Source: Megaustenia siamemsis (Eukaryota > Mollusca > Gastropoda > Stylommatophora > Ariophantidae). Taken from it: a DNA stretch of 64,000 nt. Made by a program: the position numbers and the translations under genes. Below the pieces are notes generated by a model. The model saw only the letters and a list, made by a program, of their open reading frames with translations, did not search any database and was not told the origin of the DNA. The stretch is from NCBI GenBank assembly GCA_032433765.1, contig JAVIAB010000102.1, forward strand, positions 10,066,491 through 10,130,490. The letters are read 5' to 3'. Position 1 is the first letter of the stretch. Every line of letters begins with the position of its first letter. Positions 1-64,000 of the stretch are shown in pieces.

Positions 1-1850
1 ACGTTCTGTGGGAGATCTGGATAGAGACAGAGATTCTTTTAGACAGGCTGTGGTGAATGGAACGTTCTGTGGGAGATCTGGATAGAGACAGAGATTCTTT
101 TAGACAGGCTGTGGTGAATGGAACGTTCTGTGGGAGATCTGGATAGAGACAGAGATTCTTTTAGACAGGCTGTGGTGAATGGAACGTTCTGTGGGAGATC
201 TGGATAGAGACAGAGATTCTTTCAGACAGGCTGTGGTGAATGGAACGTTCTGTGGCAGATCTGGATACAGACTGATTCTTCCAGACAGGCTGTGGTGAAT
301 GGAACGTTCTGTGGAAGATCTAGCTAGAGACAGAGATTCTTTTAGACAGGCTGTGGTGAATGGAACGTTCTGTGGGAGATCTAGCTAGAGACAGCGATTC
401 TTTCAGACAGACTGTAGTGAATGGAACGTTCTGTGGGAGATCTGGATAGAGACTGATTCTTCCAGACAGGCTGTGGTGAGTGGAACGTTCTGTGGGAGAT
501 CTAGCTAGAGACAGAGATTCTTTCAGACAGGCTGTGGTGAATGGAACGTTCTGTGGGAGATCTGGATAGAGACAGAGATTCCTTCAGACAGGCTGTGGTG
601 AATGGAACGTTCTGTGGGAGATCTGGATAGAGACTGATTCTTCCAGACAGGCTGTGGTGAATGGAACGTTCTGTGGAAGATCTAGCTAGAGACAGAGATT
701 CTTTTAGACAGGCTGTGGTGAATGGAACGTTCTGTGGGAGATCTGGATAGAGACAGAGATTCTTTCAGACAGGCTGTGGTGAATGGAACGTTCTGTGGCA
801 GATCTGGATAGAGACTGATTCTTCCAGACAGGCTGTGGTGAATGGAACGTTCTGTGGAAGATCTAGCTAGAGACAGAGATTCTTTTAGACAGGCTGTGGT
901 GAATGGAACGTTCTGTGGGAGATCTGGATAGAGACAGAGATTCTTTTAGACAGACTGTGGTGAATGGAACGTTCTGTGGGAGATCTAGCTAGAGACAGCG
1001 ATTCTTTCAGACAGGCTGTGGTGAATGGAACGTTCTGTGGGAGATCTGGATAGAGACAGAGATTCTTTTAGACAGGCTGTGGTGAATGGAACGTTCTGTG
1101 GGAGATCTGGATAGAGACAGAGATTCTTTTAGACAGGCTGTGGTGAATGGAACGTTCTGTGGGAGATCTGGATAGAGACAGAGATTCTTTTAGACAGGCT
1201 GTGGTGAATGGAACGTTCTGTGGGAGATCTGGATAGAGACAGAGATTCTTTTAGACAGGCTGTAGTGAATGGAACGTTCTGTGGGAGATCTGGATACAGA
1301 CTGATTCTTCCAGACAGGCTGTGGTGAATGGAACGTTCTGTGGGAGATCTAGCTAGAGACAGCGATTCTTTCAGACAGACTGTAGTGAATGGAACGTTCT
1401 GTGGGAGATCTGGATACAGACTGATTCTTCCAGACAGGCTGTGGTGAATGGAACGTTCTGTGGGAGATCTAGCTAGAGACAGCGATTCTTTCAGACAGAC
1501 TGTAGTGAATGGAACGTTCTGTGGGAGATCTGGATACAGACTGATTCTTCCAGACAGGCTGTGGTGAATGGAACGTTCTGTGGGAGATCTAGCTAGAGAC
1601 AGCGATTCTTTCAGACAGACTGTAGTGAATGGAACGTTCTGTGGGAGATCTGGATACAGACTGATTCTTCCAGACAGGCTGTGGTGAATGGAACGTTCTG
1701 TGGGAGATCTGGATAGAGACTGATTCTTCCAGACAGGCTGTGGTGAATGGAACGTTCTGTGGGAGATCTGGATACAGACTGATTCTTCCAGACAGGCTGT
1801 GGTGAGTGCAACGTTCTGTGGGAGACCTGACTAGTGACATCGATTGTTTC
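1..1850. repeat. 61-bp satellite array
   Basis: About 30 tandem copies of a 61-bp unit containing ACGTTCTGTGGGAGATCTGG. A 57-bp variant lacks four bases (AGAG) after GATAGAGAC. The array runs off the left edge. Reading frames through it are repeat artefacts. Confidence 0.95.
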
Positions 1851-2227
1851 GGACACAGCTAAATAAGGAGAAACATTTCTGTTGTGACTTTATCACACCA
1901 AAGTATCGGACTTTTTAGACTACACTCAGTGAAACAGACACATCTCTAAACAAAGACAACAGACACATCTCTAAACAACGAGAAATATTTCTGTTGTGAG
2001 TTTATCAGACCAAAATCGCACGATGAGTTGTTATTACTTACGCTCTCAGAAACAGTCTGCAGTGCTCATAGCCTCTGTAGACTTTGTTGTTTCTGTAATA
2101 GTCATGGATGAAAGATCGGCCAGTCAGAGACTGATACATATATTTTAACACTTCTCCTGACAACTTAATAACCCGGGCTCTACCCGGATCACTCATCGCG
2201 TCTGAGTCCAGAAACCCGTGTCGAGCG
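1851..2227. other. unassigned spacer
   Basis: No gene seen. It holds a diverged direct repeat of about 40 bases (GAAACATTTCTGTTGTGA and GAAATATTTCTGTTGTGA) and a doubled segment CAGACACATCTCTAAACAA. Confidence 0.5.
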
Positions 2228-2945
2228 TTGAAGCAAAGTACGCCAAGGCCTAAAAAAAAAAGGACAACATTTTTTCTTTTGTGTAAAGTCTTAAATACTC
2301 AAAACCCACAGGTGGATAATAAAATAGAAGGAATAGACCTGGAGACAGTTCAGAACTACAGCTACCTTGGACATACTATAACCAGTGATGGAAAATGTAC
2401 AACTGAAATAAACAAAAGAATAGGAATGACAACAAGTAATTTTAATGTCATGAAGAACATACTAACATTTTAAAAAAATAACACCAGGGCTAAAACTAAG
2501 AATAGCAAAATGTTACATCTTCTCAATATTCCTATATGGTGCAGAAACATGGACATTAGACAAGAAAACAGAACAGAGAATTGAAGCCTTTGAAATGTGG
2601 ATATATAGAAGAATAGTTAGAATTGGATGGAAGGAAAATAAAACAAACGATGAAGTCTTAAAACAACTAAAAATGAAAAGAGAACTACTAAGCACAATTC
2701 AAACAAGACAAATGCGATTTTTGAGCCATGTTAAAAGACACAACAGCCTACTAAAAGTATTCATGGAGGGGAAAATACAAGGTAAAAAAGGCAGAGGCAG
2801 ACCAAGACTAACATGGACGAGTAACATCAAAAGATGGACAAATCAGCCTATGACAATCTGCCCCATGAAAGCAAGAGACAGAGCAGAATGGCGCACAATG
2901 GTAGCCAACATTCGTTGCGGAGACGGCACTCGATGATGATGAAAG
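2228..2945 (+). pseudogene. LINE family A, 3' fragment (reverse transcriptase C-terminus)
   Basis: Remnant of a non-LTR retrotransposon. It shows the region after the polymerase core: YLGHTITSDGKCTTEI, then GAETW, MWIYRRI, and a GHV..H / GRGRPRLTW tail. Two reading frames (2228-2473 and 2595-2936) are joined by a disrupted stretch, so it is frameshifted and 5'-truncated. The last codons (GDGTR, stop) run straight into a GATGATGA tail. Clade assignment (RTE/CR1-like) is not possible from this fragment. Confidence 0.85.
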
Positions 2946-3169
2946 TCTTAAATGTGAAACACGTTTTGTAGACAAAATAGTTCGATAAAATAAATGATTG
3001 ATTACCTTGATGAGTCTCTAGTTCGTTAGTTGATTTATCAGCTAGCAGAATGATTAAATGGTTGCTTTGCTAGTTTATTGTTGTTAGCTGTCTTCTTTAG
3101 ATAAATATAAACTCTTACAACAGAAGCACGGATGACAGCTATAGACGGAATCTCTATAATAGAACAACT
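2946..3169. other. unassigned AT-rich spacer
   Basis: No coding or repeat structure recognised. Confidence 0.4.
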
Positions 3170-3978
3170 CGCCCCGAATAGAAACAAATGGCGGGATACT
3201 CAACGAGCCATATGGACGGTCTAACGGTACTGGAATGATTAAGATTAGAGACAAATGGTGGGATACTCAACGAGCCATATGGACGGTCTAACGGTACTGG
3301 AATGATTAAGATTAGAGACAAATGGTGGATACTCAACGAGCCATATGGACGGTCTAACGGTACTGGAATGATTAAGATTAGAGACAAATGGCGGGATACT
3401 CAACGAGCCATATGGACGGTCTAACGGCACTGAAAGGATTAAGATTAGAGACAATTGGAGGATACTCAACGAGCCATATGGAAGGTCTAACGGTACTGGA
3501 ATGATTAAGATTAGAGACAATTGGCGGGATACTCAACGAGCCATATGGACGGTCTAACGGCACTGAAAGGATTAAGATTAGAGACAATTGGAGGGATACG
3601 CAACGAGCCATATGGAAGGTCTAACGGTACTGGAATGATTAAGATTAGAGACAATTGGTGGGATACTCAACGAGCCATATGGACGGTCTAACGGCACTGA
3701 AAGGATTAAGATTAGAGACAATTGGAGGGATACTCAACGAGCCATATGGAAGATCTAACGGTACTGGAATGATTAAGATTAGAGACAATTGGTGGGATAC
3801 TCAACGAGCCATATGGACGGTCTAACGGTACTGAAAGGATTAAGATTAGATACAATTGGAGGGATACTCAACGAGCCATATGGAAGGTCTAACGGTACTG
3901 GAATGATTAAGATTAGAGACAATTGGAGGGATACTCAACGAGCCATATGTGCGGTCTAACGGTACTGGAGGATCAATT
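3170..3978. repeat. 67-bp satellite array
   Basis: About 12 copies of a 66-67-bp unit containing GATACTCAACGAGCCATATG and a TCTAACGGTACTGG segment. It abuts the 5'-truncated end of the LINE B copy that follows. Overlapping frames are artefacts. Confidence 0.93.
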
Positions 3979-3984
3979 TGTCTG

Positions 3985-5240
3985 GGTTGTTAGCGAAGAG
4001 TGCGAAAGAAAATCAGTTCAGAATTTAGCGATGAACAGTGTGGTTTTGTTAAAGATAAAGGAACAAGCAATGCCATTTAATTCATAAGATTTGTAGTAGA
4101 AAAATCCATTGAGGGGAAAACAGATCTATACCTATGTTTCATAGATTACACCAAGGCATTTGACAAAGTAAAGCACCAAGAAATAATCAACATTTTAGAA
4201 AGCATAAACGTAGACAGCAAAGATCTAAGAATAATAAAGAACATGTACTGGCAACAAACAGCGGCCATAAGAACTGGAAACCAAATGGGAATGTTTCAAC
4301 AAATAAAACAGGGTGTTAGAGAAGGTTGTGTGCTGTTACCAGGTTTGTTTAATATTTATAGTGAGATTATTTTAAGATCCATAAGGGGCATGCCTGAAAA
4401 ACAATTCGAGGTCATAACATAAATAATCTAAGGTATGCTGATGATACAATCTTAATCGCTCAGAGTGAAAATGAGTTACAAGAAATGTTGGACATTATAG
4501 TGAAAGAAAGCAAAAATAAAGGACTCAGCCTTAAAAGCAAAAAGACAGAGGTAATGGTAAAAACAAAGAAAAAGACATCACCTCAGTGCAAAATAAAGAT
4601 AAGTGGAACAATATTAAAACAGGTCAATGAATTTAAATATTTGGGAACTTTGTTAACCTCAGGCGGAAGATATACAAAAGAGGTGAGATGCAGAATGGCT
4701 CAGGCAAAAGTAGCTTTCCAAAAAATGAGGAAGATACTATGCAATCCATTTTTAACAATAGAAACTAGAAAAATGAGTTTCTTAAAACGTTTCTTAAATG
4801 TTATGTAGAGCCAGTCTTAACATATGGATGCGAAACATGGACAATAGGACAACGGACAAGAAAATCACTGGAGTTTGTAGAAATGTGGTTTTACAGAAGG
4901 TTGTTGAGAGTACCATGGACAGCTAAGAAGAGTAATTAAGATGTTTTGAGAGAGGTCAAAGCAAAAAGAGAGCTAATTTCCAATATTAGAAAGAAACAAT
5001 CACCATTTTGTGACCATATAATGAGAAGAGAACAACTGGAATGTATTGTAACAACTGGAAAAATTGAGGGACGAAGAGATAGAGGGGAGCAAAGAGAAAA
5101 AAATAACAGACAGCTTAAGAGAATGGCTTGGCAAAAGGTCAACAACAGAAATGATAAATAGCTGCCGAGATCGAAAGTTGTGGAGAGACATGATCACCTA
5201 CGCCAGCAGGCCCGGTACAAGATGATGATGATGATGTTAG
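3985..5240 (+). pseudogene. LINE family B, RT fragment
   Basis: Non-LTR reverse transcriptase pseudogene with more of the polymerase domain than most copies. The translation shows CFIDYTKAFDKV (catalytic Asp motif), IKQGVREGCVL, a disrupted copy of the YADD region (GMLMIQS in the current frame), then EFKYLGTLLTSGG, MAQAKVAFQKMRKIL, TYGCETWTIGQ, MWFYRRLLRVPWTA and a GHVMRREQLE-like tail. Several stops and frameshifts break it. It is 5'-truncated at the 67-bp satellite and ends in a GATGATGATGATG tail. Confidence 0.88.
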
Positions 5241-7850
5241 TAAGTTGAGCGATCTATTAGTTTGCTGATCAGCTGATTTAATGTTTTTAGTTTCTGGCTG
5301 GGTTAGTAGGTTGGCTGGCTGGTTGGTTAGTTAGTTGAACAATTTATTAGTTAGCTGATTAAATGTTTGGTTTATTGTTTGGTTAACTGACATTTTGGTT
5401 TATTGGTTAACTGGCTGCTTGGTTAATTCATTAACTGGCGTATTGGTTGGTTTGTTAACTGGCAGTTTGGTTGGTTGGTTAACTGTATGTTTGATTGGTT
5501 AACTGGCTGTTTGGTTGGTTGGTTAACTGGCTGTTTGGTTGCTTGGTTAACTGGCTGTTTGGTTGCTTGGTTAACTGGCGTTGTCGTTGGTTGGCTAACT
5601 GGCTGTTTGGTTGGTTGGTTAAATGGCTGGTTGGGTAATTGGTGGTTTGGTTGGTTGGTTAAATGGCTGGTTGGGTAATTGGTGGTTTGGTTGGTTGGTT
5701 AACTGGCGTTTGGGTTGGTTAGTTGACTGGCGTTTTGATTTGGTTGGTTAACTGGCTATTTGGTTGGTTGGTTAACTGGCGATTTGGTTGGTTGGTTAAC
5801 TGCCGTATTGGTTGGCTGGTTAACTGGCTGGTTGGTAAAATGGCGTTTTGGTTGGTTGGTTATCTGCCGTTTTGGTTGGTTGGTTAATTGACTGTTTGGT
5901 TGGTTGGTAAAATGGCGTTTTGGTTGGATGTTTATCTGCCGTTTTGGTTGGTTGGTTAATTGACTGTTTGGTTGGTTGGTAAAATGGCGTTTTGGTTGGA
6001 TGTTTATCTGCCGTTTTGGTTGGTTGGTTAATTGACTGTTTGGTTGGTTGGTTAACTGGCGATTTGGTTGGTTGTTTATCTGCCGTTTTGGTTAGTTGGT
6101 TAATTGACTGTTTGGTTGGTTGGTAAAATGGCGTTTTGGTTGGATGTTTATCTGCCGTTTTGGTTGGTTGGTTAATTGACTGTTTGGTTGGTTGGTTAAC
6201 TGGCGTATTTGTTGGTTGGTTAACTTAAGTATTTGTTGTTTGGTTAACTGGCTGTTTGGTTGAATGGTTAACTGGCGTATTTCTTGGTTGGTTAACTGGC
6301 TGTTTGGCTGATTGGTTTACTGGCTGTTTGGTTGGTTGTTTAACTGGCTGTTTGGTTGATTGGTTAACTGGCGTTTTGGTTCATTGGTTAACTGTCGTAT
6401 TGTTTGATTGGTTAACTGTCGTATTGGTTGGTTGGTTAACTGGCTGTTTGGCTGTTTGATTTACTGGCTGTTTGGTTGGTTGTTTAACTGGCGTTTTGGT
6501 TGGTTAACTGGCTGTTTGGTTGGTTTTTTAAATGGCTGGTTTGTTAACTGGCGCTTTGGTTGGTTAGTTAACTGACTGTTTGGTTGGTTGGTTAACTGTC
6601 TGATTGGTTAACTGGTGTTTTGGTTGGTTGGTTAACTGGCGTTTTGGTTGGTTCGTTAAATGGAGTTTTGTTTGATTGGTTAACTGGCTGTTTGGTTGAT
6701 TCGTTGGTTAACTGGCTGTTTGGTTGGTTAGTTATCTGCTGTTTTGGTTGGTTGGTTAACTGGCTGTTTAGTTGGTTGATTAACTGGCTGATTGGTTGAT
6801 TGGTTAAGTGACGTTTTGGTTGGTTGGTTAATTTCTGTTTGGTTGGTTGTTTAACTGGCTGTTTGGTTGATTTATTAACTGCCGTTTTGGTTGGTTAGTT
6901 AACTGGCTGTTTGGTTGGTTGGTTAGCTGCTGTTTTGGTTGATTGGTTAATAGGTTGTTTTGTTGGTTGGTTAACTGCTGTTTTGGTTGGTTGGTTAACT
7001 GGCTGTTTAGTTAGTTGGTTAACTGGCTGATTGGTTGATTGGTTAACTGGCGTTTTGGTTGATTGGTTAACTGTCGTATTGGTTGGTTGGTTAACTGGCT
7101 GTTTGGCTGTTTAGTTTACTGGCTGTGTGGTTGGTTGTTTAACTGGCGTTTTGGTTGGTTAATTGGATGTTTGGTTGCTTTGTTAAATGGCTGGTTGGTT
7201 AACTGGCGCTTTGGTTGGTTAGTTAACTGACTGTTTGGTTGGTTAACTGGCTGGTTGGTTAACTGCTGTTTTAGTTGGTTGGTTAACTGGCGTTTTGGTT
7301 GGTCCGTTAAATGCAGTTTTGGTTGATTGGTTAACTGGCTGTTTGGTTGGTTGGTTAACTGGCGTTTTGGTTGGTTGATTAACAGGCTGTTTGGTTGGTT
7401 AACTACTGTTTGGTTGATTGGTTAACTGCCGTTTTGGTTGGTTAGTTAACTGGCTGTTTGGTTGGTTGGTTAACTGCTGTTTTTGTTGATTGGTTAACAG
7501 GTTGTTTTGTTGGTTGGTTAACTGCAGTTTTGGTTGGTTGGTGAACTGGCTGTTTAGTTGGTTGGTTAACTGGTTGTTTGGTTGATTTGTTAACTGGCTG
7601 TTTGGTTGGTTGGTTAACTGGCTGTTTGGTTGGTTGGTTAACAGGCTGTTTCGTTGATTGGTTAATTGGCTGTTTGGTTGATTGGTTAACTGGTTGTTTG
7701 GTTGGTTGGTTTACAGGCTGTTTCGTTTGATTGGTTAACTGACTGTTTGGTTGGTTGGTTAACTGGTTGTTTGGTTGGCTGGTTAACTGGCTGTTTGGTT
7801 GGTTGGTTAACTGGCTGTTTGGTTGGTTGGCTGGTTAACTTGCACACGCG
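5241..7850. repeat. degenerate TTGG-rich tandem repeat
   Basis: About 2.6 kb of imperfect repeats built from TTGGTTGGTTAACTGGCTG, with spacing of roughly 20-30 bases and much variation. Frames reading [12 protein letters not shown] come from the repeat and are not genes. Confidence 0.93.
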
Positions 7851-8339
7851 GTGTGCTGCTTGGATTTAGTGTTCTGCTTTTGCTTGTTGTGGTTGTTTAA
7901 CTTTTGGCAGGCTTGTGGATGGTGGAAATTTTCCTTGTTAAGTGGATATTTTCTTCTTTTCGATCGGGATAGACCTATCGATGACAGGTTATTGTTTTCA
8001 CCATCGCATCGGCGAAGGACAGTATCTGACAGCGGCTTTCTCGAACAACTCACTCACTGCCTCGTGAGAAGACTCGGGAGAGTTTGAAGGCTACGGGAGT
8101 AAACCCAAACAGAAAATCTGGAGGGAGGGACCTTAAGGCAGTCGGTGGTGTATTATCCATCTTCTGGCATCCCCTGCAGCTCAACTTTGTTTCCGAACGT
8201 AGGGACCAAGTCTATGCTTCGGAACGCTTCAAAGAGGAGACGAGAGGGGGGTAGTGCGTTTTGGGCATAGCATTATCTCTAGTGACCCAGGCATAACAAG
8301 CAAGCTGAAATGTCAGTTCCATCCTCGATAGGAACCAGC
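7851..8339. other. unassigned segment before LINE C fragment
   Basis: No intact reading frame. It could be more of the 5' part of the LINE C copy or an unrelated dispersed repeat. Nothing specific recognised. Confidence 0.35.
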
Positions 8340-8765
8340 AGGAGGAAGACACAATCTCTCCGGAAAGAGACCAAAGGGCAGACCAATGATGAGATATTAG
8401 GATGTTTGCAGGGCTTCCTTGAGGGAATTTTCTATAAGTGAAAAGAACTGGGAAAATGTGGCTGCGGATCGTAGCACATGGAGAGCAAACATAAAAAATA
8501 GCAGAGCAACTTTCGAGACAGTGCTGATGACAAGTTCAGAAGACAAAAGGCGCAAGAGAAAGGAGACAAGGCCGGGTACCGCGGGTACACCTTGCTCGTT
8601 CTGTGGATGGATCTGTCTGTCCAGGATTGGCAAATTCAGCCACGAGAAAAGATGTTCAGTAAAGCAGGACCCAATATGAGACACTAATGCTTTACCAAAG
8701 TACCGACTTATCAAGATTGCTTGCTACCAACCGTCTATCAAGACGCCAAAGGCCATATATAATAT
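8340..8765 (+). pseudogene. LINE family C, 3' end
   Basis: C-terminal end of a non-LTR retrotransposon protein. The frame from 8419 reads FSISEKNWENVAADRSTWR, then a C-terminal zinc-finger-like pattern with C-x2-C, C and H-x4-C (CSFCGWIC through HEKRC). The same end occurs in the better copy ending at 31937. The 3' border is the shared AAGACG..AAAGGCCATATATA tract. Confidence 0.85.
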
Positions 8766-8967
8766 ATGGATAGAATGAAAGACCCAGAAACATAGCAATA
8801 GAATATATATATATATAGAAAAACGCAAACGTTCGTATTTTTTGTAAAAATAAATTCAAAATGATATTAAGCAGCTAACGTAAGAGAGGGATGAGGAAAA
8901 TACGACGTTTCGTAAAAGATTTCATCATGTACAAAAGAAAAGAATATGCAAAGATCAATAAATCATC
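8766..8967. other. AT-rich spacer
   Basis: AT-rich and without a gene; a short TA run lies near 8805. Confidence 0.4.
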
Positions 8968-9485
8968 ATCATCAAGTACCATGCCTGCTGGCTTAGGTGA
9001 TCATATCTCTCCACAACCTTCGATCTCGACAGTTATTTATCATTTCTGTTGCTGACCTTCTGCCGAGCCATTCTCTTAAGCTGTCTGGTATTATTTCTCT
9101 TTGTTTCCCTCTATCTCTTCGACCCTCAATTTTTTTCCAGTTGTCACAATATGTTCCAGATACTCCCTTATCATAACATTGCCAAAATAATGTTGATTGT
9201 TTCTTCCTATTATTGGATATTAGCTCTCTTTTCTGCTTTAGCCTCTTTCATGACGTTTTTATTGCCCTTCTTAACTGTCCATGGTATTCTCAACATTCTT
9301 TCGTAAAACCACATTTCTACAGCCTCCTGTGCCTTTCTTGTGTATTGTCCTATAGTCCATCATTCACATCCATATGTTAAGACAGGCTCTACATAGCATT
9401 TAAGACCTCTTTTTTCATGTTTCTATTGTAAAAAATGGATTGCATAGTATCTTCCTCATTTTTTTGGAAAGCTTCTTTTGCTTTA
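8968..9485 (-). pseudogene. LINE family B, 3' fragment (antisense)
   Basis: Reverse-strand copy of LINE B. It starts at its 3' tail (TCATCATCATCAAGTACC on the plus strand) and runs through the GHVMRREQLE and FYRRMLRIPWTV region to the MAQAKAAFQKM codons. At that point the copy dissolves into the 25-bp satellite at 9486-9700. Frames are broken. Confidence 0.87.
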
Positions 9486-9702
9486 GCCATTCAGCATCTC
9501 ACCTTCTGTTGTACATCTACCATCTGACCTCTGTTGTACATAAACCATCTCACCTCTGTTGTACATCTACCATCTCACCTCTGTTGTACATCTACCATCT
9601 CACATCTGTTGTACATCTACCATCTCACCTCTGTTGTACATCTACCATCTCACCTCTGTTGTACATCTACCATCTCACCTCTGTTGTACATCTACCATAT
9701 GA
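9486..9702. repeat. 25-bp satellite derived from LINE B coding sequence
   Basis: About 8-9 copies of a 25-bp unit (CACCTCTGTTGTACATCTAC plus CATCT). On the minus strand the unit equals LINE B codons for DGRCTTEV, so it seems to have expanded from the element itself. 25 is not a multiple of 3, so all three frames stay open. Confidence 0.93.
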
Positions 9703-9960
9703 GATTATCATTGTTCCTAGACGTTTAATGTCATTCCCCTATTTTAATATTGATCATTAAATACTATTCTAAAATAAACAAATACATGTAAACACTGAAA
9801 CCAAGCACTGCTCTAAAAATGGCGGAATGAAACGGTGGCCATGATTCACCTAGTTGTCACGTGATTAATAGACATTAGGGCAGATAGGTTTTAATTTGAC
9901 AAAAAGAAGCCAAACAGGGAAAATTAGAAAGGGGATGGCATGAGGATGGATGGAAAAGAG
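9703..9960. other. unassigned spacer
   Basis: No gene seen. Confidence 0.4.
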
Positions 9961-10085
9961 GGGTTCCATAGGGTTGGAAAAAAAGAGAGAAGAAAGAAAG
10001 AAAGAAAGAAAATAAGAAAGAAAGAAAATAAGAAAGAAAGAAAGAAAGAAAGACAGAAAAAGACAGAAAGAAAACAAAGGAAAGA
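9961..10085. repeat. GAAA-rich microsatellite
   Basis: Purine tract dominated by GAAA/AAGA units. Confidence 0.9.
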
Positions 10086-10460
10086 TAGAGAAGACAGGGG
10101 TAGGATGGGGGAATAAAAACAGGAGAGATATTAAAGACAGTGCAGGGAGGAATAAAGATAGGACACATGAAAGAATAGGAGAGGAGACCAGTGATGAAAG
10201 AAAAGAGTAAAAAAAAAAAAAACTTATAAAGACGTTTTTCCTAAAAGTCGTTTTCTTATGCAGTCTCTCTATTTGTTTAGCTGCTTAATACCATTTTGTA
10301 TTTCTTTTACCTTGTTGCAGCTTTACTCTCGACCTAACCCGCACCACTTCCTCTCTCTGTTGATCCTTCCGCGCCATTAGACGCCGAATAGAGAGCTGAA
10401 CCCTCCAAGGTTATGACTCTCAGGCGTCCACCTACCACTACATTGAACTCTTACAGGCTT
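10086..10460. other. unassigned spacer
   Basis: Purine-rich at first, then mixed sequence. No supported exon seen, although this is where further P450 gene B exons could lie. Confidence 0.35.
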
Positions 10461-10975
10461 ACAATATATTCAACATAAAGTAACTACACTTATTCTATTC
10501 AACATAAAATAACTACACTTATTCTATTCAACATAAAATAACTACACTTATTCTATTCAACATAAAATAACTACACTTATTCTATTCAACATAAAGTAAC
10601 TACACTTATTCTATTCAACATAAAATAACTACACTTATTCTATTCAACATAAAATAACTACACTTATTCTATTCAACATAAAATAACTACACTTATTCAA
10701 TTCAACATAAAATAACTACACTTATTCTATTCAACATAAAATAACTACACTTATTCTATTCAACATAAAATAACTACACTTATTCTATTCAACATAAAAT
10801 AACTACACTTATTCTATTCAACATAAAATAACTACACTTATTCTATTCAACATAAAATAACTACACTTATTCTATACAACATAAAATAACTACACTTATT
10901 CTATTCAACATAAAATAACTACATTTATTCTATTCAACATAAAATAACTACACTTATTCTATACAACACCTCTTG
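10461..10975. repeat. 29-bp satellite array
   Basis: About 17 nearly identical copies of a 29-bp unit (ATTCAACATAAAATAACTAC plus ACTTATTCT). Confidence 0.96.
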
Positions 10976-11204
10976 TCGTCTATAAGATTCAGTAACAAAC
11001 CCGCGGTCACTGAAAGTGATAAATATTTCATATACTTAATGCATTCAGAAAGAATCGGCTCTCTCGGGAATCGCTAATTCATAAAAGTATCAAATTTTTA
11101 CACAGTTTATATGGAAATGTTATGTAAACATCGATATCATTCAACATAATTCCCATCAACTTGTACAGCTTTACGCCAGCGCTCAACAAGTGCATGTATT
11201 CCTA

Positions 11205-12420
11205 GCCTGTACTAGTCTTTGTCTTGATCGTCTAGCCATTTCTTCGCTCCATGAATCACTCCATCATCATCTTCAAACCTTGTTCCATGGAGGGCATCTT
11301 TAAGTGGATCAAAGAGATGGAAATCAGAGAGAGCCAAATCGGGGCTGGATGGAGGATGGGGGAGTACAGTCCAACCCAATCTGGTGATTGCTTCCCGTGT
11401 TGCCAGACTTATGTGAGGGTGCGCATTGTCGTGAAGGAGATGCAGGTCTGCTGGATTCTTGTGCGGCCGAACTCTGCGAAAACGTTGATTTAGTTTTTTC
11501 AATGTTTTAATGTAAGCTTGCAGATTGATTGTCTCTCCTCTTGGCATAACATCCACGAGAATCACACCTTCAATGTTTTAATGTAAGCTTGCAGATTGAT
11601 TGTCTCCCCTCTTGGTATAACATTCACAAGAATCACACCTTCAATGTGTTAATGTAAGCTTGCAGAAAGATTGTCTCTCCTCTTGGCATAACATCCACAA
11701 GAATCACACCTTCAATGTTTTAATGTAAGCTTGTGAGCTGATTGTCTCTCCTCTTGGCATAACATCCACAAGAATCACACCTTCAATGTCCCAAGAGACA
11801 GAGACCATGCCCTTTCCAGCTGAAGGTGATGCCTTGAATTTCTTTCTTCGCGGTGAGTGCGGATGATGCCACTCCATTGACTGTCTTTTTGTCTCAGGTT
11901 CAAAATAATGTGCCCAGGTTTTGCCAACAATCTTAGTCAAAAAGTTCTCTCCATCTACATTGAAATGCTCCAACAGTTCAGAAGAAATTGCTTTCATTTG
12001 CAATCTGTGCTCATTTGTGAGATTTCGTGGAACAAATCTTGCAGAAACTTTATGGAATCCGAGAGTTTTTATAATTGCATTTGCACTAATAATGTTGACT
12101 GACAACTTTAAAACCAATTATTAAATAGCGATGCGCCTATAAGCAAGAATAATGCCCTCAGCACATTTCAACATCTCTACATTGGTGGCTGTGGCAGGCC
12201 GTCCACAGCGTGGCCGATCAAGAAGCGCCGTATCTCCGCTTTCCGATTCTTTATTTTCTTAACCCGGCGACTTACAGTGCTCCTGTCGATTACAACACTT
12301 CCATACACATCACATCGGCGTTTGTGAATGTTCACAACAGTTTCCTTCTCTAAAACGAGAAATTATATCACAATTCGCTGCTTATAACGCAAGTTGTTAA
12401 CATGTTCCATTTCAACTATT
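11205..12420 (-). pseudogene. mariner-type transposase pseudogene with internal 71-bp amplification
   Basis: Minus-strand remains of a mariner/SETMAR-like transposase, which normally cuts and pastes its own TIR-bounded element. The N-terminal helix-turn-helix region lies near 12410-12180 (MEHVNN start, then a DRPRCGRP linker). The catalytic region includes HYFEPETKRQSMEWHH, LLHDNAHPH and SPDLALSDFHLF. The first catalytic Asp region is altered (VGKTWAHY where GDETW is usual). A 71-bp coding segment (VDVMPRGETI) occurs about four times between 11500 and 11784. Since 71 is not a multiple of 3, this destroys the frame. Clearly dead. Confidence 0.88.
11500..11784 (-). repeat. 71-bp tandem repeat inside the mariner pseudogene
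   Basis: CAATGT(T/G)TTAATGTAAGCTTG starts recur at 11500, 11571, 11642 and 11713, with a final partial at 11784: exact 71-bp spacing. Confidence 0.92.
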
Positions 12421-12687
12421 TAGTGTAGTCACATTTTCTGGCTCATTACAGTGCAATTTGGTACACACAATTGACACACGCCCCATTTAAAGTGTGCAAA
12501 ATTTAATGCTTCTAAGTTTATTATTAGCTGAGAAACCCGATATGGTGCATTACCTTTTCAACGCCCCTCAAACGTGCTTATTCCTTTCTGTTTATTTCTT
12601 CAACGCCGAAAGGCAAACGTGAAGGGAAAGAAGTAGAAGATGATGAAGGTTTTAAAAAAAATGAACATACATGAAAGACTAGCTTAC
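12421..12687. other. P450 gene B intron 3, start
   Basis: Begins with a GTAAGC donor (minus strand) directly after exon 3. No further exon recognised here. Confidence 0.5.
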
Positions 12688-12869
12688 ATTCTGCAGCGTA
12701 GCGGCACAAAAGACATGATAATTCCTCGGGATTAAACTTTTGAGTCAATAGTAAATGAACGAAATCATCAGCAACAGCATTGTGTTGTGGAAGGTAATCT
12801 TTGGCGGAGTTAGCTTTCAATAACCGTTTGTTGAGCGCTGTTCTCACTACTTGCCATTTGTCACCATCT
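12688..12869 (-). CDS. cytochrome P450 gene B, exon 3
   Basis: Encodes DGDKWQVVRTALNKRLLK, the C-helix WxxxR region of a P450 (here W-Q-V-V-R; W and R contact the heme propionates), followed by an ADDFVHLL helix and CRYAAE. The minus-strand acceptor is AAACACAG and the donor GTAAGC follows GAA T. Phase 2 in and phase 1 out match exon 2. The exon is embedded in a very long repeat-derived open frame on the same strand; only this 182-base part is genuine. P450s of this clade are mitochondrial monooxygenases that take electrons from adrenodoxin; the substrate cannot be told. Later exons were not found, so gene completeness is unknown. Confidence 0.85.
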
Positions 12870-12889
12870 CTGTGTTTAAAATAGAGAAA

Positions 12890-13540
12890 TATTACACAAG
12901 ATAGACAGACAAGAGAGATAGACAAAATAGGTAGACAAATAGACAAGAGAGATAGACAGACAGACAAGATAGACAGACAAGAGAGATAGACAGACAGACA
13001 AGATAGACAGACAAGAGAGATAGACAGACAGACAAGAGAGATAGACAGACAAGAGAGATAGACAGACAGACAAGAGAGATAGACAGACAGACAAGATAGA
13101 CAAGATAGACAGACAGACAAGAGAGATAGACAGACAGACAAGATAGACAGACAAACAGACAAGATAGACAGATAGACATACAAGATAGGTTGACAGACAG
13201 AAAAGAGAGATAGACAGACAGACAAGATAGATAGGCAGAGAAGATAGATAGACAGACAAGAGAGAGACAGACAGACAAGATAGACAGACAAGAGAAATAG
13301 ACAGACAGGCAAGATAGAAAGACAGACAAGAACGATAGACAGACAGGCAAGATAGATAGGCAGAGAAGATAGATAGACAGACAGGCAAGATAGACAGACA
13401 GACAGACAAGAGAGATAGACAGACATGCAAGATAGATAGGCAGAAAAGATAGATAGACAGACAGATATACAAGAAAACAGATAGAAAAACAGACAGACAG
13501 ACAGACAGATAGATAGAGCGACAGACAGACAGACAGAGGA
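12890..13540. repeat. GACA/GATA microsatellite
   Basis: About 650 bases of AGACAGACAAGAGAGATAGAC-type sequence, within P450 gene B intron 2. Confidence 0.95.
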
Positions 13541-15205
13541 CAATCTATGGAAGACAGTTAAGGACAATCTATGGAAGATAGTTAAGGACAATCTATGGAA
13601 GATAGTTAAGGACAATCTATGGAAGATAGTTAAGGACAATCTATGGAAGACAGTTAAGGACAATCTATGGAAGACAGTTAAGGACAATCTATGGAAGATA
13701 GTTAAGGACAATCTATGGAAGATAGTTAAGGACAATATATGGAAGATAGTTAAGGACAATCTATGGAAGATAGTTAAGGACAATATATGGAAGATAGTTA
13801 AGGACAATCTATGGAAGACAGTTAAGGACAATCTATGGAAGATAGTTAAGGACAATATATGGAAGACTGTTAAGGACAATCTATGGAAGATAGTTAAGGA
13901 CAATATATGGAAGATAGTTAAGGACAATCTGTGGAAGATAGTTAAGGACAATCTGTGGAAGATAGTTAAGGACAATCTATGGAAGACAGTTAAGGGCAAT
14001 CTGTGGAAGATAGTTAAGGACAATCTATGGAAAATAGTTAAGGACAATCTGTGGAAGATAGTTAAGGACAATCTGTGGCAGATAGTTAAGGACAATCTAT
14101 GGAAGATAGTTAAGGACAATCTATGGAAGATAGTTAAGGACAATATATGGAAGATAGTTAAGGACAATCTATGGAAGATAGTTAAGGACAATATATGGAA
14201 GATAGTTAAGGACAATCTATGGAAGACAGTTAAGGACAATCTATGGAAGATAGTTAAGGATAATCTGTGGAAGATAGTTAAGGACAATCTGTGAAAGATA
14301 GTTAAGGACAATCTGTGGAAGATAGTTAAGGACAATCTATGGAAGATAGTTAAGGACAATCTGTGGAAGATAGTTAAGGAAAATCTATGGAAGATAGTTA
14401 AGGACAATCTGTGGAAGATAGTTAAGGATAATCTGTGGAAGATAGTTAAGGACAATCTATGGCAGATAGTTAAGGACAATCTGTGGAAGATAGTTAAGGA
14501 CAATCTATGGAAGATAGTTAAGGACAATCTGTGGAAGATAGTTAAGGACAATTTATGGAAGATAGTTAAGGTCAATCTGTGAGGATAGTTAAGGAAAATC
14601 TATGGAAGATAGTTAAGGTCAATCTGTGGAAGATAGTTAAGGACAATCTATGGAAGATAGTTAAGGACAATCTGTGGAAGATAATTAAGGTCAATCTGTG
14701 GAAGATAGTTAAGGACAATCTATGGAAGAGAGTTAAGGACAATCTATGGAAGATAGTTAAGGACAATCTATGGAAGATAGTTAAGGACAATCTATGGAAG
14801 AGAGTTAAGGACAATCTATGGAAGATAGTTAAGGACAATCTATGGAAGATAGTTAAGGACAATCTATGGAAGATAGTTAAGGTCAATCTCTGGAAGATAG
14901 TTAAGGTCAATCTATGGAAGATAGTTAAGGATAATCTGTGGAAGATAGTTAAGGACAATCTATGGAAGATAGTTAAGGTCAATCTGTGGAAGATAGTTAA
15001 GGAAAATCTATGGAAGATAGTTAAGGACAATCTGTGGAAGATAGTTAAGGAAAATCTATGGAAGATAGTAGAGGACAATATATGGAAGACAGTTAAAGAT
15101 AATCTATGGAACATTGTTAAGGACAATCTATGCATGATAGTTAAGGACAATCTGTGGAAGACAGTTAAGGACAATCTAATAAAGATATTTAAGGACGATC
15201 CATGG
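13541..15205. repeat. 24-bp satellite array in P450 intron
   Basis: About 69 copies of a 24-bp unit (GACAATCTATGGAAGATAGT plus TAAG). As 24 is a multiple of 3, it stays open in several frames (LTIFHRLS on minus, DNLWKIVK on plus) and yields spurious proteins up to 665 residues. It fills intron 2 of P450 gene B. Confidence 0.96.
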
Positions 15206-15676
15206 AAGATGAAAGAACCACCATATTGTAATAATATCAATGCAAAGTTTTCAGCTACATTGAACATCGAAGAGTTGGAGATACAATGTACACCTGCGCA
15301 CGTTAAACAACCTTGACATTTAAATCTTGTAAATAGTAAACCAAGAATGGCAGCTGTCCAGGAATATAAAATGTTAAGCAAATCTGTCCTTGGCTGAAGA
15401 AGAAGAGTGAAGGAATGCATTCGCTTCATTGCTAAGCCAGGGAGTTATCAATCGCTACGATATTGCCAATTTCTGATGGAAAACACAAGAAACTAAATTT
15501 AAGTTATTTTTTTTTTAAATTCTCTTCAAGACAGTTCTAAGAAAACTGTAAACGTAAACAAAATAAAATAAATGGACATTTTAAAAAGAAGAAATTCTCT
15601 TCAAAGACAGTTCCTAGAAAACGGAAACGATAAACAAAAATACGAAAGCGGACAGCATGCACACACATTTACTCAC
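15206..15676. other. P450 gene B intron 2, upstream part
   Basis: No repeat or gene recognised. It contains the exon 2 donor (GTGAGT, minus strand) at 15671-15676. Confidence 0.45.
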
Positions 15677-15899
15677 ATCTCAGTTATGTTACATTTGAAA
15701 CCGTTACGAATAGCGTACACTTTGGAAATGGATGCGAAGGGGCGTACTGGATGTTTTCCTTCATTTCTGTAAACAGTTTCAATGTCTTCTGGTTGGTAAA
15801 CCATAACTCTTGGAACCCCAAGTTGAAATTTTACCACTGGTCCATACGTGTCGATCAATCGATCGAATAACTGATTTGATGTTTCTCGCCCTACATTCG
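15677..15899 (-). CDS. cytochrome P450 gene B, exon 2
   Basis: Encodes NVGRETSNQLFDRLIDTYG, then PVVKFQLGVPRVMVYQPED and a YRNEGKHPVRP stretch. This is the N-terminal beta-1 region and B-helix of a mitochondrial-clade P450. The acceptor CACCTAACAG and donor AT|GTGAGT give phase 1 in and phase 2 out. The phase-1 entry completes the split codon left by exon 1. Unlike the surrounding repeats, the sequence has no stops or indels, so the gene is probably functional here. Confidence 0.88.
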
Positions 15900-16007
15900 C
15901 TGTTAGGTGGGAAATATGAAGAAAAGTTTGTTTAGAAAAAAAAATCGAAAAAAGAATTTAAAAAAAAAGCGAAGGCAGCAATGACTTTCAGAAACCTCGA
16001 TCATCAT
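15900..16007. other. A-rich intron spacer
   Basis: Poly-A-like tracts and the start of a CATCATCATCAT tail that begins the next antisense LINE. Confidence 0.4.
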
Positions 16008-16495
16008 CATCATCGAGTACCATCTTAGCAATGAAGGTTGGCTACCATGGAACGCCATTCTGATCTTTCTCTTGCTTTAATGGTGCAGGTTGTATTAGTC
16101 TGATTTGTCCATCTTTTGATGTTACTCGTCCATGTTAGTCTTGGTCTGTTTTGCCTCTTTTATCTTGTATTTTCCCCTCCAGGATTTCTTTTAGTAGGCT
16201 GTTGTGTCTTTTAACATAGCCCAAAAATCGCATCTATCTTTTTTTTTAAATTGTGTTTAGTAGTTCTCTCTTCATTTTCAGTTGTTTTAAGACTTCATCG
16301 TTTGTTTTCTTTTCTTTCCATCCAATTCTACCTATTCTTTTATATATCCACATTTCAAAGGCTTCAATTCTCTGTTCTGTTTTCTTGTCTAATGTCCTTG
16401 TTTCTGCACCATATAGGAATGTTGAGAAGACATATCATTTTGCTATTCTTAGTTTTAGCCCTGGTGTTATTTGTTATCGAGAAACCGCGATAAAA
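16008..16495 (-). pseudogene. LINE family A, 3' fragment (antisense)
   Basis: Same 3' region as the copy at 2228. It starts at the TCATCATCATCATCGAGTACC tail and runs through GRGR..TW, GHVKRHNSLLK and the MWIYKRIGRIGWKE region. Broken by indels. Confidence 0.87.
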
Positions 16496-16504
16496 TGTGA
16501 ACAT

Positions 16505-16880
16505 CAAAATTCATCATTATCATGTGCCACGTCGACTGACGTAGGCGATCATGTCCTTCCACAATCTTCTATATACAGTGCATAGTATTAATTCTTTTGT
16601 TGACTGTTTTCCATGCCATGACATCAAGTTATCCAGTATTTTCTCTCTTTGTCGTCCGCGATCTCTTTTTCCTTTTATTTTGCCAGTTGTAACCAAGTAT
16701 TTCTACTTTCCTCTTCTCATAGTGTGCCCGAAAAATGTTGATTGTTTTTTTTAAATGTTTTTTAGGAGTTCCCTTTTGAGTTGACCTCTTTGAGAATTTC
16801 CTCATTGGTCTTTTTAACTGTCCAGGGAACTTTCAACATTCTTCTGAGAAATCTTATCTCTGTGGCCTCTAATCGTCTTT
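16505..16880 (-). pseudogene. LINE family B', 3' fragment (antisense)
   Basis: Antisense counterpart of the tail of the copy at 40975-42315. It reads LVTTGKIKGKRDRGRQREKI and a KVPWTVKKTNEEIL region in broken frames. Confidence 0.83.
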
Positions 16881-16882
16881 AA

Positions 16883-17280
16883 AAAAATCAAAATCAAAAT
16901 TACTAAGCACAAAAAGAAAGCTCAGGATTTTCAAATTAACTGTACTAACCATCCTTACGTATGCATGCGGCAGCTGGAAAACAACTAAAGAATTAGAAAA
17001 TAAACTGGATGATTTTAGAAACAAATGCCCGAGGAAAATACTTCGTGTACCATGGAATGAGGAAGAGAAATGATAAAAGAATTTTTTTTTAATCAACTAT
17101 AATCAAGAGAAGAAGATGGTTATATGTTGGCCTTGTGATGAGAAGAGACAACGAAAGAATATCAAAACGGGCGCTCAAATGGGAACCAGAGTGTAAAAGA
17201 GAATGAGACCGGCTTAGAGAAACACGAAAAAAAAAAAAAACCACTAAAGAGAGAGACAACACAGCAGGCATCAGGTCTTT
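16883..17280 (+). pseudogene. LINE fragment, family G
   Basis: Sense-strand remains of another RT C-terminus: LTILTYACGSWKTTKELE, then KILRVPWNEEE and a RRRW..VGLVMRRDNERI tail. Interrupted by a poly-T tract. Clade unknown. Confidence 0.7.
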
Positions 17281-18100
17281 CGTAAAGATTTAGCAATTCG
17301 CTCAGAATATAGCCATCTCACGAGACATAAAGCAGGTCGTATGCAAGCTATGATTGCTGAAGGGCAATCGGACACAAGAGTCTAGAATTTCACACAGAAC
17401 TCTTTACTGTCGTCCATCATGATGACGTAGCACATACAACAATGGATGCGCCCATAACGCCCGATTCGCTCAAAAGAAGGTACACGCACGAAGCGCCGTG
17501 GAGATGCCGGAAAATCATTGTAGTTTAACTTTCAGTTGATGTGGCAGAACAATATATACTAAGGAGTTGTGAGTCATTAGCACCGAACAATTCTAAGGAC
17601 GGTTAATGAACAGCTCTCAATGTCGAAACTAAACCGCATATCGACTTCACGATAGGGAAATGTCGCATTAACAACACTTGACTTGATAAAGAAGCCCGCT
17701 GCCGAGCAAATTTACCAAGTAGTCACGGCGTGAATCCGTTAAATGGAACTATAACGTTACGAACCTGCATTGTGGAGTCGAAATCAATGAGTCTCCAAAC
17801 GCAAATCATGCAGTGCTATATACCACTATCTTGGAACCGGAAGTCCAGTTAGCTTGTTTTTCCATGTCACCCAGCTCATTAATTATTCCGTTTTGATAGT
17901 TCCTAATTTATATGGTTTGTTTAAGCCGTGCAGTTGGTTCATTACTTCGTTTTGATAATTAGTTCCTACTTTATATGGTTTAGTTTTGTAAGTCAGACAG
18001 TTGGTTGGTTAATTAGACCTTTTATTGTAAATTTCTATTCTGGATGTCAAGTGACTAGTTTAATAGCTAGCTTTTGTGTCAGATCGTTGATAAACAAACG
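17281..18100. other. P450 gene B intron 1, unassigned
   Basis: No gene or clear repeat. Two loosely similar segments with TTCCGTTTTGATAGTTCCTA and TTCGTTTTGATAATTAGTTC suggest an old local duplication near 17880-17985. Confidence 0.4.
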
Positions 18101-18282
18101 CCGAAATTCAACGGCAGTACTTACTGAGTCATCAGAAATTAACATAATCTGAATTTCACAGGCAGTACTTACTGAACTAATAATAGCTGAATTTCAACGG
18201 TAGCACTTACTGAGTAATTAGAAATTAACAAAATCTTAATTTCACAGGCAGTGCTTTATGAACCAACAAACGCACTACTTAC
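18101..18282 (-). repeat. tandem copies of the exon 1 splice-donor region
   Basis: The junction TTCA|GTAAGTAGTGC of exon 1 recurs downstream on the minus strand as TTCAGTAAGTACTGC (near 18164), CTCAGTAAGTGCTAC (near 18205) and CTCAGTAAGTACTGC (near 18114), within units also sharing GAAATTAACA. A fourth copy near 18250 is degraded. Confidence 0.75.
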
Positions 18283-18502
18283 TGAATGGCTTGAAGTGAA
18301 GCATAGTACCAAGTATAGGCAATTGATAAATACCCCTGGGACCTGGTATATCCTCGAATGGCTTGGCATTTGATAAATCCACTCTCGACTGTGTATCTTG
18401 TGCTGCATAGCCCTTATGAAGTGGAATATTTCCATTGGCTAAAAATCGTTGAATGAGAACGTTATTGTAAACTCTTCTGCTAATCTGATGTAAAAGAGTC
18501 AT
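18283..18502 (-). CDS. cytochrome P450 gene B, exon 1 (N-terminus)
   Basis: Starts MTLLHQISRRVYNNVLIQRF, an Arg-containing, acid-free leader typical of a mitochondrial presequence rather than a microsomal anchor. It continues to the proline-rich hinge DIPGPRGIYQLPILG and LHFKPF. The ATG at 18502 is the first in frame. The donor (minus strand) is GTAAGT after TTC A, phase 1, matching exon 2. IPGP followed by a short loop and GT.LHF is characteristic of the mitochondrial clade, including molluscan CYP10; I infer CYP10-like but cannot confirm the subfamily. No TATA box is evident upstream. Confidence 0.87.
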
Positions 18503-18896
18503 TTTATTTTTGAAAATAGGTCAAATCCTTTTCAAATTGGCTTAAAAATTAAACTCGCGTTTTTGATGCATATAATAATGTTAAATGTTTCCTGTCTTTT
18601 TAAATTTTTTTATATTTTTGTGCACGCAATATTTTTGTAATAGTGTTTCTTGATAAAATGTTGTATCTGTAAGACAAAAAGGTAGTCATCAGTATTTAGT
18701 TTTGAAATTGAGAAAAAAAACATAAAGGTTGTCCCATAGCAATTGCTGGTGGATAGATAATGAACTATCTGGGAAGAGTGGGGGAAAAATAAACGTCTCC
18801 TCCTCTGCCTTACCTGGTATGTGGTCTTTTTTTTTTTCTTTTGGGGGGAGGGGGGTGGATGATGGAGCGGAATCTGGGTAGCCCTGGTTTATCGAT
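18503..18896. other. upstream region of P450 gene B
   Basis: Presumed 5' flank. AT-rich; no clear promoter motif. A GGGGGGAGGGGGG run lies near 18843. Confidence 0.4.
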
Positions 18897-20010
18897 ACAG
18901 GTGTCAGCGCTCACCTATGAGTAGATATACAGGTGTCAGTGCTCACCTATGACTAGATATACAGGTGTCAACGCTCACCTATGACTAGATATACAGGTGT
19001 CAGCGCTCACCTATGACTAGATATACAGGTGTCAGCGCTCACCTATGTGTAGATATACAGGTGTCAGCGCTCACCTATGACTAGATATACAGGTGTCAGC
19101 GCTCACCTATGAGTAGATATACAGGTGTCAGTGCTCACCTATGACTAGATATACAGGTGTCAACGCTCACCTATGACTAGATATACAGGTGTCAGCGCTC
19201 ACCTATGACTAGATATACAGGTGTCAGCGCTCACCTATGTGTAGATATACAGGTGTCAGCGCTCACCTATGACTAGATATACAGGTGTCAGCGCTCATCT
19301 ATGACTAGATATACAGGTGTCAGCGCTCACCTATGACTAGATATACAGGTGTCAGCGCTCACCTATGACTAGGTATACAGGTGTCAGCGCTCACCTATGA
19401 CTAGATATACAGGTGTCAGCGCTCACCTATGAGTAGATATACAGGTGTCAGCGCTCACCTATGACTAGATATACAGGTGTCAGCGCTCACCTATGACTAG
19501 ATATACAGGTGTCAGCGCTCACCTATGACTAGATATACAGGTGTCAGTGCTCACCTATGACTAGATATACAGGTGTCAGCGCTCACCTATGAGTAGATAT
19601 ACAGGTGTCAGTGCTCACCTATGACTAGATATACAGGTGTCAGCGCTCACCTATGACTAGATACACAGGTGTCAGCGCTCACCTATGACTAGATATACAG
19701 GTGTCAGCGCTCACCTATGTGTAGATATACAGGTGTCAGCGCTCACCTATGTGTAGATATACAGGTGTCAGCGCTCACCTATGACTAGATATACAGGTGT
19801 CAGCGCTCACCTATGACTAGATATACAGGTGTCAGCGCTCACCTATGACTAGATATACAGGTGTCAGCGCTCACCTATGACTAGATATACAGGTGTCAGC
19901 GCTCACCTATGACTAGATATACAGGTGTCAGCGCTCACCTATGACTAGATATACAGGTGTCAGCGCTCACCTATGACTAGATATACAGGTGTCAGCGCTC
20001 ACCTATGAAG
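18897..20010. repeat. 32-bp satellite array
   Basis: About 35 copies of a 32-bp unit (ACAGGTGTCAGCGCTCACCT plus ATGACTAGATAT). Each unit contains an inverted repeat, AGGTG...CACCT around AGCGCT. It lies 65 bases from the palindromic element. Confidence 0.96.
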
Positions 20011-20069
20011 TAGATTAACTCTTTTAGTTCTTGTAAGAACACATGCAATACTTCATCAACGGTAATTAC

Positions 20070-20075
20070 ATCATT
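20070..20075. other. target-site duplication, left (ATCATT)
   Basis: ATCATT immediately before AGTAGTATAC; repeated at 27039-27044 directly after the inverted end. Confidence 0.85.
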
Positions 20076-20764
20076 AGTAGTATACAAGGGTCCAACTGGT
20101 TAGCATTTAGGCGCGAATTAACAAAGATATATAGCAGGCGCATTTTGCGCGAAATGTACACGGGAGACAAGGGGAGTTAACCATGACATTTCGTGTCGGG
20201 ATGTTGACCTCTAGTCCCGGTGACCCCGGAAGTGACCTGTTTATGTCTGCTTTGTGCTGACTTTGGAGTTCTTGATGTACTTAATCGATAGTGATAGGTT
20301 AGTAGATTATACAACATCAATGAAAAACAATCAATATAAAACAAAAGACAAAAGCTATTTTTTATTCTTTTATTATCTCAATAGGTGTATAACATACAGT
20401 GGATATTATATAACATTACACAAATATTCAGTACAAGAAGTAAATATATAGTACATGGATAACATTTATTTATAGCTATGTAGTTGGTGTCGGCTTAGCT
20501 CTATGTCATCAATGAATCATAAGGGGTGAAACTGTTAGAGATTGCTGGGTAGTCTAAGCTGGTAGTGTAAAGAGTTAATTTATTTAGAGGCGTAGTCGAG
20601 ACGTTATCATCAGCTACCTTTCTTTTTATATAGAAATAGGAAAGAGCATTTCTTGTTTGACTGTAGGAAAATATATAATTATTTAAGACTTTGAAACCTA
20701 CATTCTCTTTCACTAGACTTCTGTCTCACTCCTAGACGTCTCTCTTACCATGCCAGCTTTCATC

Positions 20765-20896
20765 CTCTCTCTCTCTCTCTCTCTCCTAACATTCCACCCT
20801 CCATCGTACATTTAGCTTCCGTCATAGACTTCCCTCCATTGTAACACTTACTCATTCTCTCCATTTAAACCCATTAGCTCTTCATAGCTCCCCTAA

Positions 20897-20936
<40 letters not shown>

Positions 20937-21085
20937 TTCCAGCCTAGATTTCCCGCCATTGAAACACTTACTCATTCTCACCATTTATCCCTATCATCTC
21001 GCCTTCTTTCTCATAGGCTTCTCTCTCTCGCTCTCTCTCTTCTAACCCCTACTAGACTTCTCTCCTACCATTCTACCTTTCTTCA

Positions 21086-21122
<37 letters not shown>

Positions 21123-21145
21123 TTCTCTCTCTCTCTTTACCTCTC
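20765..21145. repeat. CT microsatellites in left arm
   Basis: Several CTCTCTCT runs (20768-20783, 20898-20931, 21091-21140). The right arm has the matching GAGAGA runs at 25983-26350. Confidence 0.9.
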
Positions 21146-21156
21146 CTAAAAAAGTA

Positions 21157-21292
21157 TTATTTTAAATGTTGGAAAACCATGTTCACAAACATCACATTTG
21201 TATTCCGGACGCATATGTACACTCACAACATGTCGCTTTATGTCTCGGCTCCGGTTGAAAGTTTTGGAGCACAGATGACAAGTGTTAGGCAT
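21157..21292 (-). pseudogene. partial C2H2 zinc-finger copy, left arm
   Basis: Minus-strand MPNTCHLCSKTF...RDIKRHVVSVH followed by CDVCEHGF, then it diverges. Mirror image of 25827-25960. First finger intact (C-x2-C...H-x4-H), second truncated. Confidence 0.75.
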
Positions 21293-21389
21293 CTATAGAA
21301 AATAAAATTGAAACATTGCAACTAAAGAATAAACATTAAAGAAGAACTAAAATAACACTTACTTTTTATGTATTTGAAGGCGCGAGACA

Positions 21390-21700
21390 CATTCAGAAAC
21401 CTAAGAGGCAAGGGCAGAAACCTAGGAGGCAAGGGCAGAAACCTAGGAGGCAAGGGCATAAACCTAGGAGGCAAGGGCAGAAACCTTGGAGGCAAGGGCA
21501 GAAACCTAGGAGGCAAGGGCAGAAACCTAAGAGGCAAGGACAGAAACCTAAGAGGGAAGGTCAGAAATCTAGGAAGCTGTGTTAGAAAACAAGGAGGCAA
21601 GGGCAGAAACCTAAGAGGCAAGGGCAGAAACCTAAAGGCAAAGACAGAAACCTAGGAGGCAAGGTCAGAAACCTAGGAGGCAAGGTCAGAAACCTAGGAT
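21390..21700. repeat. 21-bp minisatellite, left arm
   Basis: About 14 copies of CAGAAACCTAGGAGGCAAGG plus G, the reverse complement of the right-arm array but roughly 240 bases shorter. Open frames here (PRFLPLP or RNLGGKG) are repeat-derived. Confidence 0.92.
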
Positions 21701-22231
21701 TTGTTCCTACGTTCATGTGTTCTAATTGCTAACCAGTTGTTCTTATATATCTTCCTAATATCTTCAGGTAACTTATTTAAAGAGTCTATTTCATTAATAA
21801 GTCTTGGTCTCTTTGAGGGCTCTTGAGTCGAACTCTTTACTGCCCGCTTGCGTGAGGTTGTCGATATCAGTGGGTCTGCTAACGTTGATGATGTCGAGAT
21901 TTCCACAGCTGTGTCATGGCTAGCAAGATGTACTTGCAGATAGTTTACCCCAGTGAAGCTTTGTTGACAGATGTGGCAGATATGTTGGGTAGCACTGGTC
22001 TCTTTCGAAGGTACGTGACCTGTTGACACAGTGGTTGGTGAGGCAGGAACTACTGATGCAAGGGACAGGATGCGCTGTCTTGATATGTCTGGCAAGACTG
22101 TCTACTCTTGTATATACTCGTTCACATAAATTACATTTGTATTCATGACACGCATGTACACTAGCAACATGTCGTTTTATGTCCCGGCTACGGGCGAAAG
22201 TTTTGGAGCACAGATGACAAGTGTTAGACAT
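21694..22231 (-). pseudogene. C2H2 zinc-finger gene, left arm
   Basis: Mirror copy of the right-arm gene at 24657-25194, with the same predicted residues and the same frame break. See that entry. Confidence 0.75.
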
Positions 22232-22399
22232 CTGTAGAAAAGAAAATGAAACATTTCAACTAAAGAATAAAGAACAGCAAACATTACAACGGAAGAAAAC
22301 CAGTAAATGTAATCAACGAGACTCACAACTTATCGAAAATAGGTTACTAAAGTAACATACTATAATATTAAAGAACTAAGATAACACTTACTTTTACGT

Positions 22400-23300
22400 G
22401 TCTGAAGGCGCGAGCCACAACCGTCCGCAACAACTGTATTCGTATATCTGATTACAAGCTTCTCAGATATATACACTTGAAACCCCAGAGGTGTTACTAA
22501 AAATAGAACTGACCTCTACGGCAATACCAGATGTGTTACTAAAAATAGTTTTTGACCGCTGACGCAATGCCCGTGGAGTTTCTAAAAATAGATTTGGACC
22601 TATTATGGCAATTTTATGATTTTACCTCCTGACCGTTTTTGGTGACTACGCCCCTGGATTCGACGAAAAGCGTAGATTTTCACTCTAGGCATACCCCAAA
22701 CTTTATTTTAGACATCCCCACGCCAAAAATTTACTTAAAAATCACTTTTGAAATTGTTACCCCCTTAGCATTTTTTGAGGGCTACGCCCATGAATTCGGT
22801 AAAAATCGTAAATTTTCACGCTAGGCATACCCCAAACTTTATTTTAGACATCCCCATACCAAAAATTTACATTAAAAACCACTTTTAGGATTTTACCCCC
22901 TTATAATTTTTTGAGGGTTACGCCCCTGAAATCGATAAAAATCGTAAATTTAGCACGTAGGCTTACTTAAAACTTTATTTTAGACATCCCCACACCAAAA
23001 ATTAACTCAAAAATCACTTTTTAAATTGTTACCCCCCATTACCATTTTTGAGGGTTACGCCCATGGAATCGATAAAAATCGTAAATTTATCACGTAGGCT
23101 TACCTAAAACTTTATTTTAGACATCCCCACACCAAAAATTATCTCAAAAATCACTTTTTAAATTGTTACCCCCTTAAAATTTTTGAGGGTTACGCCCCTG
23201 AAATTGATAAAAAATTGAAATATAACCTCAAGGCATACCTCCCACATAATATTTGACACCCCTACATATCAAATTCCAACAAAAAAAACATCAAAAAGCT
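22400..23300. repeat. 130-160-bp repeats, left inner arm
   Basis: Repeated blocks with TTTGAGGGTTACGCCC, TTTATTTTAGACATCCCCA and AAAATCACTTTT, about 4-5 diverged copies. Earlier (22470-22600) lie shorter repeats with GTTACTAAAAATAG. Confidence 0.85.
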
Positions 23301-23453
23301 AGTAGTAGCTGTGGCTGTGAACATACCCGACCATACTACTTCTCGTGCGGTTTTGGCACCGATACTGGACGAAACAGTATGGGTGCCAAATCTATTGTCT
23401 TTCGGTGCATGTTATTCCACTTTTGGGATGGGTTCACAGCCACAGCTACTACT
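23301..23453. mobile_element. 153-bp mini-element with element 1-type termini at palindrome centre
   Basis: Begins AGTAGTAGCTGTGGCTGTG and ends with its exact inverse. Inside the right end, CGGTGCATG...CCACTTTTGGGATGGG parallels CGGTGCATG...GCACTTTTGGATGGG in the right TIR of element 1 (58010-58040). The left end has CATACCCG, as element 1 has ATACCCG. Flanks are AAAGCT and AGCTTT, inverted rather than direct. It is the only non-palindromic part of element 2. Confidence 0.7.
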
Positions 23454-24270
23454 AGCTTTTTGATGTTTTTTTGTTGGAATTTGATATGTAGGGGTGTCAA
23501 ATATTATGTGGGAGGTATGCCTTGAGGTTATATTTCAATTTTTTATCCATTTCAGGGGCGTAACCCTCAAAAATTTTAAGGGGGGTAACAATTTAAAAAG
23601 TGATTTTTGAGATAATTTTTGGTGTGGGGATGTCTAAAATAAAGTTTTAGGTAAGCCTACGTGATAAATTTACGATTTTTATCGATTCCATGGGCATAAC
23701 CCTCAAAAATGGTAAGGGGGTAACAATTTAAAAAGTGATTTTTTAGTTAATTTTTGGTGTGGGGATGTCTAAAATAAAGTTTTAGGTAAGCCTACGTGAT
23801 AAATTTACGATTTTTATCGATTCCATGGGCGTAACCCTCAAAAATGGTAAGGGGGGTAACAATTTCAAAAGTGATTTTTAAGTTAATTTTTGGTGTGGGG
23901 ATGTCTAAAATAAAGTTTAGGGTATGCCTTGAGGTTATATTTCAATTTTTTATCGATTTCAGGGGCGTAACCCTCAAAAATGGTAAGGGGGGTTACAATT
24001 TCAAAAGTGGTTTTTAATGTAAATCTTTGTATGGGGATGTCTAAAATAAAGTTTCGGGTATGCCTGGAGTGAAAATTTATGATTTTTACCGATTTCATGG
24101 GCATAACCCTCAAAAATGGTAAGGGGAGTTACAATTTCAAAAGTGATTTTTAAGTAAATTTTTGGTATGGGGATGTCTAAAATAAAGTTTGGGGTATGCC
24201 TAGAGTGAAAATCTACGCTTTTCGTCGAATCCAGGGGCGTAGTCACCAAAAACGGTCAGGAGGTAAAATC
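23454..24270. repeat. 130-160-bp repeats, right inner arm
   Basis: Mirror of the left inner arm with about one more unit (roughly 790 versus 660 bases). Confidence 0.85.
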
Positions 24271-24479
24271 ATAAAATTGCCATAATAGGTCCAAATCTAT
24301 TTTTAGAAACTCCACGGGCATTGCGTCAGCGGTCAAAATCTATTTTTAGTAACACATCTGGTATTGCCGTAGAGGTCAGTTCTATTTTTAGTAACACCTC
24401 TGGGGTTTCAAGTGTATATATCTGAGAAGCTTGTAATCAGATATACGAATACAGTTGTTGCGGACGGTTGTGGCTCGCG

Positions 24480-24656
24480 CCTTCAGACACGTAAAAGTAA
24501 GTGTTATCTTAGTTCTTTAATATTATAGTATGTTACTTTAGTAACCTATTTTCGATAAGTTGTGAGTCTCGTTGATTACATTTACTGGTTTTCTTCCGTT
24601 GTAATGTTTGCTGTTCTTTATTCTTTAGTTGAAATGTTTCATTTTCTTTTCTACAG
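24480..24656 (+). promoter_or_regulatory. probable 5' UTR intron of zinc-finger gene
   Basis: GTAAGTG donor after ACACGTAAAA near 24497 and TTTTCTACAG acceptor immediately before the ATG at 24657. The same donor/acceptor pair precedes the second zinc-finger copy (25755 and 25826) and is mirrored in the left arm. Confidence 0.6.
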
Positions 24657-25194
24657 ATGTCTAACACTTGTCATCTGTGCTCCAAAACTTTCGCCCGTAG
24701 CCGGGACATAAAACGACATGTTGCTAGTGTACATGCGTGTCATGAATACAAATGTAATTTATGTGAACGAGTATATACAAGAGTAGACAGTCTTGCCAGA
24801 CATATCAAGACAGCGCATCCTGTCCCTTGCATCAGTAGTTCCTGCCTCACCAACCACTGTGTCAACAGGTCACGTACCTTCGAAAGAGACCAGTGCTACC
24901 CAACATATCTGCCACATCTGTCAACAAAGCTTCACTGGGGTAAACTATCTGCAAGTACATCTTGCTAGCCATGACACAGCTGTGGAAATCTCGACATCAT
25001 CAACGTTAGCAGACCCACTGATATCGACAACCTCACGCAAGCGGGCAGTAAAGAGTTCGACTCAAGAGCCCTCAAAGAGACCAAGACTTATTAATGAAAT
25101 AGACTCTTTAAATAAGTTACCTGAAGATATTAGGAAGATATATAAGAACAACTGGTTAGCAATTAGAACACATGAACGTAGGAACAAATCCTAG
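24657..25194 (+). pseudogene. C2H2 zinc-finger gene, right arm (frameshifted)
   Basis: From the ATG at 24657 the frame gives two C2H2 fingers: CHLCSKTF...RHVASVH and CNLCERVY...RHIKTAH. After about residue 50 the meaningful sequence moves to another frame (from 24793), with a third finger (CHICQQSF...HLASH), a Ser/Thr-rich linker, a basic KRAVKSS...KRPRL stretch and LPEDIRKIYKNNWLAIRTH. It ends at a TAG formed where the 21-bp minisatellite begins, so the C-terminus is lost. Function is probably DNA binding for the element. The W-x-x-IRTH segment reminds me of the region before DNA polymerase B in some invertebrate Mavericks, but this is uncertain recall. The left arm has the same frame break. 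Confidence 0.75.
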
Positions 25195-25735
25195 GTTTCT
25201 GACCTTGCCTCCTAGGTTTCTGACCTTGCCTCCTAGGTTTCTGTCTTTGCCTTTAGGTTTCTGCCCTTGCCTCTTAGGTTTCTGCCCTTGCCTCCTTGTT
25301 TTCTAACACAGCTTCCTAGATTTCTGACCTTCCCTCTTAGGTTTCTGTCCTTGCCTCTTAGGTTTTTGCCCTTTCCTCCTAGGTTTCTGCCCTTGCCTCC
25401 TAGGTTTCTGTCCTTACCTCCTAGGTTTCTGCCCTTGCCTCCTAGGTTTCTGACCTTGCCTTCTAGGTTTCTGATCTTGCCTCCTAGGTTTCTGTCTTTG
25501 CCTCTTAAGTTTCTGCCCTTGCCTCTTAGGTTTCTGCTCTTGCCTCCTTGTTTTCTAACACAGCTTCCTAGATTTCTGACCTTCCCTCTTAGTTTTATGT
25601 CCTTGCCTCTTAGGTTTCTGCCCTTGCCTCCTAGGTTTCTGCCCTTGCCTCCTAGGTTTCTGCCCTTGCCTCCTAGGTTTCTGCCCTTGCCTCCTAGGTT
25701 TCTGCCCTTGCCTCTTAGGTTTCTGAATGTGTCTC
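25190..25735. repeat. 21-bp minisatellite, right arm
   Basis: About 26 copies of CCTAGGTTTCTGCCCTTGCC plus T. It lies between the two zinc-finger modules. Contains a larger internal duplication that includes a TTTTCTAACACAGCTTCC segment, seen twice here (near 25309 and 25552). Confidence 0.93.
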
Positions 25736-25826
25736 GCGCCTTCAAATACATAAAAAGTAAGTGTTATTTTAGTTCTTCTTTAATGTTTATTCTTTAGTTG
25801 CAATGTTTCAATTTTATTTTCTATAG

Positions 25827-25960
25827 ATGCCTAACACTTGTCATCTGTGCTCCAAAACTTTCAACCTGAGCCGAGACATAAAGCGACATGTTGTTAGTGT
25901 ACATATGCGTCCGGAATACAAATGTGATGTTTGTGAACATGGTTTTCCAACATTTAAAAT
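25827..25960 (+). pseudogene. partial second C2H2 zinc-finger copy, right arm
   Basis: Starts MPNTCHLCSKTFNLSRDIKR after a TTTTCTATAG acceptor. First finger complete, second (CDVCEHGF) cut off. It is a diverged tandem duplicate of the module at 24657, including its 5' intron. Confidence 0.75.
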
Positions 25961-25995
25961 AATACTTTTTAGGAGAGGTAAAGAGAGAGAGAGAA

Positions 25996-26026
<31 letters not shown>

Positions 26027-26175
26027 TGAAGAAAGGTAGAATGGTAGGAGAGAAGTCTAGTAGGGGTTAGAAGAGAGAGAGCGAGAGAGAGAAGCCTATG
26101 AGAAAGAAGGCGAGATGATAGGGATAAATGGTGAGAATGAGTAAGTGTTTCAATGGCGGGAAATCTAGGCTGGAA

Positions 26176-26215
<40 letters not shown>

Positions 26216-27038
26216 TTAGGGGAGCTATGAAGAGCTAATGGGTTTAAATGGAGAGAATGAGTAAGTGTTACAATGGAGGGAAGTCTATGACGGAAGCTAA
26301 ATGTACGATGGAGGGTGGAATGTTAGGAGAGAGAGAGAGAGAGAGAGAGGATGAAAGCTGGCATGGTAAGAGAGACGTCTAGGAGTGAGACAGAAGTCTA
26401 GTGAAAGAGAATGTAGGTTTCAAAGTCTTAAATAATTATATATTTTCCTACAGTCAAACAAGAAATGCTCTTTCCTATTTCTATATAAAAAGAAAGGTAG
26501 CTGATGATAACGTCTCGACTACGCCTCTAAATAAATTAACTCTTTACACTACCAGCTTAGACTACCCAGCAATCTCTAACAGTTTCACCCCTTATGATTC
26601 ATTGATGACATAGAGCTAAGCCGACACCAACTACATAGCTATAAATAAATGTTATCCATGTACTATATATTTACTTCTTGTACTGAATATTTGTGTAATG
26701 TTATATAATATCCACTGTATGTTATACACCTATTGAGATAATAAAAGAATAAAAAATAGCTTTTGTCTTTTGTTTTATATTGATTGTTTTTCATTGATGT
26801 TGTATAATCTACTAACCTATCACTATCGATTAAGTACATCAAGAACTCCAAAGTCAGCACAAAGCAGACATAAACAGGTCACTTCCGGGGTCACCGGGAC
26901 TAGAGGTCAACATCCCGACACGAAATGTCATGGTTAACTCCCCTTGTCTCCCGTGTACATTTCGCGCAAAATGCGCCTGCTATATATCTTTGTTAATTCG
27001 CGCCTAAATGCTAACCAGTTGGACCCTTGTATACTACT

Positions 27039-27044
27039 ATCATT
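27039..27044. other. target-site duplication, right (ATCATT)
   Basis: Matches 20070-20075. Confidence 0.85.
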
Positions 27045-27570
27045 AACACAGAGGTGAGTTGCAGAATGGCTCAGGCAAAAGCAGCTTTCCAAAAAATGAG
27101 GAAGATACTATGCAATCCATTTTTGACAATGGAAACTAGAAAAAGAGTTCTTAAATCTTATGTACAGCCTGTCTTAACATATGGATGTGAATCATGGACA
27201 ATAAGACAACACACAAGAAAATCACTGGAGGCTGTAGAAATGTGCCTTTTACATAATAATATTGAGAATACCATTGACATCTAATTATGCTAATAAGAGT
27301 AATGAAATCGTTCTGAAAGAGGACAAAGCAAAAACAGAGCTAATTTCCAATATTAGGAAGAAACAATCATCATTTTTTGGCCATGTAATGAGAAGAGAAC
27401 AGCTGGAATATATTGTAACAACTGGGAAAATTAAGGAACAAAGAGAAAGAGGGAAGAAAAAAGAGAAAAGATACCAGACTGCTTAAGAGAATGGCTTGGC
27501 ATAAGGTCAACAACAGAAATGATAAACGACTATCGAGATCGAAAGTTGTGGAGAGACATCATTACATACG

Positions 27571-27857
27571 CCAGCAAGGATGGTAGTAAAAGTAAAGTAC
27601 CCCCGTCACGCCAAGTGGCGTATAGGGAAATATGGTGTTAGTGACCCTATATTTTACAGACCTTCAGCACATGATTTTTGGGGTAATGTGGTCAGTATTA
27701 CGCCCGTGCTGCTTTACTTTCCCAGACAAAAATCCGGTACCCATTTAAGGCTGGGTGAACCCGGAAGCCGTCGGTTGGGATCGAACCCTACCCCTTGTCC
27801 GTGGTAGTCCAGTTCACTAACCACTGAGCTATCGCGGCTCCCCCAGCAAGGATGGTA
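27571..27857. other. 15-bp target-site duplication around SINE
   Basis: CCAGCAAGGATGGTA at 27571-27585 and 27843-27857. Confidence 0.9.
27586..27842 (-). mobile_element. tRNA-derived SINE, family 1
   Basis: Minus-strand head GGGAGCCGCGATAGCTCAGTG then GTTAG (box A) and GGTTCGATCCC (box B), followed by a body with CCCGTGCTGC (plus strand GTATTACGCCCGTG) and a 3' end TACTTTACTTTTA. 257 bases with a perfect 15-bp target duplication. Non-coding. Confidence 0.9.
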
Positions 27858-27885
27858 CTTGATGATTATGATGATGATGATGATA

Positions 27886-28330
27886 ATGGTGATGATGATA
27901 ATGATGATATATTATCATAAATTTATTTGCGGCTCCGAAAAAAAAAATTGAGGATGTACTGAGTTACAATTCACCCTAAAACAGTGAACAGAAAATTCAA
28001 CATTTTTTTCTGTTGAAACACAGAGAACAATTAAGGGAGATAATAATGATACAAGCCGTCGATCAGAATCGAACCCTACCTTTTGTCCTTTGTAGTCCAT
28101 TTCACTAACTACTGATTTATCGCGGCACATAGAGGATGTACTGACTTACTATTCACCTTAAAAACGTGAGCAGAAAATTCAAAAGAACACACCAATTTGC
28201 AAATAGCTTGTAGAGACAATGAGAAACCATTCGACCAAGGACACCGAGAACAATTATCGGAGATACTAATATAGTAAGTAAGCCAACATTTAACCAACCT
28301 ATGTAAAGGTCTCTATATCTGCATCAGCTG
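27886..28330. repeat. SINE-related fragments and local duplication
   Basis: A diverged SINE head on the minus strand (28055-28128, with GGTTCGATTC) lies between two copies of a GAGGATGTACTGA(G/C)TTAC...CAGAAAATTCAA segment (near 27948 and 28133). Confidence 0.65.
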
Positions 28331-28339
28331 CACAGTCAG

Positions 28340-29085
28340 AACACACAGACGACTTCAAAGTTAGACCTGGAGTATGAGATCGGTACGTACTGTCTCCTCT
28401 ATTGTTTATTTCCTACATGGACTATATATGTAAGTTAGTCAGCCCGTAAGAGAGACAGAGGGGAGGAACGAGCTTCTATTTTCAAATAGTCAGGCACTAA
28501 TCACTGAGAAATAGATGACCGACAATATCACATAAATAGATTTAATAGCACGGGCACTCAATAATATATGAAATCAACATAAACAAAACAGAAATAATAA
28601 ATATCGCAAACGAGAAACACAATATCAACAATACAATGGACGACATATCATTAAAACAAGTGAAACAAAACTAGGAAGTCTAGAGACAAACGACAACTCA
28701 GAAACAGCCGAAATAGTCTCAAGAAACACAAAGCTTGTCAAATCATCAGGCAACTATCACCACTATTGTCCAGCCAGGAAATAACTCTAGAGGCAAAACG
28801 GGCACTCTACATTATAATCTTCATCCCAACGTTGTGCTACCAATGCCAGACCTTGACCCTAGATGCAAGAACAATAAGGAAATAACCACCAATGAGATGA
28901 AATGTTTCAGACGAATGACAGGTAACCATCATAGAGTTAAAATCAGAAATCAAGAATTGGGAAAAAGGGCTAGGAATAATTCCTTCCATAGAATACATAT
29001 AGAAACCACATATAAAATGGTTTGGCAATGTGATAAGGCATACAAACCAAAAGACACCACAAGCCTTCAATAATTGTTGAGATAT
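28340..29085 (+). pseudogene. LINE fragment, family F
   Basis: Degraded RT C-terminus. Near 28440 TSL..G..SAR-like remains; then 28735-29073 reads MKCFRRMTG..HRVKIRNQELGKR and MVWQCDKA (normally WYGHV). Heavily mutated. Confidence 0.65.
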
Positions 29086-29094
29086 TACCAGACT

Positions 29095-29640
29095 TAAAAG
29101 TGAAATGAACAAAAGAATAGGAATGGCAAAAAGTAATTTTAATGTCATGAAGAACATACTAACGTCAAAACAAATAACACCAGGGCTAAAACTAAGAATA
29201 GCAAAATATCTTCTAAACATTCCTATATGGTGCAGAAACATGGACATTAGAAAAGAAAACAGAACAGAGAATTGAATCCTTCGAAATGTGGATATATAGA
29301 AGAATAGGAAGAATTTGATGGAAGGAAAAGAAAACAAACGATGAAGTCTTAAAACAACTAAAAATGAAAAGAGAACTACTAAACACAATTCAAACAAGAC
29401 AAATGCGATTTATGGGCCATGTTAAAAGACACAACAGCCTACTAAAGGTAATCCTGGAGGTGAAAATACAAGGTAAAAGAGGCAAAGGCAGACCAAGACT
29501 AACTTGCACGAGTAAAAGCCAAAAGATGGACAAATCAGCCTATGACAACCTGCACCATCAAATCAAGAGATAGACCAGAATGGCGCTCCATGATAACCAA
29601 ACTTCGTTACGGAGATGGCACTCGATAATTGTGATGAATA
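29095..29640 (+). pseudogene. LINE family A, 3' fragment
   Basis: Starts MNKRIGMAKSNFNVMKNIL, then [27 protein letters not shown] and MKRELLNTIQTRQMRFMGHV. Ends GDGTR, stop. Frameshifted at least twice. Confidence 0.87.
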
Positions 29641-30556
29641 CCAGACTTAAAGGCCGACAACGAAAAGATAGATTGGTAGAATATTAGAGTATTATTTAAC
29701 AGCAGCAGAGGCCAACAGAAGAGCAAAATACAGTAAATTATAACTCCCCTCGAAGCTGAGAGCAAATTATGGACAGAAGAAGATACTATGTAATTAAGAG
29801 ATACCAAAACCTTATGATAGCATTTAATCTCCATAGCTGATATTTTATTCTGCAGCTTTGCTGTAAGGGTACATGTTTTACAAGTGTGTAGAAAAACTGA
29901 CATACTCGTAGCAATGGCATGGCTCGCATCAGTCTGATTTTACAGCACAGACTGGTGTTCTTTTATGCTTAATTTGTTCAGTATCCAAACCAATAAAATA
30001 CCTTACATGATTTCATCTATTCATGAATGTTTATTTATAAATAATTTATATGTTGTTTTGTATTGAACTAAATTATTACGACCCAACTATTGAATTTTTA
30101 ATCGTTCTTCATGTGACTAAAAGACAACATTGCCTCATTATAATGAACAACGTTGACGTTACAGACGCACCGGCCTTGAACGGAGTAAGCGGGACTTCCC
30201 AATATGTAAATTATATATTCATTTAGTTAGTTAGTAGCCTCCGTCAATCATAGTTGACTATGGATTTTTCAGCGCCCCTAGAAATGTTATTTTTTCCTTT
30301 CTTTTCTTTCGCCGTGTATTCTCTTTCTCAATGAATCTGTCTGCTTCTTCTTTGAAGTTAACCTTCAGAGTGTGTTTCCAGAGATAGCAACTGCAGCTAT
30401 GTCTTCCCATGCTGCAGGGTTTAATATATATATTCTAGTGAAAGATATCGATGAGACTTTTTAGTCAAAGGCTAGCGGAGCTTACAGTAAACAAACCGAT
30501 GGAAGGCAACATAAAAATAGCCGTCGTAACTTCTTTGTAAAATCATGAATCGCCAC
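29641..30556. other. unassigned stretch
   Basis: No gene recognised. AT-rich from 29990 to 30240; mixed sequence after that. Confidence 0.4.
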
Positions 30557-30624
30557 ATGTTGGACATTATAGAGAAATAAAGCAAAAATAGAGGACTCGG
30601 CCTTAATAGCAAAAAGACAGAGGT
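30557..30624 (+). pseudogene. LINE family B fragment, left part of split copy
   Basis: Codons matching MLDIIxKxSKNxGLxLxSKKTEV, ending at AGACAGAGGT (30615-30624). The same 10 bases restart LINE B at 32631, so this is one copy split by the LINE D/C insertion. Confidence 0.8.
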
Positions 30625-30654
30625 TATTGAGTTATTATTGAGTTATTACAGTAA

Positions 30655-31978
30655 ACAGAGATGGTCTCTACAAGGTGTTAGAAGGCATAGGCTGCCCTCC
30701 TAAATTACTTAGGCTGATAATTTCCTTCCATGAAGACATGAATGGCAAAGTCCATTTTGATGGGAGTCCATCAGAGAATTTCAAAGTCAACAAAGGAGTG
30801 AAACAGGGATGTGTCCTCGCCCCCACCCTTTTTGGTATATTTTTTGCTGCCCTCCTAAATTACACCTTCGAAAACAGCTCAGGAGATATTTACATTCGCA
30901 CTAGACCAGATGGCTCACTGTTCAACCTAGCACGACTAAGAGCAAAAACCAAAACAAATGTTGCCCTACTTAAAGAATTTTTATTTGCTGACGATGCAGC
31001 CCTAGTCGCTCATAGTGAGGCCACCCTACAGTCGCTGATCAACAACCTGGATAAAGCATGCGACCTTTTTTCACTGTCAATTAATGTTCAGAAGACAGTA
31101 ATACTAAATCAAGGTGACTTCAAACCTATATCTATTACTCTAAAAGACTGCCCACTAGAATCAGTACAGAAATTTACATATCTTGGATCCACAGTTACGC
31201 AAACCATCTCTCTTGATGAAGAAATAAACTGTCGAATTGGTAAGGCAGCTACGACCTTCGGCAAACTCACAAAAAGGGCATGGAACAACACGAAACTAAC
31301 TCAAAAGACTAAACTCTTAATATATCAAACTTGTGTGCTTAGCACACTACTATATGGATCCGAAACCTGGACAACATACTCAAACCAGGAAAAAAGACTA
31401 AATGTCTTCCACATGCGATGTCTCCGCAAAATAATGCACATCAAATGGCAGGACAAAACAACCAACTTAACTGTCCTGCAACGTGCTAAGACCCTAACAA
31501 TCATGTCGATGCTCAGAAGTCGAAGGCTAAGATGGCTGGGGCATGTCCAACGGATGGAAGAAAAACGCATTCCTAGGCAAATACTATATGGCGAGCTAAA
31601 ACACGGAAATAGACAAATCTGCAGACCTAAACTACGATATAGAGATTTCTGCAAATCATCTCTGAAAGACTTCGCCATCTGTGAAAACGACTGGCAACAT
31701 CTGGCAAGTGATCGCACATCATGGAGAGCACGTATAAGGAACGGTATAACAACATTTGAGACTGTTCTAAGACAGGACTTAGAAGAGAAGAGACTCATGA
31801 AAAAGGATGGTAAACCCTGTGGACCAGCGAGCCTGACCTGTTCATTATGTGACCGCGTGTGTTTGTCAAACATTGGTAGAATTAGCCACGAGAGAAGCTG
31901 TTCGGCAAAAACAATACCTCAAAAAAATACGCAATAGCCTCCACTAGACCGTCTGACAAGACGAAAAGGGCCATATAT
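30655..31978 (+). mobile_element. LINE family C copy (5'-truncated, largest intact frame)
   Basis: A 1.3-kb insertion of LINE C ending in AAGACGAAAAGGGCCATATATAT. It lies inside the ATTGAGTTATT repeats that form the tail of the adjacent antisense LINE D, and ATTGAGTTATT occurs on both sides (near 30638 and 31979), a likely target duplication. Confidence 0.8.
30675..31937 (+). CDS. LINE C reverse transcriptase, C-terminal 420 residues
   Basis: Part of a non-LTR retrotransposon polyprotein, which copies its RNA at nicked chromosomal DNA. It begins inside the RT domain (GCPPKLLRLI, then VKQGCVLAPTLF), with the catalytic LFADDAALVAH at about residues 103-113. Next come FTYLGSTVTQ, TLLYGSETW, RCLRKIMHIKWQDKTTN and RRLRWLGHVQRM. 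It ends in a zinc-finger-like Cys/His cluster (CSLCDRVC...HERSC). One continuous frame, unlike the other LINE copies here, so it is a relatively recent insertion. The endonuclease and RT fingers are missing by 5' truncation, so it is not autonomous. Clade not resolved. Confidence 0.9.
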   Translation: MLEGIGCPPKLLRLIISFHEDMNGKVHFDGSPSENFKVNKGVKQGCVLAPTLFGIFFAALLNYTFENSSGDIYIRTRPDGSLFNLARLRAKTKTNVALLKEFLFADDAALVAHSEATLQSLINNLDKACDLFSLSINVQKTVILNQGDFKPISITLKDCPLESVQKFTYLGSTVTQTISLDEEINCRIGKAATTFGKLTKRAWNNTKLTQKTKLLIYQTCVLSTLLYGSETWTTYSNQEKRLNVFHMRCLRKIMHIKWQDKTTNLTVLQRAKTLTIMSMLRSRRLRWLGHVQRMEEKRIPRQILYGELKHGNRQICRPKLRYRDFCKSSLKDFAICENDWQHLASDRTSWRARIRNGITTFETVLRQDLEEKRLMKKDGKPCGPASLTCSLCDRVCLSNIGRISHERSCSAKTIPQKNTQ

Positions 31979-32630
31979 ATTGAGTTATTGAGTTATTTGC
32001 GGGTCATCATCATTGCACTCCGAACATGTCCATAGGTGCTCAGATCCCCTCCTCAGCAATTCCCTCAGTGTCCAGCGACTGACGACTCCAGTTCTATGTT
32101 GGTTGATAAGTCTTCTTACACGGCCACTAAGTTTCTCATTTCTGGCTGTGCCCATCTTAACTCCCATTTCCATCATCCGAAGAAGTGACGTTGATCTGTG
32201 TTTGTCGAAGTCCCGTGCTCTTCCCACATCTCGGAGTGCATTGATGATGTCCGCCCGATCCATCGGTTGCCCGTCCTCAACGACAGCGCAGCTAGCCAAC
32301 CTGTCCGCTCTCTCATTTCCCCGCACTCCCGCATGTCCAGGGACATAGACAAAGGTGACCTTACGTATTTTGGATTTCTGCAACGAATCTACCCATTGCA
32401 TGCGTACAAAGCCCGCCTCCACTTTTTTTATCATGCTCATCGAATCACTCAGTATACATGCGTGGATGTAGTCTTGTGACTCTAACCATTTGAATGCCTT
32501 GGTCACTGCCATCACCTCCATTGTCATGCTACTCGTGGTCATGGCGTATGCACCACTGTCTTCCTTGGCCATTCTGCCTGCCGAACGTGCTGTAAATGCC
32601 CATGCACTTCTTTCGTGTCGTCTTACAGAT
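31979..32630 (-). pseudogene. LINE family D, RNase H domain fragment
   Basis: Minus strand, 5'-truncated. RNase H domain: SSMTMEVMAVTKAF (catalytic Glu), CILSDSMSMIKKV (Asp), VPGHAGVRGNERADRLAS (His and Asp), then a C-terminal domain ending WTCSECNDDDPQITQ. The 3' tail is repeated AATAACTCA. The 5' truncation point is at YTDGSVRRHERS; the flanking AGACAGAGGT occurs on both sides of the D+C insert (30615-30624 and 32631-32640). LINEs with RNase H belong to the I/R1/Nimb/Ingi group in general. Confidence 0.87.
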
Positions 32631-32945
32631 AGACAGAGGTAATGGTAATGACTAATATAATGAAATGAGAATAATGAAGACGTTCTGATAGCGGCCAAAT
32701 AAAAAAGAGAGCTAATTTCCAATATAAGGAAGAAAAAATCCTGTTTTGGCCACGTAATGAGAAGAGAACAGCTAGAATATATTGTAACAACTGTGAATAT
32801 TGAGGAATGCAGAGATAGAGGGAAGCAAAGAGAAAAGATATTAGACATCTTAAGAGAATGGCTTGGCAGAAGGTCAACAACAGAAATGATAAATAACTGT
32901 CAAGATCGAAAGTTGTGGAGAGACATGGTCACCTAAAGCAGGGAG
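32631..32945 (+). pseudogene. LINE family B fragment, right part of split copy
   Basis: Resumes at AGACAGAGGTAATGGTAA after the LINE D insertion, then an internal deletion, then KRELISNIRKKKS and GHVMRREQLEYIVTT to RRSTTEMINNC. 3' end near 32935. Confidence 0.83.
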
Positions 32946-33179
32946 ATAAAAATAAAAGACAAGTCAGGGGGAAATAACAAAGAGAATTAGTGCGGGTCTA
33001 GGGAAGACAAGTGAGGGGGCGCAGTAGATGGGACTTTACTCCGAACAGATATAATTTAGAACGCTAAACTAGTAAATAACCAAACAGTCCTTTATTACCA
33101 AAAAAGTATAAGAGGTTGGTAACTCTGATTCTACATACGTAACAATATCTCCCTTCACTTAAACAAAAATTGTATCAAT
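32946..33179. other. unassigned spacer
   Basis: Nothing recognised. Confidence 0.4.
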
Positions 33180-33350
33180 ACTACATAAATGGATACCAGT
33201 TTTCTTTTTCCTCGGAGAATTAAGCGGTACAGACGTAGTACTGACCACATTACCCCAAACAATAATGTGTCAAAGGTGTACAAAAAACATGGGCTCCAAA
33301 ACCATATTCCTTATACGCCATGTGGCGTGACGGAGCTCTTTACTTACTCT
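33180..33350 (+). mobile_element. SINE family 1, 3' fragment
   Basis: Plus-strand partial copy: TACTGACCACATTACCCC, then TTATACGCCATGTGGCGTGA and TCTTTACTTACT. The tRNA-like head is missing. Confidence 0.75.
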
Positions 33351-33399
33351 TTATGGTTATTCTTTATTAGATTTTGTATCCATGGTTGTCATGAATATA

Positions 33400-34090
33400 T
33401 TTATTTATAACTTGTGAGTGAATATATTTATTTATAACTTGTGAATTAATCTATTTATTTATAACTTGTGAGTGGATATATTTATTTATAACTTGTGAGT
33501 GGATATATTTATTTATAACTTGTGAGTTGATATATTTATTTATAACTTGTGAGTGAATATATTTATTTATAAGTTGTGAGTGGATATATTTTTGTATAAC
33601 TTGTGAGGGAATATATTTATTTATAACTTGTGAGTGAATATATTTATTTATAACTTGTGAGTGAATATATTTATTTATAAGTTGTGAGTGAATATATTTA
33701 TTTATAACTTGTGAGTGGATATATTTTTGTATAACTTGTGTGGGAATATATTTATTTATAACTTGTGAGTGAATATATTTATTTATAACTTGTGAGTGAA
33801 TATATTTATGTATAACTTGTGAGTGGATATATTTATTTATAACTTGTGAATGAATTAACAGATTTATTTATAACTTGTGAATGAATTAACATATTTATTT
33901 ATAACTTGTGAATGAATTAACATATTTATTTATAACTTGTGAATGAAAAAATATATTTATTTATAACTTGTGAGTGGATATATTTATTTATAACTTGTGA
34001 GTGGATATATTTATTTATAACTTGTGAATGAATAAATATATTTTGTATAACTTGTGACTGAAAAGATTATTTACAGCTTTGGAATATATT
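33400..34090. repeat. 27-bp satellite array
   Basis: About 25 copies of a 27-bp AT-rich unit (AATATATTTATTTATAACTT plus GTGAGTG), with several GAATTAACA variants toward the right. Confidence 0.93.
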
Positions 34091-34274
34091 AATATAATTA
34101 TTTATATTTTGTGAATGAAGGAATATATTTATTTTATTTGTGGATGTATCTTGTTAGATCTGTTATCCACGGATGTAATGGATACAATTATTTTTTGCAT
34201 GCGGATACATTTTGTTAGGTCAGTTATCCATGAATGTAAGGGATCTATTTTATATAGCTTGAAGATGTATAAAG
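34091..34274. other. AT-rich spacer
   Basis: Diverged repeats with TTTTGTTAGATC/TCAGTTATCCA(C/T)G(A/G)ATGTAA; no gene. Confidence 0.4.
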
Positions 34275-34330
34275 GTAATATTGGAAGGGAAAATACAGGG
34301 TAATAGAGGCAGAGGCAAAATAAGGATATC
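34275..34330 (+). pseudogene. LINE family A scrap
   Basis: Short match to the LINE A tail (GGAAGGGAAAATACAGGGTA..AGAGGCAGAGGC). Confidence 0.6.
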
Positions 34331-34860
34331 AAAAGCAAGAGGAGCATTTGTTGCACTGGGAAACATATGGAAGTACAAAGAAATTAGGTTAAATACAAAA
34401 ATAAAAATTTTCATTCCAATGTTAAGTCAGTCCTGTTATATGCCTGTGAAACATGGAGAACAACAAAATTGACAATCATGAAGATACAGACTTTCACTAA
34501 TGGCTGCTTACGCAGAATAAAAGGATGGAAATGGCAGGACAAAATCACTAACATAGAATTATGGAAATGTACCAGTCAAACACCAGTGGATAAAGAGATA
34601 CAGCGAAGACGATGGCGCTGGAAAGGACACACACAGCGGAAGCCAACTGAGAGTATTACACAACAGGCCTTTTTTGGAATCCCCAGAGGAAAACAAAAAT
34701 ATTCTCGGAGAAGACAAATGGAAACAGAGAAGAAGATGATGGGGAAAACATCCCACCTTATTAAAGAACGGTCCCCTCCTTTAGCCACAACCCTCACAAT
34801 CTGTCTACAGTCTGAATTTTAAAACGACACAAACCTATCCCCTACTCCGATCATACCACT
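34331..34860 (+). pseudogene. LINE fragment, family E
   Basis: RT C-terminus: KTLTIMKIQTFTNGCLRRIK-type sequence (34460-34520), KWQDKITNIELWK, RRRWRWKGHTQRKPTESIT, then a frameshifted GKTSHLIKERSPPLATT. Different family from A-D. Confidence 0.75.
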
Positions 34861-34899
34861 CGTCTTCTATTCTCTGATATTCTCCCCTCTCCTCCACCC

Positions 34900-35645
34900 A
34901 AATTGGTGGCTTTTAATCATGAAAGGAACCTTGTTCCCCACTCTTATAAAATGCTAGAAGGTATGAAAGATACAGTCATCTATACAGACGGATCCGTAAT
35001 ACCACACCAAAGGGTATTTGATGCATGGGCATTTACAGCAGGCTCGGCAGGCAGAATAGTCGAAGAAGACAATGATGCATACGTTATGACCACGTGTAGC
35101 ATGACGATGGAGGTGATGACAGTGACAAAGCCATTCATCTGGTTACAGTCACAAGACTACACACACGCATGTATACTGATTCGATGAGCATGATAAGAAA
35201 AGTGGAGGCGGGCTCTGTACACAGATAAAGGGTAGAGTCATTGCACAAGTCAAAAATACGTAATCACCTGTGTCTACTTTCCTGGACATGCTGGAGTATA
35301 GGGAAATGAAAGAGCGGACAGGTTGGCTAGCTGCGCTGTCGTTGAATACGGTCAACCAATAGACTGAACGGGCAATAGCAATGCCCTTCGAGATGTGGGA
35401 AAGGCACATAACTTCGACAACCATGAGTCTACGTCATTCCTTCGAATGTAAGAGATAGGAGTTAAGATGGTCACAGCCAGAAAAGAGAAACTTAGTGGAT
35501 GTATAAGAGGACATGTCAACCAACACGGAACTGGAGTCGTTAATCACTGGACACTGCGAGACTTGCTGAGGAGGGGATTTGAGCACTTTTGGACATATTC
35601 GGAGTGCAATGATGATGACCCAGAAATAACTCAAAAACTCAGTCT
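34900..35645 (+). pseudogene. LINE family D, RNase H fragment (sense)
   Basis: Reads MLEGMKDTVIYTDGSVIPHQ, AWAFTAGSAGRIVEED, CSMTMEVMTVTKPF, DYTHACILI, and after frameshifts a VPGHAG-like region and GTGVVNHWTLRDLLRRGFEH...CNDDDPEITQ. Frameshifts fall near 35175 and 35290-35470. Confidence 0.83.
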
Positions 35646-35735
35646 AATCAATATTTTGTGCTTGTCATATTTATTTAATTATATATATACATATATATCT
35701 CTGTGTGAGCGTGTATGTGTGTGTCTGTGTGTGTG
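35646..35735. repeat. TA/GT microsatellite
   Basis: TATATATACATATATAT followed by GTGTGTGTCTGTGTGTGTG. Confidence 0.85.
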
Positions 35736-35739
35736 GTTA

Positions 35740-36085
35740 TGGAAGGCCCCAGTATCACTGCAAACGAATTAAAATCCATAATTGCACAACTAACCGTGCC
35801 AGTGGAATTATCCGAATTAATATATGTCTTCTCTCAAACAAAGAAAGGTAGCTGCAGTCCCCATAATAGCAATCTCACGACACGCCAAAAGACATAAGGC
35901 GAAATCGCACAGAAAGTGAACACAGCCATCTGTTCCCTGTCATACGTTATCATCATTCATAGTAAGCAATCGGAATATCGAAACATGATCAAAACGGATG
36001 AGACACACAGCTCACGGTGTGCACAGGACACTTAACTCAATAGCTCCTGCAACAAGCCGGACTTGGAATATGAGAAAACTGCAAC
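35740..36085 (+). repeat. dispersed repeat R, sense copy
   Basis: Shares GGCCCC(A/G)GTATCA, CGAATT(A)AAATCCATAATTG and CCGTGCCAGTGGAAT with the reverse complement of 42430-42785. May be the 3' end of a LINE; no product assigned. Confidence 0.65.
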
Positions 36086-36244
36086 AAGGAACACTTTACA
36101 GACATAGCCTTTAATGGTTTCTGTCGACTATCCACCAAATTGATCGGAAGTTCACGTCCTCCTGAAAATGATGATCGTCATATTTTTTTTTTTAATGTAT
36201 AGCGCTTGATGATGTTAGGACATCGGTTATATAATACACAACAG

Positions 36245-36740
36245 GTCTGCAATATGCCAAGACCCTAACAATCATATCAATCCTTAGAAACCGAAGATTA
36301 AGATGGCTGGGGCACGACCAGCGAATCGAAGAAAACCGCATTCATAAGCAAATACTATATGGTGAACTAATACACGGAAAAGGACAAATCGGTAGACCTA
36401 AACTACGATACAGAGGTATTTGTAAATCATCTCCGGGTGACTTTCCATTCTGCGAAAATGACTGGGAACATCAGGCAAGAGATTGCACATCATGGAGAGC
36501 CTGTATAAAAAAATGTCATAACATCATTTGTGGCTGTACCATGGCAAAACATGAAAGAGAAACGACTCATGAAAAATGATGGAAAACCCTGTGTGTTTGT
36601 CAAACATTTGTAGAATCAGCCACTGGAGAAGCTGTTCGACAAAAACAATCCCTCCACCCCACCCCCCCCAAAAAAAAATACACAATACTCTTTACAAAAC
36701 CGTTTGACAAATACGATAAGGACCATATTGATATAATACA
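36245..36740 (+). pseudogene. LINE family C, 3' fragment
   Basis: Reads AKTLTIISILRNRRLRWLGH, then RPKLRYRGICKSSPGDF and a disrupted C-terminus, ending in the family 3' tract (GACAAATACGATAAGGACCATATTG). Confidence 0.85.
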
Positions 36741-36749
36741 CACAGACAA

Positions 36750-37021
36750 GACATGATGTTAAGGTTCCCTCCACGCCTCACTAGGCATGTGGGGAATAAG
36801 GTGTTAGTGACCATATTTTTCTGTGACCACGGCACATTTTTGGGTGATGTGGTCGGTATCACGCCAGGTCGCCTTTACTTTCGTACCCATTTTTAGAGGT
36901 TGGGTGAATTCCGGAGCCTTGTCAGTCCGAAAAAAAAAAAATCAGTCACTGCTGGGGATCGATCCCGGACCGTTCTGGTTAAGAAGCGAGCACACTAACC
37001 ACTCAGCCACCGACGCTCCCA
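36750..37021 (-). mobile_element. tRNA-derived SINE, family 2
   Basis: Minus-strand head GGGAGCGTCGGTGGCTGAGT then GGTTAG, with box B GGGATCGATCCC. The body shares GTGATGTGGTCGGTATCACGCC (20+ base segment, positions 36850-36875) with family 1, but the head differs. An internal A12 run (36930-36941) separates head and body. Confidence 0.83.
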
Positions 37022-37394
37022 TTATTTATAATTATTAAATTGTTTATAAGCTTACCATATAAACTAGGCACATGAACAGAATCACCGGAAGTTAGACAAT
37101 ATTCTTTATTCAGAAAAAAAAAAAAAAAAAAAAATAACAGAAAGCATTTTGAACTGTTGAGTAGGCGTCGACTGTGGAAGGAAATAGACAATTGACTAGA
37201 TATCTACCGTGTCACGAAGGGAGCTCATATTTAAATCTTTGTAAAACAGGATAAAATAGTATGAGATATTACGCCACCTTTGGTATAAAAAAGATCCTCA
37301 TATCACATCTGGGGAAATGGCAATAATTTATTGAAAAAGGTACATTCTTTGTCGGATATTCTGTACATTGCAACATCTCTGCCTTGAATTCATC
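37022..37394. other. unassigned spacer
   Basis: Contains an A22 run near 37112. No gene. Confidence 0.4.
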
Positions 37395-37755
37395 ATCGTC
37401 ATTGAGTGGTGCTGCATCGAAGGTTGGCTACTTTGGAGCGCCATTATGCTCTGTCTCTTGCTTTGATGTCATAGGCTGATTTATCTATCGTTTGATGTTA
37501 CTCGTACAAGTTAGTCTTGGTCTGCCTCTGTCTCTTTTACCTTGTATTTTCCCTTCCAATATTGCCTTTAGTAGACTTTTGTGCCTTTTAACATGGCACA
37601 CAAATTTCATTTGTCTTGTTCTAATTGAGTTTAGTAGTTCTCTTTTAATGTTTAGTTTGTTTTAAAACTTCATCATTTGTTTACTTTTATTTCCATCTAA
37701 TTCCACATATTCTTCTATATATCCACATTTCGAAGGCTTCAATTTTCTGTAAATT
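37395..37755 (-). pseudogene. LINE family A, 3' fragment (antisense)
   Basis: TCATCATCGTCATTGAGTGG tail, then GRGRPRLTCTSNIKR, FVCHVKRHKSLLKAILEGKI and MWIYRRICGIRWK in broken frames. Confidence 0.85.
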
Positions 37756-38190
37756 AATGCCTTGAATTAGAGACATTAACAGACAACAGGAAAAATCAAC
37801 AAAAAAAAGAGCAAAAAGGAATGGCAATAGGGAGACCGATACAAATTATAAATAAAGAATAGGAGAACGCAAGTAAAATACAGGTAGCATAGTTCAAGCA
37901 TCGAGGAACAGCATTCTATGACGGTGTCAACATTGATTAAGAAATTAACATTTGTTGCAATCTGACAATCTAAGTAATGGGACAGCTATGCCCTCTCTCA
38001 CAACACAAGCAGTGCCTGCCACACGCAACCAAACATCTTACACAAAGCGTATTTATCTCCACTCTTATCTTCTTGGTCTAGATCCTTACCACGTTGCATA
38101 GGGCTCGTGGTGTTTTTGTCGCCATCCTTGTTTATTCTGGCTGAGATGTGCGAGCTTGTCTATGACTCCATGTTACAGAACCAACAATGG
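37756..38190. other. unassigned spacer
   Basis: Nothing recognised; possibly more LINE remains near 37870-37990. Confidence 0.35.
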
Positions 38191-38196
38191 ACACAA

Positions 38197-38690
38197 CAAA
38201 TCAGAAAAGAAAGTTAGTCAGCTCAGAAATGAGATGTCTGAGAAAAGAAAGTTAGTCAGCTCAGAAATGAGATGTCTGAGAAAAGAAAGTTAGTCAGCTC
38301 AGAAATGAGATGTCTGAGAAAAGAAAGTTAGTCAGCTCAGAAATGAGATGTCTGAGAAAAGAAAGTTAGTCAGCTCAGAAATGAGATGTTTGAGAAAAGA
38401 AAGTTAGTCAGCTCAGAAATGAGATGTTTGAGAAAAGAAAGTTAGTCAGCTCAGAAATGAGATGTCTCAAAAAAGAAAGTTAGTCAGCTCAGAAATGAGA
38501 TGTTTGAGAAAAGAAAGTTAGTCACCACAGAAATGAGATGTTTGAGAAAAGAAAGTTAGTCACCACAGAAATGAGATGTTTTAGAAAAGAAAGTTAGTCA
38601 CCACATAAATCACATTTTTGAGAAAAGAAAGTTAGACAGCACAGAAATGAGATTTTTGATAAAACAAAGTTAGCACAGAAATGAGATGTT
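38197..38690. repeat. 38-bp satellite array
   Basis: About 12 copies of AGAAAAGAAAGTTAGTCAGC plus TCAGAAATGAGATGTCTG, grading into the related array to the right. Confidence 0.94.
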
Positions 38691-40420
38691 TAACTAAGGA
38701 AAGTTAGTCACCAAAGAAATGAGATTTTTGAAAAAAGAAAGTTAGACAACACAGAAATGGGATTTTTGATAAAACAAAGTTAGCACAGAAATGGGATTTT
38801 TGATAAAAGAAAGTTAGCACAGAAATGGGATTTTTGATAAAATAAAAGTTCGCACAGAAATGGAATTTTTGAAAAAAAAAATTAGAACAGAAATGAGATT
38901 TTTTTATAAACGAAAGTTAGCACAGAAATGGGATTTTCGATAAAAGAAAGTTAGCACACAAATGGGATTTTGATTTTTTTAAAAGTTAGCACAGAAATGG
39001 GATTTTTGATAAAAGAAAGTTAGCACAGAAATGGGATTTCTTATAAAAGAAAGTTAGCACAGAAATGGGATTTTGATTTTTTAAAAAGTTAGCACAGAAA
39101 TGGGATTCTTGATAAAAGAAAGTTAGCACAGAAATGGGATTTCTTATAAAAAAAAGTTAGCACAGAAATGGGATTTCTTATAAAAGAAAGTTAGCACAGA
39201 AATGGGATTTTGATTTTTTAAACAGTTAGCACAGAAATGGGATTCTTGATAAAAGAAAGTTAGCACAGAAATGGGATTATTTACTTTGAAAAGTTGGTAC
39301 AAAAATTGAATTTTTAATAAAAGAAAGTTAGCACAGAAATTAGATTTTTTTTATAAACGAAAGTTACCACAGAAATGATATTTTCGATAAAAGAAAGTTA
39401 CCACAGAAATGAGATTTTTGATAGAAGAAAGTTAGCACAGAAATGGGATTTTCGATAAAAGAAAGTTAGCACAGAAATGGGATTTTCGATAAAAGATTAA
39501 ATAAATTAAGCACAGAAATGGGATTTTTGATAAAAGAAAGTTAGCACAGAAATGGGAATTTTGATAAAAGAAAGCTAGCACAGAAATGGGAATTTTTATA
39601 AAAGAAAGTTAGCACAGGAATGGGATTTTTGATAAAAGAAAGTTAGCACAGAAATGGGATTTTTGAAAAAAGAAATTTAGCATAGAAATGAGATTTTTGA
39701 TAGAAGAAAGTTAGCACAGAAATGGGATTTTTGATAAAAGAAAGTTAGCACAGAAATGGGATTTTTGATAAAAGAAAGTTAGCACAGAAATGGGATTTTT
39801 GATAAAAGAAAGTTAGCACAGAAATTGTATTTTTTATAAAATAAAAGTTCGCACAGAAATGGGATTTTTGAAAATAAAAATTAGAACAGAAATGAGATTT
39901 TTTTATAAACGAAAGTTAGCACAGAAATGGTATTTCTTATAAAAGAAAGTTAGCACAGAGATGGAATTATTGATTTTGAAAAGTTGGTACAAAAATTGGA
40001 TTTTTAATAAAAGAAAGTTAGCACAGAAATGAGATTTTTGATAGAAGAAAGTTAGCACAGAAATTGGATTTTCGATAAAAGAAAGTTAGCACAGAAATGG
40101 GATTTTCGATAAAAGATAAAATAAATTTAGCACAGAAATGGGATTTTTTATAAAAGAAAGTTAGCACAGAAATGGGATTTTTGAAAAAAGAAATTTAGCA
40201 TAGAAATGAGATTTTTGATAGAAGAAAGCACAGAAATGGGATTTTTGATAAAAGAAAGTTAGCACAGAAATGGGATTTTTGATAAAGGAAAGTTAGCACA
40301 GAAATGGGATTTTTGATAAAAGAAAGTTAGTAAGAAATGGGATTTTTGATAAAAGAAAGTTAGTAAGAAATGGGATTTTTGATAAAAGAAAGTTCGAACT
40401 GAATTGGGATTTTGGGAAAA
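38691..40420. repeat. 34-bp satellite array
   Basis: About 50 degenerate copies of GATAAAAGAAAGTTAGCACAG plus AAATGGGATTTTT. It is a shortened relative of the 38-bp unit, with TCAGCTCAG reduced to CACAG. Confidence 0.93.
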
Positions 40421-40454
40421 GGAGTGACCAGAAGTGACAGAATCAGAAAGGAGG

Positions 40455-40715
40455 TTATATGGTTAAAGTTGAACTATTATAAGAGAAAGTTGAAGTATTA
40501 TAAGAGAAAGTTGAACTATTATAAGAGAAAGTTGTTTAACTATTATATGAGAAATCTGAAATATTATAAGAGAAAGTTGAACTATTATACGAGAAAGTTG
40601 AACTATTATTAGAGAAAGTTGAACTATTATAAGAGAAAGTTTAACTATTATACGAGAAAGTTGAACTATTATAGAAGAATGTTGAAATATTACAAGAGAA
40701 AGTTGAACTAATGTT
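40455..40715. repeat. 21-bp repeat array
   Basis: About 12 copies of GAACTATTATAAGAGAAAGTT, again containing the GAAAGTT core. Confidence 0.92.
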
Positions 40716-40774
40716 GAATTAAATACAAAGATAAGAAATAAAATGGATTCTTAAGTGAAGGTATTGTCTAGTGT

Positions 40775-40970
40775 TTGCTATATCTTAAAATCCATACACA
40801 AACGAGAAGGTCACAGAGCTCGAGGAAGACCCAATCTACGTTGGAGTGAGAAACTCATAAACAATATCAGGTATCTATTACTGAGGCTGTCAGAAAAGCA
40901 AGAACCGGAATATTGTATCTCACTCGACATCTGAAGTGACAAAACAGGAAGAAACTAATAAAAAGAAATT
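40775..40970 (+). pseudogene. LINE fragment
   Basis: Short coding remains (HKREGHRARGRPNLRWSEKL-type) in broken frames. Confidence 0.55.
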
Positions 40971-41159
40971 GCATTCTCCTCATTAAACAGCAGTTATACG
41001 AATTAACAACCAAACAGGACAATTTAAATATATAAAACGGAGTCAGACAAGGCTGTGTTCTGTCGCCGGATTTGTTTTCACTTTACAGCGAACATATTAT
41101 GAGATCAATAGTAGACAAAAATGGAATTGAAGTCAATGGTCACAACATAAATAACTTGC

Positions 41160-41550
41160 GATATGCGGATGTAAATAAGTAAAGTAAAGTACCCTCGTCA
41201 CGCCAAGTGGCGTATAGGGAAATATGGTGTTAGTGACACTATATTTTACAGACCTTCAGCACATGATTTTTGGGGTAATGTGGTCAGTATTACGCCCGTG
41301 CTGCTTTACTTTCCCAGAAAAAATCCGGTACCCATTTAAGGCTGGGTGAACCCGGAGCCGTCGGTTGGGATCGAACCCTACCCCTTGTCCGTAGTAGTCC
41401 AGTTCACTAACCACTGAGCTATCACGGCTCCCACTAATTTTTAGGGAATTAGTAAAACCCACGTGTCCTCGCCAGGGTACGAACCCCGGCTGTTGCCGTG
41501 GTAAGCCAACCGCATATCGATTGCGCTAACCGGACACCCGATATGCGGAT
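41160..41550. other. 11-bp target-site duplication around dimeric SINE
   Basis: GATATGCGGAT at 41160-41170 and 41540-41550. Confidence 0.88.
41171..41539 (-). mobile_element. dimeric tRNA-derived SINE
   Basis: 369-base insertion with two tRNA-like units on the minus strand. The outer head has GTTAGCGCAATCG and GGGTTCGTACCC (41455-41539). The inner unit is a complete family 1 SINE head (GATAGCTCAGTGGTTAG, 41350-41433) plus body to 41171. It lies inside the LINE B' polymerase motif. Confidence 0.83.
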
Positions 41551-42320
41551 GACACAGTCTTAATAGCAGAGACAGAGAATGAACTACAAGAAATGATAGA
41601 CATAATAATAAAAGAAAGCAACAAGAAAGGTCTCAGTCTGAATAGTAATAAAACAGAAGTAATGATTATATAAAATAAACAATCATCGCCATCATGTAAC
41701 ATAAAAATAAACAAAACAAATCTGAAACAAGTGCAACGTTTCAAATACTTGGGCAAATAATAACATCAGATGGAAGATGCACCACAGAAATAAAAAGCAG
41801 AATAGACCAGGCCAAAATAGCATTTCAGAAAATGAAAAATATATTATGCAACAAATCTATGTCAATAGAAATGAGAAAAAGAGATTTCATCGATGCTATA
41901 TAGAACCAATTCTGACCAATGGAAGTGAATCATGGACAGTAGACAAACAAATGAAAAGACGATTAGAGGCTACAGAGATGGGATTTCTCAGAAGAATGTT
42001 GAAAGTTCCCTGGACAGCTAAAAAGACCAATGAGGATATTCTCAAAGAGGCCAACACAAAAAGGGAGCTCTTAAAAAACATCAGAAAGAAACAATCAACA
42101 TTTTTTCGGGCACATCATGAGAAGAGGAAAGTTGGAATACTTGGTTACAACTGGCAAAATAAAAGGAAAGAGAGATCGTGGACGACAAAGAGAGAAAATA
42201 CTGGATAGCTTGGTGTCATGGCATGGAAAACATTCAACAACAGAACTGATACGATGCACTGTGGATAGAAGATTGTGGAAGAACATGATCGCCTACGCCA
42301 ACCGGTATGGCACATGATGA

Positions 42321-42429
42321 TGATGATTCTCCTTATTCTTAAAATTGATATTTCATGAAAGTGGTTTCACTTTGTAATCTTACACACAAACATGTGAATT
42401 ATCAAGCTAAATATATTTTTGTAATAGTT
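42321..42429. other. spacer
   Basis: Nothing recognised. Confidence 0.4.
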
Positions 42430-42785
42430 ATCGTAATGTAGAGAAATGCTTTTCACATGTCCGGCTTGATGCAGGAACTACTGAGTTTAGTGTTCTGTGC
42501 ACACCGTGAGCTGTGACTTTCATCCGGATCGTGTTTCGATATTCAGATTGATTACGATGAATGATGATATCATATGACGAAGGACAGTTCGGTTGCGTTA
42601 ACTTTCTTGGCGGCTACGCCTTTTGTCGTGTGCTGTAGCTGCTATGATGTGGACTGCAGTTTCATTTCTTTGTTTGGATCCTTCAATGAGATGAGATGTA
42701 AATTCAGATGATTCCACTGGCACGGGCGGTTGAGCAATTATGGATTTCAATTCGTTTGATACCGGGGCCTTCGACTAGCTACAAC
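42430..42785 (-). repeat. dispersed repeat R, antisense copy
   Basis: Reverse-complement relative of 35740-36085 (see that entry). Confidence 0.65.
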
Positions 42786-42909
42786 TACTACAATACTTTT
42801 GAGAGAACAAAATATGGCGAAAAAAAATAACAGAAATATATTTTAAAATACTTTACACATTTTCATTAAAATTTCGCTTTTTCTTGTGATACTTTCATCC
42901 TTCAGCAAA

Positions 42910-43048
42910 TATATTTTTATATTGAGTTATTTGCGGGTCAACATCATTGCACTCCGAACATGTCCATAGGTGCTCAGATCCCCTCCTCAGCAATTCCCTC
43001 AGTGTCCAGCGACTGACGACTCCAGTTCTATGTTGGTTGATAAGATAT
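42910..43048 (-). pseudogene. LINE family D, 3' scrap
   Basis: Last 125 bases of LINE D (LINQHRTGVVSRWTLRELL...CNDVDPQ) with the ATTGAGTTATT tail. Confidence 0.8.
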
Positions 43049-43310
43049 ATTTTATAATACTCATTCGACTTCTTGTGATACTTTCCTACTTATCAAATAT
43101 ATTTAACTAATATTATAATACTGATTTAACTTCTTGTGATCAGCTTGAATGTGTCAAATAAGGATTAAAAGGTTTACATGTTATGTTTCCGTTACAAGCA
43201 TTATAGCAAGACAACTGTACAGTTAGTGGTAAATACGTGATATAAATATTTACGGTTCTTTTTCAATTAGCAAATTCATTATATTTTAAGATATAAAACA
43301 AATATTGTGA

Positions 43311-43429
43311 TTAGTCGTTAAGTTTTGTAAACTTGAATTTGATTGGTTTCTCTGACTCGATAAAATTGTGTAGATAAATTTCATGTTCTGAGATTCTTGT
43401 TCGACATCAATTTTCAGTTTCTGCAAGGT
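43311..43429 (-). CDS. cytochrome P450 gene A, last exon
   Basis: After a TCTCTATTTCAG acceptor on the minus strand: TLQKLKIDVEQESQNMKFIY, the beta-4 region that follows the P450 L-helix. The typical ending KPIKFKFTKLND and a TAA at 43311-43313 lie in a frame offset by one missing base in a short T run near 43363. Either this is a sequencing or assembly error, or the gene is damaged. Phase 0 entry agrees with the heme exon donor. Confidence 0.78.
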
Positions 43430-43560
43430 CTGAAATAGAGAGAGGTCTGTGTTAATTAAAAGTCAGGTACAAGTGGCTGGACAGTTAATTGTAAGATAGA
43501 TCTACAGGTAGACCTGACCTAAAAAAAATTATCCTGGAAAATAAAATCCTAATGAAATAT
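43430..43560. other. P450 gene A intron
   Basis: Nothing recognised. Confidence 0.4.
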
Positions 43561-43700
43561 AAATATAAAACTATCACCTACAATAAGGAGAAGAAGGTAG
43601 GCATATGTTGGCCATGAGATGAGAAGAGACAAGAGAATTTTACAACAAGCCTTCTAATGAGAATACAAATGTCAGATAAGAAGAGACCGACTTAAATAAA
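43560..43700 (+). pseudogene. LINE family G scrap
   Basis: Matches the 17100-17220 region (RRRW.YVGH.MRRDK...LLMRIQM). Confidence 0.6.
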
Positions 43701-43714
43701 CTTGATAACTATCA

Positions 43715-44231
43715 TCATCATGTACGATGTCTACTGCCGTAGGGGATCACGTCTCTCCACAACTTTTGATCTCAACAGTTAATTATCATTTCTGTTGTTG
43801 ACCTTCTACCAAGCCATTCTCTTAAGCTGTCTGGTATCTTTTCTCTTTGCTTCCATCTATCTCTTCGTCCCTTAATTCTCCATAATTGCCACAAAATATT
43901 CCAGCTGTTCCCTTCTCATTACATGGCCAAAGAATGATGATTGTTTCTTCCTAATATTGGAAATGAGCTCTCTTTTTCCTTTGGCCTCATTCATAAAGTT
44001 TGCATTACTCTTCTTAGCTGTCCATGGTATTCTCAAAATTCTTCTGTACTACATTTCTACAGACTCTAGTGGCTTTCTTGTCTGTTGTCATATTGTCCAT
44101 GATTCACATCCATATGTTAAGACTGCCTCTACATAACATATAAGAACTCTTTTTCTTGTTTCTAGTGTCAAAAAATTGGTTGCACAGTATCTTCCTCATT
44201 TTTTGGAAAGCTGCTTTTGCATGAACCATTC
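43715..44231 (-). pseudogene. LINE family B, 3' fragment (antisense)
   Basis: Same span and breakpoint as the copy at 8968-9485, again merging into the 25-bp satellite at the RCRM(A/V) codons. Confidence 0.87.
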
Positions 44232-44548
44232 TGCATCTCACCTCTGTTGTACATCTACCATCTCACCTCTGTTGTGCATCTACCATCTCACCTCAGTTGT
44301 ACATTTACCATCTCACTTCTGTTGTACATCTACCATCTCACCTTTGTTGTACATCTAGCATCTCACCTCTGTTGTGCATCTACCATCTCACATCTGTTGT
44401 GCATCTACCATATCACCTCTGTTGTACATCTACCATCTCACCTCTGTTGTACATCTACCATCTCACCTCTGTTGTACATCTACCATCTCACCTCTGTTGT
44501 ACATCTACCATCTCACTTCTGTTATACATCTACCATCTGAACTGTTAG
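44232..44548. repeat. 25-bp satellite derived from LINE B coding sequence
   Basis: About 12 copies of the same 25-bp unit as 9486-9702 with several point variants. Confidence 0.93.
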
Positions 44549-44564
44549 TATGCATTATATAACT

Positions 44565-45034
44565 ATCATCATCATCATCATCGAGTGCCATCTCCGCAAC
44601 GAAGGTTGGCTACCATGGAGCGCCATTCTGCTCTGTCTCTTGCTTTGATGGTGCAGGTTGTCATAGGCTGGTTTGTCCATCTTTTGATGTTACTCGTCCA
44701 TGTTAGTATTGGTGTGCCCCTGCCTTTTTTACCTGGTATTTTCGCCTCCAGGGTTACTTTTTTTAGGCTGTTGTGTCTTTTAACATGCCCCAAAAATCGC
44801 ATTTGTCTTGTTTGAATTGTGTTCAGTAGCTCTCTTTTCATTTTTAGTTGTTTTAAGACTTCATCGTTTGTTTTCTTTTCCTTCCATCCAATTCTACCTA
44901 TTCTTCTATAAATCCACATTATCAAAGGCTTCGATCCTCTGTTCTGTTTTCTTGTGTAATATCCATGTTTCTGCACCATATATGAATATTGAGAAGATGT
45001 AACAATTTGCTATTCTTAGATTTAGCCCTGGTGT
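44565..45034 (-). pseudogene. LINE family A, 3' fragment (antisense)
   Basis: From a TCATCATCATCATCGAGTGCC tail to the [20 protein letters not shown] codons, where it abuts the GTAG repeat. The RT C-terminus is nearly open from 44979 to 44578. Confidence 0.87.
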
Positions 45035-45277
45035 AGGTAGGTAGGTAGGTAGGTAAGTAGGTAGGTATGTAGGTAGGTAATTAGGTAGGTAAGTAGGTAG
45101 GTAAGTAGGTAGGTAGGTAGGTAGGTAAGTAGGTAGGTAGGTAGGTAGGTAGGTAGGTAGGTAGGTAGGTGGGTGGGTGGGTGGGTGGGTAGGTAGGTAG
45201 GTAGGTAGGTAGGTAGGTAGGTAGGTAGGTAGGTAGGTAGGTAGGTAGGTAGGTAGGTAGGTAGGTAAGTAGGTAGA
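45035..45277. repeat. TAGG microsatellite
   Basis: About 60 tetranucleotides GTAG with a GGGT block at 45168-45190 and some AAGT variants. Confidence 0.96.
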
Positions 45278-45568
45278 CAGTACCCACTGCTTGCTCAAAT
45301 GCCAATATGTACGAGCGAATGGGGGCTGGCATAGAAAAGTGATGCAAGGAGAACACGCTTTCACTGTAGTGTTACAGATTTCACGGGCCCAGAAGGCCTA
45401 ACAAAAACTAGTATTCAAATCAACTACTAGAACCGAGGTTACTATATAGCAAGGGCAGACTAAAGAATAAGGGTAGGAGAGGAGTAAAAATCAATGATAT
45501 CAGTGCCAGAAATCAGGTCCCCTCGTCACAATAAACATTCAATTAAAGTCTTTAAAGAACTAACGGGT
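45278..45568. other. unassigned spacer
   Basis: Nothing recognised. Confidence 0.4.
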
Positions 45569-45855
45569 AACAAGACCCATAGTAAAATAAAAAGTAAAGT
45601 ACCCCCGTCACGCCAAGTGGCGTATAGGGAATATGGTGTTAGTGACCCTATATTTTTCAGACCTTCAGCACATGATTTTTGGAGTAATGGGGTCGGTATT
45701 ACGCCCGTGCTGCTTTACTTTCACATAAAAAAATCCGGTGCCCATTTAAGGCTGGGTGAACCCAGAAGCCGTCGGTTGGGATAGAACCCTACCCCTCGTC
45801 CTTTGTAGTTCAGTTCACTAACCACTGAGCTATCGCGGCTCCCAACAAGACCCAT
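45569..45855. other. 12-bp target-site duplication around SINE
   Basis: AACAAGACCCAT at 45569-45580 and 45844-45855. Confidence 0.9.
45581..45843 (-). mobile_element. tRNA-derived SINE, family 1
   Basis: 263 bases, same head (GGGAGCCGCGATAGCTCAGT) and body as 27586-27842; target duplication of 12 bases. Confidence 0.9.
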
Positions 45856-47285
45856 GGGTGATGATATATTGCATAAACAGTTGTGTAAAATATCAAAATC
45901 CTGTTACCAGAGTTTTACACTACAAGGGACCATTCGTGTAAAACCTCACCAGAACGAACAGTGCCCACAGTAAAAGGTAAAATTTCCATTTTCATTTTGG
46001 ATGGCAATTGTGGTTCAATATAACCTACTAGAAGACTTAGTCTGAGGTTGAACGGATTGTGTCTCGCCAATAATTAGGCAACCCCGTTCACCATTTTACT
46101 TCAAAGGAACTTTCAACTTAAAAGAACTTTCAACTTAAAAGAACTTTCAATTCCAAGATGGTGGAATAAAGTTTTATCGGAAACATCAGAATGCAGAAAA
46201 AGAGGAAGACCTGAAAAGACACTAAAAAGAACACTTATAAGATAAGCAAAGTTGGCAGGCGTGGATTCATAAGAGAAGAGTTTGTGTTCCATCAACCACT
46301 ACAAGATTTACGTTTGGAGACTGATTGATATCAGTTTTCGAATGTAAAACGCTGAGTTAATTTTGAGCTGGATGCTTCACTTAACGGATTCGCACGTGTT
46401 ACGTCTTTTGTGTACCTAACTGTGGTTCTTCTTTGGCGAATCTGGCAGTGTGTAGACGACCTTCCTCCGTCGTGAAGTCGGTGTGTTTTTTTACGTTTGA
46501 CATTGAAATCTGTTTACAGACCACCGTTTGTTCGGTGTCGATTACTTCCAACTCATTCATATAGATCGTTATGCCAAATCAACCGAAGGTTTCATTTTAA
46601 TGAATCTGCAACAGTGCTACGATCATCGTACATCTTACTACGGTTGTGAGAGTGAATTTAGCATTATGGGTAAAAGATATTGTGCGTGCACGTCATTGTA
46701 ATGAGCAATCATAACTATATCCTGAACCGTAGCCTCGAAAAAAAAATGGCGAGGTGACAAAGATTTCGATGCTATATGTGAATCTACAGCCCAGGTACGA
46801 CTACCGGATCTTCATGCTACTCTAGAGGTATGCTGTCTAAATTGAGGAATGTTACAAGGAGAAGGGGGAGAAGACTTGTGAACCCGTTTATTGCTGGGGG
46901 GGGGGGGGGAACGATAATTTGAGAGCGCTTATGGATAGTTGATCTAACTATTCAATATTTTAAAACAATGAGGTCTTGAACATATTTTAAAATGGTATCT
47001 TTTGACCACTTTCACGATGTTTAACTTTATACGCCTAATCAAAAATTATATTGGTCAGTCGGTAGTTTGGCACGCGGACTATATGACCTGCCAACCGTGT
47101 CTGTGTGTATATCAGAATAGTGTCAATACTGAGAATATAAGCTTTGTCTATAACGACTGTTTTCTGTCATCATCTATTCCCATTAAACGTCCTTGAACTT
47201 CCCAAGGCAATCTTTGTGGTGGCCATTTAAATTATACATCATCATCAGGTTGCATGTCCTTTGCTGAACGTTGCATTCACTACAG
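45856..47285. other. P450 gene A intron, mostly unique
   Basis: No gene recognised. It contains a triple AAAAGAACTTTCAACTT repeat (46100-46155) and a G12 run near 46898. Confidence 0.45.
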
Positions 47286-47289
47286 CCAG

Positions 47290-47568
47290 TCAGAAAGAGT
47301 CTCTGTCTCTAGCCAAATAAACCACTTATAATGGTAATCTATGTTTCTAGCCAGATCAACCACTTATAATGGTAATCTCTGTCTCTAGCCAGATCAACAA
47401 CTTATAATGGTAATCTTTGTCTCTAGCCAGATCAACAACTTATAATGGTAATCTCTGTCTCTAGCCAGATCAACAACTTATAATGGTAATGTCTGTCTCT
47501 AGCCAGATCAACGACTTATAATGGTAATCTTTGTCTATAGCCAGATCAACCACTTATAATGGTATCAT
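47290..47568. repeat. 38-bp tandem repeat
   Basis: About 7 copies of ATCTCTGTCTCTAGCCAGAT plus CAACAACTTATAATGGTA. Confidence 0.93.
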
Positions 47569-47699
47569 CTTCAAGGTCTCTTTAATGTCTTGAAACCACC
47601 TTCTTCTTGGTCCGCCCCTGATGTTCAACATACACATATAAACAAACTCATATAAAACAAACTCATATAAAACAAACTCATATACAGGAAAAAAAAAAC

Positions 47700-47903
47700 C
47701 TTAGCAGCTGCCAGAAACATTTCCTGCTCAGCAAATCGGCGACCTACGCAGTTTCTCGGTCCGTACCCAAAGGGTAAAGATGCCATCTTGGGAATATCTT
47801 CTTGTTCACCGTCTGAAGACCGTAGCCATCTCTCGGGAATGAACTTATCCGGGTTGGTGAAGTAGACTTGACAAGTCTTAGGGTTGTGTAAACAGATTAA
47901 ATT
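47700..47903 (-). CDS. cytochrome P450 gene A, heme-binding exon
   Basis: 68 codons in one frame. It begins [10 protein letters not shown], then [15 protein letters not shown] (the meander with PERW) and [20 protein letters not shown], whose Cys is the proximal heme ligand (FxxGxRxCxG). Minus-strand acceptor TTTCATTCTAG and donor AAG|GTTTTTT; both phases 0. The Arg/Cys/Gly set and the following [10 protein letters not shown] are typical of mitochondrial P450s such as CYP10 and CYP27-type enzymes. Strongly conserved while its surroundings are repeats, so probably an active gene. Confidence 0.92.
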
Positions 47904-47945
47904 CTAGAATGAAAAAGATTATCTTTACGTTCACGTTGCAAGCAA

Positions 47946-48222
47946 TAAAAAGTAAAAAAGTAAAGTACCCCCGTCACGCCAAGTGACGTATAGGGAAATA
48001 TGGTGTTAGTGATCATAAATTTTACAGACCTTCAGCACTTGATTTTTGGAGTAATGGTGTCGGTATTACGATAAAAATTGCCCGTGCCGCTTTACTTTCC
48101 CAGAAAAAAATCCGGTACCCATGTTAAGGCTGGATGAACCCGGATGCCGTCGGTTGGGATAGAACCCTACAACTTGTTCTTTGTAGTCCAATTCACTAAC
48201 AACTGAGATATCGCGGCGAAAT
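47946..48222 (-). mobile_element. tRNA-derived SINE, family 1 (diverged)
   Basis: Minus-strand copy with a damaged head (CCGCGATATCTCAGTTGTTAG) and the family body; a small insertion near 48070. No clear target duplication. Confidence 0.82.
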
Positions 48223-48610
48223 ATAATACATTACTTGTACTTTAAGTTCTTGCTTACTTACTTGCGCTCTAGCCGATGATTAAAGGAATACGCTTCTTTG
48301 TCATCAGACACCGAAAGGACAGTCAGTGACCGTAGATGACATGTGATTTCGTTTGTTCTGGAACAGTGATATTTGCGCCTTTCGGCTCAATACATCTGAC
48401 ATCAGCAAGGCTTTTGTGAGTACCTGTTTGATTTCTCTCTTGATTCCTACTCACTTAGTTATGCTGGACTGGTTAGTCTGTTCCTAGGGGCACCACGAAT
48501 AGGTGGAGTATGGTTTAGATAGTTCTTGTTCACCGATCCTGATGCAAGCCATCAGCTATGATTCGCTGACAGCTTTCAGCTCTGCTGCACACCTTGGTCT
48601 AATCAAATTC
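48223..48610. other. P450 gene A intron, unassigned
   Basis: Nothing recognised. Confidence 0.4.
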
Positions 48611-48619
48611 TTTTAACTT

Positions 48620-49160
48620 TGTTAATGACCATAAACAAAAGAACAGGCAATAAGTAATTTTAATGTCAGGAAAAATGTACTAACATCAAAACAAATAACA
48701 CCAGGGCTAAAACTAAGAATATCAAAATGTTATATCTTCTCAACATTTCTATATGGTGCAGCAACATGGACATTATACAAGAAAACAGAATAGAGAATTG
48801 AAGCCTTTAAAATGTGATATATAGAAGAATAGGCGAATTTGATGGAGAGAAAAAAAAAGAAATTATGAAGTCTTAAAACAGCTAAAAATGAAAAGAGAAC
48901 TACTATAAACACAATTAGAACAAAACAAATACGATTTTTGGGGCATGTTAATAGACACAACAGCCTACTAAAAGTAATCTTGGAAGGGAAATACAGATAA
49001 AAGAGGCAAGGCAGACAAAGACTAAAGTGGACAAGTAACATCAAAAGATTTGGACTAGTAGCCTATGACAACCTGCACCATCAAAGCAAGAGACAGTGGG
49101 AAATGGCGCTCCATGGTAGCCAACCTTCTTTGCGGAGGTGGCACTCGATGATGATGAATG
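48620..49160 (+). pseudogene. LINE family A, 3' fragment
   Basis: From a KRTGNK-type start through ITPGLKLRISKCYIFST, GAATWTLYKK, FGHVNRHNSLLKVILEG and the GGGTR stop with GATGATGA tail. Many indels. Confidence 0.85.
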
Positions 49161-49713
49161 ACTATAACATTAGGGTAGTAACTTGTAGCATCTTCTTCAT
49201 CGTTCAAGTCTTGTGTTCATGCGAACTTGACTCTTTGTCCTGTTTCACGAAGGTGGGGCATGAACAACATCACGACACACGATGAGCTGGTCGCATGGTC
49301 AGTACTCTTATATGCGTGTGAGTCATGATTCTCCCCCTAAACCTGCGCTGTGGCTGACACATTCCGTCTCCGGCAGGGTGGATATAAATTTGACTTATAG
49401 CTTGTTTCATAACTCGTGCCCAACTTTTAAAATCGATAGCTTTTTAACCGCTTGTTGTAAGTTCTTGAAAATTTGCATGTAAAGTTATAATGATTAGAAC
49501 CCAACAGGGAATTAATTTCATTAAAAAAAACATTTGGTTATTATTGTTGCTTATTTGATTTATATAAATTTATAACGACCCATTGATGTAGTCAAAACTT
49601 AATGTTTACAGTATTTTAAGTTAAAAATAGCGAGAAAAATCCATACACGGTAAAATTAACGTGTTTGCATGCTTTCGCCGTGGTTTTTTTGACACAATTA
49701 GACACTTGAGAAA

Positions 49714-50759
49714 TTGCGTGTTCCATTTCCGTTCATTCAGAGGTGTAGACGTGAAATTCGCAAAATGTTGGGTATGAATGAAACTGTTACAATAAGAAAA
49801 TTAAAAGTTTCGCTGAAAAAGAACAACAGTATTGAAATATCAAAGTCTACATTATGGAGGAATGTGAGAGCTGCGGGCTTTACATTCAGAAAGTATTCCA
49901 ATGGACGAAACATCATCTGTGAGAAGCCACATATAGTAGTTATGAGAAACAAGTACTTACGTGAAGTAAAAGAGGTGCGCAAGCAAGGTTATGATATTGT
50001 GTACTTGGATGAAACATGGATCAATGTTCACCACACTAACCAAAGGGAATGGCAGTCATCAGATGGAAAGATTAAGAGATTAATACCTAGCAGCAAAGGA
50101 CAGCGCTTGATAATTGCTCATGCAGGTAGTCGACAACATGGACTAATACAGAATGCAGAGCTCATTTTTCTTTCAAAATCCATAGACAATCGGGATTATC
50201 ACTCTGAGTTGAATGGTCACATATTTAGACATTGGATTGAAAATTCTGTTCTCCCATCACTAGATCGACCATCTTGCCTAATAATAGACAATGCAGCGTA
50301 CCACAACATTGTTGCACTTGAAGATAAAGTCCCGACGTCATCCAGTACAAAAGATGCTATTAAAATATGGCTCACAAAGGAGCACATACAATTTAATAAC
50401 ATATACTTAAAACCTGAATTACTATCTCTAGTAAAGCAAAAACAAAGGACAAAGATTTTTGAAATAGATAAGATTATCCAAGAGCACGGTCATATAAGTT
50501 TGAGGCTGCCACCTTACCATGCTCATTTAAATCCAATAGAACTAATCTGGGCAAAATTAAAAGGACAATTGGCAGATGAAAATACAACATTCAAAATATG
50601 CGATGTAAAGACTCTTGCTAATCGCGCTGTACTAAATATAGACAAAGATTATTGGGCTGAATGTGAAGACCACGTCTTAAAACAGGAAGGGGAATATTGG
50701 AAAAATGATGGTTTGTGGAATGTTCAACCCCAAACGGTTATTAATCTTTTAGACTCGTC
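49714..50759 (+). pseudogene. DDE transposase with long D-E spacing (DD82E/Sailor-like), interrupted
   Basis: DDE_3-type transposase of the IS630/Tc1/mariner superfamily. A helix-turn-helix part is seen at residues 21-60 (TIRKL...ISKSTLWRNV). The catalytic triad is D99 (VYLDETW), D192 (IIDNAAYH) and E276 (HLNPIELIWAKLKG), with 83 residues between the second D and E; canonical mariners have about 34. The frame upstream of 49714 is closed by TAG, so the first helix-turn-helix is missing or in another exon. The coding frame is intact up to 50759, where element 1 begins. On its far side (58065-58077) the same frame resumes for four residues and reaches TGA. The long-spacing family I recall is Sailor (DD82E). 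Confidence 0.85.
50754..50759. other. target-site duplication of element 1, left (CTCGTC)
   Basis: CTCGTC before GGTAGTAGTGG; repeated at 58059-58064. Confidence 0.9.
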
Positions 50760-51731
50760 GGTAGTAGTGGTGGCGGTATACCCGCACCTTAAGTGCACGA
50801 ACATGTACCGAAACAGCACCAAAGACAATGGATTTTGCATCGAAACCGCACGAAACTGGCACCAAATCCGTGCAAAAGTCCGATAATCGGCTTATTATCT
50901 CGGTGGTCGGCTCGGCTTATCTCGTGACGGCTCGGTGGTAATCGGCTTATCGTGTGCGTGACGGCGTGCGAGTCGGCTCTCGCGGGGTCTGTCGCTCGCT
51001 GGCTATGGACACCAGTGGTTCTAAAACGTGTGTTTCAGCGGTTCTAAAACTTGCGCGCTCATGCCGGTTATCTCGGGCGGGACGTGCGGGTGGTGAAAGG
51101 GGGTGCCTTTATTGGTCGAGTGTGTTATTAGTATCGTTAGCATCATGTGTGAAGTGGGTATTAGGCAACAGGAGGCGACATGTAAAAAAAGTGCTGACAA
51201 GCAATGGTGTTGAAGTGGGGTATTGTTAGGAAAAGGTAAATACGACTATCTCGCGTGCGACGAGGGTGGGGGAACGGGGTTGGTCGGCACAGGGTGTGTT
51301 ATTGTAGTATCGCTAACATCATGTACCAGGTGTGATTATAGCGATTTTTTTAGTAACACATCATCAGCATGTGCCACCCTCAACAGCAACATGTACCCTT
51401 CATGTCCTATCATCATCATCATGTGCCACCCTCAACAGCAACATGTACCCTTCATGTCCTATCATCATACCACACAAAGTATCAAACCGATTATTAGTGA
51501 CACATCATCAGCATGTGATACCCTCAACAACATCATCAACCCTTTATGTCCTATCATCATCATCATCATCATCATCATCAAGCCACAAAAAGTATCAACC
51601 AGCGAAATTCTCTCTCTCTCTCTCTCTTTCACATTCATGGTAAAGCAAAACAACATTCGATCTATATTTTACACCTTTATTATTAATACAACAAAATATA
51701 CAACATATATATATTACTGTCCGGTTGTTGA
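50760..51731. repeat. element 1 left terminal inverted repeat
   Basis: About 970 bases matching the right copy in reverse. Shared tracts include CGATAATCGGCTTATTATC, GGACACCAGTGGTTCTAAAA and TATTACTGTCCGGTTGTTGA at the inner edge. It contains short repeats with ATCATCATCATGTGCCACC, one copy more than the right side. It includes a minus-strand AATAAA (51674-51681 region). Confidence 0.9.
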
Positions 51732-51802
51732 CTTTGGGCATCCATGGGCCCCTCGAAGCCGAAGTATCCACGGGGTGAGCAAACGATAAATGATACGATC
51801 GT

Positions 51803-52219
51803 TTATGTGCTGTCTCGATGAAAAAGGCATGAGAATTCTGTTAATTTAGAGCCACGACACTTAAGAAGTATATAATAAACACAATATAGACCGCACGTGT
51901 TGCTAAACAAATCTTGCAACACCCGCGGGTTGTAGACGAATGGAACGTGTGAGTTTTGCTCTATAAAGTTTAAAATATCCACGTGTCTGGGAGGCAAACC
52001 GTAGGAATCGAAATACTCACATTCGAGGAGACCGTTGTAAAATAGGGCCACCCAATGCTCACCGGGTTCGTGGGCAGGGTCGGTGTTTATGACAAAGGCT
52101 GCGGTCGCCGTTGGGTCGATGCTGGGCGGTAAGTGTTTTCGTGGAATGACACTAAATAGGGAACAACGTCGAACGAAAATATCCGACATCAAAAGGTTGT
52201 AAATCTCCCTCGTGTTCAT
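51803..52219 (-). CDS. adenain-like cysteine protease (C5 family)
   Basis: 138-residue protease of the kind that matures capsid proteins in adenoviruses and Mavericks. Visible catalytic residues: H55 in GEHWVALFY, D71 in CEYFDSYG, Q102 in PRVLQDLF and C109 in SNTCGLYCVYYIL, in the order His-Asp-Gln-Cys expected for C5 proteases. It starts MNTREIYNLL, a usual opening for the Maverick version. It is shorter than adenovirus adenain (about 200 residues), as Maverick proteases often are. It follows the capsid gene by 16 bases and is the last gene of the block; a polyadenylation signal sits in the TIR beyond it. Frame intact. Confidence 0.9.
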   Translation of the reverse strand: MNTREIYNLLMSDIFVRRCSLFSVIPRKHLPPSIDPTATAAFVINTDPAHEPGEHWVALFYNGLLECEYFDSYGLPPRHVDILNFIEQNSHVPFVYNPRVLQDLFSNTCGLYCVYYILLKCRGSKLTEFSCLFHRDST

Positions 52220-52235
52220 CTTCTTCTTCTTTCTC

Positions 52236-53915
52236 TCAAACGGCGAAGTCTGTTAGAATCTGCCTTGTCATTGACACCTCGAGCACCGAGTCCAACTCGG
52301 CGTAGACGATAACTTGTATGGGAGTAGTTGTGGGAGCGGCAAACTTGAGTTCTATCGACAAGGGTCCGCTTGTGGCTAGCTCAAAATGGGAGCCGTCCTT
52401 GAACTCTCTATAATCAACGTTATTCCCAGCGTCTTTACTAATCAGACCCATGGCCAGATTTGTGCCGAAAAAAGCTCTCGCGTATTGATTTCGTTCAAAG
52501 TCCATAGCTAGAGGCTTTCCCGAGATACATTTCCCGTCGACCGTCAGGTTCATATAAATCAGACCAAAGTGTTGAAAATTGAACGGGTTAGCTGTATAAA
52601 CACCATTAAACGCACTGGCCGTAATCAGACCTATCACTATACGGGTCGGTGTTTGAGACAAAAATAAATTGTCTTGACTGTGAGAGAACATCCCGCTAGC
52701 GATGGAAAATGTCTTAATGGTAACCCTCTTGATCGGGTACCGCGCATTCCCGCTTAAGAGAGCCTTTTCGTTGGCCAGAGAAATCGCGGGGTTTAGCTTA
52801 GCTTTCCTGACCACGAGCGCGGCGTAGGTGATAACACTCTTATAACCCACAGAGCTATCGTGACCCGTGAGGTTGAACACATCCTTCGAGGGCGTGAGTT
52901 TTATCTTTACATTGACTCTGTTTAACATGTAACGATCCTGCACAAAGACATCAGAGTGCAAACGACCCATCATTTCAACCTCTTTACTACCCGAAGTCAA
53001 ATCGCGCCGTGTTTTAAAACCCTCATTTTCTTTCAAGTCGTTGTGGTGGCCAGCTGTGTCTTTGTAGAACAGAGCGGCCGTCAAGTATCCCGTTTTCGCA
53101 TCCTCCCCGTAATTTAGCGTGGCCTCAAACACTGCTCTAAAAGGATAGGTATTCTCCGACGGTGTAACCAACGTGTCGTTTAGCGATACGTCGACTTGTG
53201 AAAATAAACTGTGAAGATAATTGTTGACCGGTCCTACCTCAGCATCGGGTGGTACACTATCACCATTCGGGAGAGTGATCTTGACCCGCAGATGTAAAAA
53301 CGTGTTGAAAAGATCTAGATACTCCTCGCTGTTTCCAGAAATGAAAATCTCTATCGGTGTGCTATGCGACAAGGCTGCGATCGGACGAATTTCAATAAAC
53401 TGGCCAGAGTCTAGAGATGTCTGTGTGGGTGGAACGCTAAATAAATCCAAACCAGAGTGAAGACATTCGCACGATTTGGGGTGAATGAGGGGCATTATTA
53501 GTCGAAAATATCCTTTGCCACCCTCGTCTTCTTGCTGTTGTGCACCGAATGAAGGGGGGAGCCGTCTAGCTGTCGGTTTTATCCTTTTCGTAACGGGTTC
53601 TCCTGGTGGAGGTAACTTCATAACTCGCTTTCTGCTTTGTCGTAAACCACTTCTTGATTGGTTGTTAACACTCAGGTGGTCTACGGCCCCGTGTATCAAC
53701 CGCTGACCGGCCTCCTTAGCTCGTTTTTTGAAAGCTTCACCGACATTTTTCCCGGCTAATGCGTCCTGTGCGACCTGCAGACCGGTCCCCAAGCTTTCTC
53801 TGAGCAAAGCCTTACCGCCGGTTTTTAACCAGGGTAAAATAGCCCTCCCGATTCCACCAAAGAAACTACCGATTCCTCGACCGCTCTGACTTCGACCTCC
53901 TATAAACACGGGCAT
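52236..53915 (-). CDS. capsid-type protein (F54H12.2-like) fused to basic N-terminal protein
   Basis: One open frame holds two units that I recall as separate in related elements. From Met at 53915: MPVFIGGRSQSGRGIGSFFG, a Gly-rich and amphipathic stretch (ILPWLKTGGKALLRES), then a basic tail (KRVMKLPPPGEPVTKRIK), resembling small adenovirus-like core or minor virion proteins. From Met at 53495 (MPLIHPKSCEC): LDLFSVPPTQTS, GPVNNYLHSLFSQVDVSLN, YGEDAKTGYLTAALFYKDTA and a C-terminal beta-rich region, the family annotated as F54H12.2-like in invertebrates and probably the hexon-type major capsid protein (inference; double jelly-roll not testable by eye). The frame is open to 53990, but a GGTATAATGG motif at 53989-53996 favours starting at 53915. 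Product 559 residues if fused. Confidence 0.82.
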   Translation of the reverse strand: MPVFIGGRSQSGRGIGSFFGGIGRAILPWLKTGGKALLRESLGTGLQVAQDALAGKNVGEAFKKRAKEAGQRLIHGAVDHLSVNNQSRSGLRQSRKRVMKLPPPGEPVTKRIKPTARRLPPSFGAQQQEDEGGKGYFRLIMPLIHPKSCECLHSGLDLFSVPPTQTSLDSGQFIEIRPIAALSHSTPIEIFISGNSEEYLDLFNTFLHLRVKITLPNGDSVPPDAEVGPVNNYLHSLFSQVDVSLNDTLVTPSENTYPFRAVFEATLNYGEDAKTGYLTAALFYKDTAGHHNDLKENEGFKTRRDLTSGSKEVEMMGRLHSDVFVQDRYMLNRVNVKIKLTPSKDVFNLTGHDSSVGYKSVITYAALVVRKAKLNPAISLANEKALLSGNARYPIKRVTIKTFSIASGMFSHSQDNLFLSQTPTRIVIGLITASAFNGVYTANPFNFQHFGLIYMNLTVDGKCISGKPLAMDFERNQYARAFFGTNLAMGLISKDAGNNVDYREFKDGSHFELATSGPLSIELKFAAPTTTPIQVIVYAELDSVLEVSMTRQILTDFAV

Positions 53916-53985
53916 TCCATCACCCGCCTGACAACAGTTAAAAGTCTTCGTATAACTCAACATCTCGATGAAGGGGGTATGTCTC

Positions 53986-53997
53986 ACCATTATACCA
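53986..53997 (-). promoter_or_regulatory. TATA-like element before capsid gene
   Basis: Minus-strand CTGGTATAATGG about 75 bases before the Met at 53915. A similar GGTATAATC lies upstream of the ATPase gene (56049-56057). A TATAAAAA also occurs inside the integrase remnant (54076-54083, minus). Confidence 0.35.
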
Positions 53998-54042
53998 GCT
54001 CGAGATGCTTCTTCACTCGAAATTGTACCGTTAGCACCGACG

Positions 54043-54642
54043 TCACGCTGGTGAATTGACGTCGACCGGTGCCATTTTTATACTTCTGTGATACGAATGG
54101 TTATAACTTCGAAGTAGAGTCCTATTAAAGCGTTCCACCATGGCGGCCTTAATATCTTCGTTCTGCGTAGTGAAAAAGTGAACGTTGTTGTCAGCGAGGA
54201 ATTTCTGAAATGTTCTGTTCAGAAACTCTGACCCTTATCCGTTTGAAAACTCGCGGGTTTCCCATCGAGGAATATCTCACCGACGGCTTCCACTAAGGAT
54301 TTCCCCGTTTTGGTTCGTATCGGTACAGACCACGCGAATTTACTGAAAACATCCACGCAAGAAACCAAATAGGAATATCCATCGTTGTGTTTTTTTCAAA
54401 TGTCTCAAATCAATTAGGTCTGCCTGATATTGCTGTTGGGACCCACTCGTTATAATGGGACGCCTTTCAAATCTGCGACGAATTGGTTTATGAAGGGTAT
54501 AGGTATCCTGATGACTCAGCCATTGTTTGATCTTTGCGAGTCCCAGTTTGGTGTTACGTTGCAGAGCCGTTGCACCACTATACGCCCCTGGTCGACTAGG
54601 GTCAAAGTAATGACGTCTCAATATTTTCTCCACCGTTCCCAT
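54043..54642 (-). pseudogene. retroviral-type integrase, decayed
   Basis: DDE (rve-family) integrase that inserts Maverick DNA. It starts MGTVEKILRRHYFDPSRPGA with a zinc-binding-like N-terminal region. The first catalytic Asp is in YQADLIDLR. The second (FQTDKG) and the catalytic Glu (MVERFNRT) are both present but each lies in a different frame. Breaks: a frameshift at the A/T run 54390-54396, another near 54226-54232, and an internal deletion at about 54118 that removes some 25 residues before SYNHSYHRSI. It stops at 54043 with no chromodomain. The copy cannot encode a working integrase. Confidence 0.88.
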
Positions 54643-54683
54643 TTTGGTGTTGGGATTCCGCTCTTTCTTTTTTTAGGTCTCAG

Positions 54684-55070
54684 TTAATACGTGGTTACGG
54701 GCGGAGTGGTTTCATTACCTAGCTTTGGGGTTTCCGCTGGTGGTAGTGTCTTTATCTGCTCTGGTGATACCTCGATTGATGGTGGTGGGGAAGGTGTTTT
54801 TTCTGTTGCCATGTTGTGTTGAATGAGATCGACCGAGCCCAATGAGCGTCGTTTATACTGCAACAATCTAGTTAAATATTGATGCAGGGCACGTTGGTAC
54901 ACTCTGGCTTTAACGGCGGGTGCTAAATCATCGCGTAATAGGATACGTTGCATTTCATCATCTAAATCTCTTAAGTTGTCACCGATCGCCTCGGGTAGGG
55001 TATACGTGCTAGTAGTCTGTTTAAGACCCTCGAGGAATCGAGGATCCTTCAAAATCATTTTTTTGGCCAT
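54684..55070 (-). CDS. small Maverick-associated protein 2
   Basis: 128 residues starting MAKKMILKDPRFLEGLKQ. It has an N-terminal helical part (LDDEMQRILLRDDLAPAVKARVY split by short loops), a central basic segment (LQYKRRSLGS) and a Pro-rich tail (TPSPPPSIEVSPEQIKTLPP). Two bases after the preceding gene's stop and 41 before the integrase start. I recall similar proteins in invertebrate Mavericks, of unknown function; a minor virion protein is plausible. Frame intact. Confidence 0.75.
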   Translation of the reverse strand: MAKKMILKDPRFLEGLKQTTSTYTLPEAIGDNLRDLDDEMQRILLRDDLAPAVKARVYQRALHQYLTRLLQYKRRSLGSVDLIQHNMATEKTPSPPPSIEVSPEQIKTLPPAETPKLGNETTPPVTTY

Positions 55071-55072
55071 TG

Positions 55073-55399
55073 TTACGCACCTAGTACTCCACCGAGAATA
55101 CTTAATATAGTACGGAGCAAAGCACCTATGAACCCACCGGTTTGTAGAATCTCTTTCTGCCGCTTAAGATTCGGTTTCTTTTTAGTGAGAAGTCTCAACT
55201 TGTTCTTGTGTCCACGTAGCTCGCACTTCTGTCGCTGAGTGAGTCTAACATTACCTTTTAATATGTTATGACAACACTCGCACAAAAAGTTAATGAGTTT
55301 GGGAGAGGCTGTTTTTAATATGGCTCTTAAACCGCTCGGCGAGGCGGCGCGCATACATTTCAACATTTCACCGTGCCGTCTAAGTGCTTCATCACACAT
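55073..55399 (-). CDS. small basic Maverick-associated protein 1
   Basis: 108 residues. Cys-containing N-terminal half (LINFLCECCHNILKG), a strongly basic middle (LTKKKPNLKRQKEILQ) and a Gly-rich hydrophobic end (GGFIGALLRTILSILGGVLG). The last part could be membrane-active or a virion peptide, as in adenovirus-type core or lytic peptides, but function is unknown. It follows the ATPase stop by 6 bases. Frame intact. Confidence 0.75.
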   Translation of the reverse strand: MCDEALRRHGEMLKCMRAASPSGLRAILKTASPKLINFLCECCHNILKGNVRLTQRQKCELRGHKNKLRLLTKKKPNLKRQKEILQTGGFIGALLRTILSILGGVLGA

Positions 55400-55405
55400 G
55401 ATTCT

Positions 55406-56029
55406 CTACTTTGGCACGTAGACGATTTGTCTCTCCCCCGGGAATATTTTTGTTCTCAACCTAAGATTATCAGGTGTGTCCTGACGAAGATCGACCAGCA
55501 AATAACCGTAAGGAGACGCTGTCGCGTCCTTAAAACTATCTTGGAGGTACCCCACCTGTGCTGGGTACATTTGTTTAGCCAGATTGATAATTTGACTCCG
55601 GTCTCTCGGGTTCTTGAAAAGGACTAAATAGTGCGTATTGAGACTTATGGTTCGATGTTCTTTATTTTTTCCGAAGAGATTTTGAACAATGTACATCACA
55701 CTAATATCTCTGTGATGACTACCTTTGGTGAATAATTTTGTTACCAGCTCGTCCGTCTCAGACATCAAGTCATCGATAACGATCAGTCTTCTCTTCTTAC
55801 CACCTTCCAATTTATCGACGTCTGGTAGACCCTCGATAAATCTCACTGACCCCATAGTCTCGTATATCGGCTGCCATTCCGCATAACACCATTTAACTTC
55901 CTCCGGTACGGGGACAGCTAACTCGTGAAGGTTCTGTATGAACTTTTGCACAAATACCGTTTTCCCACACCCGGTAGGACCGGCTATCAGAGCTGTGAAG
56001 GGATGATTACATCGGGGATCCATCCTCAC
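55406..56029 (-). CDS. genome-packaging ATPase (FtsK/HerA, A32-like)
   Basis: 207 residues. Walker A GPTGCGKT at residues 17-24, Walker B RLIVIDDL at 81-88, and a Gln/Asn sensor-like VQNLFG near 115-120, followed by LNTHYLVLFKNPRDRSQI. This is the Maverick/Polinton packaging ATPase, related to poxvirus A32, which pumps DNA into capsids. The start could be the first Met or the third residue (MDPRCNHPF), which matches the usual beginning of the family. First gene of the minus-strand block. Frame intact, all nucleotide-binding residues present. Confidence 0.93.
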   Translation of the reverse strand: MRMDPRCNHPFTALIAGPTGCGKTVFVQKFIQNLHELAVPVPEEVKWCYAEWQPIYETMGSVRFIEGLPDVDKLEGGKKRRLIVIDDLMSETDELVTKLFTKGSHHRDISVMYIVQNLFGKNKEHRTISLNTHYLVLFKNPRDRSQIINLAKQMYPAQVGYLQDSFKDATASPYGYLLVDLRQDTPDNLRLRTKIFPGERQIVYVPK

Positions 56030-56426
56030 AAGTGCTACTAACTTTAGTGATTATACCACCGACAAAAATAACAACGAGTGATTTTAGGTCAGCGCCCAAG
56101 GTTTCCACTCTTCAACTAACACCTATTTTTAAAATCCACAACCTATATAAACACTACAGGGGGAGGAGTTTCCTAGTCTCAAGCCGCATTACATGAGACC
56201 GAATTGTTACACGCATCATATTTACCCACACATCACCCTATTGGGTCAGTTCCAGAGGTCACTGAACATGTCGCAACATAACGTATTACCACGCCTGATA
56301 ACGTATTGCGTTAGCTACTATAAATAGACGGTCCGTAACGGGTATAAAAACCCCAGTCGATCAGTGTACACGCACATACATAACCAGCGTCTGTTGCCAG
56401 GTGGTTTGTGTTTGTTTTCTTTGAAT
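56030..56426. promoter_or_regulatory. divergent promoter region of element 1
   Basis: Separates the two transcription directions. On the plus strand TATAAATA (56319-56326) and GGGTATAAAAACCCC (TATA at 56343-56349) precede the PC4-like gene. On the minus strand GGTATAATC (56049-56057) precedes the ATPase gene. A poly-pyrimidine stretch lies between. Confidence 0.55.
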
Positions 56427-57167
56427 ATGGAGTCGTGTAGCTTGAATACGCCAATTTCGTTTGATGTCAGTGATCAGCGCATATTTATGTCACGTGGAAA
56501 TGAGACTGTAGTTCCATTGTCTAAAGATGGCGTTAAGGCAGTCTCGGTTTGTGTTTTTCGTAACAGACCATTGATAAATATAAGGACATATAGCGGTGAT
56601 AGTTTTTTGAAGTTTCCTACCAGAACTGGGATAACACTATCGAGAGAGGAATTTATCACGTTAGTTGAGATGCGAGAGGAAATTTTAACCGCTTATGTTA
56701 ACCTCAACTACACACCGCCTGTTGTTAACCAGATCAACTACACGCCACCTCTCGTTAACCAGATCAACTACACGCCGCCTCTCGTTAACCACCAAAACTA
56801 CACACCGCCTCTCGTTAACCACCAAAACTACACGCCACCTGTTGTTAACCACCAGAACTACATACCATCTCTTGTTAACCCGAATCTCATCGACTACACG
56901 CCCCCCTTTGTTAATCAAGGGAACCTCGCTCTTGTTAATCAGACGACAGATCCGGCAGCCAATATGAATGCCGCGGGTGTTTCAGCAGAGTCACCAATTA
57001 CCTATTCCAGCTTTGATCAAGGTTTTGTCAAAATGGAGGGCGGTTGTGTTTTGAAGGCTAATGAAACTTCCTATGTACCCGTGTTTGATAGACATTTAAC
57101 AAACAGTACCACTAAAACAGGAGGGAGGAAACCCAGACGCTTAAAATTATCAACAACCGGACAGTAA
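56427..57167 (+). CDS. PC4-like domain protein with decapeptide repeats
   Basis: 246 residues from the Met at 56427; the open frame extends back to 56364, but the TATA box at 56343 would start transcription after that upstream ATG. The N-terminal part (VPLSKDGVKAVSVCVFRNRP, then INIRTYSG and TRTGITLSREEFITLVE) has the beta-beta-beta-helix pattern of PC4/p15 single-stranded DNA-binding transcription coactivators. Then come about six 10-residue units NYTPP(L/V)VN(Q/H)(I/Q) and a final variant. The basic C-terminus (GGRKPRRLKL) could bind nucleic acid or direct nuclear entry. The stop codon lies in the right TIR. A role in replication or late transcription is inference. Confidence 0.7.
   Translation: MESCSLNTPISFDVSDQRIFMSRGNETVVPLSKDGVKAVSVCVFRNRPLINIRTYSGDSFLKFPTRTGITLSREEFITLVEMREEILTAYVNLNYTPPVVNQINYTPPLVNQINYTPPLVNHQNYTPPLVNHQNYTPPVVNHQNYIPSLVNPNLIDYTPPFVNQGNLALVNQTTDPAANMNAAGVSAESPITYSSFDQGFVKMEGGCVLKANETSYVPVFDRHLTNSTTKTGGRKPRRLKLSTTGQ
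56706..56885 (+). repeat. 30-bp in-frame repeat in PC4-like gene
   Basis: AACTACACGCC(G/A)CCTCTCGT-type 30-bp units encoding the decapeptide; about six copies. Confidence 0.9.
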
Positions 57168-58058
57168 TATATATATACTTTCAAATATGTGTTGTATATT
57201 TGTTGTATTAATAATAAAGCTGTGAAATATAGAACGAATTTTGTTTTGCTTTACCACGAATGTGAAAGAGAGAGAGAGATAGAGAATTTCGCTGGTTGAT
57301 ACTTTGTGTGGCTTGATGATGATGATGATGATAGGACATGAAGGGTACATGTTGCTGTTGAGGGTGGCACATGATGATGATGATAGGACATGAAGGGTAC
57401 ATGTTGCTGTTGAGGGTGGCACATGATGATGATGTGTCACTAAAACAATCGCTATAATCACACCTGGTACATGATGTTAGCGATACTACAATAACACAAC
57501 TGTGCCGACCAACCCCGTTCCCCCACCCTCGTCGCACGCGAGATAGTCGTATTTACCTATTCCTAACAATACCCCACTTCAACATCATTGCTTGTCAACA
57601 TTTTTTGTTACATGTCGCCTCCTGTTGCCTAAATACCCACTTCACACATGATGCTAACGATACTAATAACACACTCGACCAATAAAGGCACCCCCTTTCC
57701 CCACCCGCACGCCCCGCCCGAGATAACCGGAGTGAGCGCGCAAGTTTTAGAACCGCTGAAACACAAGTTTTAGAACCACTGGTGTCCATAGCCAGCGAGC
57801 GACAGACCCCACGAGAGCCGATCACGACCCGCACGCCGTCACGCACACGATAAGCCGATTACCACCGAGCCGTCCACCGAGCCCTCACGAGATAAGCCGA
57901 TTACCGCCACGACCACCGAGATAATAAGCCGATTATCGGACTTTTGCACGGATTTGGTGCCAGTTTCGTGCGGTATCGATGCAAAATCCATTTTCTTTGG
58001 TGCTGTTTCGGTGCATGTGCGTGCACTTTTGGATGGGTATACCGCCACCCCTACTACT
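57150..58058. repeat. element 1 right terminal inverted repeat
   Basis: About 910 bases, reverse of 50760-51731 with scattered differences and one fewer ATCATC-type internal repeat. Holds the last codons of the PC4-like gene and an AATAAA near 57212, so the two transcript directions both end in the TIRs. Confidence 0.9.
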
Positions 58059-58064
58059 CTCGTC
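58059..58064. other. target-site duplication of element 1, right (CTCGTC)
   Basis: Followed by T GAC TCA GAA TGA, which completes the interrupted transposase frame. Confidence 0.9.
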
Positions 58065-58077
58065 TGACTCAGAATGA

Positions 58078-58439
58078 AAGTATATAGTCCCCACAATGTT
58101 GGCCCCTATATTACCTTACATTAGTTCAACAAACGGTCCTTTTCAGGACCACACAACTATGAAAATTGGACATACAGGTATACCTTGATATTATCGTCCG
58201 TCCTTGAACTGAGAAGACAATAATTCTCCTGGTGTTTTTCCTTATTCAGTTATTTCCCCATTACGGCCACGCCTTTACCTAGTGAAAATTAATCATTGAC
58301 CAGCAACTACGGTAATTTCTATTATTTAGGGGTTCACAATTTACAATTTTGACAAACATCAAAGAAATTCGCCGCTTTAAGAAAACTGCAGCTGCAAGAT
58401 ATTTGTTAAATATACATTTAAAGGGTCTTTTGCACTCTA
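58078..58439. other. 3' region of the split Tc1/mariner-superfamily transposon
   Basis: Non-coding; no polyadenylation signal obvious. Confidence 0.45.
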
Positions 58440-58619
58440 ATAACATTTGGAAAATTTCAACAGATTTTAACAAACGGATACTGAGCAATAGCGTTTTGAA
58501 GTTGGGCAAGTGATTTGAAACGAGCTATAGGAAATTTATTTCTCGTGGATGCCGGCCCAAGTGTTGGGCCACTCTGCCCGTGGTTTCTGTCTGGGTGTTC
58601 GTCTATAGCCTTCTTCCTC

Positions 58620-58769
58620 AGAACTGGTAGCTATTCTAGTTCTTAATTACTTATAAAATATCTCTCTGAATTACATAATTATAGCTAATTACTTAAATAT
58701 ATCTCACAATTACTTATTTAAATATCTCTCAATTACCTGTAAAATATATCTCATAAATACTTATAATAT
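58620..58769. repeat. degenerate AT-rich repeat
   Basis: Loose units with AATTACTTA and ATATCTCTCAATTAC, about 30 bases apart. Confidence 0.6.
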
Positions 58770-59003
58770 ATATATAGATAGGGTAGATATATAGATAGGG
58801 TAGATATATAGATAGGGTAGATATATAGATAGGGTAGATATATAGATAGGGTAGATATATAGATAGGGTAGATATATAGATAGGATAGATATATAGATAG
58901 GGTAGATATATAGATAGGGTAGATATATAGATAGGGTAGATATATAGATAGGGTAGATATATAGATAGGGTAGATATATAGATAGGGTAGATATATAGAT
59001 ATA
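58770..59003. repeat. 17-bp satellite array
   Basis: About 13 copies of GATAGGGTAGATATATA. It abuts the 5' end of a LINE B fragment. Confidence 0.95.
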
Positions 59004-59490
59004 GAGGAAGATACTATGCAATACATTTTGGACAATAGAAACAAGAAAATTAGTTCTTAAATGTTATGTACAGCCAGTCTTAACATATGGATGCGAATCA
59101 TGGGCAATAGGACAACAGACAAGAAAATCACTGGAGTCTGTAGAAATGTGGTTTTACAGAAGAATGTCGAGAATACCATGGACAGCTAGGAAGGTTAATG
59201 AAGAGGTTCTGAAAGAGGTCAAAGGAAAAAGAGAGCTAATTTCCAATATTAGGAAGAAACAATCATCATTTTTTGGCCATGTAATGAGAAGAGAACAACT
59301 GGAATATATTGTAACAACTGGGAAAATTGAGGGACGAAGAGATAGAGGGAAGCAAAGAGAAAAAATAACAGACAGCTTAAGAGAATGGCTTGGCAGAAGG
59401 TCAACAACAGAAATGATACATAGCTGCCGAGATCGAAGGTTGTGGAGAGGCATGATCATCTACTCCAGCAGGCAGGGTACTTGATGATAT
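59004..59490 (+). pseudogene. LINE family B, 3' fragment
   Basis: From RKILCNTFWTIETRK-type codons through YGCESWAIGQQ, MWFYRRMSRIPWTARKVNEEV, FFGHVMRREQLEYIVTT and RSTTEMIHSCRDRRLW to a GATGAT/TATA tail. The frame from 59146 is open to the end (112 residues), so it is among the younger B copies. Confidence 0.88.
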
Positions 59491-59600
59491 ATATATATAT
59501 ATAAATATATATATATATAACTAATACAAACATATCTTTATTGCTTATAAAATTCCATATTTTTGGACATTAAAGACATATAAAAATCCCTGTTATAGTT
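59491..59600. other. AT-rich spacer
   Basis: TA-rich; no gene. Confidence 0.4.
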
Positions 59601-60625
59601 AAACAACACTCACTAAGATAAACAACACTCACTGAGACAGACAACATTAACTGAGCTGAGACAGCCAATACTCACTAAGACAGACAACATTCACTGAGAC
59701 AGATAACATTCACTTTGAGACAACGTTAATTGAGGCAGATAACACTCACTGAGACAGATAACATTCACTTTGAGACAACGTTCACTGAGACAGATAACAC
59801 TCACTGAGACAGATAACATTCACTTTGAGACAACGTTCACTGAGACAGATAACACTAACTGAGACAGATAACACTCACTGAGACAGATAACACTCACTGA
59901 GACAGATAACATTCACTGAGACAGATAACACTCACTTTGAGACAACGTTCACTGAGACAGATAACACTCACTGAGACAGATAACACTCACTGAGACAGAT
60001 AACACTCACTGAGAAAGATAACACTCACTGAGACAGATAACACTCACTGAGACAGATAACATTCACTTTGAGACAACGTTCACTGAGGCAGATAACACTC
60101 ACTGAGACAGACAACACTCACTGAGACAGATAACACTCACTGAGACAGACACACTCACTGAGACAGACAACACTCACTGAGACAACGTTCACAGAGACAG
60201 TCAACACCCAATAAGACATGAAAACATTCACTGAGACAGACAACACTTGTTGACACAGACAACACTCACAGAGACAACGTTCACTGAGACAGACAACATT
60301 CACCGAGAAAGTCAACACTCACTAAGACAGACAACATTCAATGAGACAGACAACACACGTTGACACAGACAACACTCACTGACACAGACAACACTCACTG
60401 AGACAGACAACATTCACTGAGACAGTCAACACTCACTAAGACAGACAACATTCACTGAGACAGACAGCACCCGTTGACACAGACAACACTCACTAAGACA
60501 GATAATACTCACTAAGACAGTCCACATTCACTGAGACAGACAACACCCGTTTACACAGACAACACTCACTGAGACAGACAACATTCACTGAGACATAAAA
60601 CACTAACTGAGACAAACGATATAGT
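59601..60625. repeat. 19-bp satellite array
   Basis: About 50 copies of a degenerate 19-bp unit (ACACTCACTGAGACAGATA), with ACGTTCACT and short variants. Confidence 0.94.
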
Positions 60626-60639
60626 AGGCCCGCTGTATC

Positions 60640-60812
60640 TGAAGAAAAATGTCTAGATATCCAAGACATAATCTTGTAAAGTCCAAGCAAGTCCTTAAGA
60701 AAAATGTCTACATACCCAAGACATAATCTTGTAAAGTCCAAGCAAATCCTTAAGAAAAATGTCTAGATATCCAAGACATAATCTTGTAAAGTCCAAGCAA
60801 ATCCTTAAGAAA
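60640..60812. repeat. 55-bp tandem repeat
   Basis: Three copies of a 55-bp unit with AAGAAAAATGTCTAGATATC and ATAATCTTGTAAAGTCCAAG. A fourth begins (AAGAAAAATGTC) and passes directly into the transposase pseudogene. Confidence 0.92.
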
Positions 60813-60813
60813 A

Positions 60814-61590
60814 ATGTCGCAACAAGTGAACGTATCAGTGAACACAGGGCACACAATTCTTAAACACCGGTTACATTTTTATCCATACAGGATTTCTGTT
60901 ATGACTGAGATAAAAGATTGTGACTATCAATCCAGGGTCAACTACTGCAAGTGGGTTCACGCATTTTTAGCTGAAGTAGACGAATCGATTCTTGATGTAA
61001 CATTCTTCTCTGATGAGACATGGCTTCATCTATCTGGATGCGATAATAGCCAAAATAATCTTATTTGGAGCAGTTTTAATCGCTATTCATTTCATTAAGT
61101 GCCTCTATACGATACAGAAATTGGGATATGGTGTGCCGTCAGTAGAATACGTTTAATTGGACCAATTTCCTTTAACAACACTATTAATGCCGATCGGTAC
61201 CGTTCTGATATACTGGAACCTTTGTTAGAACAGCTGAATGAACATGAAATTGAAGAAGCGTGGTTCCAGCAAGATGGTGCAACTGCACATACAGATGGAG
61301 CATCACATCATTTTTTGGAAGAAATTTTCGCAAATCTCATAATTTCACGTGTAAGTTGGCCTACTCGTTCACCATATCTCACTCCATTATATATTTTCTA
61401 TGGGGTTTCTTGAAAGGAAATGTTTTAAAAAATAATGTACGCACAAATGAGGACCTGAAAGAATCAATAAGAATTACCATTCAAGAAATAACAACAGACA
61501 CGTTTCAGAAGGTATTTGACAATATGAAGAGACGTCCACAGTCATGTCTTGAAGCCCGTGGTGGACATTTACAACACCTTTTGCAATGAA
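60814..61590 (+). pseudogene. mariner-like transposase pseudogene
   Basis: Transposase of the Tc/mariner type found widely in arthropods. Reads HRLHFYPYRISVMTEIKD, FFSDETWLHLSG (first Asp), an in-frame TAA at about 61096-61098, then YDTEIGIWCAVSRIRLIGP, WFQQDGATAHT (second Asp), and SPYLTPLYIF. In the last motif the usual third Asp positions are Tyr. A frameshift near 61400 leads to FLKGNVLKNN and a C-terminus CLEARGGHLQHL ending at 61589. Dead by stop, frameshift and active-site loss. Confidence 0.9.
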
Positions 61591-61750
61591 TATTCTATTG
61601 GTACTTCACAGATAGCTCAATACAGCATTAGACCATACCAGTAACTATTTTAAGTAATTTAATGACTTTTTCAGTACAGTTTTTGATGACGTCATTTACT
61701 TTTTTTTATGTGTTCTATATACAGAGTGTAGTGAGACTTTACGAACACCT

Positions 61751-61753
<3 letters not shown>
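61591..61753. other. 3' flank of the mariner pseudogene
   Basis: Contains GTGTAGTGAGACTTTACG, perhaps part of a terminal repeat; no partner identified. Confidence 0.4.

Positions 61754-61816
<63 letters not shown>
61754..61816. repeat. TA microsatellite
   Basis: Uninterrupted TA run of about 62 bases. Confidence 0.97.
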
Positions 61817-61820
<4 letters not shown>

Positions 61821-61859
61821 CAACACATAGTAAAGAAACAAAATAAAAAGGGAACTCAC

Positions 61860-61941
61860 TCCTGCCGGTACTTTGTATCCACCCAGAACAACATCTTTAG
61901 GTAACACTCTCCTTGTTCCAGTCAATGTAGGATACAACAAT
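61860..61941 (-). CDS. cytochrome P450 gene A, exon after the K-helix
   Basis: Encodes LLYPTLTGTRRVLPKDVVLG then GYKVPAG: the beta-1-4/2-1 region directly after the P450 K-helix (ExxR, which would lie in the previous exon off the right side). Minus-strand acceptor GATTCCATTAG and donor GGA|GTGAGT. The first base completes a split codon, and the exon ends in phase 0 as the heme exon requires. The intron to the next exon is about 14 kb (47904-61859) and holds the nested mobile elements. Confidence 0.87.
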
Positions 61942-62060
61942 CTAATGGAATCAGTTGTCTATTCAAATCACGTTGTACAGCTAATACGAGGTAACATCAA
62001 ACGTTTATCTCAAATGATCTATATTCAAATCATTATCAATGTTAGTAAACGTGTCCTAAA
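61942..62060. other. P450 gene A intron
   Basis: Nothing recognised. Confidence 0.4.
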
Positions 62061-62064
62061 AGTT

Positions 62065-64000
62065 ACTGAGTTATTGAGTTATTTACGGGTCATCATCATT
62101 GCACTCCGAACATGCCCATAAATGCTCAGATCCCCTCTTCAGCAATTCCCTCAGTGTCCAGCAACTGACGACTCCAGTTCTATGTTGGTTGATAAGTCTT
62201 CTAACACGCCCACTAAGTTTCTCATTTCTTGCTGTGCCCATCTTAACTCCTATCTCTTTCATCCGAAGAAGTGACGTGGATCTGTGTTTGTCGTAGTCAT
62301 GTGCTCTTCCCACATCTCGGAGGGCATTGATGATGTCCGCCCGATCCATTGGTTGCCCGTCCTCAACGACAGCGCAGCTAGCCAACCTGTCCGCTCTTTC
62401 ATTTCCCCGTACTCCCGAATGTCCAGGGACATAGACAAAGGTGACCTAACGTATTTTGGATTTCTACAACGACTCTACTCATTGCATGCGTACAGAGCCC
62501 GCCTCCACTTTTTTATCACGCTCATCGAATCACTCAGTATACATGCGTGGGTGTAGTCTTGTGACTCTAACCATTTGAATGCCTTGGTCACTGCCATCGC
62601 CTCCATTGTCATGCTACTCGTGGTCATAACGTATGCACCACTGTCTTCCTTGACTATTCTGCCTGCCGAGCGTGCTGTAAATGCCCATGCACTTCTTTCG
62701 TGTCGTCTTACAGATCCGTCTGTATAGATGACTGCATCTTTCTCATCGGTGTTAATGCAGATGAGACCGTTGACCTCAGCATTAACCACGACCGGGTTCT
62801 GTTCCCTACTTTTCCTGTCGAGTGTGACAATACATGAGAAAGTCCCCTTGAATGACGTAGGCACCGGTCTCCACTCCTCACCAACGCTGATATTGGTAAG
62901 CCCACAGACCTGTTTGATGACATCTTCTGCTCGGCCCACCCATGATTTGCCTCTTTTTAGCCTGTCACCTTTCTCTGTGTTGAGCACGTGGTGCAATGGA
63001 TGCTCTTTATCTGTACTAATATTCAGGTATACTCGTGCTCTCCAGATCTTGATTCTGTCATCCATGGTTGGAAAGTCAAGAAGATACCTCATTGCTACAC
63101 AGGGAGTGTCCCTCGTACATCCCATGATAATGCGCATGGCTTCATTTTGTAATTTCTCAAGCCTATCAATTTGAATCGTACTGACAGTAAGAATTGCAAG
63201 GGCATACTCGATTGGTGCGAGGACTAATCCCTGGAACAGAAGAGAAAGTAGCCTCTGCTCAATTGGCAGCTGCCATGATCGTTAAGGCGGCTAAACCTTT
63301 CTGGGAATTTGTTATCACATGGTCGACGTGGTCGCGAAAACACAGGCTACGATCAAACTTAACTCCAAGGTATGTCATCAACTTGTCCCTGGTCACCTCA
63401 TCAGCTCCCATTCGTACTACCGGTGCGGTCGTATTAACGATATGATTGTTAAGGGAGAACCTTGAAGCTGATGCTTTATTAGGATTAACCAAGGCACCTG
63501 AAACCCCACACCAGGAAGAAATGCGATCGAGTTCGTCTTGCTTTGTGGAGACGATTCCCCGTCTGTCTCTTCCCTGTCGATATACCAGAATATCATCAGC
63601 AGAAGTCATAGTTCTTCCCCTCCCATCCAGCTGTTGGGCCGTGATCGTTATTGTGTACACGTTAAATAGAACTGGTGACAATGGTGAGCCTTGTGGCAGC
63701 CCTGGACAAATGGATGTTGGCTCGGAAGACCAACTTCCGCATCTGAGTATCACCTTCCTCTGAAACAGTACCGCGGCGATCCATCTAATGATGAAGGCCG
63801 CCTGTTTGAGGAGCATATGCATGAGATATTCAAATGGTACCTGGTTGTATGCATCCTCCAGATCTATAGCAGCAGCACATGTCTCCTCTCGTCTGTGGAA
63901 GCCTTCGAAGACGTCATAGGCAAAGACTGCCGCATTGAGCCATGTCTCTTTGTTATATCTATAACCTCCGAGTGTGGATGGGAATACGCGTTTCTGTTCA
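62065..64000 (-). pseudogene. LINE family D, RT and RNase H (runs off right edge)
   Basis: The longest D copy. From the right edge: GGYRYNKETW and DLEDAYNQVPFEYL (RT catalytic Asp motif), CPGLPQGSPLSPVLFN, then SADDILVYRQG (normally FADD or YADD, so the residue before ADD is altered). A frameshift follows near 63265, then QIDRLEKLQNEAMRIIMG, YTDGSVRRHERSAW (RNase H Asp), SSMTMEAMAVTKAF (Glu), ILSDSMSV (Asp), a second frameshift near 62480, GHSGVRGNERADRLAS, and a C-terminus GTGVVSCWTLRELL...CNDDDP. The 3' tail AATAACTCAATAACTCAG lies near 62065-62085. Confidence 0.88.

What the first reader, a model, noticed from the sequence alone, without database searches (positions are those of the whole stretch)
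20070..27044. Seven-kb palindromic element with Maverick-style 6-bp duplication
Seen: arms of 3.2 and 3.6 kb are inverted copies, the ends begin AGTAGTATAC, and ATCATT flanks both ends as a direct repeat. A direct target duplication means the whole palindrome was inserted as one unit. The arms differ in minisatellite and inner-repeat copy number, which a hairpin read artefact would not produce. A nearly full-length inverted-repeat element of this size with 6-bp duplications is, as far as I know, not a standard class.
Basis: partly seen in the sequence, partly recalled or inferred. Interest (0 to 1): 0.9.

Follow-up and report, generated by a model that had tools for sequence, protein, structure and literature searches.

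The report
Palindromic Maverick-type transposon family
A seven-kilobase mobile element whose two halves are mirror images of each other belongs to a family of virus-like 'Maverick' transposons in this animal genome that insert as whole palindromes, larger members carrying a DNA polymerase gene in each half, and both halves seem to be copied from one another.

Summary
It is one of a family: of 17 elements read at both ends, 15 have an exact 6-bp duplication. Three larger relatives carry a zinc-finger/polymerase B gene in EACH arm, reading outward; two more have it in the one arm read. The window copy is a deletion derivative. Its polymerase-deletion junction is the same in both arms and was not seen in 10 other loci that keep the stretch. 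Arms of those three relatives differ by 0.05-0.23%, while elements differ by up to 7%, so one arm is copied onto the other. L026 has a new axis at a fold-back junction. In the five members tested the axis resembles tips of a capsid-gene element lying in the same window. Best explanation: palindromes made and kept by fold-back copying during protein-primed replication, inserted by a Maverick-type integrase in trans (integrase not found). New structural variant of a known kind.

The parts
20070..20075 (.). left target-site duplication ATCATT
20076..27038 (.). whole palindromic element, 6963 bp
20076..20704 (+). left terminal inverted repeat, 94% identical to the end of the polymerase-bearing relative L039; its inner 124 nt (20581-20704) match the 3' end of the polymerase gene
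20770..21145 (.). left TC-rich microsatellite stretch
21181..21317 (-). left outer zinc-finger exon copy
21394..21699 (.). left 21-bp minisatellite, 14.6 copies
21698..21699 (.). left copy of the private polymerase-deletion junction
21694..22101 (-). left-arm open frame: C2H2 zinc finger (below Pfam cut-off) and N-terminal piece of the zinc-finger polymerase B protein
   Evidence: finger scored on the inverted copy
22647..23213 (.). left 136-bp tandem array
23301..23453 (.). axis spacer: inverted pair of tips similar to the terminal repeat of the capsid element 50760-58058
23540..24241 (.). right 136-bp tandem array (about one unit more)
24787..25194 (+). right-arm open frame, inverted copy of 21694-22101
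25189..25190 (.). right copy of the private polymerase-deletion junction
25189..25725 (.). right 21-bp minisatellite, 25.6 copies
25802..25938 (+). right outer zinc-finger exon copy
25970..26350 (.). right AG-rich microsatellite stretch
26410..27038 (-). right terminal inverted repeat with 3' end of the polymerase gene (26410-26533)
27039..27044 (.). right target-site duplication ATCATT
50760..58058 (.). second Maverick-type element (7299 bp, capsid-type genes, no polymerase or integrase frame seen, TSD CTCGTC) whose terminal repeat matches the palindrome's axis

Best explanation
The window element is a non-autonomous deletion derivative of a Maverick/Polinton-type family whose members exist as palindromes. 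Larger members (three of about 11.2-11.4 kb) are two inverted copies of [terminal repeat - outward-reading zinc-finger protein-primed polymerase B gene - 136-bp array] around an axis spacer of about 150 bp. Shown: palindromic structure, 6-bp duplications, polymerase in both arms of three members, selection on it, deletions identical in both arms, and axis tips resembling a capsid-bearing element. Inferred: replication is protein-primed from the (AGT)2 ends. A displaced single strand folds into a giant hairpin at the axis, so that one arm templates the other and a change in one arm is copied to both or lost. The first palindrome arose when a strand folded back on the tip of a capsid-type element lying inside the polymerase arm. 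Finished palindromes are inserted by a Maverick-type integrase supplied in trans; helper elements supply capsids if any are made.
For: (1) 15 of 17 elements have an exact 6-bp duplication; in C90 a 1.2-kb stretch chosen by mirror symmetry about the axis contained the right end with its duplication. (2) 8 of 11 elements compared with themselves have at least 94% of bases in some inverted match (tandem repeats help this figure, and L024's right end was missing). Arms of C51b and C125 match over 4,670 and 4,692 bp at 99.5% and 99.85%. (3) Outward polymerase frames in both arms of C51b, C125 and C50, and in the one arm read of C90 and C124. (4) dN/dS 0.156 and 0.146 for C125 against C90 and C51b over 745 codons. 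(5) Arm differences 7/2991, 5/3000, 1/2010, against 6.5-7.3% between subfamilies. (6) Private deletions in both arms: the window's and C50's 229 bp. (7) L026's axis turns back on a 4-nt match with a 25-nt loop. (8) Axis tips match the capsid element's end; 0 of 500 shuffles reach the score in each of 5 elements tested.
Against: No integrase or terminal protein was seen in the stretches read, so trans supply is assumed; several interiors were not read. Asymmetric deletions exist in L021, L028 and L029, so copying is not complete each cycle or these came after insertion. Whole-arm identity in the non-autonomous copies is lower, 94-99% with repeats included. In the outer 620 bp an arm of L022, an arm of L027 and both arms of L023 match another element as well as or better than their partner. 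The L026 junction could also be an internal deletion across the hairpin of an existing palindrome. L021 and C124 carry a different AGTAGT tip at the same axis site, unexplained. L024 and C51b lack an exact duplication (4 of 6 and 5 of 6 bases). Some dN/dS values are weak: 0.30-0.39 in four of twelve comparisons and 0.57-0.70 in three. No replication intermediate can be seen in an assembly.
Confidence: 0.6

Rival explanations
1. Each palindrome is made afresh from a one-armed linear parent by a single fold-back at the axis tip; palindromes themselves are dead-end insertions and do not replicate as palindromes.
For: Explains arm identity and symmetric deletions equally well; L026 shows a fresh axis; the window copy is clearly defective.
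Against: No one-armed parent was seen among 17 elements; the axis site is shared by 14 of 15 elements tested, polymerase-bearing ones included (two of the 14, L021 and C124, share only its flanks).
Confidence: 0.17
2. Palindromes are inherited, and arms are kept alike by chromosomal gene conversion after insertion, as in Y-chromosome palindromes.
For: Long inverted repeats are known to convert (recalled); arm identity falls towards the 136-bp array in the window copy, though register there is uncertain.
Against: Arms of three polymerase-bearing copies are 99.8% or more alike in the outer 2-3 kb while element lineages differ by up to 7%, so homogenisation acts along lineages; the moved axis of L026 needs a fold-back step.
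Confidence: 0.13
3. An ordinary cut-and-paste fold-back element (FB, Galileo, TU type) with long inverted repeats.
For: Same outline: nearly whole length inverted repeat with internal tandem repeats.
Against: 6-bp duplications, (AGT)2 ends and polymerase B genes in relatives; no transposase-like frame of 120 codons or more in the element.
Confidence: 0.04
4. Assembly or hairpin-read artefact.
For: Hairpin adapters can create false palindromes (recalled).
Against: Exact duplications at both ends of 15 of 17 loci, arms differing by substitutions and repeat number, and element-specific lengths.
Confidence: 0.02

Closest known systems
Maverick/Polinton (polintovirus, adintovirus)
   Same: (AGT)2//(ACT)2 ends and 6-bp target duplication (PMC8097293 passages), terminal repeats, protein-primed polymerase B in the larger members
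   Different: Intact vertebrate Mavericks have eight conserved genes (seven in Xenopus tropicalis) including integrase and capsid and one polymerase; here the element is a palindrome, polymerase-only (or less), with a polymerase in each arm
Bidnaviruses and Drosophila Vesanto virus
   Same: Maverick-derived polymerase B on a separate small linear segment with inverted repeats (PMC4061559, PMC8363768 passages)
   Different: Parvovirus-type capsid in bidnaviruses; not described as full palindromes in the passages read
Fold-back elements (FB, Galileo, TU)
   Same: Nearly full-length inverted repeats with tandem repeats inside (recalled)
   Different: Different duplication lengths and transposases (recalled); no polymerase
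Palindromic defective derivatives of protein-primed replicons (adenovirus, yeast linear plasmids) and fold-back inverted duplications
   Same: Strand folds back and copies itself, giving an inverted dimer with two identical ends (recalled)
   Different: Those are defective products or chromosomal rearrangements (recalled; PMC3907307 seen only as a listing with the start of its abstract); here palindromes form a mobile lineage under selection

Membership tests
Maverick/Polinton | 6-bp target-site duplication | tested here: met
   15 of 17 exact
Maverick/Polinton | (AGT)2 // (ACT)2 end motif | tested here: met
   window and the ends listed; both ends of C51b and the right end of C124 are changed or shortened; motif from PMC8097293
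Maverick/Polinton | protein-primed DNA polymerase B | tested here: met
   not in the window copy, which keeps only N- and C-terminal pieces; met in relatives C51b, C125, C90, C50, C124; homologues carry PF03175, L049 passes its cut-off; the C90 frame itself scored no Pfam family
Maverick/Polinton | retrovirus-like integrase in the element | tested here: not met
   no such frame in the window palindrome or in the frames listed for L031-L040, L053, L054 (lists of at least 80-150 codons, judged by eye); L021-L030 and the interiors of C50, C51c, C90 and C124 were not listed or not read. Not filed as a complete Maverick
Maverick/Polinton | capsid, protease and packaging ATPase genes in the element | tested here: not met
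   not seen in the palindromes (same calls, same gaps); present in the separate element 50760-58058
Fold-back element | longer target duplication and P/MULE-type transposase (recalled) | tested here: not met
   6-bp duplications; no transposase-like frame in 20076-27038 (by eye)
Bidnavirus-like segmented virus | polymerase and capsid on separate encapsidated segments | not testable with these tools
   the two genes are on separate elements here; packaging cannot be seen

The most novel reading that the evidence does not exclude
This genome houses a multipartite Maverick: a palindromic, self-replicating polymerase segment (two polymerase copies, hairpin replication, arms re-copied each cycle) and a separate 7.3-kb capsid segment with related end tips, integrase supplied by a further segment, so that palindromic hairpin replication is a normal life cycle of an animal DNA virus/transposon lineage rather than a defect.
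Probability: 0.25. Interest if true: 0.92.

Novelty: new variant of a known kind. Interest (0 to 1): 0.78.

Why it matters
Mavericks have been suggested to replicate through a single-stranded intermediate by protein priming (PMC4061559 passage). A family in which deletions and substitutions appear in both arms at once is a natural record of fold-back copying. It offers a direct way to test that mechanism, shows how palindromic genomes can become a persistent mobile lineage, and raises the possibility of Mavericks split into polymerase and capsid segments.

Tried and rejected
Empty site: flanks of the palindrome joined in a script matched other LINE copies in the window only from 4 bases beyond the junction, so they gave no clean empty paralogue. 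Viral contigs: three scans (P0010, alignments A1 and A2) confirmed no relative (the last two had 6 and 85 pattern matches that failed the tblastn check). Phage records: none. PDB sequence search of the polymerase frame: two weak zinc-finger matches only. PHROGs: nothing useful. Rfam: no match in the window; tRNAs: none. An axis-finding script without gaps gave nothing useful. Literature: among the papers listed by searches I saw none on palindromic Mavericks. Each lists only the best 10-20 of up to 350 papers, and most subscription papers are not held.

I first took L026 as proof of palindrome birth from a one-armed parent. I withdrew that, because a near-symmetric deletion across the hairpin of an existing palindrome would look the same. 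A mini-element inserted into a finished axis was considered for the 153-bp spacer: the flanks are inverted copies rather than a clear 6-bp direct repeat, but because they are palindromic a 2- to 6-bp direct repeat can be read in some copies, so this is not excluded.
Full report
What is in the window. The element spans 20076-27038, flanked by ATCATT at 20070-20075 and 27039-27044. Both ends read AGTAGTATAC. The left arm (3.2 kb) and right arm (3.6 kb) are inverted copies. The outer 689 bp are identical, and outside the central array 9 of 2,678 aligned columns differ. The right arm is longer by 231 bp of 21-bp minisatellite and about one 136-bp unit. Each arm holds, from the end inward: a terminal repeat that includes the last 124 nt of a polymerase gene, TC/AG microsatellite, a zinc-finger exon copy, the 21-bp minisatellite, an open frame of 135 codons, the 136-bp array, and the axis spacer 23301-23453.

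A family of palindromes. The outer 711 bp found 40 scored places in the 2.59-Gb own genome (4,556 first-look candidates, only 40 scored). Many are +/- pairs 5-15 kb apart. I read 17 elements at both ends: the window's, L021-L030, and C50, C51b, C125, C51c, C90 and C124 (interiors of C50, C51c, C90 and C124 only in part). Three single hits (C107 twice, C151:38726398) were not read. The 6-bp duplication is exact in 15 of 17, counting C124, whose right end is two bases short. C51b matches at 5 of 6 bases and L024 at 4 of 6. Eleven elements were compared with their own reverse complement; the fraction of bases in some inverted match (tandem repeats included) was 1.0 (window, L023, L025, L026), 0.98 (L030), 0.97 (L022), 0.95 (L021; L024 with its right end missing), 0.84 (L027), 0.83 (L028), 0.45 (L029).

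The larger form. C51b (11,398 bp), C125 (11,200 bp) and C90 (11,277 bp) carry a zinc-finger/polymerase frame reading outward. It was seen in both arms of C51b, C125 and C50 (C50 in pieces; its locus spans 15.4 kb with other sequence) and in the one arm read of C90 and C124. In C125 the right arm has one open frame of at least 1,344 codons, while the left arm has an in-frame stop; in the other arms read the frame is broken. The central stretches L053 and L054 hold no frame of 80 codons or more except the zinc-finger start (84 codons) and one 80-codon frame without known meaning. The C90 frame (1,223 codons) matches no Pfam family by itself. Its homologues do: 824 proteins with E <= 1e-5 among the 7,993 candidates scored, and of the 120 listed many carry PF03175 or C2H2 fingers; the named ones are from Bradybaena, Pomacea, Littorina, sea stars, a sea cucumber and amphioxus. 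A relative in the same genome, L049, passes the PF03175 cut-off (30.1 against 25.8 bits). The host is therefore probably a mollusc (inference). dN/dS in twelve comparisons: 0.146 and 0.156 for C125 against C51b and C90 over 745 codons; 0.143 and 0.158 with L049; 0.172 and 0.321 for the stretch before it; 0.302 for the very close pair C90/C51b; 0.355 and 0.390 for zinc-finger ends with C50 and C51c; and 0.570, 0.614 and 0.699 for short zinc-finger pieces, the two of the window copy included.

Arms are copied from each other. Within C51b, C125 and C50 the arms differ at 7/2991, 5/3000 and 1/2010 aligned bases. Between elements the same stretches differ by 0.70-0.97% within a subfamily and 6.5-7.3% between subfamilies. 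A search with one axis (L023) matched at the centre of 14 of 15 elements tested: not L029, and only by the flanks in L021 and C124; L026 and C50 were not in the test. If the palindrome is that old, independent arm evolution would predict the reverse order of differences. C50 has a 229-bp polymerase deletion in both arms, absent from C51b, C125 and C90. The window element lost the polymerase from the codons after ...HERRN onward. Its junction GAACGTAGGAACAAAT|CCTAGG occurs in both its arms. The same 16 nt occur 16 times in 10 other loci: 15 read on into ACATGGA, and one (L021, left arm only) has a junction of its own. L025 shows its losses in both arms, and L030 nearly so (a 43-nt piece remains on one side); L021, L028 and L029 are asymmetric. 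In a tree of 32 terminal-repeat rows, 9 of the 14 elements with both arms form a group of their own arms; L026's arms are identical to each other and to one L023 arm; L022, L023, L027 and L028 are unresolved.

The axis. L026 (5,209 bp) has arms identical to 99.3%, and its axis lies inside the zinc-finger/polymerase reading frame. The stretch TTTACTG...GATATCAGT occurs 14 times in 8 other elements, always followed by GGGTCTGC; in L026 it is followed by AAAGAGATC, the reverse complement of what precedes it about 30 nt upstream, joined through the 4 nt CAGT with a 25-nt loop. This is the signature of fold-back copying, or of a deletion across a hairpin symmetric to within 25 nt. In several other elements, read by eye, the axis is a stem AGTAGT... 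of about 22 nt with a loop of about 100 nt; L022, L027 and L028 are damaged there. One side follows the terminal repeat of the capsid element 50760-58058 for 54-94 nt (local scores 56, 41, 46, 64, 69; best of 500 single-base shuffles 26, 26, 29, 27, 34; window, L023, L025, L030, L024, the five that I tested). L021 and C124 have another AGTAGT tip at the same site. My reading: a strand copying the polymerase arm ran into the tip of a capsid-type element and folded back on it.

The second element. 50760-58058 (7,299 bp, duplication CTCGTC, terminal repeats of 972 and 909 nt with 837 of 866 aligned bases identical) encodes a protease (PF00770, just over its cut-off), a PC4-like protein (PF02229), an ATPase-like protein (weak, below cut-offs) and a major capsid protein without a Pfam match. 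The capsid model is weak (pLDDT 54), yet the 50 Foldseek matches listed, of 181 with E <= 0.001, are chains of capsids or capsid scaffolds of large DNA viruses and virophages (PBCV-1, SGIV, Sputnik, mavirus, EhV-201, faustovirus, vaccinia D13), which are double-jelly-roll proteins as I recall. The frames of 120 codons or more in it show no polymerase or integrase (by eye; five scanned). Whether capsid-only elements are the rule could not be tested, because the genome search did not complete.

Mechanism and its limits. Shown: palindromes, duplications, copying between arms, selection on the polymerase, capsid-type tips at the axis of five elements. Inferred: protein priming at (AGT)2 (a trinucleotide repeat suited to the jumping-back start known from adenovirus, recalled), hairpin intermediate, integrase in trans. 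The end motif and duplication agree with vertebrate Mavericks (PMC8097293, passages only). Because integrase and capsid genes were looked for and not found in the parts of the palindromes that I listed, I do not file them as complete Mavericks: they end and insert like Mavericks and carry a Maverick-type polymerase.

Noticed in passing
window 50760-58058: 7.3-kb Maverick-type element with capsid, protease, ATPase-like and PC4 genes but no polymerase or integrase frame seen, 6-bp duplication CTCGTC, inserted in a DDE_3 transposase-like frame (49702-50886); of 120 listed capsid relatives 15 have a longest contig of 7.0-8.0 kb
   Followed up: partly
L031 4954-5286 and L032 5319-5651 (C50): An inverted duplication at a polymerase palindrome locus also includes about 330 bp of host flank, as if the palindrome had triggered a chromosomal fold-back event
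   Followed up: partly
C51:41859330-41880827 (L037, L038): 21.5-kb stretch with one duplication (taggat) but four extra internal copies of the terminal repeat, all in + orientation
   Followed up: no
L021 and L040, axis: Axis spacer with a different AGTAGT tip (AGTAGTGAGGAGGGTG... in L021), possibly the end of a third Maverick-type family, perhaps the one with integrase
   Followed up: no
L042 (C137), L043 (C154), L048 (C87): Other polymerase B matches (PF03175) in the same genome that look unlike the palindrome's by eye, one frame of 1,025 codons
   Followed up: no
window, whole: Very rich in minisatellites; the 25-bp arrays 9495-9698 and 44234-44538 have the same unit CATCTCACCTCTGTTGTACATCTAC next to LINE fragments truncated at the same point
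   Followed up: no
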